A stretch of DNA of 59,426 bases, taken from Oscillospiraceae bacterium Zagget12 (GTDB lineage: Bacteria > Bacillota > Clostridia > UBA1381). The DNA lies in the NCBI GenBank assembly GCA_001941225.1, contig MSHM01000043.1, positions 1 to 59,426 of the forward strand, given 5' to 3'. Made by a program: the position numbers and the translations under genes. Shown here one piece after another: positions 1 through 59,426 of the stretch (the stretch's first letter is position 1; every line of letters starts with the position of its first letter). The notes beneath the pieces were generated by a model. That model saw only the letters and a list, made by a program, of their open reading frames with translations, had not been told where the DNA came from and did not search any database.

Positions 1-143
1 TATTAACGTGAAAAATAAACGGCGCAGCTTACTATTATTTGAGACTCGGAGTATATTTATACGCCGTCGTCTCTCATAACAGCAATCTGCTTGTTTCTTT
101 TCCACGTTATAATTTATGCCGCCGTTTATTTTTCACGTTAATA
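1..143. repeat. MITE-like palindromic element, copy 1
   Basis: A 24-bp perfect terminal inverted repeat lies at 1-24 (TATTAACGTGAAAAATAAAC then GGCG) and 120-143. The left end coincides with the window edge, so the element may extend further. Positions 22-106 form an 85-bp core that recurs, inverted and about 92% identical (7 mismatches by eye), at 19310-19394 inside the ATP synthase operon. The core can fold into an imperfect hairpin: GAGAC at 41-45 with GTCTC at 69-73, around a GTATA/TATAC stem. No open frame of note is present. A non-autonomous miniature element or a REP-type repeat is the likeliest identity. Confidence 0.6.
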
Positions 144-259
144 CCTCCGAATTGTTTATTCTATATTATATATCCTATACTATTTTACCACCGATTTTAC
201 TATAAAACAATACAAATATTGTCCCGACGCGTGAAAATTTCGATGAATTTTCAGCGCAA

Positions 260-293
260 CAACAAAACAGACCGCTAAAATTTAACGGTCTGT
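260..293 (-). terminator. Intrinsic terminator of ftsZ
   Basis: The stem pairs ACAGACCG (267-274) with CGGTCTGT (286-293) and extends through TAAA/TTTA with one wobble. It lies 15 bases past the ftsZ stop. On the minus strand it is followed by a T-rich tract. Confidence 0.75.
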
Positions 294-307
294 AAGATTC
301 AGAAATT

Positions 308-1474
308 TTATCTGCCCGGTTTAAAGAAATCGGGAACATCAATGCTGCCCATTCCGGGTTTTAATTTTCTGTTAAATATGGAATTATCGTCCAAATCGGA
401 AACGGACGAAGTGTAAGACGGAGTCTTTCTGTCGCTTGAGCCGTTTCCCGACGCGAATTTCGGAGTTATTCTCTTAAGGTCGTTCTTATCCTGACCGCGT
501 CTTGTAGAACCGTCAAGACCCGTAGCAATAAGAGTAACCTTTATCTCGTCCTTAAGCGAATCGTCCATCGCGGTTCCGACAATAATATTTGCCTCCTCGC
601 TTACCATATCGCGGACAATGCTTGAAACCTCACCCATATCAACAAGTGAAAATTCGCTGCCGCCCGTGATGTTAAGAAGAACATTTTCAGCGCCTTCTAT
701 GCTTGTTTCAAGCAACGGACTTTCGATAGCCGCGCGAACAGCGTCCTGAGCCGCATTCTCGCCTTTGCCGATACCGATGCCCATATGAGCAACGCCGCTG
801 TCCTTCATAATTGTTCTTACATCGGCGAAGTCGCAGTTCATAATACCGCGCTGTGTGATTACTTCTATAATTCCCTGCACGCCTTGACGAAGTACGTCGT
901 CGGCAAGCTTAAAGGAATCCTTAATTGTTACTTTCTTATCGGCAATCTTTAAAAGCAAATCGTTCGGTATTGTAACAATGGCATCAACCTTTTCCGCAAG
1001 GTTCTTTATACCCTCTTCCGCATTTCTCATTCTTTGAGGTCCCTCAAAGAAGAACGGCTTTGTTACAACAGCAACCGTCAAAACACCCAAAGATTTAGCA
1101 GCCTCGGCGATTATCGGCGCGGCTCCCGTTCCCGTTCCGCCGCCCATTCCGGCGGTTACGAATACCATTTCGGTGTCCTTTACAAGATTTTTGATTTCGT
1201 CTTTTGTTTCCTCAGCCGCCTGTCTTCCGATGTCAGGCTTAGCTCCGGCGCCAAGTCCGTTGGTCAGCTTTGCACCAATCTGCAAAACCGTAGGAGCCTT
1301 TACATTGGAAAGCTGCTGCGCGTCTGTATTAACGCAGATAAACTCAGCCTTTGTAACTCCCGCCTCAATCATACGGTCCACAGCGTTGTTTCCGCCGCCG
1401 CCGACACCGATGACCTTAATTCTTGCGCCGTCTATTGTTGTGTTTTCTTCCAAATCAATAGGCATACCACTCAT
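308..1474 (-). CDS. ftsZ: Cell division protein FtsZ
   Basis: Tubulin-like GTPase that polymerises into the Z ring at midcell. The 388-residue product has the usual length. The N-terminal GTP-binding core includes GGGTGTG at residues 111-117, followed by the NPDLL-like IPNDLLL segment and the T7-loop region. A low-complexity linker (about 320-370) leads to the conserved C-terminal peptide DVPDFFKPG, which in this family binds FtsA, SepF or ZapD-type partners. The start has a strong AAGGAGGA site 8 bases upstream. It is the last gene of the murA-divIB-ftsZ cluster, separated from divIB by 181 bases, so an extra promoter is possible. No ftsA lies in the window. Confidence 0.98.
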   Translation of the reverse strand: MSGMPIDLEENTTIDGARIKVIGVGGGGNNAVDRMIEAGVTKAEFICVNTDAQQLSNVKAPTVLQIGAKLTNGLGAGAKPDIGRQAAEETKDEIKNLVKDTEMVFVTAGMGGGTGTGAAPIIAEAAKSLGVLTVAVVTKPFFFEGPQRMRNAEEGIKNLAEKVDAIVTIPNDLLLKIADKKVTIKDSFKLADDVLRQGVQGIIEVITQRGIMNCDFADVRTIMKDSGVAHMGIGIGKGENAAQDAVRAAIESPLLETSIEGAENVLLNITGGSEFSLVDMGEVSSIVRDMVSEEANIIVGTAMDDSLKDEIKVTLIATGLDGSTRRGQDKNDLKRITPKFASGNGSSDRKTPSYTSSVSDLDDNSIFNRKLKPGMGSIDVPDFFKPGR

Positions 1475-1655
1475 CTATATTATCCTCCTTCGTAGTTCCT
1501 CCCCGTAAAACTCATCGGGAATTCTCCGCATATATATTATTTTACTATGTTTTTTCAACTTATTCAATAGTTTTTTCCAACAAATTTTTAAAACGGCGAA
1601 TAATTGTAAACAATATTATTTGCATTTTTCGATATTTTTTTGTGCAATTTTTCTT

Positions 1656-2579
1656 TTACGGCGTATATGTCGCCTGACCGGTTTCGCTTAAATCCATTGT
1701 TCCGCGCGCGTTTTCGGCAAGGCTGTTGCTCCTCATCGCCTCCTTGAAAAGCCTTAATTTACGCTCCAAATCAAGCTGCGTACCGCAAAGAACGGTGATG
1801 CGGTTATCGTAATTCATAGTTATATCCGTTATATCGTTTACGTCTATTTCTATAATTTCATCTAATATTTCCGCGTTTTCCAAGGTTTCGAGAACGGTAA
1901 TCACAATATCTTTCTTTTCGGATTCGTCCGTTTCAAGGATTTCGCCGAGAGAGTAACCGCTCACGGAAAATCCCGTTATCACGGGCACCGGCTCGGGTGC
2001 GCTGCCGTCCTCGGAAAGCACTCTGAGTCCGGCATTTGTCAAAAGAGTGTTGTTCTCCGTCTTTATAAGCGCCGCCGGAGTATATTCCGTCACAATAACC
2101 TTGACGGACGGCGGAAATATCTTTTTTTGAACCTCTACCTCGTCTATATAAGGAATTTCTTTAAGAAGTTTTCTTATTTTTCCTCCTCCGGAACGGAAAA
2201 GATTCTCGCCCACAAGAGGCTGCAGCTTTTCCTGAAATTGCTCCGCGCTGACAAGTCTGTTTCCCTCGACGGTCACACTGCGTATATTGAATATGGGTGT
2301 TAAAAACATCAGAACAAGCACAAGCAGAACGGCTAAAATAAGTGTCGCCAACGCGCGGCGTCTTTGAAGTTTCAGCCTCTGCTCCTTTTGTTTCTTCTGG
2401 TATCTCACCTTTTTTTCAAGCTCGCTAAGCTCGCGTCCCTCATTGCGTGCAGGAGTTTTCCTGCTTTGCGAGGCGGAGTTTTTTTTGTCCGCAGTGCTTG
2501 GATTGTATTCAGTTGTGGTCCTTGTAACCTTTCTGCCGCCTGTTTTCACAAGGCGTATGTTACTCTTCTTTTCGTCCAT
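1656..2579 (-). CDS. divIB: Cell division protein DivIB/FtsQ
   Basis: Bitopic divisome protein linking FtsB/FtsL-type partners to septal wall synthesis. The 307-residue chain has a long, very basic cytoplasmic N-terminus (1-75), one membrane helix (about 76-97, LATLILAVLLVLVLMFL), then a POTRA domain starting at RSVTVEGN and a beta domain outside the membrane. It begins 4 bases after the murA stop, so the two are co-transcribed and probably translationally linked. The identification rests on architecture and position between murA and ftsZ. Sequence conservation in this family is low. Confidence 0.92.
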   Translation of the reverse strand: MDEKKSNIRLVKTGGRKVTRTTTEYNPSTADKKNSASQSRKTPARNEGRELSELEKKVRYQKKQKEQRLKLQRRRALATLILAVLLVLVLMFLTPIFNIRSVTVEGNRLVSAEQFQEKLQPLVGENLFRSGGGKIRKLLKEIPYIDEVEVQKKIFPPSVKVIVTEYTPAALIKTENNTLLTNAGLRVLSEDGSAPEPVPVITGFSVSGYSLGEILETDESEKKDIVITVLETLENAEILDEIIEIDVNDITDITMNYDNRITVLCGTQLDLERKLRLFKEAMRSNSLAENARGTMDLSETGQATYTP

Positions 2580-2583
2580 ATTA

Positions 2584-3834
2584 TCATTCCCGTCTTATAT
2601 TAGCGCCGCATTTAAGAAGATATTTTTCTATACTTTCATAGCCTCTGTCTATAAACTCCGTGCCGCTTACGGTAGTTATCCCGTTTGCGGCAAGCGCCGC
2701 GACTACAAGCGCCGCGCCGCCGCGCAGTTCCCTCGCGACCACATTGGCGCCCTGAAGTTCCTTTACTCCGCGCACAACCGCGCTCCTGCCTTCAACCTTT
2801 ATGTCCGCGCCCATTCTTGTAAGCTCGTCAACGTGTTGAAATCTGTTTTCAAATATATTTTCAATAAAAACACTTGTTCCCTTTGCCATTGACGCAAGCG
2901 ACATAAAAGGAGACTGTATATCCGTGGGAAATCCCGGATACGGCATTGTTCTTATTGTATGTACACTTTTAAGCCTTTTCGGCGCGGTCTGGATTATCCT
3001 GTTTTTTTCGCATTTGATTTTCGCGCCCATTTCGGTGAGGACATAGAGCATCGCGCGCATATCCTGAGGATTTACGCTGCTGAGGCACATCTCGCCGCCC
3101 GTTATTGCCGATGCCGCAAGATAGGTCGCGGCGACTATGCGGTCGGGCATTATCGTGTATTCCGCGCCGCGGAGCTTTTCCACGCCGTCTATGGTTATTA
3201 TGCTTGAGCCGGCACCCCGCACCTTCGCGCCCATTTTATTAAGGAAATTACCCAAATCCACTATTTCCGGCTCGCGCGCCGCGTTGGAAATGGTGGTGGT
3301 TCCGTTTGCGCACACCGCCGCAAGCATTGCGTTTTCGGTGGCACCCACGCTCGGAAAATCAAGATGTATGCCGCCGCCGGTAATTTCGGCAGCCTCGCAT
3401 TTTATGTAGCCGTGTTCCTCTTGAATTTCAACGCCGAGAGCACGCAGCGCCTTCAGATGAAGGTCTATCGGGCGCAAGCCTATCGGGCAGCCGCCCGGCA
3501 TACTGACCACCGCCTTTTTGCACCGTGAAATTATCGCACCGAGAAATACTATTGACGACCTCATTTCACGCATAAGATCCTCGCATATCCTGCAATCACA
3601 CATTCCGCGCGTGTCAACCGTAACGGTGTCCGATTCGCGCTTTACCTTGCAGCCCAGCCTTTCAAGCACAAGGTCTGTTTTATCCACATCTCTCAGGCAC
3701 GGGCAGTTTTTTATGACGCTTATTCCGTCCGCCATCACCGTGGCAGCCAAAATGGGCAGCACCGCGTTCTTAGCGCCTTGTACGCGTATCTCGCCGCTTA
3801 TTTTTTCGCCGCCCTCTATAATAAGTTTGCCCAC
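2584..3834 (-). CDS. murA: UDP-N-acetylglucosamine 1-carboxyvinyltransferase MurA
   Basis: Catalyses the first committed step of peptidoglycan synthesis, moving enolpyruvate from PEP to UDP-GlcNAc. The KN pair (K22-N23 in SGEIRVQGAKNA) and the catalytic loop PGGCPIGLRP with Cys116 are present, so it should be the fosfomycin-sensitive Cys form. The frame opens with GTG at 3843, but the GAGG ribosome binding site overlaps that codon. The second GTG at 3834 is preferred: it has proper spacing and gives the family-typical start MGKLIIEGG. First gene of the murA-divIB-ftsZ cluster. Confidence 0.96.
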   Translation of the reverse strand: MGKLIIEGGEKISGEIRVQGAKNAVLPILAATVMADGISVIKNCPCLRDVDKTDLVLERLGCKVKRESDTVTVDTRGMCDCRICEDLMREMRSSIVFLGAIISRCKKAVVSMPGGCPIGLRPIDLHLKALRALGVEIQEEHGYIKCEAAEITGGGIHLDFPSVGATENAMLAAVCANGTTTISNAAREPEIVDLGNFLNKMGAKVRGAGSSIITIDGVEKLRGAEYTIMPDRIVAATYLAASAITGGEMCLSSVNPQDMRAMLYVLTEMGAKIKCEKNRIIQTAPKRLKSVHTIRTMPYPGFPTDIQSPFMSLASMAKGTSVFIENIFENRFQHVDELTRMGADIKVEGRSAVVRGVKELQGANVVARELRGGAALVVAALAANGITTVSGTEFIDRGYESIEKYLLKCGANIRRE

Positions 3835-4023
3835 TTTTAACACCTCGCATTATAATATATTCTCATATGTTATAATACGAAATATATAAAAATCTGTTAC
3901 AACTGTATATTATAACACAAGTTGTCCGCTTTTTTAAGGGTTGACTTGCAAAAATAACATACCCTTAACATCAATGCAACAATGCGGAGCTTGTCGAAAG
4001 AGGTAAACTCGATAAAAATAACA

Positions 4024-4050
4024 AAAAAGAAAGACACGTCAGTGCCTTTC
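4024..4050 (-). terminator. Terminator overlapping the stop codon of the ROK kinase
   Basis: The stem pairs GAAAGGCAC with GTGTCTTTC (minus strand, 4050-4042 and 4037-4029, one wobble). It is followed by TTTTTT. The four-base loop contains the TGA stop of the ROK kinase gene. Confidence 0.8.
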
Positions 4051-4992
4051 AATATTGCTTTTAGCTGCCATTGCCGCGCCGACAATGCCCGCGTCGTTAA
4101 ACAGCTTTGCTATTCTTATATCGGTTTTCGGCATAAATTTATTAAAATCGTATTTATACACAAATTCCTTAATCGGTTCGAGCAGAACATTGCCCTCTTT
4201 GCTTATTCCGCCGCCTATAACAAGTATTTCCGGCTGAAATATATTTACTATATTTGTGATTCCCTCGGCGATATATCGGATATAGTTGTTTTTGACCTCT
4301 ATAGCCGCCTTATCTCCCGCTTTCGCGCACTCAAACGCCGTTCTGCCGCTTACGTGACCCTTTCTTCTTACCCATTCGTTCATCGCCGAATCGGGATATT
4401 TTTTCATCATCTCGGAGGTTTGCTCCTTAAGCGCGGTGACCGACGCGTATCGCTCAAAGCAGCCGCGTCTGCCGCAGGTGCATTTTATACCGTTCATTTC
4501 CATACAAATATGACCTATTTCGGCTCCGGCGCTGTTAAATCCGCGGTAAATCTTCTTATTTATAATGATACCGCCGCCCACTCCGGTGCCGAGAGTTATA
4601 AACACAAAGCTGTCGGCATCGTGTCCGCAGACGATATACTCGCCGTATGCCGCCGCGTTGGCGTCGTTTTCCATATATACCGGCAAATCAAAATACTTTT
4701 TTATCTCGGCGGCAATGGGCGCTTTTTTAAAACGCAGATTGCCCGCGTATACAACAACTCCGTTTTCGCTGTCCACCGTACCCGGACTTCCTATGCCTAT
4801 CGCTTTAATATCACGCATACCGTGTCCCGCCTCGCGCGTGATGCGCTCGCTAAGCGTCGCCATATCCTTAACTATTTCCTCATAGCTCCTGCCTCTTAGG
4901 GTCGGCATACTGCTCTTTGAAAGTATTTTGCCGTCCTCGCCGACGCAGCCCGCCGCGATATTTGTGCCGCCCAAATCTATTCCTATATACAT
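4039..4992 (-). CDS. ROK-family sugar kinase, probable glucokinase
   Basis: Phosphorylates a hexose, most likely glucose, with ATP in the cytoplasm. The 317-residue product has the phosphate motif DLGGTN (6-11), the catalytic Asp110 in ENDANAAAYGE, GTGVGGG (135-141), and the ROK zinc site with His161 and CTCGRRGC (Cys171, 173, 178). It lacks the N-terminal helix-turn-helix of ROK repressors, so an enzyme is favoured. N-acetylmannosamine kinase is an alternative that sequence alone cannot exclude. It starts 14 bases after the EAL protein gene and is probably co-transcribed with it. Confidence 0.9.
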   Translation of the reverse strand: MYIGIDLGGTNIAAGCVGEDGKILSKSSMPTLRGRSYEEIVKDMATLSERITREAGHGMRDIKAIGIGSPGTVDSENGVVVYAGNLRFKKAPIAAEIKKYFDLPVYMENDANAAAYGEYIVCGHDADSFVFITLGTGVGGGIIINKKIYRGFNSAGAEIGHICMEMNGIKCTCGRRGCFERYASVTALKEQTSEMMKKYPDSAMNEWVRRKGHVSGRTAFECAKAGDKAAIEVKNNYIRYIAEGITNIVNIFQPEILVIGGGISKEGNVLLEPIKEFVYKYDFNKFMPKTDIRIAKLFNDAGIVGAAMAAKSNIERH

Positions 4993-5006
4993 CGATTTTT
5001 CTCCCG

Positions 5007-7169
5007 TCAGTTTACTATTTGACCCGTGCTTTTTATCACGGCTATAGCTTTAACCAATTTTCCGTCAATATATACAGGTTTTGCGGTAACCTTACAGCGC
5101 TTATATACATTATCGGTATGCTTTAAATCCAAAATGCAGGTAACAGGCTCTTTATTAGTCTGAATATCGGCGCACATATTTTCAAATGCGACTATTGAGC
5201 CGGGGTGGACAATATGGTCATTAAGCAGCGTTTCAGCCGCGTTTTCAACGTCCTTGCCCAAAATATAATCCTGAGCGCGGTGCGCCTTTGTTTTTGTCGA
5301 TAAAACTCCGGTTTTAAAGTCATATTCAAGCACTACCGCCTCAATCAAGTCAAGCGCGGTTTCAAAGCTCAGTCTTGACATATTCAGCTCTTCCATTATT
5401 CTCATCTGCTCGGTTGAATCGGATACGGACGCGTAATACATTTCATATCCTTCTCTTTCCGCAAGGAAAAACATTCTGACCGTAAGCCATATCTGCTTAT
5501 TTCGGCGCACATTTCTCACCTGAACAGCCGCGCCGCGCACACCGGATTTCTTTGCCTGCTTAAATGCTTTGAGCACCTTTTTTACATCGTCAGGGTGAAT
5601 GCTGTCAAGCACTCTCGTCATCTTTTCTTCCGTTTTCGGCATATGATTTCTCGTCAAATCATAATAATACTCGTTGGCTTTCATCAGCTGCACGTCTTCT
5701 TTTCCGTCAAAGGCGTAAATTGCCACGCCGCCAAGTATATTATTAAGAAGATTTTCGGTCATAAAATCGGAATGGAACAGCTCCTCTATCGCTATCGTAT
5801 TCTCATACGACATACGCAGCTCGTCTGTCATTACATTATCCGAATTCTTTATAATTTCCTCAAACTTTTCGCTTGATATGGGCTTTGAGAAGAAAAATCC
5901 CTGAGCGTAATAGCAGCCCAAATCCATCAAAAACTTTTTCTGAGCCTCGGTTTCCACTCCCTCGGCGATAGTCTGCAAGCCTATCCATTTCGCCATTCGG
6001 ATAACAGACTCCAGTATTTCCTTACCCTTATTGTTATCGCTCGGTCCGGGTTCAAGGAAACGCGTGTCTATCTTTAACACATCGACGTTAATGTCCTTTA
6101 ATATATTAAGCGATGAATATCCGCTGCCGAAATCGTCCAAAAGCACCTTGAATCCGAGATTGCGCAGCTCGTCAACAACCTTAATAATCTTTTCTTCGTC
6201 ATTCGTAAACGCGCTTTCGGTTATTTCTATTTCAATAAAATTTCTTTTTATCTTATATTTATCGGTAAAAACAACAAATTTATTTGATATTTCAAGCGAG
6301 TAAATATCAAGCCTCGATACATTTACCGACACGGGAACAGCGCTGTATCCCTTGTCTATCCATGTGCGTATAAGACGGCAGGTTTCCTCCCATATGTACT
6401 CATCGAGCTTTGTTATAAGCATATTCTGCTCAAAAAGAGGTATGAAGTCCTTCGGGAATATCAATCCCTTTTTAGGGTGCTCCCATCTTACAAGGCTTTC
6501 CGCGCCCACAACCTTATTCGTCCGTATGTCAAACTTAGGCTGAAGATAAACCTTAAATTCGTGATTTTCAAAAGCGCGCTCGGCGTCGTTCAAAAGCTCA
6601 TACTGCGAGAACATATAATCGCGCACGTTTTTATTATACTCCGCGACGTTTACCATATAATTGTTTTTAACCGTGTCTATGGCAACCTTGGCTCTGTCGC
6701 ACATAAGCCTTACGGGTATATTTTGAGCCTCAACGTGATAAATGCCGACTACAATTTTTATATCTATACCCAACGGGTAATTTTTTACCCAGCCTTGAAC
6801 CTCCGCGCCGAACGGCTCGGGGTCTATATTTTCTTCCTCGTCGAGAAACGCAAATATATCCGACGAAAGGCGGCTTACCGCAAGATTATACTTCTCGGCT
6901 CTCTCCTGCAGCTTTTGTCCTATATAAATCAAAAGCCGGTCGCCCTCCACAAAGCCGAATCTGTCGTTTATGAATTTGAATTTTTCCACGTCCAAACATA
7001 CTATAACATACTTCTTATCAGGATATTTGGCAAATCTGTTTCTGACGCTTTCAATAAAAGTATCCCTGTTATACAGTCCCGTAAGCTTATCAAAGGATTT
7101 TTCTTTTTTCAGTTCTTCTTCAAGGTATTCTATTTTACTCAATAATTGTTTTTCGTTTCCCTCTGACAT
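5007..7169 (-). CDS. Cyclic-di-GMP phosphodiesterase (degenerate GGDEF, EAL, C-terminal PAS-like region)
   Basis: A 720-residue soluble signalling protein. A short coiled coil (1-25) precedes a GGDEF domain whose signature is replaced by SSDIF (about 102-106), so diguanylate cyclase activity is unlikely. The EAL domain (about 195-440) keeps the usual catalytic set: E224 (in ESLVRW), N283, E315/E318 (EITES), D345-D346 (DDFG), K366, E403 (AEGVET) and Q423. It should therefore hydrolyse c-di-GMP. The last 280 residues look like two PAS-type sensor domains, an unusual C-terminal position. The start ATG at 7169 follows GGAGGTG. An earlier in-frame ATG at 7199 has no such site. Confidence 0.88.
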   Translation of the reverse strand: MSEGNEKQLLSKIEYLEEELKKEKSFDKLTGLYNRDTFIESVRNRFAKYPDKKYVIVCLDVEKFKFINDRFGFVEGDRLLIYIGQKLQERAEKYNLAVSRLSSDIFAFLDEEENIDPEPFGAEVQGWVKNYPLGIDIKIVVGIYHVEAQNIPVRLMCDRAKVAIDTVKNNYMVNVAEYNKNVRDYMFSQYELLNDAERAFENHEFKVYLQPKFDIRTNKVVGAESLVRWEHPKKGLIFPKDFIPLFEQNMLITKLDEYIWEETCRLIRTWIDKGYSAVPVSVNVSRLDIYSLEISNKFVVFTDKYKIKRNFIEIEITESAFTNDEEKIIKVVDELRNLGFKVLLDDFGSGYSSLNILKDINVDVLKIDTRFLEPGPSDNNKGKEILESVIRMAKWIGLQTIAEGVETEAQKKFLMDLGCYYAQGFFFSKPISSEKFEEIIKNSDNVMTDELRMSYENTIAIEELFHSDFMTENLLNNILGGVAIYAFDGKEDVQLMKANEYYYDLTRNHMPKTEEKMTRVLDSIHPDDVKKVLKAFKQAKKSGVRGAAVQVRNVRRNKQIWLTVRMFFLAEREGYEMYYASVSDSTEQMRIMEELNMSRLSFETALDLIEAVVLEYDFKTGVLSTKTKAHRAQDYILGKDVENAAETLLNDHIVHPGSIVAFENMCADIQTNKEPVTCILDLKHTDNVYKRCKVTAKPVYIDGKLVKAIAVIKSTGQIVN

Positions 7170-7317
7170 ATACGCGCACCTCCAATACCGATACTTCACA
7201 TTTTCCTTTGGTACGTTTGAATCCTAATATCTCAAACTATACGTTTATATTATAACACACAATTTCAGGAATGAAAAGCATTAATTTCAACTTTATCAAA
7301 AATTTACACATATTTTA

Positions 7318-7346
7318 TTGTTAAAAACGATTATATATGGTATAAT
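7318..7346 (+). promoter_or_regulatory. Sigma-A promoter for the HAD phosphatase gene
   Basis: TTGTTA (7318-7323), 17-base spacer, extended -10 TGGTATAAT ending at 7346. It lies 43 bases before the start codon. Confidence 0.65.
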
Positions 7347-7389
7347 GCCTAAGCAAAGTATGTGATAACACAGGCTATGGGAGAATATT

Positions 7390-8037
7390 ATGCGATATAA
7401 ATATATATTTTTTGATTTGGACGGAACCATTACCGACCCGAAGGAGGGCATTACAAGCTGCGTCAAGTATTCTTTGGAGAGTTTCGGCATTACCGAAACG
7501 GACGACGCTAAGCTTATGCGCTTTATAGGTCCGCCGCTAATATGGTCGTTTAGCGAATACTACGGCTTTGACGAGGAAAAGGCTCTCAAGGCTGTGGATA
7601 AATACCGCGAAAGATTTTCAAAAATAGGCTTATTTGAAAACAGGGTTTACGACGGCGTTTACGATATGCTGCAAACGCTTACGGATAACGGTCATATTCT
7701 CGTTTTGGCAACGTCAAAGCCTAAGGTATTCGCGGACAGAATTATGGCAAAGTACAGACTGCGCCCGTACTTTAAGCTCATATGCGGCTCTGAGCTTGAC
7801 GGCACGCGCAACGACAAAAACGAGGTTATCGAGTACGCCATTGAAAAACTCGGCTGTCGCCGCGAAAGCGTTATTATGGTAGGCGACAGAAAGCACGATA
7901 TAATCGGGGCGAAAAAATGCTCGGTTGCCTCCTGCGGAGTTCGTTTCGGCTACAGCGAGGACGGCGAGCTTGAAAAAGCCGGCGCGGATTATATCGCCGA
8001 TAATTTTGAAGAGCTGCTTTGCATACTTATGCAGTAA
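7390..8037 (+). CDS. HAD-superfamily phosphatase (phosphoglycolate-phosphatase/5'-nucleotidase type)
   Basis: A 215-residue cytoplasmic phosphohydrolase. Motif I is FFDLDGTITD (residues 7-16), with the nucleophile and general-acid Asps. Motif II is LATSKP, and motif III/IV is MVGDRKHDIIGA. The long cap inserted after motif I is the helical type of subclass IA. Sequence does not fix the substrate; relatives act on phosphoglycolate, nucleotides or PPi. A GGGAG site precedes the ATG. The next gene begins 20 bases downstream on the same strand. Confidence 0.88.
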   Translation: MRYKYIFFDLDGTITDPKEGITSCVKYSLESFGITETDDAKLMRFIGPPLIWSFSEYYGFDEEKALKAVDKYRERFSKIGLFENRVYDGVYDMLQTLTDNGHILVLATSKPKVFADRIMAKYRLRPYFKLICGSELDGTRNDKNEVIEYAIEKLGCRRESVIMVGDRKHDIIGAKKCSVASCGVRFGYSEDGELEKAGADYIADNFEELLCILMQ

Positions 8038-8057
8038 ATCAAACGGGAGTGAGCATT

Positions 8058-8480
8058 ATGAGATATAAACTGACAAAAGGACTTGAAAATTGCCCGGACG
8101 CTGTTGAAATACGCAAACAGGTTTTTATAGAAGAGCAAGGGTTTAAAAATGAATTTAACGATACGGACAAGGACGCCTTTCACGTTGTCATCTTCGTAAA
8201 AAACAGGCGCACGGCGACGGGCAGACTGTTTTGGAGCCAAGGCGGCTGTATGAAAATCGGACGCGTGGCTGTTTTGAGCGAATACCGCGGCAAATCGCTC
8301 GGCAGTCTTGTAATCGCTGTGCTTGAAAAAAAGGCGCGCGAGCTTTGCTGTGAAAAAATCGAGCTGTCCGCTCAAACGCGCGTTGCCGAATTTTATAAGC
8401 GCCTCGGCTACGCGCCCTACGGCGAGGAATATACCGACGAGGGCTGTCCGCATATCGCAATGGTTAAAATTCTAAAGTAA
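8058..8480 (+). CDS. GNAT-family N-acetyltransferase (ElaA/YjcF-like)
   Basis: A 140-residue acetyl-CoA-dependent acyltransferase. The opening IRKQVFIEEQG is typical of the YjcF/ElaA subgroup, and the acetyl-CoA loop is VLSEYRGKSLGS. The C-terminal FYKRLGYAPYG is the usual beta-bulge/Tyr region. The start at 8058 follows GGGAGTGAG. An upstream in-frame ATG at 8019 lies inside the HAD gene and lacks a site. The substrate is unknown. It is co-transcribed with the HAD phosphatase and both end at a shared terminator. Confidence 0.85.
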   Translation: MRYKLTKGLENCPDAVEIRKQVFIEEQGFKNEFNDTDKDAFHVVIFVKNRRTATGRLFWSQGGCMKIGRVAVLSEYRGKSLGSLVIAVLEKKARELCCEKIELSAQTRVAEFYKRLGYAPYGEEYTDEGCPHIAMVKILK

Positions 8481-8488
8481 AACATCAC

Positions 8489-8524
8489 AAAAACAGGGCT
8501 GTTCATATATTCAGCCCTGTTTTC
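8489..8524. terminator. Bidirectional terminator between GNAT and pflA
   Basis: AAAAACAGGGCTG (8489-8501) pairs with CAGCCCTGTTTTT-type sequence (8512-8524) around a 10-base AT loop. It serves the plus-strand GNAT gene and the minus-strand pfl operon. The pflA stop codon lies in the stem. Confidence 0.85.
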
Positions 8525-9251
8525 TTATCTTTTTCATATTTTCAATTATAACATTTCGCGCGTGTACCGCCTCGTCCTTAGTCGCGTCCGGAGTGTCGCC
8601 GAGCGGATATTTCATTCCCAATTCACTGTACTTCGGCTTTGCCATAGAGTGATACGGCAGAACGTCAAGCGCCTTTATATTGCGGTATCCGCCTATATAC
8701 CCGCCCAGACGCGCAAGATAAGCGTCGTCAAGAGTGATGCCCGGAACAATTACGTGACGTATCCACACGGTTTTATTTTTACTTGCGAGATAGTCAAGAT
8801 AATTCAGCACACGCTTATTTGAATGTCCCGTCAGCTTGCGGTGCTCCTCATCGTCTATATGCTTAATATCGAGCATAACAAGGTCGCAAACCTCGGTCAG
8901 CGCGTCAAACTCGTCAAGCCTGTCGGCGGAAAATAATATTCCCGAGGTGTCCAGGCAGGTGTGTATTCCGCGTTTCTTGGCTTTCGTGAAAAGCTCGGTG
9001 AGAAATTCAATCTGCATAAGCGGCTCGCCGCCCGTGGCGGTTATTCCGCCGTTTTTGTAAAACACCGCGCCCTTTTCGTACTCGTCAAGAATTTCCTCCG
9101 CGGTCATATCGGTGCCGCCGGACATATCCCAGGTGTCGGGATTGTGGCAGTAGAGGCACCTCATAGGACAGCCCTTGAAAAAGACCGTAAGTCTTATCCC
9201 CGGGCCGTCCACGGTGCCGAATGATTCAATCGAATGAATATGCCCTATCAT
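8511..9251 (-). CDS. pflA: Pyruvate formate-lyase activating enzyme
   Basis: Radical SAM enzyme that abstracts a hydrogen from the conserved glycine of PFL. The 246-residue product has the 4Fe-4S motif CPMRCLYC (C28, C32, C35), then the TGGEP SAM-binding motif ([10 protein letters not shown]). Length and motif positions match PflA proper, not the longer activases that carry ferredoxin domains. Its start overlaps the stop of the radical-domain gene by 4 bases (ATGA), so the activase and its substrate domain are translationally coupled. Confidence 0.95.
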
Positions 9252-9484
9252 ATTCTGTCGTGGAATGTACGGCTTATAACGTCGTCCTGCTGTTCCTTTG
9301 TAAGCTTAATAAAGTTTACCGCGTATCCCGACACTCTCACCGTAAGCTGCGGATATTTTTCCGGATGCTTTTGAGCGTCCAAAAGAGTTTCTCTCGTAAA
9401 TACGTTTACATTTAGGTGGTGTCCGCCCTTTTCAGCGTAGCCGTCCAATAAATTTACCAAATTTTCTACCTGTTGTGTTGCCAT
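9248..9484 (-). CDS. Stand-alone glycyl-radical domain of pyruvate formate-lyase (GrcA-like)
   Basis: A 78-residue protein matching the last part of a normal PFL: HLNVNV, then [18 protein letters not shown] with the radical Gly53, then the [15 protein letters not shown] tail. The upstream gene encodes a PFL chain without this domain, so this peptide should be an obligate partner and not a spare part like E. coli GrcA/YfiD. It has its own AAGGAGGA site 7 bases before the ATG. It is in the same reading frame as the preceding gene, separated by TAA and six codons. It overlaps pflA by 4 bases. Confidence 0.93.
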
Positions 9485-9502
9485 AATAATCTCCTCCTTA
9501 AT

Positions 9503-11578
9503 TTAGTTAATGTTGTCCTCGCAGCAGCCGTCGTCAAGGTCAACCGCAAGGTCGCCCATAAATACTCTGTCGTCCTTGCCGAGTGCGCCCGGAATAATCG
9601 AGAACGTATTTGAAATACCGTCCTGCGCGTCCTTAAACGGCAGCTTTGCCACCGATGAAAGCGACGCTACAGCGCCGTGTGTGTCGCGTCCGTGCATCGG
9701 GTTCGCGCCCGGTGCAAGCGGCACTCCGGCTTTTCTTCCGTCGGGCGTGTTGCCCGTCTTTTTGCCGTATACCACGTTCGATGTGATTGTGAGAATCGAC
9801 ATTGTGGGAATACTGTCGCGGTAGGTGTGGTGCTTTCTTATCTTATCCATAAAGGTTTCCACAATCTTAGCCGCGATTGAGTCAACTCTGTCATCGTTGT
9901 TTCCGTATTTCGGGAAATCACCCTCTACCTCATAATCAACGACTACGCCTGCCTCGTTTCTTATGCACTTAACCTTTGCGTACTTAATCGCGCTCAGCGA
10001 ATCGGCAACAACCGAAAGTCCCGCGATACCGGTCGCAAAGTATCTCTTTACCTCCCTGTCGTGAAGAGCCATCTGGAGTTTTTCGTAGCAGTATTTATCG
10101 TGCATATAGTGAATTACGTTAAGAGTGTTCACATAAAGACCCGCAAGCCATTCCATCATATCGTCATACTTCTGCATAACGTCGTCATAATCAAGATAAT
10201 CACCCTCAACCGCGCGGTATCTCGGGCCTACCTGTGTGCCGAGTCTTTCGTCAACGCCGCCGTTTATCGCGTAAAGCAGGCACTTTGCAAGATTTGCTCT
10301 CGCGCCGAAGAACTGCATTTCCTTGCCTACGCGCATCGACGATACGCAGCACGCGATAGCGTAATCGTCGCCGTGAGTAACGCGCATAAGGTCATCGTTT
10401 TCATATTGGATTGAGGACGTCTTGATTGACATCTCGGCGCAAAATTCCTTGAACGCTTTGGGAAGTCTTACGGACCACAGCACCGTCATATTCGGTTCGG
10501 GAGCCGTGCCGAGATTATCGAGCGTATGCAGGTATCTGAACGAGCTTTTTGTAACAAGCGGTCTGCCGTCAATGCCGATGCCGCCGATTGACTCTGTCAC
10601 CCACGTCGGGTCGCCCGAGAACAATTCATTATAGTCGGGTGTTCTCGCAAACTTCACAAGACGCAGTTTCATAATGAAATGGTCTATATATTCCTGCGCC
10701 TCCTCCTCTGTTATAACGCCGTTTGCAATATCGCGCTCGATATAAATATCAAGGAATGTCGATGTTCTTCCCAGGCTCATCGCCGCGCCGTTCTGCTCCT
10801 TGACGGCGGCAAGATAGCCGAAATACAGCCATTGCACCGCCTCTTTGGCGTTCCTTGCCGGTTTTGAAATGTCGCAGCCGTAAATATTTCCAAGCTCCTT
10901 AAGCTCGTCAAGCGCGCGCAGCTGCTCCGCAAGCTCCTCGCGAAGTCTTATATTCTTTGAAGTCATTCTTACAAGTGAGGTTTCAAGCTGTTTCTTTTTA
11001 TCCTCTATAAGAAAGTCAACGCCGTACAGCGCCACGCGTCTGTAGTCGCCGATAATTCTTCCGCGTCCGTAAGCGTCGGGAAGTCCCGTTATGATTGCGG
11101 CATGTCTTGCCGCCTTCATCGCCGGTGTGTACACGTCAAAAACACCCTGGTTATGCGTTTTTCTGTACTTTGTGAATATATTGACAACCTCCGGATCCAC
11201 CTCGTAGCCGTTCTGACGGCACGCATTCTGAGCCATTCTTATACCGCCGAATGGCTGGAGTGAACGCTTAAACGGCTTATCGGTCTGAAAGCCGACAATC
11301 TGTTCAAGATTCTTATCGAGGTATCCCGCGGCATGCGACGTTATCGTCGATACTGTCTTTGTATCCATATCAAGCACTCCGCCCGCCTCGCGCTCTTTTT
11401 TTGAAAGCTCCATTACCATATCCCACAATTTCTTTGTGGCATCGGTCGCCGGAGCAAGGAAATCACCATTGCCTTCATACGGTGTGTAATTCTTCTGAAT
11501 AAAATCACGAACATCTACGGATTTTGTCCACTTTCCGGCAACAAATCCTGCCCATTCTTCTCTTTGTTCGCTATGCAT
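9503..11578 (-). CDS. pflB: Pyruvate formate-lyase catalytic chain, lacking the glycyl-radical domain
   Basis: Converts pyruvate and CoA to acetyl-CoA and formate. The 691 residues cover the PFL domain, including the catalytic pair Cys410-Cys411 in [12 protein letters not shown] and the substrate region [17 protein letters not shown]. Instead of continuing into the radical domain, the chain ends after [20 protein letters not shown] with CCEDNIN. Full PFL is around 750-770 residues, the sum of this protein and the 78-residue one downstream. The ATG follows AGGAGGA. The stop is TAA and is followed by a proper ribosome binding site, which argues against a chance nonsense mutation. Confidence 0.95.
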
Positions 11579-11634
11579 ATAATCTCCTCCTGTTTTGTCG
11601 TTATGTTTATTCTTTGTAATACATAATTACAAAT

Positions 11635-11685
11635 ACTTAGCAATATCTAACCGTTATACCATTAATTGGTTAGTCATTGCTAACC
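11635..11685. promoter_or_regulatory. Paired operator-like dyads upstream of pflB
   Basis: Two copies of GGTTAGNNATTGCTAA lie in opposite orientation: plus strand 11668-11683 (GGTTAGTCATTGCTAACC to 11685) and minus strand 11652-11637. Each copy is itself close to a palindrome (TTAG-N6-CTAA). Their centres are about 33 bp apart, near three helical turns. They sit just downstream of the predicted pflB -10, where a bound repressor would block transcription. TTAG...CTAA half-sites resemble MarR/SlyA-type operators. The regulator is not in the window. Confidence 0.55.
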
Positions 11686-11693
11686 TCTACTAT

Positions 11694-11722
11694 ATAGTAA
11701 CACTTAAACGGCGAAAAGTCAA
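11694..11722 (-). promoter_or_regulatory. Predicted pflB promoter
   Basis: On the minus strand TTGACT (11722-11717) is 17 bases from TACTAT (11699-11694). The implied leader to the pflB start is about 110 bases and contains the paired dyads. Confidence 0.55.
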
Positions 11723-11827
11723 CACTATTTATAAAAATACCTGTTGTGGTTTTTTACAAAACAAACCACTGTATATGGTGCTTTAACGTCATTTTTTAAT
11801 ATATTATACTATTTTTGTGTATTTTTG

Positions 11828-11873
11828 TTGACAGCGAGGTAATTTTATGATAAAATAACAATAGTTATTTTAT
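11828..11873 (+). promoter_or_regulatory. Consensus promoter with overlapping palindrome, facing dinB
   Basis: TTGACA (11828-11833), 17-base spacer, TAAAAT (11851-11856). A perfect 10-bp inverted repeat (ATAAAATAAC/GTTATTTTAT, 11850-11873) overlaps the -10 and the predicted start. It reads on the plus strand into the terminator at 11875-11900 and then antisense to dinB. No plus-strand gene follows. The rest of 11579-11903, a gene-free stretch of 325 bases, is AT-rich and otherwise unremarkable. Confidence 0.5.
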
Positions 11874-11874
11874 T

Positions 11875-11900
11875 AAAAAAGAGGCGCGAGCCTCTTTTTT
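11875..11900. terminator. Bidirectional terminator after dinB
   Basis: GAGGC-GCGA-GCCTC hairpin with A6 before it and T6 after it, so it works in both directions. It lies 4 bases past the dinB stop. Confidence 0.85.
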
Positions 11901-11903
11901 GTA

Positions 11904-13112
11904 TTATTTTTTCTTTATATTTTTCTCATACTTTTTTATATCTCCGCCGAGATATACCGAGTCGCCGAAACGACTTTTTAGGCTGTCCACGGTTTTTTCA
12001 AACCTTTCAACCTTTTTTCCCTGTTCTCTGCTCTCTTCAAACAGGCTCACCTGCTCATAAATATCGTCCTCGCCTATAAGATTCATACCCGTTACCGACA
12101 TCATTCGTATCGGCAGCTTAAAATTCCACGATTTACGCACAATGTCCATTGCCGCCTCGCGTATATCACGCGAGGTGTACGTGGGATAATCCAGCTTTCT
12201 CTGACGGCTTATCGTCTTAAACTGCGGGTCTTTTATCATCACCTGCACCGTTGTGCATTTCAGTTTTTTTCTCCTCATTCTCGCCGCTATGCTGTCGGAC
12301 AGCGCGTATATTCCGCCGCGCACCTCGCCCTCGCCCAAAAGGTCCTGGCTGAACGTGATTCCGTTGCCTATTGACTTAATTTCCTCTTTTTCATAGATTG
12401 ACTTTACCCTGTCATTATCCAATCCGTTGGCGTAGCGGCGGAGCATAGCACCCGCCTTTCCCAAATGCGAAACGAGCGTTTTCTCGTCAAACGCGGCAAG
12501 CTCTCCTATCGTTTTCACGCCCAGTTTTTCAAGCTCATCTCCCGTCCTGCGTCCGACGTAAAGCAAATCGCGCACGGACAGAGGATATATAAACTCGCGC
12601 CAATTATCCTTTGAAAATACCGTAGTCGCGTCGGGTTTTTTATAATCGCTGCCGAGCTTTGCGAACACCTTGCAGAATGACACGCCCACGGAAATTGTAA
12701 GTCCCGTTTCCTCTTTTACCGTTTTTCGGAGCGTATCGGCTATGGTCACCCCGTCGCCGAAAAGTCTTTTGCTGCCGGTAACGTCAAGCCACGCCTCGTC
12801 AAGTCCGAACGGTTCCACGTAATCGGTATACCGCTTGTAAATATCCATTACCTGCTTGGAATATTTATGATACAAATCGTGGTGCGGACTGACTATCACA
12901 AGGTCGGGACACTTCTTTTTCGCCTGCCATATGGTTTCAGCGGTCTGAATATTAAATTTTTTCGCCTTTTCATTTTTTGCCAGTATTATTCCGTGACGGC
13001 TTTCCTCGTCACCGCCGACAGCCATCGGCACATTCCTCAATTCGGGATTTAATACACATTCCACCGACGCGTAAAAGCCATTGCAGTCGCAATGAAGTAT
13101 CGTCCTGTCCAT
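11904..13112 (-). CDS. dinB: Y-family DNA polymerase IV (DinB-like)
   Basis: Error-prone translesion polymerase. The 402-residue chain has the palm motif HCDCNGFYASVE (Asp9), the catalytic FGLDEAWLDVTGS (Asp105, Glu106), a thumb, and a C-terminal little-finger domain. A DCN in place of the usual DMD places it in the Clostridia-type DinB/UmuC-like branch. No UmuD is nearby. It begins 1 base after the stop of the small Cys-rich gene, so the pair form one transcription unit. No recognisable LexA box was found upstream. Confidence 0.93.
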   Translation of the reverse strand: MDRTILHCDCNGFYASVECVLNPELRNVPMAVGGDEESRHGIILAKNEKAKKFNIQTAETIWQAKKKCPDLVIVSPHHDLYHKYSKQVMDIYKRYTDYVEPFGLDEAWLDVTGSKRLFGDGVTIADTLRKTVKEETGLTISVGVSFCKVFAKLGSDYKKPDATTVFSKDNWREFIYPLSVRDLLYVGRRTGDELEKLGVKTIGELAAFDEKTLVSHLGKAGAMLRRYANGLDNDRVKSIYEKEEIKSIGNGITFSQDLLGEGEVRGGIYALSDSIAARMRRKKLKCTTVQVMIKDPQFKTISRQRKLDYPTYTSRDIREAAMDIVRKSWNFKLPIRMMSVTGMNLIGEDDIYEQVSLFEESREQGKKVERFEKTVDSLKSRFGDSVYLGGDIKKYEKNIKKK

Positions 13113-13113
13113 A

Positions 13114-13299
13114 TCAGTTTTGTTTCCTCACTATCGTATAATCATCGCCCATTCTGAAATACGGGCAATTACCGTTATGTCCGCTCATAAATCTGAACAT
13201 TTCGTCCTCGTCAAGATTCACGGCGCACATATAACATTCATATTCCTCGTCATAGCTGTAATTCATACAATATTCGCAATTACTGTCCTTCATTTTCAC
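13114..13299 (-). CDS. Small Cys-rich protein, DUF6472-like
   Basis: A 61-residue acidic protein with two CxxC pairs (C8/C11 and C22/C25) and a fifth Cys45 in a GNCPYF segment, suggesting a small zinc ribbon. The pattern, including the ending YTIVRKQ, resembles the DUF6472 family found in Clostridia, whose function is not known to me. It is the first gene of a two-gene unit with dinB. The one-base spacing implies coupled translation and perhaps a DNA-damage-linked role, which is inference only. Confidence 0.75.
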   Translation of the reverse strand: MKMKDSNCEYCMNYSYDEEYECYMCAVNLDEDEMFRFMSGHNGNCPYFRMGDDYTIVRKQN

Positions 13300-13368
13300 G
13301 CGCTCTTTTTTGTTTATGTTTGTATCATATTTAATTGTATCATATTTATTAATTTTTTACAATAAATA

Positions 13369-13398
13369 TTGACTAATTACCCATTTTTATTGTATAAT
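13369..13398 (+). promoter_or_regulatory. kdgK promoter
   Basis: TTGACT (13369-13374), 18-base spacer, TATAAT (13393-13398), 31 bases before the start codon. Confidence 0.7.
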
Positions 13399-13429
13399 AG
13401 AACTATAAAAATCGAACGGAGGGATAATT

Positions 13430-14455
13430 ATGAAATTCAAAGAAAACACCGATTATGACCTTATCGGTCTGGGCGAAGTAATGTTAAGACTTTCACCGCC
13501 CGACAAGGAGAAGATTTCGCAAAGCGAAACCTTTGACAAGAATGCCGGCGGCAGTGAGCTAAACGTGGTATCCGGCGCGGCGATGCTCGGTCTGCGCTCA
13601 GCCATTGTGACAAAGCTGCCCGAAAACAAAATGGGTCACTTTATCCGCAACAAGATACGTTACGGAAACGTATCGGACGATTACATAATTTACGACCACT
13701 CTCCCGAAAAGCGTCTCGGAATTTACTATTACGAAAGCGGCGCTTATCCGAGAAAATCCTCTGTTATATACGACAGAGCAAGATCAAGCTTTTGTTCGTT
13801 ATCGCTCAACGAACTTCCCGAGGATATTTACGGCAAAACAAAGATTTTCCATATTTCAAGCATCACTCTCGCGCTTGACCCGCACCTTAAAGAAAATTCT
13901 CTCGGTATGATAAAGAAATTCAAAGAGGCGGGCGCGTATATTTCCTTTGACGTAAACTACCGCGCCGCTCTATGGAGCGAGGAGGAGGCAAAAAAAGTCG
14001 TTGAGGCGATTTTCCCGTATGTTGATTTTCTGTTCGTGTCGGAGGAAACCTCGCGCAGAATGTTGCAGCGCACGGGTACTCTTGAAGAGATTATGCAGGG
14101 ATATGCAAACGATTACGGCTGCTCGCTTATCGCGACTACCAGACGCGAGGTTGTAAGTCCCACGCATCACAATTTCAACTCAAAAATGCTGTTCGAGGGC
14201 AAATTCTATGAGGAGGAGCCTTACAACAATATCGAGGTTATCGACAGAATAGGCTCCGGCGACGCGTACCTTGCGGGCGTGCTTTACGGTCTTATAAAGC
14301 ACGGCACTCCGGAAAGGGCGATTGAAATAGGAAACGCTCTTTCGGCTGTAAAGAACACCGTTCTCGGCGATATGTCCGCAAGCAGCATAGAGGAAATCGA
14401 AAGCGTTATCAAATCGCACAAGGCTACGGGACATCAAGATGAAATGGTAAGATAA
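13430..14455 (+). CDS. kdgK: 2-keto-3-deoxygluconate kinase (PfkB family)
   Basis: Phosphorylates 2-keto-3-deoxygluconate, an intermediate of uronate and pectin breakdown. The 341-residue product has the KDG-kinase opening GEVMLRLSPPDKE, a GGSELNVVSGAAMLG sugar-binding segment, YYESGAYPRKSSVIYDRA, and the PfkB signature IGSGDAYLAG with catalytic Asp278. A GGAGGG site precedes the ATG. It stands alone with its own promoter and terminator; the KDPG aldolase and uronate genes expected with it are outside the window. Another PfkB sugar kinase specificity cannot be fully excluded. Confidence 0.85.
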   Translation: MKFKENTDYDLIGLGEVMLRLSPPDKEKISQSETFDKNAGGSELNVVSGAAMLGLRSAIVTKLPENKMGHFIRNKIRYGNVSDDYIIYDHSPEKRLGIYYYESGAYPRKSSVIYDRARSSFCSLSLNELPEDIYGKTKIFHISSITLALDPHLKENSLGMIKKFKEAGAYISFDVNYRAALWSEEEAKKVVEAIFPYVDFLFVSEETSRRMLQRTGTLEEIMQGYANDYGCSLIATTRREVVSPTHHNFNSKMLFEGKFYEEEPYNNIEVIDRIGSGDAYLAGVLYGLIKHGTPERAIEIGNALSAVKNTVLGDMSASSIEEIESVIKSHKATGHQDEMVR

Positions 14456-14462
14456 ATTAAAC

Positions 14463-14509
14463 GGCTGCCGGCGGGTTATCTTTTTACTACCCGTCAGCAG
14501 CCTCATTTT

Positions 14510-14510
<1 letters not shown>
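14463..14510 (+). terminator. kdgK terminator
   Basis: GGCTGC...GCAGCC stem with an inner CGGGT/ACCCG pairing (14463-14502), followed by TCATTTTTTATTT. It abuts the 3' end of the convergent beta-galactosidase gene. Confidence 0.75.
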
Positions 14511-17473
<2,963 letters not shown>

Positions 17474-17493
17474 CTACCTCCTTGCATTAATTC

Positions 17494-17523
17494 ATTATAC
17501 CCTATACCCTCGGAATATGTCAA
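17494..17523 (-). promoter_or_regulatory. lacZ promoter
   Basis: On the minus strand TTGACA (17523-17518), 18-base spacer, TATAAT (17499-17494), 27 bases upstream of the GTG start. It is squeezed against the atpC terminator. Confidence 0.7.
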
Positions 17524-17579
17524 CAAAAAAACAGTAAAAGGAACAGCGAAAAATATGCTTATCCTTCACTGTTCCTTTT
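17522..17579 (-). terminator. Terminator of the ATP synthase operon
   Basis: AAAAGGAACAG and CTGTTCCTTTT (17569-17579 and 17536-17546) pair. On the minus strand they are followed by ACTGTTTTTTT. The hairpin begins 5 bases past the atpC stop. Confidence 0.8.
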
Positions 17580-17583
17580 GCCG

Positions 17584-17871
17584 CTAAGAAAACCGGTCGG
17601 GCTTTGTCTGCATTTTCCATTCAAACTCGTCCGCCGCAAGGCGCGTAAGTCCCTTTTTTACGCTTAAAAGTCCGCCTTGGCACCACGCAGTTTTTTCGGT
17701 GCCGTTTTCGTCGGTAACTCGCGATTGCCCCGCCGCGGCGGGCGTCACGTAGTCCGCGTGTCCGCTGAGGATGCAAACATCTCCCTCAGTGGTTCGCACG
17801 ACTATTTTTTGCGCCTGCCCGTCATACATCAATCCGTCCGGCGTCACTATCTGTAAATGAAATGTGTTCAT
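17584..17871 (-). CDS. atpC: ATP synthase F1 subunit epsilon, C-terminal helices absent
   Basis: A 95-residue protein with only the N-terminal beta sandwich of epsilon (FHLQIVTPDGLMYDG, VVRTTEGDVCILSGHADYVT, GGLLSVKKGLTRLAADEFEW). Typical epsilon is about 130-140 residues, with a C-terminal two-helix domain that inhibits ATP hydrolysis. Here the frame stops right after the sandwich, and the operon terminator follows at once, so no lost sequence is hidden downstream. The Rossmann-stalk contact to gamma should be kept, but helix-based inhibition should not. Last gene of the atp operon, 3 bases after atpD. Confidence 0.9.
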   Translation of the reverse strand: MNTFHLQIVTPDGLMYDGQAQKIVVRTTEGDVCILSGHADYVTPAAAGQSRVTDENGTEKTAWCQGGLLSVKKGLTRLAADEFEWKMQTKPDRFS

Positions 17872-17874
17872 AGC

Positions 17875-19287
<1,413 letters not shown>

Positions 19288-19309
19288 TTACAAATTCTCC
19301 GTGCCATCA

Positions 19310-19394
19310 CGCGGAAAAGAAGCAAGCAGATTGCCGTTATGAGAGACGACGGCGTATAAATATACTCCAAGTCTCGAATAATGGTAAGATGCGC
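19310..19394. repeat. MITE-like palindromic element, copy 2, in the atpG-atpD gap
   Basis: An 85-bp inverted copy of the core at 22-106, with 7 mismatches, 6 of them transitions. The fold GAGAC...GGCGTATAAATATACTCC...GTCTC is retained. The flanking sequence GTTATTTTTC-like end of copy 1 aligns with the last codons and stop of atpG (CGCGAAAAATAA on the minus strand). The element therefore abuts or contributes the atpG stop. No terminal inverted repeat is seen on the atpD side. Confidence 0.65.
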
Positions 19395-19397
19395 AGC

Positions 19398-20237
19398 TTA
19401 TTTTTCGCGTCCCGCAATAATTTCCGTAAGCTCCCTTGTAATCGCTGCCTGCCTTGCTCTGTTATATTCAAGGCTTAAAGAGTCAATCATCTCGGACGCA
19501 TTATCCGTTGCCGATTCCATCGCGTTGCGTCTTGCGGCTGTTTCCGACGCGACCGCCTCGGATACGGCTCCGTATATCATACCGGAAATATAATGAGGTA
19601 TGATTTTTTCAAATGCTGTTTCGGCGTCGGGTTCATATATTATAAGGCTGTAAGCTGTGTTTTTCATTCCGGATTTTGTATCCTCCGACCTTATCGGCAG
19701 TACGCTCACCGTTTTAACCTCATTTTTAAGCGCGTTCACAAAGGCTGTATATGACAGAGTGAGCCTTGAAAAATCGCCGTTTTTATACCCCTCGGCAAGC
19801 ATACCTCCGATACGGCGGCAATCGGAAATACGTATATCCTCCGCCTTTGCGTAATCGGCGGTATAAATATCCGCGCCGCCAAAATGCTCGACCGCCTTTT
19901 TGCCTATCGGAAAAATTATATCGTCCTCACGCACGTCAAGCGAGCCGAACAGATTATGATTATATCCGCCGGCAAGTCCTCTGTCGCCGGCTATCACAAT
20001 GCGGCACACTCTGCCCTCCGTTTCGCGCGTGAATACTGACGAAAAATCCTTATTGTCCTTTGCAATGTCATCTATCGTTTCACGAAGTATATTGAAATAC
20101 GGTCTGCACCGCTCTATCCTCTCCGTTGCCGCGCGCATTTTTGACGCCGCCACAAGCTCCATTGCCTTTGTTATCTGCATTGTGGCGCTTATGCTCCTTA
20201 TTCTGTTTTTGATTACCTTCATTGATGACGCGGACAT
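19398..20237 (-). CDS. atpG: ATP synthase F1 subunit gamma
   Basis: Central rotor stalk. The 279-residue protein has the typical N-terminal coiled-coil start (MKVIKNRIRSISATMQITKAMELVAASKM), the Rossmann domain with VIAGDRGLAGGYN, and the C-terminal helix MESATDNASEMIDSLSLEYNRARQAAITRELTEI that completes the coiled coil. Length is normal. It begins 6 bases after atpA with an AAGGAG site. Its end touches the repeat copy described for this gap. Confidence 0.97.
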   Translation of the reverse strand: MSASSMKVIKNRIRSISATMQITKAMELVAASKMRAATERIERCRPYFNILRETIDDIAKDNKDFSSVFTRETEGRVCRIVIAGDRGLAGGYNHNLFGSLDVREDDIIFPIGKKAVEHFGGADIYTADYAKAEDIRISDCRRIGGMLAEGYKNGDFSRLTLSYTAFVNALKNEVKTVSVLPIRSEDTKSGMKNTAYSLIIYEPDAETAFEKIIPHYISGMIYGAVSEAVASETAARRNAMESATDNASEMIDSLSLEYNRARQAAITRELTEIIAGREK

Positions 20238-20243
20238 ACAAAA

Positions 20244-21740
20244 TTACTCCTTAAATCTCTTTTTACATTCCTTAATCGCGTCAAGCAGTTTTTGCTCCGT
20301 ATTTTCGCTTAAATTGCCGCTTTCGCTTATCTCCTCGATTATGTCGTATGAATTATTTTCAATATATTCAAACAGCGCCCTTTCAAAGTCTCGCATTTTA
20401 TCAACGGGTATGTCCTTTGTCATATCGTTTATTACGGCGTATATCAGAGCCACCTGCAATTCAACCCTTACCGGCTCGTTTCTGCCCTGTTTTAAAATCT
20501 CCACAATTCTCTCGCCTTTGGCAAGGCGCGCCTTTGTATCCTTGTCCAAATCGGAGCCGAACTGCGCGAACGCTTGCAGCTCGCGGTACTGCGAATATGC
20601 GAGCTTTAAACTTCCCGTGACCTTTTTCATAGCCTTAATCTGAGCGTTTCCGCCGACGCGCGACACGCTTATGCCCGGATTTACCGCCGGCATTATTCCC
20701 GAATGGAAAAGCTCCGTTTCAAGAAAAATCTGTCCGTCGGTAATTGAAATTACATTGGTTGGTATATATGCCGACACATCGCCCGCCTGCGTTTCTATTA
20801 TCGGCAGTGCGGTAAGAGAGCCGCCGCCCAAATCGTCCGAAAGTCGCGCCGCTCTTTCAAGCAAGCGCGAATGTAAATAGAATACATCTCCCGGATATGC
20901 CTCGCGTCCCGGCGGACGCCTTAAAAGCAGCGACAAAGTTCTGTACGCTACGGCGTGCTTTGACAGGTCGTCATATATTATAAGCGCGTCCTTTCCGTTA
21001 TACATAAAATATTCGCCCATGGCGCAGCCGGAGTACGGCGCGACATATTGCAGCGCCGGTGCCTCTGAGGCTGTAGCGGAAACTATAATTGTGTAATCCA
21101 TTGCGCCGGCTCTTTCAAGCGTGTCCGCTATCGCCGCGACAGTGGAGCGTTTTTGACCTATTGCCACATAAATGCACACCACACCCGAATTTTTCTGATT
21201 TATTATAGTATCCACCGCTATCGCGGTTTTGCCCGTTTGGCGGTCGCCTATTATCAACTCGCGCTGTCCGCGTCCTATAGGTATCATAGAATCAATCGCT
21301 TTAATTCCCGTCTGTAAGGGTACGCTTACGGATTTACGCTCGATTATTCCCGACGCTCCAATCTCTATGGGACGGTATTCCTCCGCGCCCAAATCGCCCT
21401 TAGAGTCAATCGGATTTCCGAGCGCGTCCACAGCGCGTCCGAGTAAATTATATCCCACCGGCACATTAACCTCGCGCCCCGTGCGCTTTGCCGTCATACC
21501 CTCCTTTATTTCGGCGTCACTGCCGAGAATTACAACGCTGACGTTATCCTCCTCAAGATTGAGCGCCATTGACATTATGCCGCCCTCAATCTCGATAAGC
21601 TCTCCCGCCATACAATTCGCAAGACCGTGTATGCGGGCGATTCCGTCGCCAACCTCTATGATGTATCCCGTTTCCGTTTCGGTTATAACGCTTTCGTAAT
21701 TCTTTATACGGTCCTTTATAATCTTGGTTAAATCCTGCAT
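20244..21740 (-). CDS. atpA: ATP synthase F1 subunit alpha
   Basis: Non-catalytic nucleotide-binding subunit of F1. 498 residues, normal length, with the P loop GDRQTGKT (165-172), the alpha signature [17 protein letters not shown] and the Arg finger region. The ATG follows AGGAGC. Fifth gene in the operon's usual F1 order delta-alpha-gamma-beta-epsilon, 14 bases after atpH. Confidence 0.98.
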
Positions 21741-21754
21741 TTTTTGCTCCTATG

Positions 21755-22279
21755 TCAATTTTGAATCAGCTCTTTTTTCAGATTTTCCAATTCTGTTTTT
21801 ATGCCCATATCAATACGAACACCGTCGGTTTCTATTATAATACCGCCCAAGCATTTTTCATCTATGCGTTTTTTCAGCACGACCCTTCCGCCTGTTTTCC
21901 TCTCGAGTTTTTTTGTCAGCTTATCTTCGTTTGGCTTGCTCAAAGGCTTTGCGGTGGTGACCTTCACAATCCTTATATTGTTATCCGCGTTATAGCGTCT
22001 TTCGTATTCCTTAAAACATTCGTCAATGCGGTGCGCCATTCTCTTTTCGCAAAGGAGCCTCAGAAAATTCAGCGTGTATATGTGTACTCTGCCGCCAAAA
22101 TCGTGAGTGAGAATATCCGTTATCTCGCCTTTTTTAATTCGCGGCGAATCAAGTATTTTTACATAACCGCTGTTTTTTTCAAAAAGCGCCGTCACGCTTT
22201 TCATATCGCGCATTATATCCTCCGCCGCGCCCTCCTCCTTTGCAAGAGAATACAGCGCCGCGCCGTATTTTTTCGCCAT
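21755..22279 (-). CDS. atpH: ATP synthase F1 subunit delta
   Basis: Peripheral-stalk subunit joining b to the top of F1. 174 residues from the preferred ATG at 22279 (MAKKYGAALYSLAKEE). A GTG at 22288 is in frame, but the AGGTG ribosome site, which overlaps the atpF stop, is spaced for the ATG. The C-terminal motif GGIIIETDGVRIDMGIKTELENL is characteristic of OSCP/delta. Confidence 0.95.
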   Translation of the reverse strand: MAKKYGAALYSLAKEEGAAEDIMRDMKSVTALFEKNSGYVKILDSPRIKKGEITDILTHDFGGRVHIYTLNFLRLLCEKRMAHRIDECFKEYERRYNADNNIRIVKVTTAKPLSKPNEDKLTKKLERKTGGRVVLKKRIDEKCLGGIIIETDGVRIDMGIKTELENLKKELIQN

Positions 22280-22288
22280 ACTTGTCAC

Positions 22289-22783
22289 CTAAATTCTGTC
22301 TATCAAATCGGAAATCAATTTTTCATCGTCATCTTCGCCAAATCTCTTGCCGATAAGCTTTTCCGCAATGTCCGCAGCCATTTTTGCAATGTCGGCTCTC
22401 GCCTCGTTTACTGCGTTTTTCTTATCGCGTTCTGCCTGTTTCCGCGATTTTTCCATTATATGCCTTGCCTTGTCCGACGCCTCGGTCACAATGCTGTCCG
22501 AGCGTCTGTCAGCCGTTTCCAGAGCTGTTTTTATTATTCCGTCCGCCTCGGCTTTTGCCGATAGGAGCTTTCCCTCATATTCGGCTTTCATATTCTCCGC
22601 TTTACTTTCCGCAATGCCGGCGGCTTTATATGAGTCCTCTATTTCCGCGGCGCGCTCGGCAAGCATTTTATTTACAGGCTTAAAGAGAAATTTTTTTAAA
22701 AGCAAAAACAGAATGATAAGGTTTGCCCATGTGAAAATCATTGTCCATATGTCAATGGACACAAACGGTAAATATTCCTCCAT
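22289..22783 (-). CDS. atpF: ATP synthase Fo subunit b
   Basis: Peripheral-stalk subunit. 164 residues from ATG 22783: a short N-terminal segment, one membrane helix (about 12-32, IWTMIFTWANLIILFLLLKK), then a long charged amphipathic helix that dimerises. An in-frame start at 22897 would add 38 residues overlapping atpE and is rejected. A GGAAAGGA site precedes the chosen ATG, and the MEEYLPFVSIDIWTMIF start fits the family. Its stop directly abuts the atpH start region. Confidence 0.95.
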   Translation of the reverse strand: MEEYLPFVSIDIWTMIFTWANLIILFLLLKKFLFKPVNKMLAERAAEIEDSYKAAGIAESKAENMKAEYEGKLLSAKAEADGIIKTALETADRRSDSIVTEASDKARHIMEKSRKQAERDKKNAVNEARADIAKMAADIAEKLIGKRFGEDDDEKLISDLIDRI

Positions 22784-22805
22784 TTCCGTCAATCCTTTCC
22801 GAGAT

Positions 22806-23087
<282 letters not shown>

Positions 23088-23812
23088 CTATTCTCCCGCG
23101 CCCTGCACAAATACCATTGTCAGCATACATATAATATACGTCTGCAAAAAGCTTGTGAACAAATCGAAATATACCGACAGCACAGCCGGCAATCCAACCT
23201 GAAAAATCGGTATCGACGCAAAAAAATCATTCGGTATCCGCGAAAATACCGCCGCGCTCAGGCTCGCCAGTCCGCCGTACACCAAAGAGGTTATAACCAG
23301 CCCCGCCGCGATATTGCCGAAGTGACGAAACGTCATACTTACCGGATTTGCTATTTCGCTTATTATGTTCAGCGGCGTTATAAACGGCACAGGCTCGGTA
23401 AATGATTTAAGCCACCCGAAAACGCCGTGATTTTTTATATTGTTTGCTTGAATTAACAGAAACGTGACTACAGTCCACGCGAGAATAACGCTTAAATCCG
23501 CCGTTATCGGGCGCATACCCGTAAGCGCGGACAGACTTCCGACAATGGAAAACAAAAACAGTGTCCCGATATACGGCGCAAATCCCATATACCTCTCTCC
23601 CATAACGTCCGTTACCATACCGTAGAGCATATCGATTAATTTTTCGAGCGCAAGCTGTTTTTTTTTGAGGGATTTCTCCGCTTAAGTCCGTGAGTGAGCC
23701 ATATCGACGCCGCGACAAGCGCAGCCATAATAATCCACATATTCACTATGCTTTCGGATACCTTAATACCTCCGAAAATCGGTATTGTGAATATAACCTT
23801 AGGTCCGTTCAT
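23088..23812 (-). CDS. atpB: ATP synthase Fo subunit a, frame interrupted at a nine-A run
   Basis: Stator subunit forming the ion half-channels. The first part (ATG 23812, overlapping atpI by 14 bases) encodes MNGPKVIFTIPIFGGIKVSE, a membrane helix and KRRNPSKK. The frame then meets A9 (plus-strand T9 at 23658-23666) and stops at 23636. One frame over, the sequence continues as QLALEKLIDMLYGMV and through the rest of subunit a, including the essential Arg in MTFRHFGNIAAGL, to 23088. Seven or ten A's would restore one frame. Either the assembly has a homopolymer error, the gene is broken, or -1 frameshifting or transcript slippage is used. The rest of the gene is intact and the operon is complete. 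Confidence 0.93.
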
Positions 23813-24185
23813 CGTCCGATTTCCTTTCCTTGTTTCTTACGGCATTTAATATGAATATGGCAATCTGCGGAAAAATCAGTGGAATTATCACGCATACGTA
23901 GTTTAGATAGCTCACCTTCATCGCCCATACCACCGCGGCGGCGATTATCGCAAGGCGTCCGATATACCCGAATCCCATAAGTCCCGCCGCGCCGCGTTCG
24001 GCGGACACGCATTTCTCAAGGATAATTCCCATAAGCGCGAAATTAATTATCGCGGCGGCGCAGCCTAAAAGCGTTCCCAGCACTGCCGCGTATCCGAAAT
24101 ACCCCGCGGGAACGGTAATCAAAATCTGCAAAATTCCGAGAACACCCGTAAAAACAGCGATGTTTCTTATTTCCCTTATCAGCAT
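23799..24185 (-). CDS. atpI: ATP synthase subunit I
   Basis: A 128-residue protein with four predicted membrane helices (about 10-30, 33-53, 72-92, 95-115) and a charged C-terminus (RNKERKSDDERT). Family members assist Mg2+ supply or c-ring assembly. As the first gene of the atp operon, with AGGAG before the ATG, the position is diagnostic even though sequence similarity in this family is weak. Its last codons overlap the start of atpB. Confidence 0.85.
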   Translation of the reverse strand: MLIREIRNIAVFTGVLGILQILITVPAGYFGYAAVLGTLLGCAAAIINFALMGIILEKCVSAERGAAGLMGFGYIGRLAIIAAAVVWAMKVSYLNYVCVIIPLIFPQIAIFILNAVRNKERKSDDERT

Positions 24186-24264
24186 TTATCTCCTGCGCCT
24201 CCGCTCTGTGTTTTTTGGCTTAGCGGATTTATTTTCTCTCCTTTTGCAAAAAATTATTAGTGAA

Positions 24265-25941
24265 TTAAAATATTTTTAATGAAAAATTATATACGTCATT
24301 CGCCGTAAAGTTAAAATCAACCGCCGTAATAATGGACACACCTCCGTTATGCTCGCGGTGTTCATATGTTTTAATTTCAATATCGCATACGTTTTCGGTT
24401 ATTAATCTGCCGATTATGTTTCCGTCCCGCATTATTTTTACCTCGTTGTTTTCGGCAAAAGCCTTATGACGCGTGATAAAGCGTTCCGTTATTTCAGTCC
24501 GCTTATCAAGGACAAATTTATCACTCAGCAGAATTTCATTTGAGGCGCATTTGACCTGTCTTGCACATTCTCTTAAAACATCATTGCCGTAAGCGCCGCT
24601 TATATCCGCGCGCGCCTCGTTTCCGTCGGCAAAAAAACCGTTCGCGCGGTATGTGCCGCCCGTTTTCTGCTCGCCGCCGTTTATCAGCGGCACGCCGTGT
24701 CCCATTGAGCGCGTACAAAATATATCATATCTACCCTCCGAAAAATACTCCGAGGTATATTCGCCCGCGCCGATGTCGCAAAGTATAACCGAGCCGTTCT
24801 TCACGGCTATAATATTTCCGACATCGTTATGATTATGCGGCTCGCCGTTATTTCCCGCCTTAAGCACAACGCTCATTTCACCGCCGCGAAGGAGCGCCCA
24901 CTGTGCCTCGGGCAATACGGCGTTTTCCTTTTCTTCCTTGAACACGCTTGTATCGGTCCACGCTATATCGCGTACCGCCTTGCACCATCTTCCGCAATCA
25001 TCGCCGGAAAACCGCGCTATGTGCCCGATTCCCGCTGTGCCTGCGCCGTAGGTTCTGTTTAAATAGCAGGACAATCCCGCGTAAAGCTTATCGCGCTCAT
25101 AGCCGTCGGAAAAGCTTATTGTGATACCATCGGATATACAGCATTTGTGTCCAAAATCCGCCATTTTTTTAAGCATATCAAAATCAGCGGGATAATCCTC
25201 GCCGAAACGCTGTCTGTACAAATCCAGAAATGCCGTAAAATACATCATTCCGTAATTCCAGTAATACAATCCCTCAAGGCAGGCGCCGTCCGCGCCAAAG
25301 CCTGCGATATAGCTGTCAAAGGTCGGCTTTAAGCTGTCGGTCACGCTTTTTAAATCATTATTGTCCTCAATAAGATACAGCGCCGTCATACCCACGCAGC
25401 CGCCGCATACCGCGCACCAGTTGCTCTCCATACTTTCCCAAGCATATGGATTTTTGCGGCTTACAAACGGATTCAGCACGCGCCTTTTGACCTCTCCGAT
25501 ACATCTTTCCTCGATTTCCTCCGATGTTTTTCCGTGCAATAGTGAAAGGATTTCCGTAAGCGTCTGAGCCGTTTCCGCCGCAAACAGGTCTATTGTTTCC
25601 GCGAACATATCGCCTCCGAGATGCGCCGGCAGCGCCCAAGTAAGCTCATTACATACCGCCCACATAACATTTTCAAGCCGGATGAGCGCGCCGTCCTCGC
25701 CAAGCCACGCCTTAAGCGCGAAATCGCGCAAAACGGAGCGTCGGTGAAAATATTCATTCTCATACGCGAGTCTGTTTCCGCTTACAAAGTATTCCTTAAA
25801 CGAGGAAAAGGACAGTTCCCTTGCGGGGCTGTCCTTGTACATTTCATATTCGCCGTCAAGCTGCGAAAGATACTCTCTCGCGTATTCTCCGCCGGACGAC
25901 AAAAAATTTTTATTTGATAAATTACTTTTAAATATCCGCAT
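24265..25941 (-). CDS. Heparinase II/III-like protein
   Basis: A 558-residue protein with an alpha/alpha-toroid N-terminal region (to about 330) and a beta-sandwich C-terminal domain containing the heparinase II/III motif GEPHNHNDVGNII (about residue 368). In this fold such His residues take part in lyase catalysis. There is no signal peptide, so a cytoplasmic enzyme acting on imported uronic-acid oligosaccharides is likely. The exact substrate cannot be named. It would fit with the KDG kinase elsewhere in the window. A GAGGT site precedes the ATG. It is transcribed alone from a clear promoter. Confidence 0.8.
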   Translation of the reverse strand: MRIFKSNLSNKNFLSSGGEYAREYLSQLDGEYEMYKDSPARELSFSSFKEYFVSGNRLAYENEYFHRRSVLRDFALKAWLGEDGALIRLENVMWAVCNELTWALPAHLGGDMFAETIDLFAAETAQTLTEILSLLHGKTSEEIEERCIGEVKRRVLNPFVSRKNPYAWESMESNWCAVCGGCVGMTALYLIEDNNDLKSVTDSLKPTFDSYIAGFGADGACLEGLYYWNYGMMYFTAFLDLYRQRFGEDYPADFDMLKKMADFGHKCCISDGITISFSDGYERDKLYAGLSCYLNRTYGAGTAGIGHIARFSGDDCGRWCKAVRDIAWTDTSVFKEEKENAVLPEAQWALLRGGEMSVVLKAGNNGEPHNHNDVGNIIAVKNGSVILCDIGAGEYTSEYFSEGRYDIFCTRSMGHGVPLINGGEQKTGGTYRANGFFADGNEARADISGAYGNDVLRECARQVKCASNEILLSDKFVLDKRTEITERFITRHKAFAENNEVKIMRDGNIIGRLITENVCDIEIKTYEHREHNGGVSIITAVDFNFTANDVYNFSLKIF

Positions 25942-25973
25942 ACGTATTACCTCTTTTTTATTGACTTACTGAT

Positions 25974-26002
25974 ATTATAACCGCTGCGGAATAAAAATGC
26001 AA
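25974..26002 (-). promoter_or_regulatory. Promoter of the heparinase-like gene
   Basis: On the minus strand TTGCAT (26002-25997), 17-base spacer, TATAAT (25979-25974), 33 bases before the start codon. Confidence 0.6.
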
Positions 26003-26023
26003 TAAATTAGCGCGTACATTTTA

Positions 26024-27397
26024 TCAAAGCTGCTGTTTCTTTTTAATATTAAGCATAAACACACACGCTATTGCCGCCGAAACAAATTCGGCTATGGGGA
26101 ATGTGAGCCATACCGTCCACGAATAATCCATAGAGCGCATCGCAAGCAGTGAAAATCCCCAAGCTACCGGAATAACAAACAAAAATTGTCTGCATACCGA
26201 TATTACAAGCGACGCGATACCGCTTTCAAGCGCCTGGAACACGCCCTGGAAGGCTATATTCAATCCCGCGAAAACAAAGCTCCACGAAATAATTCTCATT
26301 GCGCTTATGCAAATTTGCCGAGATTCTCCCGACAATCCGAATATGTTCGAAATAGGACCCGCGAAACATTCCATAGCTATAAGACCTATAACCATTATAA
26401 TCAGAGTGTAGCATATGCCGTACTTTATGCCGTCCCTGACTCTTTTCTTATCTCCCATTCCGTGATTGAAAGAAACTATCGGCGTTATCGCGTCCCTAAG
26501 TCCGAACGCCGCAAACAATATAAACTGCTGGAGCTTATAATACAATCCGTATGCCGTTACCATTGCCTCGTCTATTCTTACGAGAATTATATTAAGAGCA
26601 TACGTCATTACGGACATAAGCGCCTGTGCTATGATAGCCGGAAAGCCTATCGCGTATATTTCACCTATTATCTTCAGCGACGGTTTCATATACTTAACGC
26701 CGTTTTTCACTTCCTTATTGAATTTAATATGGAATATGAACGCCAATAGAGCCGACGCTATCTGACCTATAACGGTCGCGTAAGCGGCTCCGCGCACTCC
26801 CATTTCCGGCAAGCCTACCAAGCCGTAAATAAGAATCGGGTCGAGTATTATATTTATCACCGCACCGGCAACCTGCGCTATTGTGGAATACATAGAAAGT
26901 CCCGTTGCCTGGAGCATTTTCTCAAATACCGAGAAGAATACTATACCCATAGATATTATACAACATATTCTCAGGTAGCTGACTGCCATATCGAAAATCT
27001 CCGCGTTTGCCGTCTGCGTTCCTATGTAGGCTTTTACTCCGAAAATGCCGAATAAAAGGCATAGCGCGTAAATAACTATTCCCAAAAATATAGCGTTTCC
27101 CGCTACCTTCGCCGCCTTTTTCTTATTTCCCATACCAAGGCTTTTTGATAAAAGAGCGTTGGTTCCCACACCGGTGCCTATTCCGACGGCTACCATAAGC
27201 ATCTGTACCGGAAACGACAGCGTAAGTGCGTTCAATGCCGCCTCTCCGTTACCCGCCATATTTGAAACAAACGCGCTGTCCACAATATTATAAAACGCCT
27301 GCAATACCATTGATATAATCATAGGTATGCCTATGGACAGCATCAGCTTATTTACCGGCATTGTTCCCATTTTGTTGACAGTTTTTTCTTTCTCCAT
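26024..27397 (-). CDS. MATE-family multidrug/Na+ antiporter
   Basis: A 457-residue integral membrane protein with 12 predicted helices in two homologous halves. The first half opens with [29 protein letters not shown], the family's substrate-path helix, and contains [17 protein letters not shown]. It probably exports cationic or other small molecules at the expense of Na+ or H+. Substrates are not predictable. GGAGGT precedes the ATG. It lies downstream of abgT but is separated by a terminator. Confidence 0.93.
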
Positions 27398-27443
27398 ATT
27401 TTACCTCCAAAGTGTAACAAATAACTATTTTTTCGCAAAAAAT

Positions 27444-27477
27444 AAAAGCGTAAATCCCAATCCGGACTTACGCTTTC
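27444..27477 (-). terminator. Terminator after abgT
   Basis: On the minus strand GAAAGCGTAAGTCC pairs with GGGATTTACGCTTTT around GGATT and is followed by ATTTTTT. It lies between abgT and the MATE gene. Confidence 0.8.
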
Positions 27478-27531
27478 ACTGCTCGATTGCAGTTATTATA
27501 CAATATTTTTTTGAAAAATGCAAGACTTTTT

Positions 27532-29085
27532 TTAAAATCCGAGAGGGATTTTAAACAGTATAAACAGCATCAGAAGTATTGTCCACGACACCATAAACAC
27601 GGCGGAATACGGCGCCATTACGCTCAGAAGATTTCCCATTGTAAACTCCGGCTTATACTTCCTCATATACATCAGAACCACTCCGGAATAGGTCATAAGC
27701 GGAGTTATGATATTTGTGGAGGAATCGGCAATTCTGTATGCCGCGGCGACAACGTCGGGCGTCATAGAGCTGTTTACCCTATACAGCATCGGCACAAATA
27801 TAGGTCCCAAAAGCATCCACTTCGCGCTCAGTCCTCCGACAAACAAATTGATAAACGCCGTTATCAAAATAAATCCGATTATAAGCAGTACGGGCATATT
27901 TGCCGCGCCTATCGCCTCAAGTCCCTTCGCGCCGATATAGGTTATATAGTTTCCTATATTCGTATACGTCAAAAGTGACAGGAAATTGTAGCAGAAAAAT
28001 GTCAGCACTATGGCATATCCCATTGTTCCGATTTGGTTCGACATAGCCTTTACCGCATCGGAGCTATTTTTGAATTTTCCTATCGCAAAGCCGTAGAAAA
28101 GTCCCGACAAAAAGAATATCAACGTTATGATAAGTATTATATTATCAAGGAACGGCGTCACTTCCTTTCCCGCCTCGTCAATATACGATTTGAGAGGTCC
28201 GAATCCAAGCGCCGCCGTGATTATAAGCGACAGCAAAAATCCCGCGCCCGCCCATAAAAGAGCCTTTTTTTCTTTCCTTGTCACCTCAAACGCTTTAATG
28301 TTTATATCGTCGGGTATAACATATTTCCGGCTCTCTAATTTCGGTTTTATGAATTTCAATGTTACAAATCCGCCTATAAGCACAAGCATAACCGTTGACG
28401 CCACCATAAAATAATAGTGCATCGTCATAGGATTTATCGTCTTGCCGAGATATGATACAAACGGAATATTCTGGCTTTGAGCGAACGCCTCGGCGTTGGT
28501 ACCTATTATCACGTCCACCACGGTCGCCGGTATGAGATTCGCGCTGAATCCCGCGCTTACTCCCGCGAACGCCGCCGCCATACCGATAAGCGGATTTTTG
28601 CCTATTCCGACGTATAAAAGTCCCGCCAGGGGTATCAGTATAATATATCCCGCGTCCGTGGCGATATTGCTCAAAATGCCTAAAAGTATCAGTACGAACG
28701 GCAGATATTTATCCGAAATATTCGCTCCGGCGCGTCTTATCAGTACGGACAAAAGTCCCGATTCCTCCGCGATACCGATTCCGAACATCACTATCAGAAT
28801 GGTTCCCACTATTCCGCCCGCGTAGGCGAGCCAGTTATCAAGAATGGCATTGGAGAATATCCATCTTATGTTCTCTGCGGTAAGCATATTCTTTATTTCG
28901 TAGCTTACGTCGGTGCCGTCGGCGGAGGTCATACCGAATGTTTTGCCGCCGAATACCGCTGTTATTAAAAGCACAATTATATATAACGCTATGAAAATCA
29001 TTACCGGATCGGGTATTTTACTGCCCGCCCTCTCTATAAACGACGGTTTACCGTCTTTTTTCTTTTTAGCTGAAATGATAATCAC
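27532..29085 (-). CDS. AbgT-family transporter
   Basis: A 517-residue membrane protein of the p-aminobenzoyl-glutamate transporter family. The family opening GSKIPDPVMIFIALYIIV is present, and around a dozen helices follow. Related proteins take up p-aminobenzoyl-glutamate or export sulfonamides. The start is uncertain. GTG at 29085 opens the frame, but a very strong site (AAAGGGAGTGAT) overlaps it and is correctly spaced only for an ATT codon at 29076. An in-frame TAG lies close upstream, so no ATG is available. No aminobenzoyl-glutamate hydrolase is adjacent. Confidence 0.9.
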   Translation of the reverse strand: MIIISAKKKKDGKPSFIERAGSKIPDPVMIFIALYIIVLLITAVFGGKTFGMTSADGTDVSYEIKNMLTAENIRWIFSNAILDNWLAYAGGIVGTILIVMFGIGIAEESGLLSVLIRRAGANISDKYLPFVLILLGILSNIATDAGYIILIPLAGLLYVGIGKNPLIGMAAAFAGVSAGFSANLIPATVVDVIIGTNAEAFAQSQNIPFVSYLGKTINPMTMHYYFMVASTVMLVLIGGFVTLKFIKPKLESRKYVIPDDINIKAFEVTRKEKKALLWAGAGFLLSLIITAALGFGPLKSYIDEAGKEVTPFLDNIILIITLIFFLSGLFYGFAIGKFKNSSDAVKAMSNQIGTMGYAIVLTFFCYNFLSLLTYTNIGNYITYIGAKGLEAIGAANMPVLLIIGFILITAFINLFVGGLSAKWMLLGPIFVPMLYRVNSSMTPDVVAAAYRIADSSTNIITPLMTYSGVVLMYMRKYKPEFTMGNLLSVMAPYSAVFMVSWTILLMLFILFKIPLGF

Positions 29086-29176
29086 TCCCTTTCGTATGTA
29101 CTATACCACAACGAGGCGCTCCGTTCAACGAACAATTTATTCCAGGCATTTAGCGAAAAATATTTCTGTTTAATTA

Positions 29177-29205
29177 TTGTACAAAAGCGATTTTTGTGAT
29201 ATAAT
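29177..29205 (+). promoter_or_regulatory. Promoter of the oleate-hydratase-like gene
   Basis: TTGTAC (29177-29182), 17-base spacer, TATAAT (29200-29205). The start codon is 53 bases downstream. Confidence 0.6.
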
Positions 29206-29258
29206 ATGGTTTAACGCAATATATGACAGAAAAATAATTAAATTTGGAGCGTGATACT

Positions 29259-30899
29259 ATGAAAAAGAGCGATTTGAAAAAAATTCTGATGATAAGCGCC
29301 GCCGTTACGGCAGCAGCAGCCGTGACAGCCATCGCGGTTTCAAAATACCGTAAAAGCAAGTCGCTGAAGGAGGAATACGCAAAAAGCGTTTCGCAAAAAA
29401 CGCATATATAACCGGCGGCGGAATTTCCGCGCTTGCCTCCGCGCTTTATCTTGTGCGCGACTGCGGCTTTGCTCCGTCAAACGTGCATATTTTCACTAAC
29501 ACTTCATACAATCACGGCAATGAGCAAACCGGATATATCTGCCGCAGGGGCAAAATCATAAGCGAGAAAAACAGTATGAATTTCTTTGACCTTATGAGCG
29601 AGGTAAATTCATTGGATATTCCGGATTTTACCGTATGCGATGAAATTCTTAACATTTACCGCGCCAATCCGCACTCAAGGAATATCACGTTTGTTGACAG
29701 CGATAAAAACGTCGTTGATATTTCAAATATAAGGATTGATAAATCCCACAGAAAAATCGTTATGCAGCTTATGCAGGCAAAGAAAAAAAATTTGGTCGGC
29801 ACGCCCGTTTGCGACGTGTTGCCGAGCGAGTTTTTTTGAGTCGCCGTTTTGGAAACTGCTTTCCGCGGCTTACGGATTTTCCCGAGAGTCGAGCGCGTAT
29901 GAGTTCGTAAACTGCATCGCGCATATGGACGATATGCTTTCCGGCACTCTTCCCGCCGACTTTGACAGACACGAGGAAATTATCGAGCCGCTTACGGAGC
30001 ATTTGAAAAAACTCGGAATCGATTTGCGCGAAAGGGCGGTTGTGACGGATATAGATTTTGAGGACGGAAAAGCCGACGCGGTTCATTTTACGGACAACGG
30101 CGTAAGAAAAACCGTCTACCTGAACGACGGCGACATATGTATATTCCCGACCGACGAGATGGCGGAGTGTGCGGCATACGGCAGCTTTAACGAGGCGCCG
30201 CCCAGGCTCTTCTCCGCGCCATACAGTCTTTGGGAAAGGCTTTCGGAAAAAAATCCCGCTTTCCAAAATCCGTCAAAATTATTTGATGATTTTGACGCGA
30301 ATATGTCGGAGGAGTTTACAATCACGCTTTCAAACAGACTTTTGCCGGAGCTTATCGACAAGGTTACCTGCGGCGCGCTCGGCAGTGACGGAGTTATCGT
30401 TTTGGACAACTCAAGCTGGAAACTTACGATATGCGCCGTGCCGAGCACGCATTTCAAAAATCAAAGCGAGGACATCGCCGTAATATGGGGCTGCGCGTCG
30501 CATTTTGACCGCGACGGTGAGCGGTGCGGCAAACCGATGACGGAGTGCAGCGGCGCGGAGATATTATACGAGCTTGTTTCCTGTTTCAACCTTGACGACG
30601 CGTGGGACGACATCAGAGAAACGGTTATAAACGTGATTCCATGCCATAAAAAATACGACAAGTCCCTGTTTGCTCCCGTTGATTCAAAGCTTGAAATAAT
30701 CCCGACCGGCATAGAGAACTTCGCGGTATCCGGCGACTTTGCGGACAGCGACAAGGGCACGGTTTTCTCCGAGGAATATGCCGTTTCCACGGCGCGCACC
30801 GCGGCATACAGGCTGATGAACTCCAACAAAAAAATATTCGAGCCGAAAAAGATGTCATATAAAAGTATAAAAAGATTTCTTAAAAATTTTCCTAAATAA
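29259..30899 (+). pseudogene. Oleate hydratase (MCRA)-like gene with two frameshifts
   Basis: Read through two frame changes, this encodes an FAD-binding protein with an N-terminal membrane helix (residues 9-27), the dinucleotide motif ITGGGISALASALYLVRDC, then IRIDKSHRKIVMQLM, PSEFFESPFWKLLSAAYGF and the long C-terminal part. That order matches oleate hydratases, which add water to unsaturated fatty acids. Frame 1 ends at 29411 because a run of six A's (29395-29400) is one short. Frame 2 ends at 29839 because T7 at 29831-29837 is one too long. The usual RGGREM catalytic segment appears as RRGKIIS, so even repaired the enzyme may be altered. It is either a decaying gene or holds two homopolymer errors. 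Confidence 0.75.
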
Positions 30900-31000
30900 G
30901 TAAATTTTTAAGGTTATTTTAAGGTTTGTATATTATACTGCCTACAGAATTAAAAATACTTGTATTTTAATTCAGCTAATTTTTTCATTTTTTTCTTCAT

Positions 31001-31042
31001 AATGAGAGACGCAGAGCGGCAAGCTCTGCGTTTCTCATTTTT
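31001..31042. terminator. Bidirectional terminator between the oleate-hydratase-like gene and GH43
   Basis: A long stem, AATGAGAGACGCAGAGC with GCTCTGCGTTTCTCATT (one mismatch), loop GGCAA, followed by TTTTT on the plus strand. Confidence 0.85.
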
Positions 31043-31053
31043 ATATGTCTGTA

Positions 31054-32001
31054 TTATATGTTCTTTTTTACCGGCTTACCAAATACCGGCAGTCCGTTCT
31101 CGTCGTAATCGAACGCCTTTGCTCTCGCGTGGCGGTTATTATCCTGCAGCGGGTCGCCGTCAACCTCTTTATAATTTCTGCTGTGATATATAAGAACGTC
31201 CTTTCCGTTATCGCTTGTAAAGCAGTTATGTCCCGGACCGTACTGCTCGTTTTCCTCGCAGGTCATAAACACCGGTCTGTCGCTCTTATGCCACGAAATT
31301 CTGTCCATAAGGTCGCTGTCGGCGTCCGCCCAAAGCATACCCATACAGTATCTCCAGCTTGTATCGGACGCGGAATATGTAACAATAACCTTTCCGTTTC
31401 TTATGAGTACGGCGGGTCCCTCGTTAACCTCAAAACCCTGTTTTTCCCAGTAATATTCCGGAGTTGTAAGCAGCATCGGCTTTGTGGCAAGCGTCCAGGG
31501 ATTTTTCATTTTTGCTATATACACATTCGAGGGGCCGTTCTCAACAAGTTTCTGCGCCCACAAAACATATTGCACGCCCTTATGCACGAATGTGGTCATA
31601 TCAAGCGAAAAGCTTTCTATGCCGACATCGATTCTGCCTATTTCTATCCATTTTCTGGTAATCGGATTTTTGTCGCGGCACATAAGCACATAGGGTCTTA
31701 TCTGCCATATATCAATCGAGTCGCCGGCGGTGAAATATATATACCATGTATCGTCTATATAATGCAGCTCCGGCGCCCATATATGCGAGCCCATCTCACC
31801 GGTGGTATGCTTTTTCCATACGACATACGAATCGGCGGTCAAAAGCTCGTTAAGCGTTTTGGCGCGTCTTATCTCTATACAATCATACTGCGGCATTGTT
31901 CCGGTAAAATAATAATATCCGTCCGTATGCTTATACACAAAAGGGTCCGCCCGCTGATATACAAGCGGGTTGTTATACTCAATTTCCTTATCCTTATCCA
32001 T
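31054..32001 (-). CDS. Glycoside hydrolase family 43, probable alpha-L-arabinofuranosidase or beta-xylosidase
   Basis: A single-domain five-bladed propeller enzyme of 315 residues without a signal peptide. The three catalytic acids are visible: base Asp19 in YQRADPFVYK, Asp134 in ESFSLDMTTF, and acid Glu194 in FEVNEGPAVL. It acts inside the cell on short arabinose- or xylose-containing oligosaccharides. The start ATG at 32001 follows AAAGG. A TTG at 32019 is in frame but has no ribosome site. It lies 65 bases after the polysaccharide deacetylase gene on the same strand. Confidence 0.9.
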   Translation of the reverse strand: MDKDKEIEYNNPLVYQRADPFVYKHTDGYYYFTGTMPQYDCIEIRRAKTLNELLTADSYVVWKKHTTGEMGSHIWAPELHYIDDTWYIYFTAGDSIDIWQIRPYVLMCRDKNPITRKWIEIGRIDVGIESFSLDMTTFVHKGVQYVLWAQKLVENGPSNVYIAKMKNPWTLATKPMLLTTPEYYWEKQGFEVNEGPAVLIRNGKVIVTYSASDTSWRYCMGMLWADADSDLMDRISWHKSDRPVFMTCEENEQYGPGHNCFTSDNGKDVLIYHSRNYKEVDGDPLQDNNRHARAKAFDYDENGLPVFGKPVKKNI

Positions 32002-32066
32002 AAAAAATCTGCCTTTCAATTTTTATCAAAGTATATTATAATATCAAAAAGCGGATTTGTAAATAT

Positions 32067-32819
32067 CTATTTTTCAATTTGTTTGCCCGAATTGTCAATT
32101 ATATAATTATCTTTATATATAAGCTCCGATATTGTCACGAATTCGTACTTACATTCAAGCGCCTCCAAAATTTTGGGCAGAATATTCGCAGTGTTTTTTG
32201 TGCCGTTGTGAAGGAGTATTATATCTCCCGCCTCCGTATTTTTAACAGCTCTGTCATATATTTCCTGCGCGTCCGCGTCGCCGTAATCTATGCCGTCCAC
32301 CGACCACTGTATATACACTCTGCCGCTTGCATCGACGGCTCTTATAACCGTGTCGTTATATCCGCCCGACGGCGCGCGCATAAGATACGGCTTTGTTCCG
32401 GTTACGCTCTCTATTACGGCGTCGCATTTGTCAAGGTCGCTTATTATCTCCTCGGCGGACATTTTTGTATAGTCGGCGTGATTATACGAATGATTTCCGA
32501 TTTCGTGTCCCCTTTCGCTGATTTTCTTAAGGCTGTCCGAATATTTTTCCGCCCAATCGCCTACCGCGAAAAATGTAGCCTTGCAGTTGTACTTGTCCAG
32601 CGTGTCAAGTATTATGTCTATATCATCGTCATTCCACGCGCAGTCGAATGTGAGCGCGATTTTGTTATCGGCGCGTTCCACGCTGTAGATAGGAACCTCT
32701 CTGCCGTTCACAAGAAAAACCGACGCTGTGCGCGACGCGGAAAACCATACCGCGCTTATCAATATGAGTACCAGCGCGGACGCTATTATATGTTTCAGCT
32801 TTATTACCGCAAAAATCAA
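32067..32819 (-). CDS. Polysaccharide deacetylase, CE4 family (PdaB-like)
   Basis: A 250-residue protein with an N-terminal signal anchor (about 8-28) and an extracellular NodB domain. The metal site comprises Asp59 in LTFDCAWND and the His pair H110/H114 in GNHSYNHAD. It probably removes N-acetyl groups from peptidoglycan or a related glycan. TFDCAW in place of TFDDGP is similar to the PdaB subgroup. Translation starts at TTG with GGGAGG 8 bases upstream. That site lies in a hairpin (ATGCCGAC 32821-32828 with GTCGGCAT 32876-32883). Confidence 0.88.
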   Translation of the reverse strand: MIFAVIKLKHIIASALVLILISAVWFSASRTASVFLVNGREVPIYSVERADNKIALTFDCAWNDDDIDIILDTLDKYNCKATFFAVGDWAEKYSDSLKKISERGHEIGNHSYNHADYTKMSAEEIISDLDKCDAVIESVTGTKPYLMRAPSGGYNDTVIRAVDASGRVYIQWSVDGIDYGDADAQEIYDRAVKNTEAGDIILLHNGTKNTANILPKILEALECKYEFVTISELIYKDNYIIDNSGKQIEK

Positions 32820-32820
32820 A

Positions 32821-32883
32821 ATGCCGACCTCCCAAAACAGTAATTTGTAAAATTATCCATTACTATTTTATTCGAGTCGGCAT
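32821..32883 (-). promoter_or_regulatory. Hairpin covering the ribosome binding region of the deacetylase gene
   Basis: An 8-bp stem (32821-32828 and 32876-32883) closes a 47-base loop that contains a second stem, AGTAAT/ATTACT. GGGAGG lies at the base of the outer stem, so pairing could limit translation. The same stem could help end transcription of the upstream minus-strand gene. Confidence 0.35.
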
Positions 32884-32895
32884 CGGTTTATTACT

Positions 32896-33384
32896 CTACA
32901 GCAGCCACGACGGCAGATTTTTTTTCTTTTCCTCTTTTTTCGGTTCCGCTTTCTTTTCCTCTTTTATGAGCGGTTTCGGCGTCGGCTTTTGCGTTTTTCT
33001 TACGGCGGGTCTTTTCTTCGGCTTTACTTCGCCGCTTTGGAGGGTTTTGATTTTTTCTTCTATTTCTCCGTCCGTTTCAAGCGGTTCGCTTGCAAAACGT
33101 CCCGAAAACAGCTTACCCTCGCGGTTATGCGTTCTGTTGAAATACCTGGCATAGCTTGTTGTAACGGATTTCATTGCCATTGAAATTCCCTTTTCGCCCT
33201 CTTTTACAACAAGTCTTATCTCACCTTGCGCCAAAAAGGAACCGTGCACTATGCCGGTGGCAAAATTCTTTTCCAAAATTTCAAGAAATTTTTTCTTGTC
33301 CTCCTCGGTTACAAACAGCTCCTCACCTTTTAACACAACATAATAATTTCCGCTTATACTCATCTTTCTTGCCTCACGAGCCAT
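32896..33384 (-). CDS. RAYT (REP-associated tyrosine transposase)-derived protein without catalytic motifs
   Basis: A 162-residue protein. Residues 1-115 align in outline with the Y1/RAYT transposase fold: MAREARK, a YYVVLKG strand, FVTEEDKKKFLEIL, MAMKSVTTSYARYFN, and GKLFSGRFASEPL. The His-x-His metal motif expected near residues 51-60 reads QGEIRLVV, and no catalytic Tyr follows, so transposition activity is not expected. Residues 116-162 are a Lys/Glu/Pro-rich tail ending NLPSWLL. A GGAGGGG site precedes the ATG. It is probably a domesticated nucleic-acid-binding protein, an inference from structure loss with an intact reading frame. Confidence 0.7.
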   Translation of the reverse strand: MAREARKMSISGNYYVVLKGEELFVTEEDKKKFLEILEKNFATGIVHGSFLAQGEIRLVVKEGEKGISMAMKSVTTSYARYFNRTHNREGKLFSGRFASEPLETDGEIEEKIKTLQSGEVKPKKRPAVRKTQKPTPKPLIKEEKKAEPKKEEKKKNLPSWLL

Positions 33385-33538
33385 TTTACTGTCCCCTCCT
33401 TTTTTCTATATTGTACCACAAATTTGTAAGGGACACTAAAACATTTTGATTACATTTTCAAGACAAGTCGGTAATAAAGCCTGTCAATACGGAATATTTA
33501 TATCTTATATCATAAGATTAACAAACGGGAGGATTAAT

Positions 33539-36118
33539 ATGAAAACATACCATAATATCACAATCAAGCAAACCGCGCAGGAGCTGAAAACCGACATAAA
33601 AACCGGTCTTACAACGGAGGAGGCGAAAAAGCGTCTTGCGCGTTACGGCAAAAACGAGCTTAAAGAGAAGAAAAGGAAAAATATATTCATAAAATTTCTT
33701 GAGCAGTTCAATGATTTTATGATAATCATACTTCTTGCCGCGGCGGCGGTATCCTTTGCCACATCGCTTATGCAGGGCGACGCCGACATAGCCGAGCCTG
33801 TAATTATACTCGCCATTGTGGTTTTAAACGCGCTTTTGGGCGTTATACAGGAAAGGCGCGCCGAAAAAAGTCTTGACGCTTTAAAAAAGCTGTCATCGCC
33901 GCACGCCTGCGTACTCCGCAGCGGAAACGAGCTTACAATAAACGCGGCGGACGTTGTACCCGGCGATATACTTATACTGTCGGCGGGCGACCTTGTGGCG
34001 GCGGACTGCCGCCTTATAACCGCCAACAATCTTACGATAGACGAGTCCTCTCTTACGGGCGAATCGATAAACGCCGAAAAAAACGCGGATATTATTCTCG
34101 ATGAGTTTGCTCCGCTCGGTGACAGGAAAAATATTGTGCTTGCCTCCGGCTCCGTCACCGGCGGCAAGGGCAGCGGCATTGTAACCGGCACCGGTATGAA
34201 CACCGAGGTCGGACATATCGCCAATCTTCTGCTTACCGACGAAACGGAGCAGACACCTCTGCAAAAAAAGCTTGCCGATACCGGTAAAACGCTCGGAATC
34301 GCGGCGCTTATAATATGCTTGGTTATATTTATTGTAGGACTGTTCCGTCATCTTCCTCCGTTCGATATGTTTATGACGGCGGTTTCACTTGCCGTGGCGG
34401 CTATTCCCGAGGGTCTGCCCGCGATAGTTACAATAATGCTTGCAATAGGCGTGATGCGTATGTCAAAGCACAACGCGATAGTGCGCAATCTGCCGTCGGT
34501 CGAAACGCTCGGCAGCGCGTCGGTAATATGCTCCGACAAAACAGGCACTCTTACGCAAAACAAAATGACCGTAACCGCGGTATATACCGAAGATGAGAAA
34601 ATGCTGTACCGTCTTTGCGCGATGTGCTGCGACGATGAGGGACATAAAAGTCCCACTGAAAGCGCTCTCTTGACTGCGGCAAAGAATAACGGTTTTGATA
34701 AAGCGGCGCTTGATAAAAAATACCGGCGCATAGATGAGATACCCTTTGACTCCACCCGAAAGCGTATGACTACAATGCACCGCGACATAAAAGGCTATAA
34801 GACCATAGTAAAGGGTGCGCTTGAATTTGTCCTGCCCTTATGTCAAAGCGTATACAACGGAGAAAAGGCTGTGCCTCTTTCAAGCCGAGGCAGAAAAAAA
34901 ATACTCTCCGAAAACGCAAAAATGACCTCCGATGGACTTAGGGTAATAGCGGTATGCTACCGCGACGATTATATAAAATCTCCCATTAATGAAGATAATA
35001 TGGTGTTTATCGGTCTTATAGGTATGGAGGATCCTCCGAGAGCGGAGGCAAAGCTGTCCGTTGACCGCTGCAAAAAAGCCGGTATACGCTCCGTTATGAT
35101 AACGGGCGACCATGCCGGAACGGCGTTTTCAATCGCAAAGCGTATAGGAATTGCCGAAAGCGAAACGGAAATTATGACCGGTGAGGAGCTTGACAAAATT
35201 TCCGACACTTCTCTTGCGCGCACAATAAACAAATACAGCATATTCGCCCGCGTAACTCCGAGCCATAAAATGAAAATCGTAAAGGCGCTCAAAGCGAACG
35301 GCGAAATTGTGGCAATGACAGGCGACGGCGTGAACGACGCTCCGGCTCTCGCCGCCGCGGATATAGGGTGCAGTATGGGCATCACCGGTACAGATGTGGC
35401 AAAATCCGCCTCGGATATGGTGCTTACCGACGATAATTTCGCCACCATTGTATACGCCGTCCGCGAGGGCAGAAGTATTTTTGCAAATATAAAAAAGGCG
35501 GTTCAATTTCTGCTGTCAAGCAATATAGGCGAAATACTTACAATATTTTCGGGAATAATGTTCGGCTGGTCCTCGCCCTTGACCGCGATACAGCTTTTAT
35601 GGGTAAATCTCGTTACAGACTCGCTGCCCGCCATCGCTCTCGGACTTGACGCGCCCGAAGACGATATTATGGAAAGAAAACCGCGCCCTCCGAAAAAGGG
35701 ACTTTTCGCGGATGGATTATGGGCAGCGATTATCTTCGAGGGACTTATGATAGGCGCGTTGGCGCTTTTGGCGTTCTCTATCGGTGCTAATGTGCTCGGA
35801 GGACTTACAACCGGCAGAACTATGGCTTTCGCCGTGCTGAGCATATCTCAGCTTGTGCACGCGTTCAATATGCGCAGCGAACATTCGGTTATTAAGGCGG
35901 GATTATTTAAAAATCCGTATCTTGTTCTGTCTCTTATAGCGGGACTTATTCTTGAGATTTCGGTAATTTCAATTCCGAAACTCGCCGTTATTTTCGGCGC
36001 TGTTCCTCTCGGAGCGGCGGGTTGGAGCATTGCCGGACTGCTGTCGGTTATGCCGATTGTGATTGTGGAGCTGCAAAAGCTTGTTACCTCCGTGATATAC
36101 GGCGGCAAAGAACGGTAA
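33539..36118 (+). CDS. Calcium-type P-type ATPase (P2)
   Basis: A cation pump of 859 residues. It has the N-terminal cation-ATPase domain (1-60), the actuator motif TGES (173-176), the M4 ion site PEGL (290-293), the phosphorylated Asp333 in CSDKTGTLTQN, the nucleotide-binding domain, and the hinge TGDGVNDAPAL, then C-terminal helices. Domain order and M4 motif match bacterial SERCA/PMCA-like Ca2+ exporters. Mn2+ or other ions remain possible. The start at 33539 follows GGGAGGA; earlier in-frame codons are not supported. Confidence 0.93.
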   Translation: MKTYHNITIKQTAQELKTDIKTGLTTEEAKKRLARYGKNELKEKKRKNIFIKFLEQFNDFMIIILLAAAAVSFATSLMQGDADIAEPVIILAIVVLNALLGVIQERRAEKSLDALKKLSSPHACVLRSGNELTINAADVVPGDILILSAGDLVAADCRLITANNLTIDESSLTGESINAEKNADIILDEFAPLGDRKNIVLASGSVTGGKGSGIVTGTGMNTEVGHIANLLLTDETEQTPLQKKLADTGKTLGIAALIICLVIFIVGLFRHLPPFDMFMTAVSLAVAAIPEGLPAIVTIMLAIGVMRMSKHNAIVRNLPSVETLGSASVICSDKTGTLTQNKMTVTAVYTEDEKMLYRLCAMCCDDEGHKSPTESALLTAAKNNGFDKAALDKKYRRIDEIPFDSTRKRMTTMHRDIKGYKTIVKGALEFVLPLCQSVYNGEKAVPLSSRGRKKILSENAKMTSDGLRVIAVCYRDDYIKSPINEDNMVFIGLIGMEDPPRAEAKLSVDRCKKAGIRSVMITGDHAGTAFSIAKRIGIAESETEIMTGEELDKISDTSLARTINKYSIFARVTPSHKMKIVKALKANGEIVAMTGDGVNDAPALAAADIGCSMGITGTDVAKSASDMVLTDDNFATIVYAVREGRSIFANIKKAVQFLLSSNIGEILTIFSGIMFGWSSPLTAIQLLWVNLVTDSLPAIALGLDAPEDDIMERKPRPPKKGLFADGLWAAIIFEGLMIGALALLAFSIGANVLGGLTTGRTMAFAVLSISQLVHAFNMRSEHSVIKAGLFKNPYLVLSLIAGLILEISVISIPKLAVIFGAVPLGAAGWSIAGLLSVMPIVIVELQKLVTSVIYGGKER

Positions 36119-36221
36119 GCGCGTTTTTTACGCTTTATGAGTGGATATGTCAACGCCGTTATTGCTTATCGGCAGTTTGTTTGTGTAGACTGTACAAAAT
36201 TAATTTTTTTAAAGTTAGCTA

Positions 36222-36250
36222 TTGAAAATTTTTAAATTTTGGGTTATAAT
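36222..36250 (+). promoter_or_regulatory. Promoter of the DtxR/MntR-type gene
   Basis: TTGAAA (36222-36227), 17-base spacer, TATAAT (36245-36250). Predicted transcription begins about 120 bases before the start codon. Confidence 0.7.
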
Positions 36251-36256
36251 GATTAT

Positions 36257-36379
36257 GTAAACAATATTATTGGCACATAACGGCACTGTTCGCCGATGAA
36301 TAATTATTTGAAACCAAAGAGGGTTTTGGAAACGTCACGTTTCTATGCCCTCTTTATTTTTTTACAGGAGGTAATTCTT
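36257..36379 (+). promoter_or_regulatory. Leader with internal terminator before the DtxR/MntR-type gene
   Basis: The untranslated leader contains a strong nested hairpin, AAAGAGGG/CCCTCTTT enclosing GAAACG/CGTTTC (about 36316-36354), followed by TATTTTTTT and then directly by the AGGAGGT site. A competing pairing (AAACC with GGTTT) overlaps the first arm. This is the layout of a transcription attenuator or riboswitch. It does not match the riboswitch consensuses that I could recall (yybP-ykoY, fluoride, preQ1). Confidence 0.5.
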
Positions 36380-36766
36380 ATGTTAGTTGATAATAATGAT
36401 ATATGTATTTCCGGCGCGCTTGAGGACTATCTGGAGGCTATTTACTCAATCTCCAAAACCAAATCGAGCGTCAGAATAACAGATATTGCACTTCATCTCG
36501 GAATTTCAAAGCCGAGCGTGAACAGAGCCGTCAACACGCTGAAAAAGCAGGGACTTGTCACCCACGAGCCTTACGGGGACATTGTGCTTACAGAACGCGG
36601 ACGTGAGCTTGGCGAGGACGTGTGGCGCAAGCATAAGATGATTAAGCAGTTTTTGATAAATGTTCTGCGCCTGCCCGAGTCCGAGGCAGAAAGAGAGGCT
36701 TGCCAAATAGAGCATAACATAAGCCGAAATACCGTTGAAAAAATGAAAAGCTTTATGGAAAACTGA
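36380..36766 (+). CDS. DtxR/MntR-family metal-dependent transcriptional regulator
   Basis: A 128-residue repressor with an N-terminal winged helix (VRITDIALHLGISKPSVNRAV recognition region) and the metal/dimerisation domain. There is no SH3 domain. The primary metal ligands can be placed as D16 and E19 (LEDYLEAIY), H85 (RKHKM), C108, E111 and H112 (ACQIEHNIS). The Asp is as in MntR and the Cys as in DtxR, so Mn2+ and Fe2+ are both possible. The start follows AGGAGGT; an earlier ATG at 36296 would read through the leader hairpin. It lies downstream of the P-type ATPase but has its own promoter. Confidence 0.88.
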   Translation: MLVDNNDICISGALEDYLEAIYSISKTKSSVRITDIALHLGISKPSVNRAVNTLKKQGLVTHEPYGDIVLTERGRELGEDVWRKHKMIKQFLINVLRLPESEAEREACQIEHNISRNTVEKMKSFMEN

Positions 36767-36774
36767 ATATGCAT

Positions 36775-36810
36775 ACACGCCGCAAATTTATGTTTCGGCG
36801 TGTTTTTTTA
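36775..36810 (+). terminator. Terminator of the DtxR/MntR-type gene
   Basis: ACACGCCG (36775-36782) pairs with CGGCGTGT (36796-36803), then TTTTTT. Confidence 0.85.
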
Positions 36811-36892
36811 CATTGTCAAAGCTCTTTACGATATGTCGAAAATATGTTATCATATATTCAATTCTTAAAAATATTTTTGGGAGGGATATATT

Positions 36893-37078
36893 ATGAAAAA
36901 GAAATTATACAAATCGAGCTATGACCGAAAAATAGCGGGCGTATGCGGCGGAATCGCGGAATATTTGAATATCGATTCAACCATTGTTCGTCTTTTATGG
37001 GCGGCATTGGTAATATTCTTCGGCACGGGAATACTCGCTTATATCCTTGCCGCGCTTATTATTCCGAATCAAGCATAA
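36893..37078 (+). CDS. PspC-domain membrane protein
   Basis: A 61-residue protein made of one PspC domain: a basic start (MKKKLYKSSYDRKIAGVCGGIAEY), then two hydrophobic stretches, the second a membrane helix (AALVIFFGTGILAYILAALI). Such minimal PspC proteins are widespread in Firmicutes and are linked to envelope stress. GGGAGGG precedes the ATG. Transcribed alone and ended by the hairpin at 37080. Confidence 0.9.
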   Translation: MKKKLYKSSYDRKIAGVCGGIAEYLNIDSTIVRLLWAALVIFFGTGILAYILAALIIPNQA

Positions 37079-37079
37079 C

Positions 37080-37113
37080 AAAAATCCGCTCCTTTGTCCG
37101 GAGCGGATTTCTA
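37080..37113. terminator. Bidirectional terminator between the PspC gene and hydE
   Basis: AAAATCCGCTCC and GGAGCGGATTT pair (37081-37092, 37100-37110) with A/T flanks. Confidence 0.85.
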
Positions 37114-37127
37114 TTAAGCGCGTCTTT

Positions 37128-38144
37128 TTACGGCACAAGCGAATCGCCGCGTCCCATATCCATTTCATATCCCGCGTTTTCTATTCGCCTTTTTAGGCAG
37201 GCGATACACTGTGCAGCCTCGTCGCCCATACATATTTTATTATCGTACAGCGCGTAATCCTCGCGCACTCCGACCGGCGATAAATTCGGCATAACAACAT
37301 TCGCTCCCGCGTCAAATCCCTTTTCGCGCCCGTTCGGGGCAATGGTGCCGAGCGCCGTGGTTGACGGCAAAAGCGTCTTGGGCAGCATAAGCCTTACAAG
37401 CGCAAGCATAGTCAGCGTTAAATTCAGCGTTCCTCCCTTTTCATTGGCAAAGGGACTGTCGTGCTGAGGTATAAACGGTCCTATTCCTACCATATGCGGC
37501 TCAAGCTCCTTCAAAAACAGTAAATCCTCCGCAAGCGTTTCATCGGTCTGATACGGTGAACCCGTCATAAATCCGGCTCCGACCTGATAGCCCAGCTCAC
37601 GCAGCGTATACAAACAATTTTTCCTGTTTTCAAGCGACATGCACGACGGGTGAAGTTTGCCGTAATGATTATTATTCGCGGTTTCGTGCCGCAAAAGATA
37701 CCTGTCCGCTCCCGCGTCCTTGTACGCCTTATAGCTCTCTCTTGATTTTTCTCCTATTGAAAGAGTGACGGCACATTCGGGATATTTTTCCTTTATATCG
37801 TAAATAATATCGCACATAATTTTATCTGTAAAATAGTTGTCCTCGCCGCCTTGCAGGACATATGTATTAAAGCCGAGCCGATGTCCCTCGGCGCAGCAGT
37901 CCGAAATTTGCTCTCTTGTGAGCCTGTAGCGGTGCGCGTTTTTATTTCCGCGGCGTATTCCGCAATAGTAGCAGTCGTTTTTGCAGTAATTTGTAAACTC
38001 TATAAGTCCTCTTACAAAAATCCTTTTACCGTAATTCCCGTCACGCTCCGCCCTCGCCGCTCCGAGCAGCTCGCCCGACGGATTATCTCTGTTTTGAGCT
38101 ATTATCTCGGCAAGCTCGTTTTTTGTCATTGATTTTATATCCAT
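37128..38144 (-). CDS. hydE: [FeFe]-hydrogenase maturation radical SAM protein HydE
   Basis: One of three maturases that build the H-cluster of [FeFe]-hydrogenase. The 338-residue TIM-barrel protein has the cluster motif CKNDCYYCGIRRGN (CX3CX2C), a GGEDNYF SAM-binding region and the HydE segments LRHETANNNHYGKLHP and GAGFMTGSPYQTDE. PylB and BioB relatives are less similar by these motifs. HydF, HydG and the hydrogenase are not in the window. It is monocistronic. Confidence 0.93.
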   Translation of the reverse strand: MDIKSMTKNELAEIIAQNRDNPSGELLGAARAERDGNYGKRIFVRGLIEFTNYCKNDCYYCGIRRGNKNAHRYRLTREQISDCCAEGHRLGFNTYVLQGGEDNYFTDKIMCDIIYDIKEKYPECAVTLSIGEKSRESYKAYKDAGADRYLLRHETANNNHYGKLHPSCMSLENRKNCLYTLRELGYQVGAGFMTGSPYQTDETLAEDLLFLKELEPHMVGIGPFIPQHDSPFANEKGGTLNLTLTMLALVRLMLPKTLLPSTTALGTIAPNGREKGFDAGANVVMPNLSPVGVREDYALYDNKICMGDEAAQCIACLKRRIENAGYEMDMGRGDSLVP

Positions 38145-38217
38145 AGCCGTTTCCTCCGTATACTATTATAATACATTATGCCTCTTTTATCAAGCGCATA
38201 TATTTTACTTAATTTTA

Positions 38218-38247
38218 TTGACTATACTATGCAAAATGTGTTATAAT
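38218..38247 (+). promoter_or_regulatory. Promoter of the RNase J gene
   Basis: TTGACT (38218-38223), 18-base spacer, TATAAT (38242-38247). Confidence 0.65.
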
Positions 38248-38294
38248 ATAATTGTTGTAATAATGATCGGAAATAATTATATGGAGGTAAAATT

Positions 38295-39962
38295 GTGGCA
38301 AAAGCTAAAAAACTGAAAATCATACCATTGGGCGGTCTTGATGAAATCGGAAAAAATTTGACCGCTATTGAGTACGGAAATGAAATTATAATGGTAGATT
38401 GCGGTATGGCTTTCCCTGATGACGATATGCCCGGTGTGGATATGGTTATAAACGATATTTCATATTTGGAAAAAAACTGGTCGAAAATCAAGGGAATTTT
38501 TCTTACTCACGGTCATGAGGACCATATCGGCGGATTGCCTTATTTCTTAAATGCAATAAATGTTCCCGTTTACGGCACAAGGCTTACTCTCGGACTCGTC
38601 GAGCATAAGCTTAAGGAGCATAATCTTTTATCAAGCGTAAAGCTGATACGTGCAAAGCACGGAACTGTAATCAACGCGGGACAAAACTTTTCTGTTGAAT
38701 TTATCCGCACAAATCACTCAATCGCAGACAGCGCCGCTCTGGCAATAAAAACGCCTGTCGGAACGGTTATTCATATGGGCGATTTCAAAATCGACACCAC
38801 TCCGATTGTCGGAGATATGATTGACCTTGCAAGGCTTGGGGAGCTTGGCAAGGAGGGCGTACTCGCGCTTATGTCGGACAGCACCAATGTGGAGCGTCCC
38901 GGATACGCGATGAGCGAGCGCAGCGTAGGCGAAAAATTTGAACAGATTTTTAAAGGGTGCAACAAGCGCATTATAGTCGCCACGTTCGCGTCAAACGTGC
39001 ACAGAGTGCAGCAGATTATCGACGCGGCGGCAAAGAACGGACGCAAGGTTGCGGTTTCGGGAAGAAGTATGGAAAATATTGTTGAAATATCAATTCTTCT
39101 CGGATATATGAAGGTGCCGGAAGGCGTGCTTATCAATATTGACAACATTAAAAAATACAGACCAAATCAAGTAGTTATTATTACAACAGGCTCACAGGGC
39201 GAGCCTATGAGCGCCCTGACAAGAATGGCGTTCTCCGACCACCGCAAGGTTGAGGTTACAAAGGACGACCTTATCATAATAAGCGCAACGCCTATTCCCG
39301 GAAACGAAAAATCCGTTTCAAGCGTCATCAACGAGCTGTTCAAGATAGGCGCGGAGGTAATTTATAAGGCTCTTATGGACGTTCACGTTTCGGGACACGC
39401 CTGTCAAGAGGAGCTAAAGCTTATACTGGCGCTTACAAAGCCTAAATTCTTTATACCCGTACACGGAGAGCACAGGCATCTTGTTCTGCACAAGCAGCTT
39501 GCCGAAAGCGTGGGTATTCCCGAAAAGAATTGTTTCGTTCTCTCCAACGGACAGGTACTTGAGCTTGATCAAAACAACGCAAAGCTCGGTGCTGCCGTTC
39601 AGGCGGGAAAAATTTTGGTTGACGGACTCGGCGTGGGCGATGTCGGAAACATTGTACTGCGCGACAGAAAGCACCTTTCTCAGGACGGACTTATCATCGT
39701 CGTCGTCACAATATCGCACGATGAGAAAAAAATGGTTTCCCACCCCGATGTGATTTCACGCGGATTTGTATATGTGCGCGAGGCGGAAACGCTTATTGAC
39801 GGAGTTAAAGCCATAGCCGCGGAAAGCGCGGAGGACTGTTTGGGAAAACGCAATATGGATTGGTCAACATTGAAAAATTCTATGCGCGCGGCGGTCGCGA
39901 AATATATCTACGAGCAAACAAAGCGCAGTCCTATGATACTGCCTATTATTGAAGAGGTTTGA
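38295..39962 (+). CDS. rnj: Ribonuclease J
   Basis: Metallo-beta-lactamase/beta-CASP ribonuclease with 5'-3' exo- and endonuclease activity, central to mRNA turnover and rRNA maturation in this phylum. 555 residues, standard length. The zinc motif is THGHEDHIGG (H72, H74, D76, H77). The beta-CASP domain includes SDSTNVERPGYAMSERSVG and the C-terminal region begins near residue 450. Translation starts at GTG after GGAGGT. Only one RNase J gene is seen here, so J1 and J2 are not distinguished. Confidence 0.97.
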   Translation: MAKAKKLKIIPLGGLDEIGKNLTAIEYGNEIIMVDCGMAFPDDDMPGVDMVINDISYLEKNWSKIKGIFLTHGHEDHIGGLPYFLNAINVPVYGTRLTLGLVEHKLKEHNLLSSVKLIRAKHGTVINAGQNFSVEFIRTNHSIADSAALAIKTPVGTVIHMGDFKIDTTPIVGDMIDLARLGELGKEGVLALMSDSTNVERPGYAMSERSVGEKFEQIFKGCNKRIIVATFASNVHRVQQIIDAAAKNGRKVAVSGRSMENIVEISILLGYMKVPEGVLINIDNIKKYRPNQVVIITTGSQGEPMSALTRMAFSDHRKVEVTKDDLIIISATPIPGNEKSVSSVINELFKIGAEVIYKALMDVHVSGHACQEELKLILALTKPKFFIPVHGEHRHLVLHKQLAESVGIPEKNCFVLSNGQVLELDQNNAKLGAAVQAGKILVDGLGVGDVGNIVLRDRKHLSQDGLIIVVVTISHDEKKMVSHPDVISRGFVYVREAETLIDGVKAIAAESAEDCLGKRNMDWSTLKNSMRAAVAKYIYEQTKRSPMILPIIEEV

Positions 39963-39982
39963 TGGTACCGCGGAACAATTTT

Positions 39983-40045
39983 ACCCTCCTTTCATATTAT
40001 ATATTGTAAGATGCTCTTACGATTAGTAAGAAAGGAGGGTTTTTT
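39983..40045 (+). promoter_or_regulatory. Hairpin that sequesters the ribosome binding site of the next gene
   Basis: An 11-bp perfect stem, ACCCTCCTTTC (39983-39993) with GAAAGGAGGGT (40030-40040), holds the whole AGGAGG site of the small membrane protein gene. Inside the loop is a second hairpin, GTAAGA-TGC-TCTTAC (40006-40020). Five T's follow the stem, then ATG. It may act as the RNase J terminator and as a translational switch. Confidence 0.6.
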
Positions 40046-40252
40046 ATGTCTTGCGGATCAAGTTGCCGAATAGGACTGCCGCTGTATGCGCTCAGCGCGT
40101 TGTTTACGCTGATAGTGGGTCTTATTTTGGGCGCAGTATTCCCCACTGCATTGGGAATTATTCTTATTCCGTTGATTATTGCGGCGGTAATATTGTTTTT
40201 TGTAATATTATTTTTGCTGATTAAATATTTCTGCTGCAGCTGTATGTCTTAG
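40046..40252 (+). CDS. Small two-helix membrane protein, Cys-rich ends
   Basis: A 68-residue protein that I do not recognise. It starts MSCGSSCRIGLP, has two hydrophobic helices (about 13-33 and 38-60) and ends YFCCSCMS, giving six cysteines, all near the ends. It could bind metal or form disulfides. It follows RNase J by 83 bases and has a strong but occluded AGGAGGG site. It is convergent with the rubrerythrin gene. Confidence 0.65.
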   Translation: MSCGSSCRIGLPLYALSALFTLIVGLILGAVFPTALGIILIPLIIAAVILFFVILFLLIKYFCCSCMS

Positions 40253-40262
40253 AAAACAGCAA

Positions 40263-40285
40263 GTGATGCACAAAATGTGCATCAC
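40263..40285. terminator. Hairpin between the small membrane protein and rubrerythrin genes
   Basis: GTGATGCACA and TGTGCATCAC form a perfect 10-bp stem with a 3-base loop. There is no strong T run on either side, so termination may be inefficient. Confidence 0.5.
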
Positions 40286-40308
40286 CTACATAAGTTTCTT
40301 ATTTAATT

Positions 40309-40848
40309 TTAATAATTCTCCGCTTTAATCTTGAAGTATGATTGCGGATGGTTGCATACCGGACAGACAAGCGGAGCCTTTTTTCCGATATGTATATGAC
40401 CGCAGTTGGCGCATTCCCATATAACATCGCCGTCCTTTGAGAATACCGCGTCGCCTTTTACATTCGCGAGCAGCTTTCTGTAACGCTCCTCGTGCGCTTT
40501 TTCAATTTTTGCCACGCCCTCAAACAGAATTGCGATGTCGTTAAATCCTTCCTCTCTCGCCTCTTTTGCAAAGCCCGCATACATTTCGGTCCACTCGTAA
40601 TTCTCGCCTGCCGCCGCGTCCTCAAGGTTTGACATTGTATCCGAAACAGTACCGCCGTTTAAAAGCTTATACCACATTTTTGCGTGTTCTTTTTCATTAT
40701 TGGCTGTTTCTTCAAATATTTCGGCTATCTGCACATAACCGTCCTTTTTTGCCTTACTCGCAAAATATGTATATTTATTCCTCGCCTCGGATTCACCCGC
40801 GAACGCGGTCTTTAAATTTGCCTCTGTTTTACTTCCCTTCAAATCCAC
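40309..40848 (-). CDS. rbr: Rubrerythrin
   Basis: Peroxide-reducing non-heme diiron protein of anaerobes. 179 residues from GTG 40848: a ferritin-like four-helix domain with the ligands in [23 protein letters not shown] and [10 protein letters not shown], then a C-terminal rubredoxin domain with two CxxC pairs (CANCGH and CPVC). The start at 40848 gives [13 protein letters not shown] with AAGGTGG at the right distance. A GTG four codons upstream overlaps that site. Confidence 0.95.
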
Positions 40849-40894
40849 TAAGCATCCCACCTTTTCTTAAAATATTATTAATATATTTTTAGGA

Positions 40895-40917
40895 CAAAGG
40901 CGCGTTTCGCGCCTTTG
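40895..40917 (-). terminator. Hairpin after hpf
   Basis: CAAAGGCGCG/CGCGCCTTTG, a 10-bp GC-rich stem with a 3-base loop, 5 bases past the hpf stop. The T tract is weak on the minus strand. Confidence 0.5.
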
Positions 40918-40922
40918 CGCTT

Positions 40923-41462
40923 TTATTCTATCGATTCGATAACTGCATATTTGCCGTCTTTTCTCTTATAGACTACATTCATTTCATCGGTATCCTGGTT
41001 TTTGAATACGAAGAAATTATGTCCCAAAAGATTCATTTGGAGAATAGCCTCCTCCGTGCTCATAGGCTTTACAACGAATCTCTTTGTCTTAACAACCTCA
41101 AATTCCTTGGTTTCCTCGCCCTCGGTATAAGCTGCGCCGCTAAGCAAAATATTATCAACCGTCGCATCTCTCTTTATTTTCTTTTCAAGACGGGTTTTAT
41201 TCTTTCTTATCTGTCTTTCGATAACGTCCACAATCTTATCAACAGCCGCCAGAATTTCCTTATCCGATGCCTCGGCTCTGTACATCATTCCCGCCGCGTA
41301 AATGGTTGCCTCGATATAATCATTATCCTTAATTGTTCCGATAACAACTCTTGCCTCTGATTCCTCCTTGAAAAACTTGTCGAGCTTTCCGAGCTTTTTC
41401 TCGACATAATTTCTGATTTGGTCTGTAACATTGTATCTTCTGCCTATAATATTGAACTTCAT
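40923..41462 (-). CDS. hpf: Ribosome hibernation promoting factor, long form
   Basis: Pairs 70S ribosomes into inactive 100S dimers in stationary phase. The 179-residue chain has the N-terminal S30AE domain (1-100, MKFNIIGRRYNVTDQIRNYVEKK) and the C-terminal dimerisation domain (about 120-179, KRFVVKPMSTEEAILQMNLLGHNFFVF) that marks the long type. AAGGAGTGAG precedes the ATG. Confidence 0.96.
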   Translation of the reverse strand: MKFNIIGRRYNVTDQIRNYVEKKLGKLDKFFKEESEARVVIGTIKDNDYIEATIYAAGMMYRAEASDKEILAAVDKIVDVIERQIRKNKTRLEKKIKRDATVDNILLSGAAYTEGEETKEFEVVKTKRFVVKPMSTEEAILQMNLLGHNFFVFKNQDTDEMNVVYKRKDGKYAVIESIE

Positions 41463-41512
41463 AAAATCTCACTCCTTGTGTGTGTTTTTCAGAGGATTTT
41501 TCTCTGTTAGTA

Positions 41513-41541
41513 TATATATACCCTAAAATTTGCGGCGTCAA
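41513..41541 (-). promoter_or_regulatory. hpf promoter
   Basis: On the minus strand TTGACG (41541-41536), 17-base spacer, TATATA (41518-41513), 51 bases before the start codon. Confidence 0.55.
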
Positions 41542-41574
41542 ACAAATTTTTCGGATTTTTTTGTTTTTTTGCAC

Positions 41575-41603
41575 TTGCTAAATAGTGAAATATATAGTAA
41601 AAT
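41575..41603 (+). promoter_or_regulatory. Promoter of the double GT-C glycosyltransferase gene
   Basis: TTGCTA (41575-41580), 17-base spacer, TAAAAT (41598-41603), divergent from the hpf promoter with about 35 bases between the two -35 elements. Confidence 0.5.
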
Positions 41604-41643
41604 ATTGTTTTAGAATAACATTATAATTTGAGGTGAATTTTTA

Positions 41644-44600
41644 ATGGTAGGAATTTTGTTTGTAATCCTTTTCGTGCTTTTGGCGGCTTACGCGATATGG
41701 AACTACACTCTTGCTCCGGCAGTAAGCAAAGGCATAAAAAAGGATAATAATGCCATATTTATCATCGCCGTCACTGCCGCGGCGTTTTTACTGAGGGTTA
41801 TTCTCAGCGCGGTATACAAGGGGCACGAAACGGATATGAACTGCTTTATAGGCTGGTCGAGCGCCGCCTTTGAGAACGGACTCAGCAAATTTTACACGCT
41901 CGATATGTTCCACGACTATCCGCCCGGATATATGTATGTGCTTTACGCGGTCGGCGCTTTGCAAAAGCTCTTCGGCTTTTCGGGCGGCGCGCAGTATATT
42001 CTTGTTAAGCTGCCTGCCGTTATATGCGATATTGTCACCGGCATTTTCATATACAAAATAGCAAGGAAAAAATTCTCGGACGGCATCTCGGCTCTTATTG
42101 CCTCGCTGTATCTCTTTAATCCCGCGGCAATATTAAACTGCTCGCTTTGGGGACAGGTGGACTCGGTATACACACTGTTTGTGCTGCTGATGATTTACTT
42201 TATCTCCGAGCGAAAAATGGTTATATCGTATTTTATGTTCGCGATATGTATATTTATCAAACCGCAGGCGTTTATTTTCACGCCGCTTGTGATATACAGC
42301 ATTATAGAAAACGTATTTCTGCCGAAATTCAATAAGAACGCGTTTGTTAAAAATCTGCTTTGGGGACTTGGCGCGATTTTGATGATGTTCATAATCTCGC
42401 TCCCGTTCGGAATTACGAATGTAATCGACCAATACAAGGCGACGCTTTCGTCATACCCGCATTTAACGGTCAACGCCTTCAATATTTGGGGAGCCTTCGG
42501 TCAAAACTGGACGGATCTTAACGCGTTTACGACCGTTCTCGGATATATAATCCTCGCGGCAATCGTCGCGTATTCAACCTATGTGTTCTTCAAGAGCAAA
42601 AACAACGGAAAATACTTCTTTGTCGGCGCTTTGCTGTCGTTTGCAACCTTTATGCTTTCAACAAAGATGCACGACCGTTACGCGTTTCCGGCTATGATTT
42701 TGCTGCTTATGGCGTTTATTACGACCGAGGACAGAGATGATTATACGCTGTATTCCGCGGTTACCCTTTCGCAGTTCTTTAATACCGCATGGGTGCTTTT
42801 CATTTACGAAACGGATATAAACAAATATTTCAAAAGTCCCGTAATCAACGTCGCATCGTTTGTCAATATCGCGATTTTCATATATATGATATATATAACG
42901 CAAAAGCATTATGTAAACTATTCTCCGAAAATAGCAGCTGTAAGCGCAAAAGCGGCGAAGAACGGCAAAAAATCCTCGGTTAAATACACGCCCGCCGCGC
43001 CGAAGAAAAAATTTAATTTCACGCTGAGCACCGCGTTTCCGAAAATAGCGAGAATAGACGTTATCGCTATGATTGTGATTACCGCGGTATACTCCGGCAT
43101 CGCCCTGTACGACCTCGGCGATATGCACGCTCCGGAAAGCGAATATATGCTGTCCGACGGAGAGGTCACTCTCGACCTCGGCGCCGACTACAGCATAAGC
43201 AAATATAAATTCTTCCTCGGCTCATACGAGCTTGGCGAGGAACGCGCTCTGTCGCTTACTATGAAAACAAGCGATGATATTGAAACCTACTCGCAAACAA
43301 TCACCGACGGCAGTGTATTCCACTGGGAGGAAAAGAATATTTCCGCCGAGGCGAGATATATAACGCTCTCCACCAACGGCGGTAAGCTGTCATTAAAGGA
43401 ATTTGCTCTGCTTGACTCGGACGGCAATATTATCACGCCCGTTTCCGCGTCTGTAAGCGGCGGCGAGGCTTTGTTTGACGAGCAAGACGAGGTTCCCGAA
43501 CGCTCAACCTTCCGCAACGGAACATACTTTGACGAAATATATCACGCGCGCACCGGCTACGAATTTGTTCACAGCCTGTCCGTATATGAGTGGACTCACC
43601 CGCCGCTCGGCAAGGTGTTTATCGCGCTCGGAATACTTCTGTTCGGAATGTGTCCTTTTGGCTGGAGAATTGCCGGAACGGTGTTCGGAATTATAATGGT
43701 TCCGATAATATATATGTTTGCGAAAAAGCTGCTGAAAAAATCTTGGCTCGCAATCGTTACGTGTCTGCTGTTCACGTTTGACTTTATGCACTTTGCTCAA
43801 ACGCGAATTGCCACCATTGACGTGTACGTAACGTTCTTCATAATGCTGATGTATTATTTTATGTACAAGTATTACAGCTCCAGCTTTTATGACACGCCTC
43901 TGAAAAAGACGCTCGGCACGCTTGCTCTGTGCGGAACGTGTATGGGACTGGGCATAGCAAGCAAGTGGACGGGCATATACGCCGGCGCGGGACTTGCGGT
44001 GCTGTTCTTCATCACTCTTTACAAGCGTTACAGCGAATACCGCTACGCCGTTAAATACCCGTCGGGTACAACGGACGGAATAAGCCATAAGTTTATAATA
44101 GATAACTTTAAGCCGTATATGATTAAAACACTGCTGTGGTGCTGTATATTCTTCATAATAGTTCCGATAATTATATATTGCCTGTCGTATATTCCGTACC
44201 TCAAGGCGCCGGACGCGAACGGACTGCAAACAATTATAGATAATCAACATTCGATGCTGACATATCACTCAAAGACGGTGCTCGGCTCGGAACATTCATT
44301 CTCCTCGCGCTGGTATGAATGGATAATTATGAAACGCCCGATATGGTACTACTCCGGAACGGTTGCCGACGGCATAAAAGAGGGCATAAGCTCATTCGGC
44401 AACCCGCTTGTATGGTGGCTCGGTATTCCCGCTTTCTTCTATATGATTTATCTCGTATTCAAGAAAAAGGATAAAAACGCGCTGTTCCTTGTGATTGCAT
44501 ATCTCGCTCAGCTTGTATTGTGGATACCCATTACAAGACTGACATTTATCTATCACTATTTCCCCTGCGTGCCGTTTATTGTGCTTATGATAGGCTATTC

Positions 44601-44781
44601 GCTGCTTAATATTTATAACGGCGCAAAGAATAAAAAAGCCGCTATGTACTGCATATTCGGCTATGCGGCGCTTGTAATTGTGATGTTTATAATGTTCTAC
44701 CCCGTGCTTTCGGGTCAGCCGGTAAGTGTGGATTACGTCAAAACCTTCCTGAAATGGTTTGACACCTGGGTATTGATTTAA
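41644..44781 (+). CDS. Double GT-C glycosyltransferase, phospholipid-carrier dependent (PMT-like C-terminal half)
   Basis: A 1045-residue membrane enzyme with two GT-C modules. Residues 1 to about 430 form a multi-helix unit with an acidic first-loop motif (HETDMNCF, Asp64) and HDYPPGY. A Lys/Ala-rich linker (427-465) is followed by one helix and a predicted extracytoplasmic beta domain (about 489-619). The C-terminal half (from about 624, TYFDEIYHARTGYEF, EWTHPPLGK, ASKWTG) matches protein O-mannosyltransferase-type proteins (PMT_2). It should transfer sugars from polyprenyl phosphate to protein or glycan outside the membrane. It is followed 12 bases later by the fumarase subunit gene. Confidence 0.85.
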   Translation: MVGILFVILFVLLAAYAIWNYTLAPAVSKGIKKDNNAIFIIAVTAAAFLLRVILSAVYKGHETDMNCFIGWSSAAFENGLSKFYTLDMFHDYPPGYMYVLYAVGALQKLFGFSGGAQYILVKLPAVICDIVTGIFIYKIARKKFSDGISALIASLYLFNPAAILNCSLWGQVDSVYTLFVLLMIYFISERKMVISYFMFAICIFIKPQAFIFTPLVIYSIIENVFLPKFNKNAFVKNLLWGLGAILMMFIISLPFGITNVIDQYKATLSSYPHLTVNAFNIWGAFGQNWTDLNAFTTVLGYIILAAIVAYSTYVFFKSKNNGKYFFVGALLSFATFMLSTKMHDRYAFPAMILLLMAFITTEDRDDYTLYSAVTLSQFFNTAWVLFIYETDINKYFKSPVINVASFVNIAIFIYMIYITQKHYVNYSPKIAAVSAKAAKNGKKSSVKYTPAAPKKKFNFTLSTAFPKIARIDVIAMIVITAVYSGIALYDLGDMHAPESEYMLSDGEVTLDLGADYSISKYKFFLGSYELGEERALSLTMKTSDDIETYSQTITDGSVFHWEEKNISAEARYITLSTNGGKLSLKEFALLDSDGNIITPVSASVSGGEALFDEQDEVPERSTFRNGTYFDEIYHARTGYEFVHSLSVYEWTHPPLGKVFIALGILLFGMCPFGWRIAGTVFGIIMVPIIYMFAKKLLKKSWLAIVTCLLFTFDFMHFAQTRIATIDVYVTFFIMLMYYFMYKYYSSSFYDTPLKKTLGTLALCGTCMGLGIASKWTGIYAGAGLAVLFFITLYKRYSEYRYAVKYPSGTTDGISHKFIIDNFKPYMIKTLLWCCIFFIIVPIIIYCLSYIPYLKAPDANGLQTIIDNQHSMLTYHSKTVLGSEHSFSSRWYEWIIMKRPIWYYSGTVADGIKEGISSFGNPLVWWLGIPAFFYMIYLVFKKKDKNALFLVIAYLAQLVLWIPITRLTFIYHYFPCVPFIVLMIGYSLLNIYNGAKNKKAAMYCIFGYAALVIVMFIMFYPVLSGQPVSVDYVKTFLKWFDTWVLI

Positions 44782-44793
44782 GGAGGGAAAGCT

Positions 44794-45636
44794 ATGCGTA
44801 TTATTAATTCAGATGAAATAACAAATGCTGTAAAGGCTATGTGCATAAGGGCGAACTGCCATATAAACGGCGATATAAAGCGCGCGCTTGAAAACGGTGT
44901 TCAAACCGAAAAATCCGATATTTCAAAGGGCGTGCTGAAAAATCTTTTGAAGAACGCGGAGATTGCCGATAGTAAAGAGGTTCCCATATGCCAGGACACC
45001 GGAATGGCGGTGTTCTTTATAGAAATAGGAAACGAGGTTTTTGTGGAGGGCGACACGATTACCGACGCCGTAAATAAAGGCGTCGCTCTCGGCTACACGG
45101 ACGGATATTTGAGGAAATCCGTCGTGCGTGACCCGCTTGACCGCGTAAATACAAAGGACAATACTCCGGCGGTTATTTACTATGATTTTGTAAAGGGCGA
45201 TAAAATAAAAATCACCTTTGCGCCAAAGGGTTTCGGCAGTGAAAACAAGAGCGGACTTAAAATGCTCAATCCGTCCGACGGACTTGACGGCGTGATTGAT
45301 TTCGTTATAGAAACCGTCAGAAAAGCGGGCGCGAATCCTTGTCCGCCTATGGTCATAGGCGTGGGAATCGGCGGCACTATGGATAAGGCGGCGCAGATTG
45401 CAAAAAAGGCGCTTACGCGCGATATTGATACCTCAAACGAAAATCCGTTTTACGCGGAGCTTGAAGAAACACTGCTCCAAAAAATAAACAAGCTCGGAAT
45501 AGGTCCGCAGGGTATGGGCGGCACAACCACCGCGCTTGCGGTAAACGTGGAAACATTCCCCACTCATATAGCGGGACTGCCTGTCGCGGTCAACGTAAAC
45601 TGTCACGCGACGCGGCATAGCGTGGAAATAATATAA
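44794..45636 (+). CDS. Fumarate hydratase class I, alpha subunit (FumA N-terminal/TtdA-like)
   Basis: Catalytic Fe-S subunit of a two-subunit fumarase or tartrate dehydratase. 280 residues, the usual alpha length. The three cluster Cys are in [21 protein letters not shown] and NVNCHATRH. The beta subunit (about 180-200 residues), normally the next gene, is absent: a terminator and the convergent smpB gene follow. It begins 12 bases after the glycosyltransferase with GGAGGG, so the two are co-transcribed without obvious functional link. Fumarase is favoured over tartrate dehydratase only by frequency. Confidence 0.88.
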
Positions 45637-45644
45637 CCGCAGTG

Positions 45645-45676
45645 AAAAGACTGCCGATTATCGTCGGCAGTCTTTA
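45645..45676. terminator. Bidirectional terminator between the fumarase subunit and smpB
   Basis: AAAGACTGCCGA and TCGGCAGTCTTT, 12-bp perfect stem around a 6-base loop. Confidence 0.9.
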
Positions 45677-46150
45677 TTAGTACCTATTATTACTTTTAAG
45701 TGAACGCTCGATATTTCGCCTTGCGTCTTTTTTAGCAATATCCTCGCGCTTGTCATACAGCTTTTTGCCCTTTGCGACCGCCAAAGATACCTTAATAAGC
45801 GAGCCTTTCAGATATACGGACAGGGGTATAAGCGCGTAGCCGTCCTGTTGGAGTTGACCCGAGAGCTTTAATATTTCTTTTTTATGGAGCAAAAGCTTTC
45901 TGTCACGCATAGGGTCGCGGTTAAATATATTTCCCTTTTCAAACGGGCTTATATTCATTTGCTTGATAAATACCTCGCCGTTTTTTATCGAGGCGTAAGC
46001 GTCGGTTAGGTTTATCTTTCCCTGACGCGCGGATTTAACCTCGGTACCGGCTAATTCTATGCCCGCCTCTATTGTTTCCAATATAAAGTATTCATAACGC
46101 GCTTTTTTGTTCTGCGCGAGAGTTTTGTTGTTTTCTTTTTTCCCCGACAC
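45677..46150 (-). CDS. smpB: SsrA-binding protein SmpB
   Basis: Partner of tmRNA in rescue of stalled ribosomes. 157 residues from GTG 46150, with AAGGAG ahead. Conserved blocks: [59 protein letters not shown], and the basic tail [14 protein letters not shown] longer frame to 46270 overlaps the thioesterase gene and is not supported. No ssrA RNA gene was seen nearby. Confidence 0.95.
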
Positions 46151-46187
46151 GGCAATCTCCTTTCCGATTTTTTGTAAATAAAATGTA

Positions 46188-46658
46188 TTAAGATTTTCTC
46201 TCGTTATGCGATTTATACCGTTTTTCGCCCTCTTTGTACAGCTTACTCTCATAAGCGTTGCCCTCGTCATAGGTAAGCGACGGTATCGGCGACGGTTTTC
46301 CGTTTTTATCGAGCGATACCATTGTAAAAAACGCCGTAAGCGCTATTTGCCTTTTGCCCGTGATTAAATCCTCGGATTCAACGGTTACAAAAACCTCCAT
46401 CGAAGAATGTCCCGCGTATATAACCTGCGATTTGCAGGTTACAAGCTCGCCGACAAGCACCGGCTTTTTAAAATTCAGCTCCTCAACCCTGGCGGTTACG
46501 CAATTTGTATGCGCGTGCTTTTGAGCGGCGACTCCCGCCGCACTGTCCATCATTTTCATTATCTCTCCGCCGTGCACGTTGCCCGCCGGATTTGCCTGCA
46601 TAGGAAGAACCATCTGCGCAAGCACGGAAAAAGACTCCTTCATTGATTTTGACCGCAT
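46188..46658 (-). CDS. Acyl-CoA thioesterase, hotdog fold (YciA/BACH type)
   Basis: Hydrolyses acyl-CoA to free acid and CoA. 156 residues with the family segment [23 protein letters not shown], where Asn, His and Asp form the active site, and the conserved [13 protein letters not shown] strand. AGGAGGA lies 7 bases before the ATG. It is 37 bases upstream of smpB and 16 bases downstream of recN, so it may be co-transcribed with both. Confidence 0.92.
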
Positions 46659-46673
46659 CTGTATTCCTCCTGT

Positions 46674-48344
46674 TTAATTTCTCTTCGCGTTTTTCAGCAT
46701 TTCCCTCGCGTGGCTCAATGCTGTTTCCGTCACCTCGCCGCCGTCGATTATTCTGGCAAGCTCATTTTCTCTGCCCTCTTCGTCAAGCTCCGTCAGCGTG
46801 GTTCGTGCCATATCGCCGTCGGTATCCTTGCTTATAAGGTAATGATTATCCGCCGCTGCGGCAAGCTGAGGCAAATGCGTTATACATATTACCTGCTTAT
46901 TCGCGCCAATATCGGAAAGCTTTTTTGCGATACTCAATGCCGCTTTTCCCGAAACGCCGGTGTCTATTTCGTCAAAAATAAGGGTGTCCACACCGTCACT
47001 GTCGGCAAGTATGGATTTTATCGCAAGCATTACCCTTGACAGCTCGCCGCCCGATGCTATTTTCGCAAGCGGCTTTAGCGGTTCGCCCGGATTTGTGCTT
47101 ATCAAAAATTCCACCTTATCCATACCGTTTTCATAAAAGGCATTATCGGAATCCACCTTCACGCAAAACCTTGATTTTTCCATATTAAGCTCACCGAGCG
47201 ATTTTTCTATAGCCTTTTCAAGCGTAAGCGCCGCCTTTTTTCTTCTCTCGGAAAGTATTCTTCCCTTTTCGGATAAATCCTTGTTTATTGATTTAAGCTC
47301 AGCTTTAAGCTCATTTGTCTTTTCGTCGCTGAGCATTATCTCGTTTAAATCGCTTTCCGCCTTGGCGAGATATTCAAGAATTTCTTCAATACTTCCGCCG
47401 TATTTGCGCTTTAGCTTTGAAATCAAATCCAGCCGCTCTTCTATATCGTTAAGAGTTTGCTCGTCAAACTCTACGCTGTCGCCGAATTCCTTTAATTCGT
47501 GAGCCGTATCCTCCAGAGTATACATAATGGTGCTTAGGGAATCATATATGGCGCCGAGCTGCGGGTTTAAATCGCTTATTCCCGACATCGCGTCCACCGC
47601 TATGCTTATGCCGTCATACGCGGACTGCTCCTCATCGCCGCCGTAAATATTTCGATACGCCTCGCTTACGGAACTTGTTATCTTCTCGGCATTGGCGTAT
47701 ATATCACGCTGCTTTTTTAAATCCTCTTCCTCGCCCTTTTCAAGCGACGCTTTTTTTATTTCATTCACCTGATATTCAAGCAAGTCAATCCTTTGCATTT
47801 TCTCCTGCTCGTCCATTTCAAGCGACGCTATCTTTTTTTCGGTTTCGCGCTTTTTTGATAATATTGCCTTATATTGATTAATATATTCCTCATTATCTGC
47901 GTAAGCGTCCAAAAAATCCGAATGACGCGCCGGAGTCAAAAGCGCCTGATTATCGTGTTGACCGTGTATATTTATAAGCTCGTCCGCAAGAGCACGCAGA
48001 ATATTCAGCGTTACCGCCATTCCGTTAATTCTGGCAACGCTTTTGCCGTCCTTTGTAATCTGTCTTGTGATAACGACCTCGCCGCCGTCAACATCTATAT
48101 CGTTGCTTTCAAGAGCGTCACACACGCTTTTGGGCGCGTCAAAAATGCCCTGCACCACCGCCTTATCCGTGCCGTAGCGCACAAGCTCCTTATTCGCCCT
48201 GTCACCGAGAATCATATTGATTGAATCTATTATAATCGACTTGCCCGCGCCCGTTTCACCCGTCAATACGCTTACTCCGCCGTGAAAATCAACGTCGAGC
48301 CTGTCTATTACGGCGACATTTTTTATTGAAAGCTGATTTAACAT
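46674..48344 (-). CDS. recN: DNA repair protein RecN
   Basis: SMC-like ATPase that acts at double-strand breaks. 556 residues, normal length. The P loop GETGAGKS lies near residue 30 after the RecN opening MLNQLSIKNVAVIDRL. Two long coiled-coil segments cover about 150-380. The ABC signature is in LAKIASGGELSRVMLAIK, and Walker B is TLIFDEIDTGVSG. It follows argR by 14 bases, an order common in Firmicutes. Confidence 0.97.
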   Translation of the reverse strand: MLNQLSIKNVAVIDRLDVDFHGGVSVLTGETGAGKSIIIDSINMILGDRANKELVRYGTDKAVVQGIFDAPKSVCDALESNDIDVDGGEVVITRQITKDGKSVARINGMAVTLNILRALADELINIHGQHDNQALLTPARHSDFLDAYADNEEYINQYKAILSKKRETEKKIASLEMDEQEKMQRIDLLEYQVNEIKKASLEKGEEEDLKKQRDIYANAEKITSSVSEAYRNIYGGDEEQSAYDGISIAVDAMSGISDLNPQLGAIYDSLSTIMYTLEDTAHELKEFGDSVEFDEQTLNDIEERLDLISKLKRKYGGSIEEILEYLAKAESDLNEIMLSDEKTNELKAELKSINKDLSEKGRILSERRKKAALTLEKAIEKSLGELNMEKSRFCVKVDSDNAFYENGMDKVEFLISTNPGEPLKPLAKIASGGELSRVMLAIKSILADSDGVDTLIFDEIDTGVSGKAALSIAKKLSDIGANKQVICITHLPQLAAAADNHYLISKDTDGDMARTTLTELDEEGRENELARIIDGGEVTETALSHAREMLKNAKRN

Positions 48345-48358
48345 ATTATGAGAGCTCC

Positions 48359-48805
48359 TTAGCTAAAAAGTTTCATTAATTTTTCCGCTATTTCAGCGGA
48401 TTTTTCTTCATTTTTGGTTATTATAAGCAGCGTATCGTCGCCCGCTATCGAGCCGAGAAAATCGTCCTTCATAGCCGCGTCAACGGACGCCGCCACGGCT
48501 GACGCCATACCGGGATATGTCTTTACCACCACATTGTTCATAGCGTAATCTATACTTCTTACCGTATCGGTAATCATATTTATCCTGCGGTCAAGCTCCT
48601 CCGGAATATCTCTTGAAGTGGTGTATATACTTCCTCCGTTCGGAATAGGCACTTTGATAAGTCCCAGCTCCTTTATATCCCTTGAAACGGTAGCCTGCGT
48701 TACGGCATATCCGCTCTTATTAAGCTCCTTTATAAGCTGCTCGTGAGTTTTTATATTTTGTTCGTGTATAATTTTAAGGATTTGTCCCTGTCTTTTATAT
48801 TTCAA
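48359..48805 (-). CDS. argR: Arginine repressor ArgR/AhrC
   Basis: Hexameric arginine-dependent regulator. 148 residues. The winged-helix N-terminus includes the family block VTQATVSRDIKELGLIKVP. The C-terminal domain has the arginine-binding region GSIAGDDTLLIITKNEE. It lies between nadK (23 bases) and recN, probably one operon. No arginine genes are in the window. Confidence 0.95.
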   Translation of the reverse strand: MKYKRQGQILKIIHEQNIKTHEQLIKELNKSGYAVTQATVSRDIKELGLIKVPIPNGGSIYTTSRDIPEELDRRINMITDTVRSIDYAMNNVVVKTYPGMASAVAASVDAAMKDDFLGSIAGDDTLLIITKNEEKSAEIAEKLMKLFS

Positions 48806-48828
48806 ATTAAAGACCTCCCCGCTATGAT

Positions 48829-49671
48829 TTAAGAAAGCTTTTTCAGCAGTGTGTCATAAAACGACTGTTCGCCGATTTTTACAAGCTCAAAGTCATATTC
48901 GGATTCCGTTATAACAACCTCGTCCGAGTCTTTTATGTAACCCTGAACATCGCCGTCCGCTGTTACGACCGCCTCGCCGCCGTATTCGCTGTCAAGTCTT
49001 ATTTTTATTACCTTATCGGAGGAGAGAACGGCACTTCTCACTGAAAGCATATGCGCGCATATCGGTGTCGCGACGTAAAGACGCATACAAGGATCCGCCA
49101 CCGGTCCGCCCGCCGATATGGAATATCCCGTAGAGCCGGTCGGCGTGGCTATTATAAGTCCGTCCGCCGTGTATCGGTTTACCTCCTCGCCGTTTGTGGA
49201 CAGCTCTATGCGGATAAGCTTTTCGCCCAAAGACTTTGATACGACAACATCGTTTAACGCGTGAAATGAAAACTGAACCTTATTCGATTTTCTTACCTCG
49301 GCTTTCATCATCATTCTTTTTTCGATTTTGAAATCATCGTTTAAAAATTTGGTAAGAGCCTCCTCCATATCGTCTATCTCAATCTCGGTCATAAATCCTA
49401 TCTTTCCGAGATTTATTCCGAGTATGGGTATTCTTCGCTTTGCACATTCGGCGGCTCTTTGCAATATTGTGCCGTCACCGCCCAAAACAAGAACATATTC
49501 CGCGTTTTCGTATATCTTGGCGGAGGGAACATATTTTATATTCATTCCGAGAACGCCGTATGCCTCGTCCATATAAATATCAGCTTTATCGCTTAAAAAA
49601 TCGACAAGGCGCCTTGTATTTATAAGACCGAAATCCTTGCTGTTATTGGGAATAACCGCAATTCTCTTCAT
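48829..49671 (-). CDS. nadK: NAD kinase
   Basis: Phosphorylates NAD to NADP. 280 residues, typical length. GGDGT is at 64-68, followed by the substrate segment NDVVVSKS and the glycine-rich ADGLIIATPTGSTGYSISAGGP. First gene of the nadK-argR-recN unit. Confidence 0.96.
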   Translation of the reverse strand: MKRIAVIPNNSKDFGLINTRRLVDFLSDKADIYMDEAYGVLGMNIKYVPSAKIYENAEYVLVLGGDGTILQRAAECAKRRIPILGINLGKIGFMTEIEIDDMEEALTKFLNDDFKIEKRMMMKAEVRKSNKVQFSFHALNDVVVSKSLGEKLIRIELSTNGEEVNRYTADGLIIATPTGSTGYSISAGGPVADPCMRLYVATPICAHMLSVRSAVLSSDKVIKIRLDSEYGGEAVVTADGDVQGYIKDSDEVVITESEYDFELVKIGEQSFYDTLLKKLS

Positions 49672-49703
49672 AAATTTTCCACCTCCGCAATTCAGTATAT
49701 TAT

Positions 49704-51176
49704 TTAATCGTCGGCATACAATTCGTCTTTACTGCCGCCGAACATCTCATACGCCGTTATAAGCTGATTATCCGTTACAACGTCTATATCGGAAAAGACC
49801 TCGTCAATTTTAACCTGCGTGGCTATATCCAAAATTCCGTATGAAAACAGGCTGTTTTCTCTCTGGAAATCCTTTACCGCCTCTTTCAAGTCCTCGTCAA
49901 AAACTTCACTCGACACATCGCCCTCGTAAAATCCGAGCAGGTATAATTTTTCCTTAGCCGATTTAACATTGTAGCCCGAACCTCCGTAAGACGGCTTTGT
50001 TTCGTAATCAAAAGACGTATATTTTGAAGTGTCTATCTTGGAGGTTAGGTTCTCAACCTCTTCATCGGGAGTAAGTCCAATGTGGTTTATTTCATTGCCG
50101 TTTCTTGTAATGTACTGTGCGACGGTAATTTTGAATACCGCGCCGTTTATGAGCGGATACATATTCTGAATTACAGCCTTTCCGAATGTCGTTGTGCCGA
50201 CCAATATTCCCGCGCCCGAATCCTGCACGGCGCTTGCGAGAATTTCCGACGCGGACGCCGTGTTTTCATTCACAAGCACGATAAAATCAAATTCCTTTTC
50301 TTCAAGGTCTGAATTATATGTTATATTGTATTCCGATTGTCTGTATTCCACGTCGATAATTTTGCCCTTAGGCACAATTTGCTGCGCGATTTCAACCGCT
50401 CCGGACACTATTCCGCCGCCGTTGTTTCTTAAATCGATAATAACCTTTTCCACGTTATTATCGCGCATTAAATCAAGCGAGTCCTCAAATTCGGACGAGG
50501 TTGAGCTGTTGAAAGAGCCAATCTGTATATAGCCTATATTGCCGTTAAGAATACCGCCCGACACGCTGCTCTGATGAACGGCGACGCGGGTCGTCATTAA
50601 ATCAATTTCCTCGCCGTCGCGCAGAACGGTTATATTAACAGTCGTGTTCTCCTCGCCTATAATGACCGAGCGAACCTCCTCCATACTCCAACCGGTAACG
50701 TCAACGCCGTCAACCTTGTAGATTTTATCTCCTACCATAAAGCCGGCTTTTTCAGCCTTGCTGTTCTCCTCGGCGAAAGACAGTATCTCTACATAGCCGC
50801 CGTCCGACATAGCCATAATAATGCCTGTACCGTAAAAGGTGTTTTCCATATCGTCCTGTAACGCCTTGTATTCCTCAGCGGTATAAAACTCGCTGTAATC
50901 GTCCATACTTTCAAGAGTCGCCTTGAGCAGCTGCACAAGCAAAGGGTTATTATCCTCAAGCAGCTTTGACAATCCCTGTGTCATTATGTCGTCCTTGGTA
51001 TAGGATTCATCTATATATCTTTCGGCTATATATCCCGCAATCTGTTCAAACGCTATATATTCGCTGCTGTAAACCGTTTCGTTCTCCGTTTCGGTTTCGG
51101 CGGCGGCAAATACATTGCACGAACCCGCAAGAAGAGCCGCAGACAAAAAAGCTATGGTTATTTTTTTTAATTTCAT
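49704..51176 (-). CDS. C-terminal processing protease, S41 family, with PDZ and peptidoglycan-binding domains
   Basis: A secreted serine protease of 490 residues. Signal peptide about 1-25 (KKITIAFLSAALLAGSCNVFA). PDZ domain about 115-195. The S41 catalytic domain has the dyad S308 (NENTASASE) and K333 (TFGKAVIQ), with Q337 at the CtpB-like spacing. A C-terminal peptidoglycan-binding domain (about 410-475) is the arrangement of CtpA/CtpB proteins. Cys20 could serve as a lipobox residue, although the fit is poor. It follows the DUF1934 gene by 5 bases. Confidence 0.93.
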   Translation of the reverse strand: MKLKKITIAFLSAALLAGSCNVFAAAETETENETVYSSEYIAFEQIAGYIAERYIDESYTKDDIMTQGLSKLLEDNNPLLVQLLKATLESMDDYSEFYTAEEYKALQDDMENTFYGTGIIMAMSDGGYVEILSFAEENSKAEKAGFMVGDKIYKVDGVDVTGWSMEEVRSVIIGEENTTVNITVLRDGEEIDLMTTRVAVHQSSVSGGILNGNIGYIQIGSFNSSTSSEFEDSLDLMRDNNVEKVIIDLRNNGGGIVSGAVEIAQQIVPKGKIIDVEYRQSEYNITYNSDLEEKEFDFIVLVNENTASASEILASAVQDSGAGILVGTTTFGKAVIQNMYPLINGAVFKITVAQYITRNGNEINHIGLTPDEEVENLTSKIDTSKYTSFDYETKPSYGGSGYNVKSAKEKLYLLGFYEGDVSSEVFDEDLKEAVKDFQRENSLFSYGILDIATQVKIDEVFSDIDVVTDNQLITAYEMFGGSKDELYADD

Positions 51177-51181
51177 CAGTT

Positions 51182-51601
51182 CTACCTCTTAACCACTGTT
51201 ATTTTCATATCATTGAAATATTTTTCTCCTTGAACCGTCAAGGTGTATACAAGCTCGATTATTCCTCCGCTTTCATTCAGGTCGTAAAGCGCGCGGTGCG
51301 TTTCGAGTTCCATTTCCATCGCGCCGTAAGGAAGTTCATACATAAACGATTTTTTTGTACCCGCCTTATACGCCATTGACGAATTTATGCTCCCTTTTCG
51401 CTTTATAAGTATCTCCGAACCGTCCGCCTTTATCATTGACAAGGTTTCGTCATCTTCTGTTTTGTAGATTATATACCGCTTACCGTTTTTTTCATAATAG
51501 CTGCCGTATGCGGTTTCTTCTATAATATCGGTTTCATTATCAATCGTTTGTCTGTTTCTTACTGTAATACGATATTCGTTATCAGTATTTTTCAATGTCA
51601 A
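51182..51601 (-). CDS. DUF1934 beta-barrel protein
   Basis: A 139-residue cytoplasmic protein of the YwiB/DUF1934 family, with lipocalin-like alternating strands and the recurring motif YELPYGAMEMELETHRALYDLNE. Its function is unknown to me. It overlaps murI by 20 bases and precedes ctp by 5, so it is made together with cell-wall proteins. Confidence 0.85.
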   Translation of the reverse strand: MTLKNTDNEYRITVRNRQTIDNETDIIEETAYGSYYEKNGKRYIIYKTEDDETLSMIKADGSEILIKRKGSINSSMAYKAGTKKSFMYELPYGAMEMELETHRALYDLNESGGIIELVYTLTVQGEKYFNDMKITVVKR

Positions 51602-52394
51602 TCTTATTCACCTGTCCGTTTATTTCTCTTTCAAGGAATATTCCTCCAAGCTCCTCAAAGCCCGCTATGTCATCGCTTACGTAATATCTGTACCGCTCGC
51701 CGATTTTCTCGCCGTCATTAAGCATATCCTCGTTGCCGAGTTTCTTTTTCAGGTACTTTGCCACCTCGGCGCCGGAATTTATCAGTGTGACCTCATCGCC
51801 CATATATTCGCGTATCACCTTTTCAAGCAAGGGATAATGCGTGCAGCCCAAAATAAGCGTATCCACTCCTTGATTTCTTATATCCTCCAGATATTCCTCA
51901 ACCAAAAGCCTCGCCACCTGCGTATCGGAATGTCCGTTTTCCACTATCGGCACAAACAGCGGACACGCTTTTGCAAAGGTCTGCATTTCACTGTTATACG
52001 CTTTAATCTGCTTTTCGTACTCGCCGCTCTTTATTGTGCCCTGAGTTCCTATAATTCCGATTTTATTGTTCCTTGTCGCTCTTACTGCGGCATATACCGC
52101 CGCGTCTATAACTCCTATAATCGGAATATCAAACTCATCCTTTATCGCCGGAAGTGCGGCGGAGCTTGCCGTTCCGCAGGCTATGACGATAATCTTTACG
52201 TCAAAGGTTCTGAGAAATCTTATATCGCCGCGCGTATATTTCAAAATGGTGTCCCTTGAGCGCGTACCGTAAGGCACTCTGCCCGTATCGCCGAAATATA
52301 TTATATTTTCATTCGGCAGTTCCTTCATTATTTGCTTTACGGCGGTCAATCCGCCGAGTCCCGAATCAAATACGCCGATACTCTTGTTATTCAT
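51582..52394 (-). CDS. murI: Glutamate racemase
   Basis: Makes D-glutamate for peptidoglycan. 270 residues. The catalytic cysteines are C73 (IACGTASSA) and C184 (LGCTHYPLL), with Asp10 in GVFDSGLGGLT. The start ATG overlaps the ddl stop by 1 base, so the two genes are translationally coupled. Confidence 0.96.
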   Translation of the reverse strand: MNNKSIGVFDSGLGGLTAVKQIMKELPNENIIYFGDTGRVPYGTRSRDTILKYTRGDIRFLRTFDVKIIVIACGTASSAALPAIKDEFDIPIIGVIDAAVYAAVRATRNNKIGIIGTQGTIKSGEYEKQIKAYNSEMQTFAKACPLFVPIVENGHSDTQVARLLVEEYLEDIRNQGVDTLILGCTHYPLLEKVIREYMGDEVTLINSGAEVAKYLKKKLGNEDMLNDGEKIGERYRYYVSDDIAGFEELGGIFLEREINGQVNKIDIEKY

Positions 52395-53452
52395 TATTTT
52401 ACTCTCTTTTCCGCAAGCTCAATAAGGCGGTCCAACAGCTCGCTGTATTCAACTCCTACCGCACCCCATAATTTCGGGTACATACTTATATTTGTAAAGC
52501 CGGGCAGGGTATTGATTTCATTGAGAATAATACTTCCGTCATCGTGCTTTACAAAAAAATCCACTCTTGAAAGTCCGCTGCCGTCAAGCGCTTTAAAGGC
52601 TCTCACGGCATACTCTCTAATTTTCTCTATCGTTTCATCGGGCAGATTCGCCGGTATCTGAAGTTCTGTGGAATTATCATTATACTTCGCGTCAAAATCA
52701 TAAAATTCAACCGTCGGCATAATTTCACCGACCGTCGCCGCCTTTACGTCCTCGTTCCCCAGAACCGCACATTCAACCTCGTGACCGTCTATATTTTCCT
52801 CGACAAGTATTTTCCTGTCAAAGCGCGCCGCGTTTTCAAGAGCGCTCTTAAGCTCCGCTCTGTCGTGCGCCTTGCCGACGCCCACGGACGAGCCTGTTCT
52901 CGCCGGTTTAACAAAACAGGGATAGCCGAGCTTTTCCTCTATTTCATTCATTTTTATTTCAAAATCGTCCGTTTTGTTCACCACAACCCAGTCCGCCTGA
53001 GGTATGTCCGCGCTTGCGAATACAATTTTCGACGCGGTTTTATCCATTGAGTTAGCCGACGCCATCACGCCCATACCGACATAGGGAATATCCGCCATCT
53101 CAAACAGTCCCTGTATCGTTCCGTCCTCGCCAAACTCGCCGTGAAGTACCGGAAATATAACATCAATATGTATTTTGGTTATTTTATCGCCGTCAAACAC
53201 GATAACAGCCTTATCCTCCGCGTCCGGCGAAAGAACGGCTTTCTTTTTATGCTCATTATCCCGCTCCCATACGCCGCTTTCGATATTAGCGTAGTCGCCG
53301 CTGTAGAGATACCACGCACCGTTTTTTGTAATTCCTATAAGCGTAATATTATATTTATCCTTATCAAGGTTATTTAAAATTGATGTAACCGATTTTCTCG
53401 AAATTTCGTGCTCCGGTGACTTACCGCCGAATATCACGCATAATTCTTTCAT
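52394..53452 (-). CDS. ddl: D-alanine--D-alanine ligase
   Basis: ATP-grasp enzyme joining two D-alanines for the peptidoglycan stem. 352 residues, with the N-terminal FGGKSPEHEIS, the MDKTASK block, CFVKPARTGSSVGVGKA, and the C-terminal NEINTLPGFTNISMYPKLW that carries Mg2+ ligands and the substrate lid. First gene of the ddl-murI-DUF1934-ctp unit. Confidence 0.96.
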   Translation of the reverse strand: MKELCVIFGGKSPEHEISRKSVTSILNNLDKDKYNITLIGITKNGAWYLYSGDYANIESGVWERDNEHKKKAVLSPDAEDKAVIVFDGDKITKIHIDVIFPVLHGEFGEDGTIQGLFEMADIPYVGMGVMASANSMDKTASKIVFASADIPQADWVVVNKTDDFEIKMNEIEEKLGYPCFVKPARTGSSVGVGKAHDRAELKSALENAARFDRKILVEENIDGHEVECAVLGNEDVKAATVGEIMPTVEFYDFDAKYNDNSTELQIPANLPDETIEKIREYAVRAFKALDGSGLSRVDFFVKHDDGSIILNEINTLPGFTNISMYPKLWGAVGVEYSELLDRLIELAEKRVK

Positions 53453-53553
53453 TATGTAATCACTCCCAAAATTTCATATTTGTAACCCTATTATACATAA
53501 TACCTTTTTTGACTGTAAAATGCAAGTGTTAGCCGATAAAATTCATTAAAAGT

Positions 53554-54465
53554 TTATATTTTTCTTAAATTTTCAAGAACGCTTTTAAAATAATCCGGTA
53601 TCTCGCTTGTAAATTCCATCATTTTTCCGGTGGCAGGGTGTATAAAGCCTATCGTTTTTGCGTGCAAAAGCTGACCCTGTAAATTAAACCTTTCCTTCTT
53701 TATTCCGTAAACACTGTCGCCGACTATGCTGTGTCCGATTGACGCCATATGAACCCTTATTTGATGAGTTCTGCCCGTTTCCAAAATACACTCGACAAGC
53801 GTATATTGACCGAAACGCTCAAGCACGTTAAAATGCGTTATTGCCTCGCGTCCGCCGCGCACTACCGCCATTTTCTTTCTGTCGGACGGATTTCTGCCTA
53901 TAGGTTTATTTACGGTTCCGCTGTCCTCCTTTATATTCCCGTTCACAAGCGCGACATATTTACGCATTGCCTTGCGTTCCTTTAGCTGCTCGGACAGCTT
54001 TAAATGCGCCTCGTTGTTTTTTGCGGCTACAATAAGTCCCGAGGTGTCCTTGTCTATTCGATGGACTATTCCCGGGCGTATCACGCCGTTTATCGCCGAA
54101 AGCTCGTTTCCGCAGTAATACGCGAGTCCGTTCACAAGCGTTCCGCTCTCGTTGCCCGGCGCGGGGTGGACGCACATTCCCTGAGGCTTGTTTACGACGA
54201 TTACGTCGCTGTCCTCATATACTATGTCAAGCGGTATATCCTCCGGCTCGGCAGACAGCTCCTCCGGCTCCGGCACATCTATGGTTATTTCCTCGCCGCC
54301 CGTTATTTTGTATTTCTTTTCAAGCGGTTTCCCGTTAAGGGTAACAAGTCCGTCCGTACACAGCTTAGCCGCGTAGCTGCGCGATATATCCGAATTGTCG
54401 GCTATGAATTTGTCAAGTCTTTCGCCGGCGCTTTCCAAAGCGGCGTCAATTTTTATTTTCTGCAT
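53554..54465 (-). CDS. rluD: 23S rRNA pseudouridine synthase RluD family
   Basis: Converts specific rRNA uridines to pseudouridine. 303 residues from ATG 54465: an N-terminal S4 RNA-binding domain (about 14-75, ERLDKFIADNSDISRSYAAKL), then the catalytic domain with RPGIVHRIDKDTSGL holding the nucleophile Asp. AGAGGA lies 5 bases upstream, and the start overlaps lspA by 20 bases. A longer start at 54504 inside lspA is rejected. RluD and other RluA-family targets are not separable by sequence alone. Confidence 0.93.
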   Translation of the reverse strand: MQKIKIDAALESAGERLDKFIADNSDISRSYAAKLCTDGLVTLNGKPLEKKYKITGGEEITIDVPEPEELSAEPEDIPLDIVYEDSDVIVVNKPQGMCVHPAPGNESGTLVNGLAYYCGNELSAINGVIRPGIVHRIDKDTSGLIVAAKNNEAHLKLSEQLKERKAMRKYVALVNGNIKEDSGTVNKPIGRNPSDRKKMAVVRGGREAITHFNVLERFGQYTLVECILETGRTHQIRVHMASIGHSIVGDSVYGIKKERFNLQGQLLHAKTIGFIHPATGKMMEFTSEIPDYFKSVLENLRKI

Positions 54466-54913
54466 TTTTATCCTCTTTATCGAACCAAATAACATATACC
54501 ACAAGCAGCGCCGCGCCTACCGTAATGCAAATATCCGCGATATTAAACACGGGAAAATTAATAAACGCCGTCTTTATATAGTCCACGACAAAGCCGCGGA
54601 ATATTCTGTCCGCCGCGTTTGCGAGCGCGCCCGAAAACATCAATAAAAGCGACGTTTTCAAAAGCGTATTTGTCGGTTTCTTCTTTATCCAATACACTAT
54701 AACGCCGACGCAAAATACCACGGATATAATGCTTAAGAGCGACACCTTCCCCGACAATATCGAAAATGCCGCGCCCCTGTTTTGAACATATGTTATATCA
54801 AAAAGATTAAGTATCGAAAACGCCGTATCGCCGACGCTCATACCGCTTACCACGAGATATTTTACCGCTTGGTCGGCAAATATTATAATAAGTGAAACAA
54901 TCAGATATATCAT
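54446..54913 (-). CDS. lspA: Lipoprotein signal peptidase LspA
   Basis: Membrane aspartic protease that cleaves prolipoprotein signal peptides. 155 residues, four membrane helices. The catalytic aspartates are in NAADRI and FNIADI, both intact. The C-terminus is a charged tail (DKEDKNAENKN). It overlaps aroB by 4 bases and rluD by 20. Confidence 0.95.
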   Translation of the reverse strand: MIYLIVSLIIIFADQAVKYLVVSGMSVGDTAFSILNLFDITYVQNRGAAFSILSGKVSLLSIISVVFCVGVIVYWIKKKPTNTLLKTSLLLMFSGALANAADRIFRGFVVDYIKTAFINFPVFNIADICITVGAALLVVYVIWFDKEDKNAENKN

Positions 54914-56004
54914 ATATTTTTCTCCCGATTTGATATGTATTCAAGCGCCGAATAAATCTCCTCCCCGCGGACATCGGTTGTCTGCATTACATCGCCTATC
55001 CTTGTGGGCAGGACAAACTTCAGCTTTCCGGCAATCTTCTTTTTGTCCTTGTGCATAAAGCCGAGCACGGTTTCCCTTTCGGGAAGACGGACGCGCGTCT
55101 TAAAGCCGTACATTTCAAGAATGTTTTCTATGCGGTTTAAAACGCCCTCATCTATCATACCGCGCTTGTACGCGATATACGATGCGCCTATCATACCTAT
55201 GCCGACACATTCGCCGTGGGTCATTTTAAAGTCATAAGCCGACTCCACCGCGTGCCCTATTGTATGACCGAAATTGAGTATTGCCCTAAGTCCCGTTTCT
55301 CTCTCGTCGTGCATAACAACGTCAGCCTTAATGGAGCAATTTATTCTGTCCATTTTTATAAGCGTTTCGCTGTCAAGCGTCTTTATAAGAGAGATGTTAT
55401 TTTCAAGATAATCGAAAAAGCCGCTTTCACGAATTATTCCGTGCTTTATAACCTCGCCCATACCCGAAACAAACTGCTCCTTGGGCAGAGTTTTAAGCGT
55501 GCTTACGTTTATATACACAAGCCTCGGCTGGTGAAATGCGCCCAAAACATTCTTGCTTTCCATAAAGTCTATTCCGGTCTTTCCTCCGACGGAGCTGTCC
55601 GACTGCGAAAGAAGTGTTGTCGGCACCTGAACAAAGTCAATTCCGCGCATAAATATCGCGGCGGCAAATCCTGCCATATCTCCCACAACTCCGCCGCCGA
55701 GCGCCACAATCATACTCTTCCTGTCCATTTCGTGCTCAATGCAGGCTCCGCATATTCCGAGTATCGCGTCCGTACCCTTGTTTTCCTCGCCCGCCGTGAA
55801 AGAATATACCGCGCTGTCATAGCCGCTTTCCTTTAGAATCTCATCAACCTCGCACGCGTACAGCTTTTCAACATTGCTGTCCGTCACTATGAGCAGCTTT
55901 TTCGGTGCGCCTATATCCTCCATCGCTCCGGCAAGCCCGTCAAAGCTGTCCGTGAAAAGTATATCGTATGAATTTTTACCTAAATCTACAAATAGTTTTT
56001 CCAT
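54910..56004 (-). CDS. aroB: 3-dehydroquinate synthase
   Basis: Second step of the shikimate pathway; NAD- and metal-dependent. 364 residues with the NAD motif ALGGGVVGDMAGFAAA, PTTLLSQSDSSVGGKTG, and metal ligands in LNFGHTIGHAVE. No other aro gene is adjacent, so its place between lspA and tsaD looks like operon drift. Confidence 0.95.
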   Translation of the reverse strand: MEKLFVDLGKNSYDILFTDSFDGLAGAMEDIGAPKKLLIVTDSNVEKLYACEVDEILKESGYDSAVYSFTAGEENKGTDAILGICGACIEHEMDRKSMIVALGGGVVGDMAGFAAAIFMRGIDFVQVPTTLLSQSDSSVGGKTGIDFMESKNVLGAFHQPRLVYINVSTLKTLPKEQFVSGMGEVIKHGIIRESGFFDYLENNISLIKTLDSETLIKMDRINCSIKADVVMHDERETGLRAILNFGHTIGHAVESAYDFKMTHGECVGIGMIGASYIAYKRGMIDEGVLNRIENILEMYGFKTRVRLPERETVLGFMHKDKKKIAGKLKFVLPTRIGDVMQTTDVRGEEIYSALEYISNREKNI

Positions 56005-56022
56005 ATTAATCCTCCAATCCGC

Positions 56023-57039
56023 TTAAAGCTGCAAAGACGGCACCGCGTTAAGCGTCATATCCGCGAAATCATTTTCAAGGTAACCGTAATATCCCGCGCA
56101 TGCTATCATAACCGCGTTATCCGTGCAAAGCACCGGTTCGGGATAAAGCACTCTTATTCCCTTTTCCGCCGCCGCAAACATCATCTTTTTCCTCAGTGCG
56201 CTGTTTGACGCGACACCTCCGGCAAGCGTGATTATTTTGCTGTTCTTTTCAAGCGCCGCCTCTATGGTATGCTCACACAAAACATCGGTAACGGCGTCCT
56301 GAAAGCTTGCGGCTATATCGGCTTTATTGTATTCCTCGCCGTTTTGCTCTAATTTATGCAGATAATTTATAACCGCTGTCTTAACTCCGCTGAATGAGAA
56401 ATCAAGCGAATTTTTATCCATTCTCACCCTCGGGAACCGAACAGCTGCGGGATTGCCCTCTTTGGCGAGCTTATCTATAAGCGGTCCGCCCGGATAACCG
56501 AGTCCGAGCACTCTGGCGATTTTATCGAACGCCTCGCCCGCCGCATCGTCGCGGGTTCTTCCCATTATTTCAAATTTTGTGTAATCCTCGACGCTGACTA
56601 TATGGCTGTGTCCGCCCGACGCCACAAGGCATACAAACGGCGGCTCTAAATCCTTATGCGCCACAAAATTAGCCATTATGTGCCCCTTTATATGATGAAC
56701 GGGTACCAAAGGCTTATCAAGCGCGAACGCGAGCGCCTTTGCCGCGGACACGCCAACAAGCAGCGCGCCCACAAGTCCGGGACCGTAGGTGACGGCTATC
56801 GCGTCTATATCATCAAATGTAACATTCGCGTCCGAAAGCGCCTCGTCTATCACGTCGTCTATCACCTCGATATGCCGTCTTGACGCGACCTCCGGCACAA
56901 CGCCGCCGAATTGCTTATGTATCGCTATCTGCGTGTTTATCACGTTTGACAAAACCTCTCTGCCGTCGCGCACAACAGCCGCGGCGGTTTCGTCGCACGA
57001 GCTTTCTATTCCAAGTACAAGCACTTTATCACTCCTCAT
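56023..57039 (-). CDS. tsaD: tRNA N6-threonylcarbamoyladenosine synthase subunit TsaD
   Basis: Transfers the threonylcarbamoyl group to A37 of ANN-decoding tRNAs. 338 residues with [14 protein letters not shown] at the start, the metal motif HIKGH (H116, H120), and ASGGHSHI. It overlaps rimI by 11 bases. TsaB and TsaE, its usual partners, are not in the window. TsaC/Sua5 is three genes upstream in the same operon. Confidence 0.97.
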
Positions 57040-57484
57040 TATCCGCGAGTTTTTTGGTCATTATCCATGCGTCCTCGCCGTTATCGCTGTAATATCGTTT
57101 CCTCTCGCCTATTATATCAAAACCGTACTTAATATACAACCCCTGAGCCGCGGTATTGCTCTTGCGCACCTCAAGAGTAAGTATATCGAGCTTTAAATCC
57201 AAGGCAATTTTTATCATTTTCGCTATAAGCATACTTCCGACGCCGCGCCGACGGTATTCGGGCAGTACAGCGACATTGGTTATGCCGCCCTCGCCGGAAA
57301 CATTCCAAAATCCCGCGTAACCCGCGCAGCGTCCGGAATCCTTCGCGACAATATATACGGCAAGCTTATTCGACATCTCATCTCTCAGAGAATTTTCAGA
57401 CCACGGCAGGGCAAAGCATTTTTTCTCAAGCTCCGCGATTTCCGCCACGTCCTCCAAGGTCATTCGCATTATTTCAATATTCAT
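57029..57484 (-). CDS. rimI: Ribosomal-protein-alanine N-acetyltransferase RimI
   Basis: GNAT enzyme of 151 residues. The acetyl-CoA loop is [13 protein letters not shown], and the opening [19 protein letters not shown] is characteristic of RimI. Linked to tsaD, as in many bacteria. One base separates it from the arginine phosphatase gene. Confidence 0.93.
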
Positions 57485-57485
57485 A

Positions 57486-57935
57486 TCAATCTTTCTTCCG
57501 CATATCGGCTATTTTCTCCGCCACATCTACCAGAGCGTCGTATATCTGCCGAGCCGTTTCTTCGTATTCCTCCAAATCGCCGCCGTAAGGGTCCTGTATA
57601 TCGCCCTCGCCTCCGGCATATTCCGAAAGCGTATACACCTTGCCGCCCGCCATAGGCTCAAGCAGCTTTTTATGCGCCTCGGTCATCGTGAGTATCACGT
57701 CGCACTGTCTTATCAAATCCTGCGTAACGGGCTGAGTCCTGTGTCCGCTCATATCTATTCCGTATTTCGCGACCGCCTTTATAGCGTTTTCGCTTGCGCT
57801 CTGCCCGTCCTCGGCGAATATTCCCGCCGATTCGATAAATATGTCCAAATCATTTTCGACCGCAATTTTATCCATTATCGCCGCCGCCATCGCGCTGCGG
57901 CAGGTATTGCCGGTGCAAACAAACAATATATTCAT
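57486..57935 (-). CDS. ywlE: Low-molecular-weight phosphatase, YwlE-type protein arginine phosphatase
   Basis: A 149-residue phosphatase with the P loop CTGNTCRS (Cys7 to Arg13) and the DPYGG loop carrying the acid Asp. Thr at position 11 is the residue that gives B. subtilis YwlE its preference for phospho-arginine over phospho-tyrosine, so arginine phosphatase is the favoured call. The sua5-ywlE order also matches B. subtilis ywlC-ywlE. No McsB kinase is in the window. Confidence 0.88.
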   Translation of the reverse strand: MNILFVCTGNTCRSAMAAAIMDKIAVENDLDIFIESAGIFAEDGQSASENAIKAVAKYGIDMSGHRTQPVTQDLIRQCDVILTMTEAHKKLLEPMAGGKVYTLSEYAGGEGDIQDPYGGDLEEYEETARQIYDALVDVAEKIADMRKKD

Positions 57936-58966
57936 TACTCATTACCTCCTACGTGTATAACTCTCTGCGCCGCCGCTTTATATAATCTGTTTTTAACCGC
58001 CAGACCGTAGCCGCCGTCATCGCAAAATTCCGCGAAAACAACTTCCGCGCCAAGCTCGTCGAACTCGCGCAAAGCGGCAAACAAATTTTGGGCATATTCC
58101 TTATTCCCGCCGCCGACGGACAGTATCACGGCGTTGTCATAATCCGCGCCGTCCATTGTCATAACTCCGGCAATTTTGCCGTTTACGCCCTTTAACAGCT
58201 CCTTTATTTTTCTGCGGACAGCCGTTATTTCACCCTCGACAACGGTCACCTCGGCATTCGGCGCGTAATGCTTATACTTCATTCCCGGGCATTTGGGCAC
58301 CTCGTCCGCCGCAATCGAGCGGAGTATGTTTTTATCTATTTCCGTTTCAATTCCGGCGTTTTTCAAATCCTCATATGTCACGCCGCCCGGGCGGAGTATA
58401 ACGGGCTTTTCGCCGGTGAAATCGATTATGGTCGATTCAACTCCCACAGCGCAGGAGCCTCCGTCTATTACAGCGTCTATCCTGCCCGTCATATCGTTTA
58501 TGACGTGTTTCGCTTTTGTGGGACTGGGCTTGCCCGAAAGATTCGCGCTCGGCGCGGCTATGGGCACTCCCGCCGCTCTTATAAGTCTTTGAGCGGTTTC
58601 GTGCGACGGAAAGCGTATTGCAGCGGTGTCAAGTCCCGCCGTAACATCGTCGGGTATGCACGGTTTTTTCTTTAAAATGACGGTTACGGGTCCCGGCATA
58701 AATTTATCTATAACCATTTTTGCGCTCGTTGGAATTTCCGCCGCGATTTTCTCTATTTGGTTTTTATCGCAGATATGCACTATCAGCGGATTATCCGACG
58801 GCCGCCCCTTTGCGGCGTATATCTTTTTCGCCGCAAAGGCGTCAAGCGCGGACGCGCCCAATCCGTACACGGTTTCCGTCGGGAACGCGACAAGTCCGCC
58901 GTTTCTTATAATTTTACCCGCCTCGTTTATATCCTTTTCATCTGTTGATAATATTTTGGTTTCCAT
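57935..58966 (-). CDS. ywlC: L-threonylcarbamoyladenylate synthase (Sua5/YwlC)
   Basis: Makes threonylcarbamoyl-AMP for t6A. 343 residues: a YrdC domain (1-205; GGLVAFPTETVYGLGA, KGRPSDNPLI, APSANLSGKPSPT) plus the C-terminal Sua5 domain. A linker including YKHYAPNAEV marks the long form. The start overlaps the ywlE end by one base in the ywlC-ywlE-rimI-tsaD series. Confidence 0.95.
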   Translation of the reverse strand: METKILSTDEKDINEAGKIIRNGGLVAFPTETVYGLGASALDAFAAKKIYAAKGRPSDNPLIVHICDKNQIEKIAAEIPTSAKMVIDKFMPGPVTVILKKKPCIPDDVTAGLDTAAIRFPSHETAQRLIRAAGVPIAAPSANLSGKPSPTKAKHVINDMTGRIDAVIDGGSCAVGVESTIIDFTGEKPVILRPGGVTYEDLKNAGIETEIDKNILRSIAADEVPKCPGMKYKHYAPNAEVTVVEGEITAVRRKIKELLKGVNGKIAGVMTMDGADYDNAVILSVGGGNKEYAQNLFAALREFDELGAEVVFAEFCDDGGYGLAVKNRLYKAAAQRVIHVGGNE

Positions 58967-58977
58967 TGCTCTCTTCC

Positions 58978-59426
58978 TCAGTCTTGGTATTCCTCAAGCA
59001 TCTTGTTCTTAAGCGTCCATAGCTTTTCGGATAAATCGACGTAGTAGGTATGCGGATTTTCAAAGCGCTTTACCTCGTCCCAAAGTCCGTCAATCTCCAT
59101 TTTGCAGTATTCGCGCAGAACGTGAATATCCGGACTTTCATACACGCATTTACCCTTTACAAATATCGGCTTTAAAAGCTCGCGCGAATAGAAATCCGTA
59201 ACGGTCTTTTTCTTCCACGTATGCTCGGGATCGAATATGGTATACGGTTTGGTGTCGTCTATGCTTTCTCCGTGCATTGTGATAACGTCCGCAAGAGCGC
59301 TTGAATCCTTTTTTGAATACAGTCTGTGCACCTGTTTAAATCCGGGCGTTGTAATCTTTGTCACATTCTCGCTTATTTTTATTTTCGGAACAATATTTCC
59401 GTCGGAATCCTCTACGGCGACAAGCT
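58978..59426 (-). CDS. pncB: Nicotinate phosphoribosyltransferase, C-terminal part (cut by window edge)
   Basis: NAD salvage enzyme. Only the last 149 residues are in the window; the frame stays open to the right edge, so the start lies beyond 59426. Recognisable blocks are TPGFKQVHRLYSKKDSSALAD, PYTIFDPEHTWKKKTV and RFENPHTYYVDLSEKLW, matching the C-terminal region of clostridial PncB. A GTG at 59364 is internal, not the start. It is the most upstream visible gene of the sua5-tsaD operon. Confidence 0.88.
   Translation of the reverse strand, partial: LVAVEDSDGNIVPKIKISENVTKITTPGFKQVHRLYSKKDSSALADVITMHGESIDDTKPYTIFDPEHTWKKKTVTDFYSRELLKPIFVKGKCVYESPDIHVLREYCKMEIDGLWDEVKRFENPHTYYVDLSEKLWTLKNKMLEEYQD

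Follow-up and report, generated by a model that had tools for sequence, protein, structure and literature searches.

An evolved split of pyruvate formate-lyase into a catalytic chain and a separate glycyl-radical chain in Oscillospiraceae bacterium Zagget12 and other gut bacteria

The pyruvate formate-lyase (PFL) of Oscillospiraceae bacterium Zagget12 is encoded by two genes, one for a large catalytic chain and one for a small glycyl-radical chain, and this two-gene state is an evolved, conserved gene split. Many other gut bacteria share this arrangement, sometimes as their only PFL copy, and the two chains very probably form a working two-chain PFL. PFL is a central fermentation enzyme and one of the main outlets for pyruvate in anaerobes; oxygen destroys it by attack at the radical glycine. 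The locus lies on the minus strand of the 59,426-nt stretch of DNA analysed here (the window) and has the following features:

9503..11578, minus strand: large catalytic PFL chain, 691 aa, with Cys410-Cys411 and without a glycyl-radical domain (TIGR01255 profile and direct reading)
10351..10346, minus strand: Cys410-Cys411 codons of the large chain (direct reading)
9485..9505, minus strand: TAA stop, then 18 intercistronic nt containing the ribosome-binding site AAGGAGGA (direct reading)
9499..9492, minus strand: ribosome-binding site AAGGAGGA
9248..9484, minus strand: small glycyl-radical chain, 78 aa, GrcA3 family, with RVSGYAV and Gly53 (NF038360, PF01228)
9328..9326, minus strand: Gly53 codon of the small chain
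8511..9251, minus strand: pflA, radical-SAM PFL-activating enzyme, 246 aa (TIGR02493)

On this strand the order is large PFL chain, TAA plus 18 nt, small gene and pflA, the start of which overlaps the TGA of the small gene (ATGA). The preliminary description gave the coordinates and the reading of the PFL locus correctly, its interval of 8511-11578 also taking in pflA (9251..8511). As it stated, the 691-residue chain has the Cys410-Cys411 pair and ends before the radical domain: the score against TIGR01255 is 1134.6 bits (cut-off 994.2), and the match covers model positions 2-674 of 744 and stops there, the glycyl-radical part being absent. The next gene, of 78 residues, does carry RVSGYAV with Gly53. 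Its product scores 168.8 bits against NF038360 (GrcA3), above the cut-off of 158, and 96.7 bits against TIGR04365 (GrcA/YfiD), below the cut-off of 170; it matches PF01228 at positions 52-106 and, among the Pfam and NCBIfam models, is closest to GrcA and PFL C-terminal domains. PflA scores 280.6 bits against TIGR02493 (cut-off 231.75). No regulatory RNA or tRNA was found in the window. A perfect 12-nt inverted repeat, AAAACAGGGCTG ... CAGCCCTGTTTT (window 8490-8523), seen by eye and absent from the repeat scan, lies at the end of pflA and is a possible terminator.

By alignment through Klebsiella PflB, residues R174, W326, C410, C411, F424 and R427 of the large chain correspond to R176, W333, C418, C419, F432 and R435 of E. 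coli PFL, all identical; these E. coli residues have catalytic roles. The large chain aligns as far as E. coli residue 690 and then runs on for nine residues, and the small chain aligns with residues 684-755, so that the cut falls just ahead of the last barrel strand as placed in PMC8683613.

In the window the halves share one frame and are separated by one TAA and six in-frame codons (ATT AAG GAG GAG ATT ATT) containing AAGGAGGA. This had been described correctly, but it is incidental, since among the eight split species of the genus only the window's genome (G000) and a 99% relative (G004) have the halves in frame. A shared frame with one stop is what a decayed PFL would leave, its halves being relics of a nonsense mutation or an assembly error. 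The same split, however, is present in 27 of the 95 genomes of the order, all reaching the GrcA3 cut-off as short ORFs, one of which (in G031) meets a stop close to the end of the gene. Upstream of the small gene, all 27 have a truncated PFL in the same orientation, with gaps of -38 to 245 nt, the pairing that the preliminary description had proposed to look for in other genomes. Of the 16 genomes of the genus, eight are split, seven carry a different type of PFL, which is fused, and G003 shows neither; in the class sample, 21 of 391 genomes are split. Among named loci, taken as the best 80 of 556 confirmed stretches, 67 are split, one is fused (L202) and 12 are without a large chain, one of these because of a contig end; since these loci were picked by GrcA3 similarity, splits are over-represented among the 80. 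Some metagenome-assembled genomes may be misnamed: a bin labelled Muribaculaceae and another labelled as a proteobacterium group with Gastranaerophilales.

Altogether 106 split loci were parsed, including two duplicates (L149 = L075 and L161 = L079). All three frame offsets occur among them (29, 49 and 28 loci), and the intergenic gap ranges from -38 to 479 nt with a median of 101. The radical motif is found in 106/106 small chains and 0/106 large chains, and every one of the 106 large chains, including seven partial ones, has Cys-Cys. A ribosome-binding-like motif precedes the small start in 40 of 41 parsed loci, and a pflA-like frame follows in 32 of the 41; in six, none was found with more than 1.5 kb of DNA available. 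Compared with eight relatives (NG86), dN/dS is 0.035-0.049 for the large gene (computable in six of the eight) and 0.028-0.040 for the small gene (computable in five), figures which are rough because most dS values exceed 1. Purifying selection acts on both chains. Given its recurrence in the order, in the class and in other phyla, the differing gaps and frames, and dN/dS of about 0.03-0.05, the split is an evolved one, as originally proposed, and not a random nonsense mutation; conservation of the broken state as two genes together with maintained constraint rules out a pseudogene, and we give decay almost no credence.

Stop readthrough or frameshifting to yield a fused working PFL would likewise fit the window and G004, where the halves are in frame with a single stop. 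It is contradicted by the 77 of 106 loci that are out of frame, by gaps of up to 479 nt, by several stops between the halves in both in-frame relatives inspected (L233 and L245), and by the RNA of window positions 9440-9540, which folds less well than shuffles (z +1.91) and shows no structure at the stop; we regard it as extremely improbable. Apparent fusions in G471 and G477, with open frames of 829 and 884 aa, were rejected on reading the DNA, as stops lie between the genes. The large chain of Lancefieldella rimae (L213) is a 784-aa open frame, its C-terminal tail running on to ...VDCACEADPSASEGAEDRS. Tails after LGKDD vary by lineage, with GCCE in the window's genus and ACSxPTLFEGLD in others. 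A duplicated junction had also been claimed, DLAVDLDDG at the end of the large chain paralleling ENLVNLLDG at the start of the small one. In ungapped BLOSUM62 scoring of 101 tail/start pairs against shuffled tails, the mean was 13.5 versus 14.8 for shuffles, with 23 of the 101 pairs above their own shuffle mean; the window's pair is among only three in which at most 5 of 100 shuffles score as high (5 for the window). Similarity over the 101 pairs being no higher than chance, the duplication is not supported.

The split pair is usually the sole PFL of its genome. At E 1e-20, 21 of the 27 split order genomes are without any fused PFL; both forms are present in G037, G038, G041 and G048, while the fused one in G044 is partial and the match in G033 is at a contig edge. 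Ten of the split genomes of the order reach 90% completeness (G002, G006, G014, G026, G030, G037, G038, G039, G046 and G048); seven of these are without a fused PFL and three have one. Outside the order, a single PFL match at E 1e-100 was obtained in 14 of 15 split class genomes and two matches in G444, with at most two candidates scored per genome, so that a third PFL could escape. Ruminococcus albus KH2T6, R. bicirculans 80/3 and Lancefieldella rimae have the split pair only, at E 1e-20. In the window's genome, no full-length Cys-Cys PFL, for which the preliminary description had proposed to look, was found; this absence is weak evidence, as the genome is 77% complete. Its other PF02901 gene is of the TIGR01774 type, with GCVE instead of Cys-Cys:

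G000:C17:74764-77199 (L001): PFL2-3 (TIGR01774) glycyl-radical enzyme of the window's genome, 843 aa, with an activase-like gene next in line

Two further glycyl-radical ORFs (714 and 716 aa) are present in this genome, and the formate channel family PF01226 was not found in it (77% complete). An unsplit form of the same gene, named in the preliminary description as a finding that would count against a split, was not seen in relatives: the fused PFLs of seven of the 16 genus members are of the other type, with a CCC motif and 64-66% identity, and the only one placed on the tree (G001) is in a clade apart from the split PFL. Such a three-cysteine fused PFL (ICCCVSA) replaces or accompanies the split PFL in the same genus and family (L016-L022, L093 as a fused ORF, and L105-L108).

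A different reading holds that the small protein is a spare part, like GrcA/YfiD, for another glycyl-radical enzyme, the large chain doing something else or nothing. NCBI names it as a spare part, the window's genome has the other glycyl-radical genes described above, and in 11 of the 80 best named loci (of 556) grcA3 has about 4 kb upstream with no PFL in the locus. Ten of these 11 genomes, however, also hold a truncated PFL with its own small gene (the large chains of G467 and G470 being partial), and the eleventh, G474, yielded just the small gene. The placement behind a truncated PFL in 27/27 order genomes, the closeness of the small chain to GrcA and PFL C-terminal domains and the catalytic residues retained in the large chain also speak against this reading, which we consider very unlikely. 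A full-length PFL that the small chain might back up is present in 3 of the 10 near-complete split genomes and was not found in the window's genome (77% complete). Since the large chain is always without a radical domain and there is mostly no full-length PFL alongside, the small chain appears to be an obligate subunit and not a backup.

In two of ten other genomes searched (G483 and G485) a second small gene likewise lies on another contig, and the grcA3 paralogue pairs of ten genomes share 66-78 identities over 76-81 residues. A CRP/FNR-type regulator lies within 1 kb of grcA3 in 8 of the 11 unlinked loci versus 0 of 69 others, the latter count coming from a profile built on the eight regulators, which favours its own members:

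L151:3233-4015: CRP/FNR-type regulator near unlinked grcA3
L152:3206-3937: CRP/FNR-type regulator near unlinked grcA3
L157:3206-3874: CRP/FNR-type regulator near unlinked grcA3
L172:3210-3941: CRP/FNR-type regulator near unlinked grcA3
L194:2722-3390: CRP/FNR-type regulator near unlinked grcA3
L196:3079-3810: CRP/FNR-type regulator near unlinked grcA3
L218:2441-3097: CRP/FNR-type regulator near unlinked grcA3
L222:3101-3838: CRP/FNR-type regulator near unlinked grcA3

These proteins have cNMP-binding and Crp helix-turn-helix domains (Pfam), the first domain of L194 being just above the cut-off. Their genes are upstream of the unlinked grcA3, adjacent in six loci, 0.6 kb off in L194 and 0.9 kb off in L218, with one gene between; no CRP/FNR-type regulator was found in the unlinked loci L148, L186 and L191. 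Seven of the eight, spanning Gastranaerophilales and Lachnospiraceae, have one shared cysteine and a CxNAC motif, which L194 does not have, and two of the eight compared with NCBIfam fell below the Fnr and Crp cut-offs. We infer from these sequences that the grcA3-linked regulators may sense redox state; E. coli grcA is oxygen-regulated. The L222 regulator had no match in the window's genome, in a search that had no positive control.

In large-chain trees (117-row FastTree and 83-row IQ-TREE, the latter with 55 chosen split rows), three changes between the split and fused states are needed on both. The main split clade (SH-aLRT 98) contains 52 split rows and three fused rows (L145, L146 and L202), and holding the 52 split rows together without these three was rejected (p-AU 0.009, the group having been named after the tree was seen). 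All three carry the glutamine of the split lineage (LLDAQ or LIDAQ), which is at the same position in 106/106 split small chains, that position being M, Y or H in 25 of 28 fused genes; a looser glutamine pattern anywhere in the domain matches 5 of the 28. Two of the three have the top GrcA3 scores among the listed fused ORFs (151.5 and 149.7 bits, the next being 134.3). The nesting in the split clade, the DAQ glutamine and the high GrcA3 scores make it likely that these genes are re-fusions of split genes. Since no leftover tail was seen at their junctions, a retained fused state with several independent splits is a possible alternative. The large chain of a second, small split group (L143, L187 and L217) ends exactly at LGKDD/LGKDED and sits next to the fused clade of the CCC type (95), pointing to an independent truncation event; the small chains of this group fall on the GrcA3 side, in a tree of few columns and few supported branches. 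Tail-less large chains ending at LGKDD/LGKDED were observed in L187, L195, L217 and L143; no pflA frame was found downstream of these four, and L143 has an activase match upstream.

In the two-chain PFL that we favour, the large chain would supply the barrel, the substrate site and Cys-Cys, GrcA3 as the small chain would add the final barrel strand together with the loop that bears the glycyl radical, and PflA, the next gene in line, would place the radical on Gly53. E. coli biochemistry suggests, by analogy, that the chains would assemble non-covalently, be activated by PflA after docking and turn over fully, the activity arising in trans. The predicted structure is weak at residues 595-760, the interface, where the pLDDT of the block is mostly <70, and its alignment used small-chain rows trimmed at the N-terminus; its match to PDB 2pfl is thus a consistency check only. 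Oxygen would cut only the 78-residue chain, and the cell would restore PFL by swapping a cheap part. Such repair by exchange is the likely benefit of the split, although we are less sure of it than of the two-chain enzyme; genomes with a second, regulator-linked grcA3 may hold a dedicated replacement supply. The split may instead be selectively neutral in a true two-chain PFL whose halves bind anyway. The nesting of three fused genes in the split clade suggests that cells tolerate fusion, and class II ribonucleotide reductase is another split enzyme, for which the passages of PMC4520616 considered describe no repair role, whereas persistence over many families and several phyla and the second grcA3 copies that stand without a large chain near a regulator are less easily reconciled with neutrality; we lean against it while taking it as a serious contender. 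The fullest reading, that the exchangeable radical subunit is a standing PFL architecture of many gut Clostridia and some Coriobacteria and Gastranaerophilales, passed between phyla, with a second copy near a cysteine-bearing CRP/FNR-type regulator as a redox-controlled replacement stock in some lineages and re-fusion in at least one, is put forward tentatively, at slightly short of an even chance.

E. coli GrcA/YfiD and phage T4 Y06I are likewise small, separate homologues of the PFL C-terminal domain with the same RVSGYAV loop, and as spare proteins for oxygen-cleaved PFL they work with a PFL body without a radical loop, according to PMC8683613. YfiD, 127 aa long and disordered in its N-terminal half, backs up an intact PFL, whereas the small chain of the window has 78 aa and adjoins the PFL gene; the PFL body of the split family never has its own radical domain, unlike the intact PFL partner of YfiD. 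An engineered E. coli pair, tPFL (1-695) and truncYfiD (YfiD 61-127), is cut within a few residues of the natural site; truncYfiD begins at the position matching PFL 693, which in the natural small chain is preceded by 16 residues. This laboratory construct is weakly activated: 2.7 uM radical was obtained for tPFL:truncYfiD versus 15.9 for cPFL:YfiD in the E. coli system, and YfiD binding to tPFL was not seen by calorimetry. As the engineered pair activates and binds poorly, a working natural pair would have to bind better, and would offer an evolution-shaped two-part system for studies of PFL activation. The class II ribonucleotide reductase of Pseudomonas aeruginosa is a radical enzyme that is similarly divided, a single operon encoding the large catalytic chain NrdJa and the small C-terminal chain NrdJb, both of them required in vivo; NrdJb functions in thiol-disulfide exchange and carries no radical (PMC4520616), whereas the PFL small chain carries the radical glycine.

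The preliminary description could cite no obligate split of this kind, and no description of a natural one was found among the titles and abstract starts listed from the open-licence literature searched, nor in passages of PMC12578642 and PMC8919644. The small protein itself is already known: it is a member of NCBIfam NF038360, GrcA3, the model name of which says autonomous cofactor, and grcA3 is annotated behind pflB in a RefSeq record of Collinsella aerofaciens; the spare-radical principle is likewise known from E. coli. In the literature searched there appears to be no description of an obligate natural two-chain PFL, of how widely it occurs or of a second grcA3 copy linked to a regulator. 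If the reading is true, an always-separate radical part would show how a radical enzyme can be made repairable, and annotation and counting of PFL in gut microbiomes would change, such truncated pflB genes not being broken ones. Two formate acetyltransferase chains in the PDB, 38la (687 aa) and 38lb (739 aa), also stop short of the radical domain and have no radical-chain match; 38la stops at LGKED, adjacent to the natural split point.
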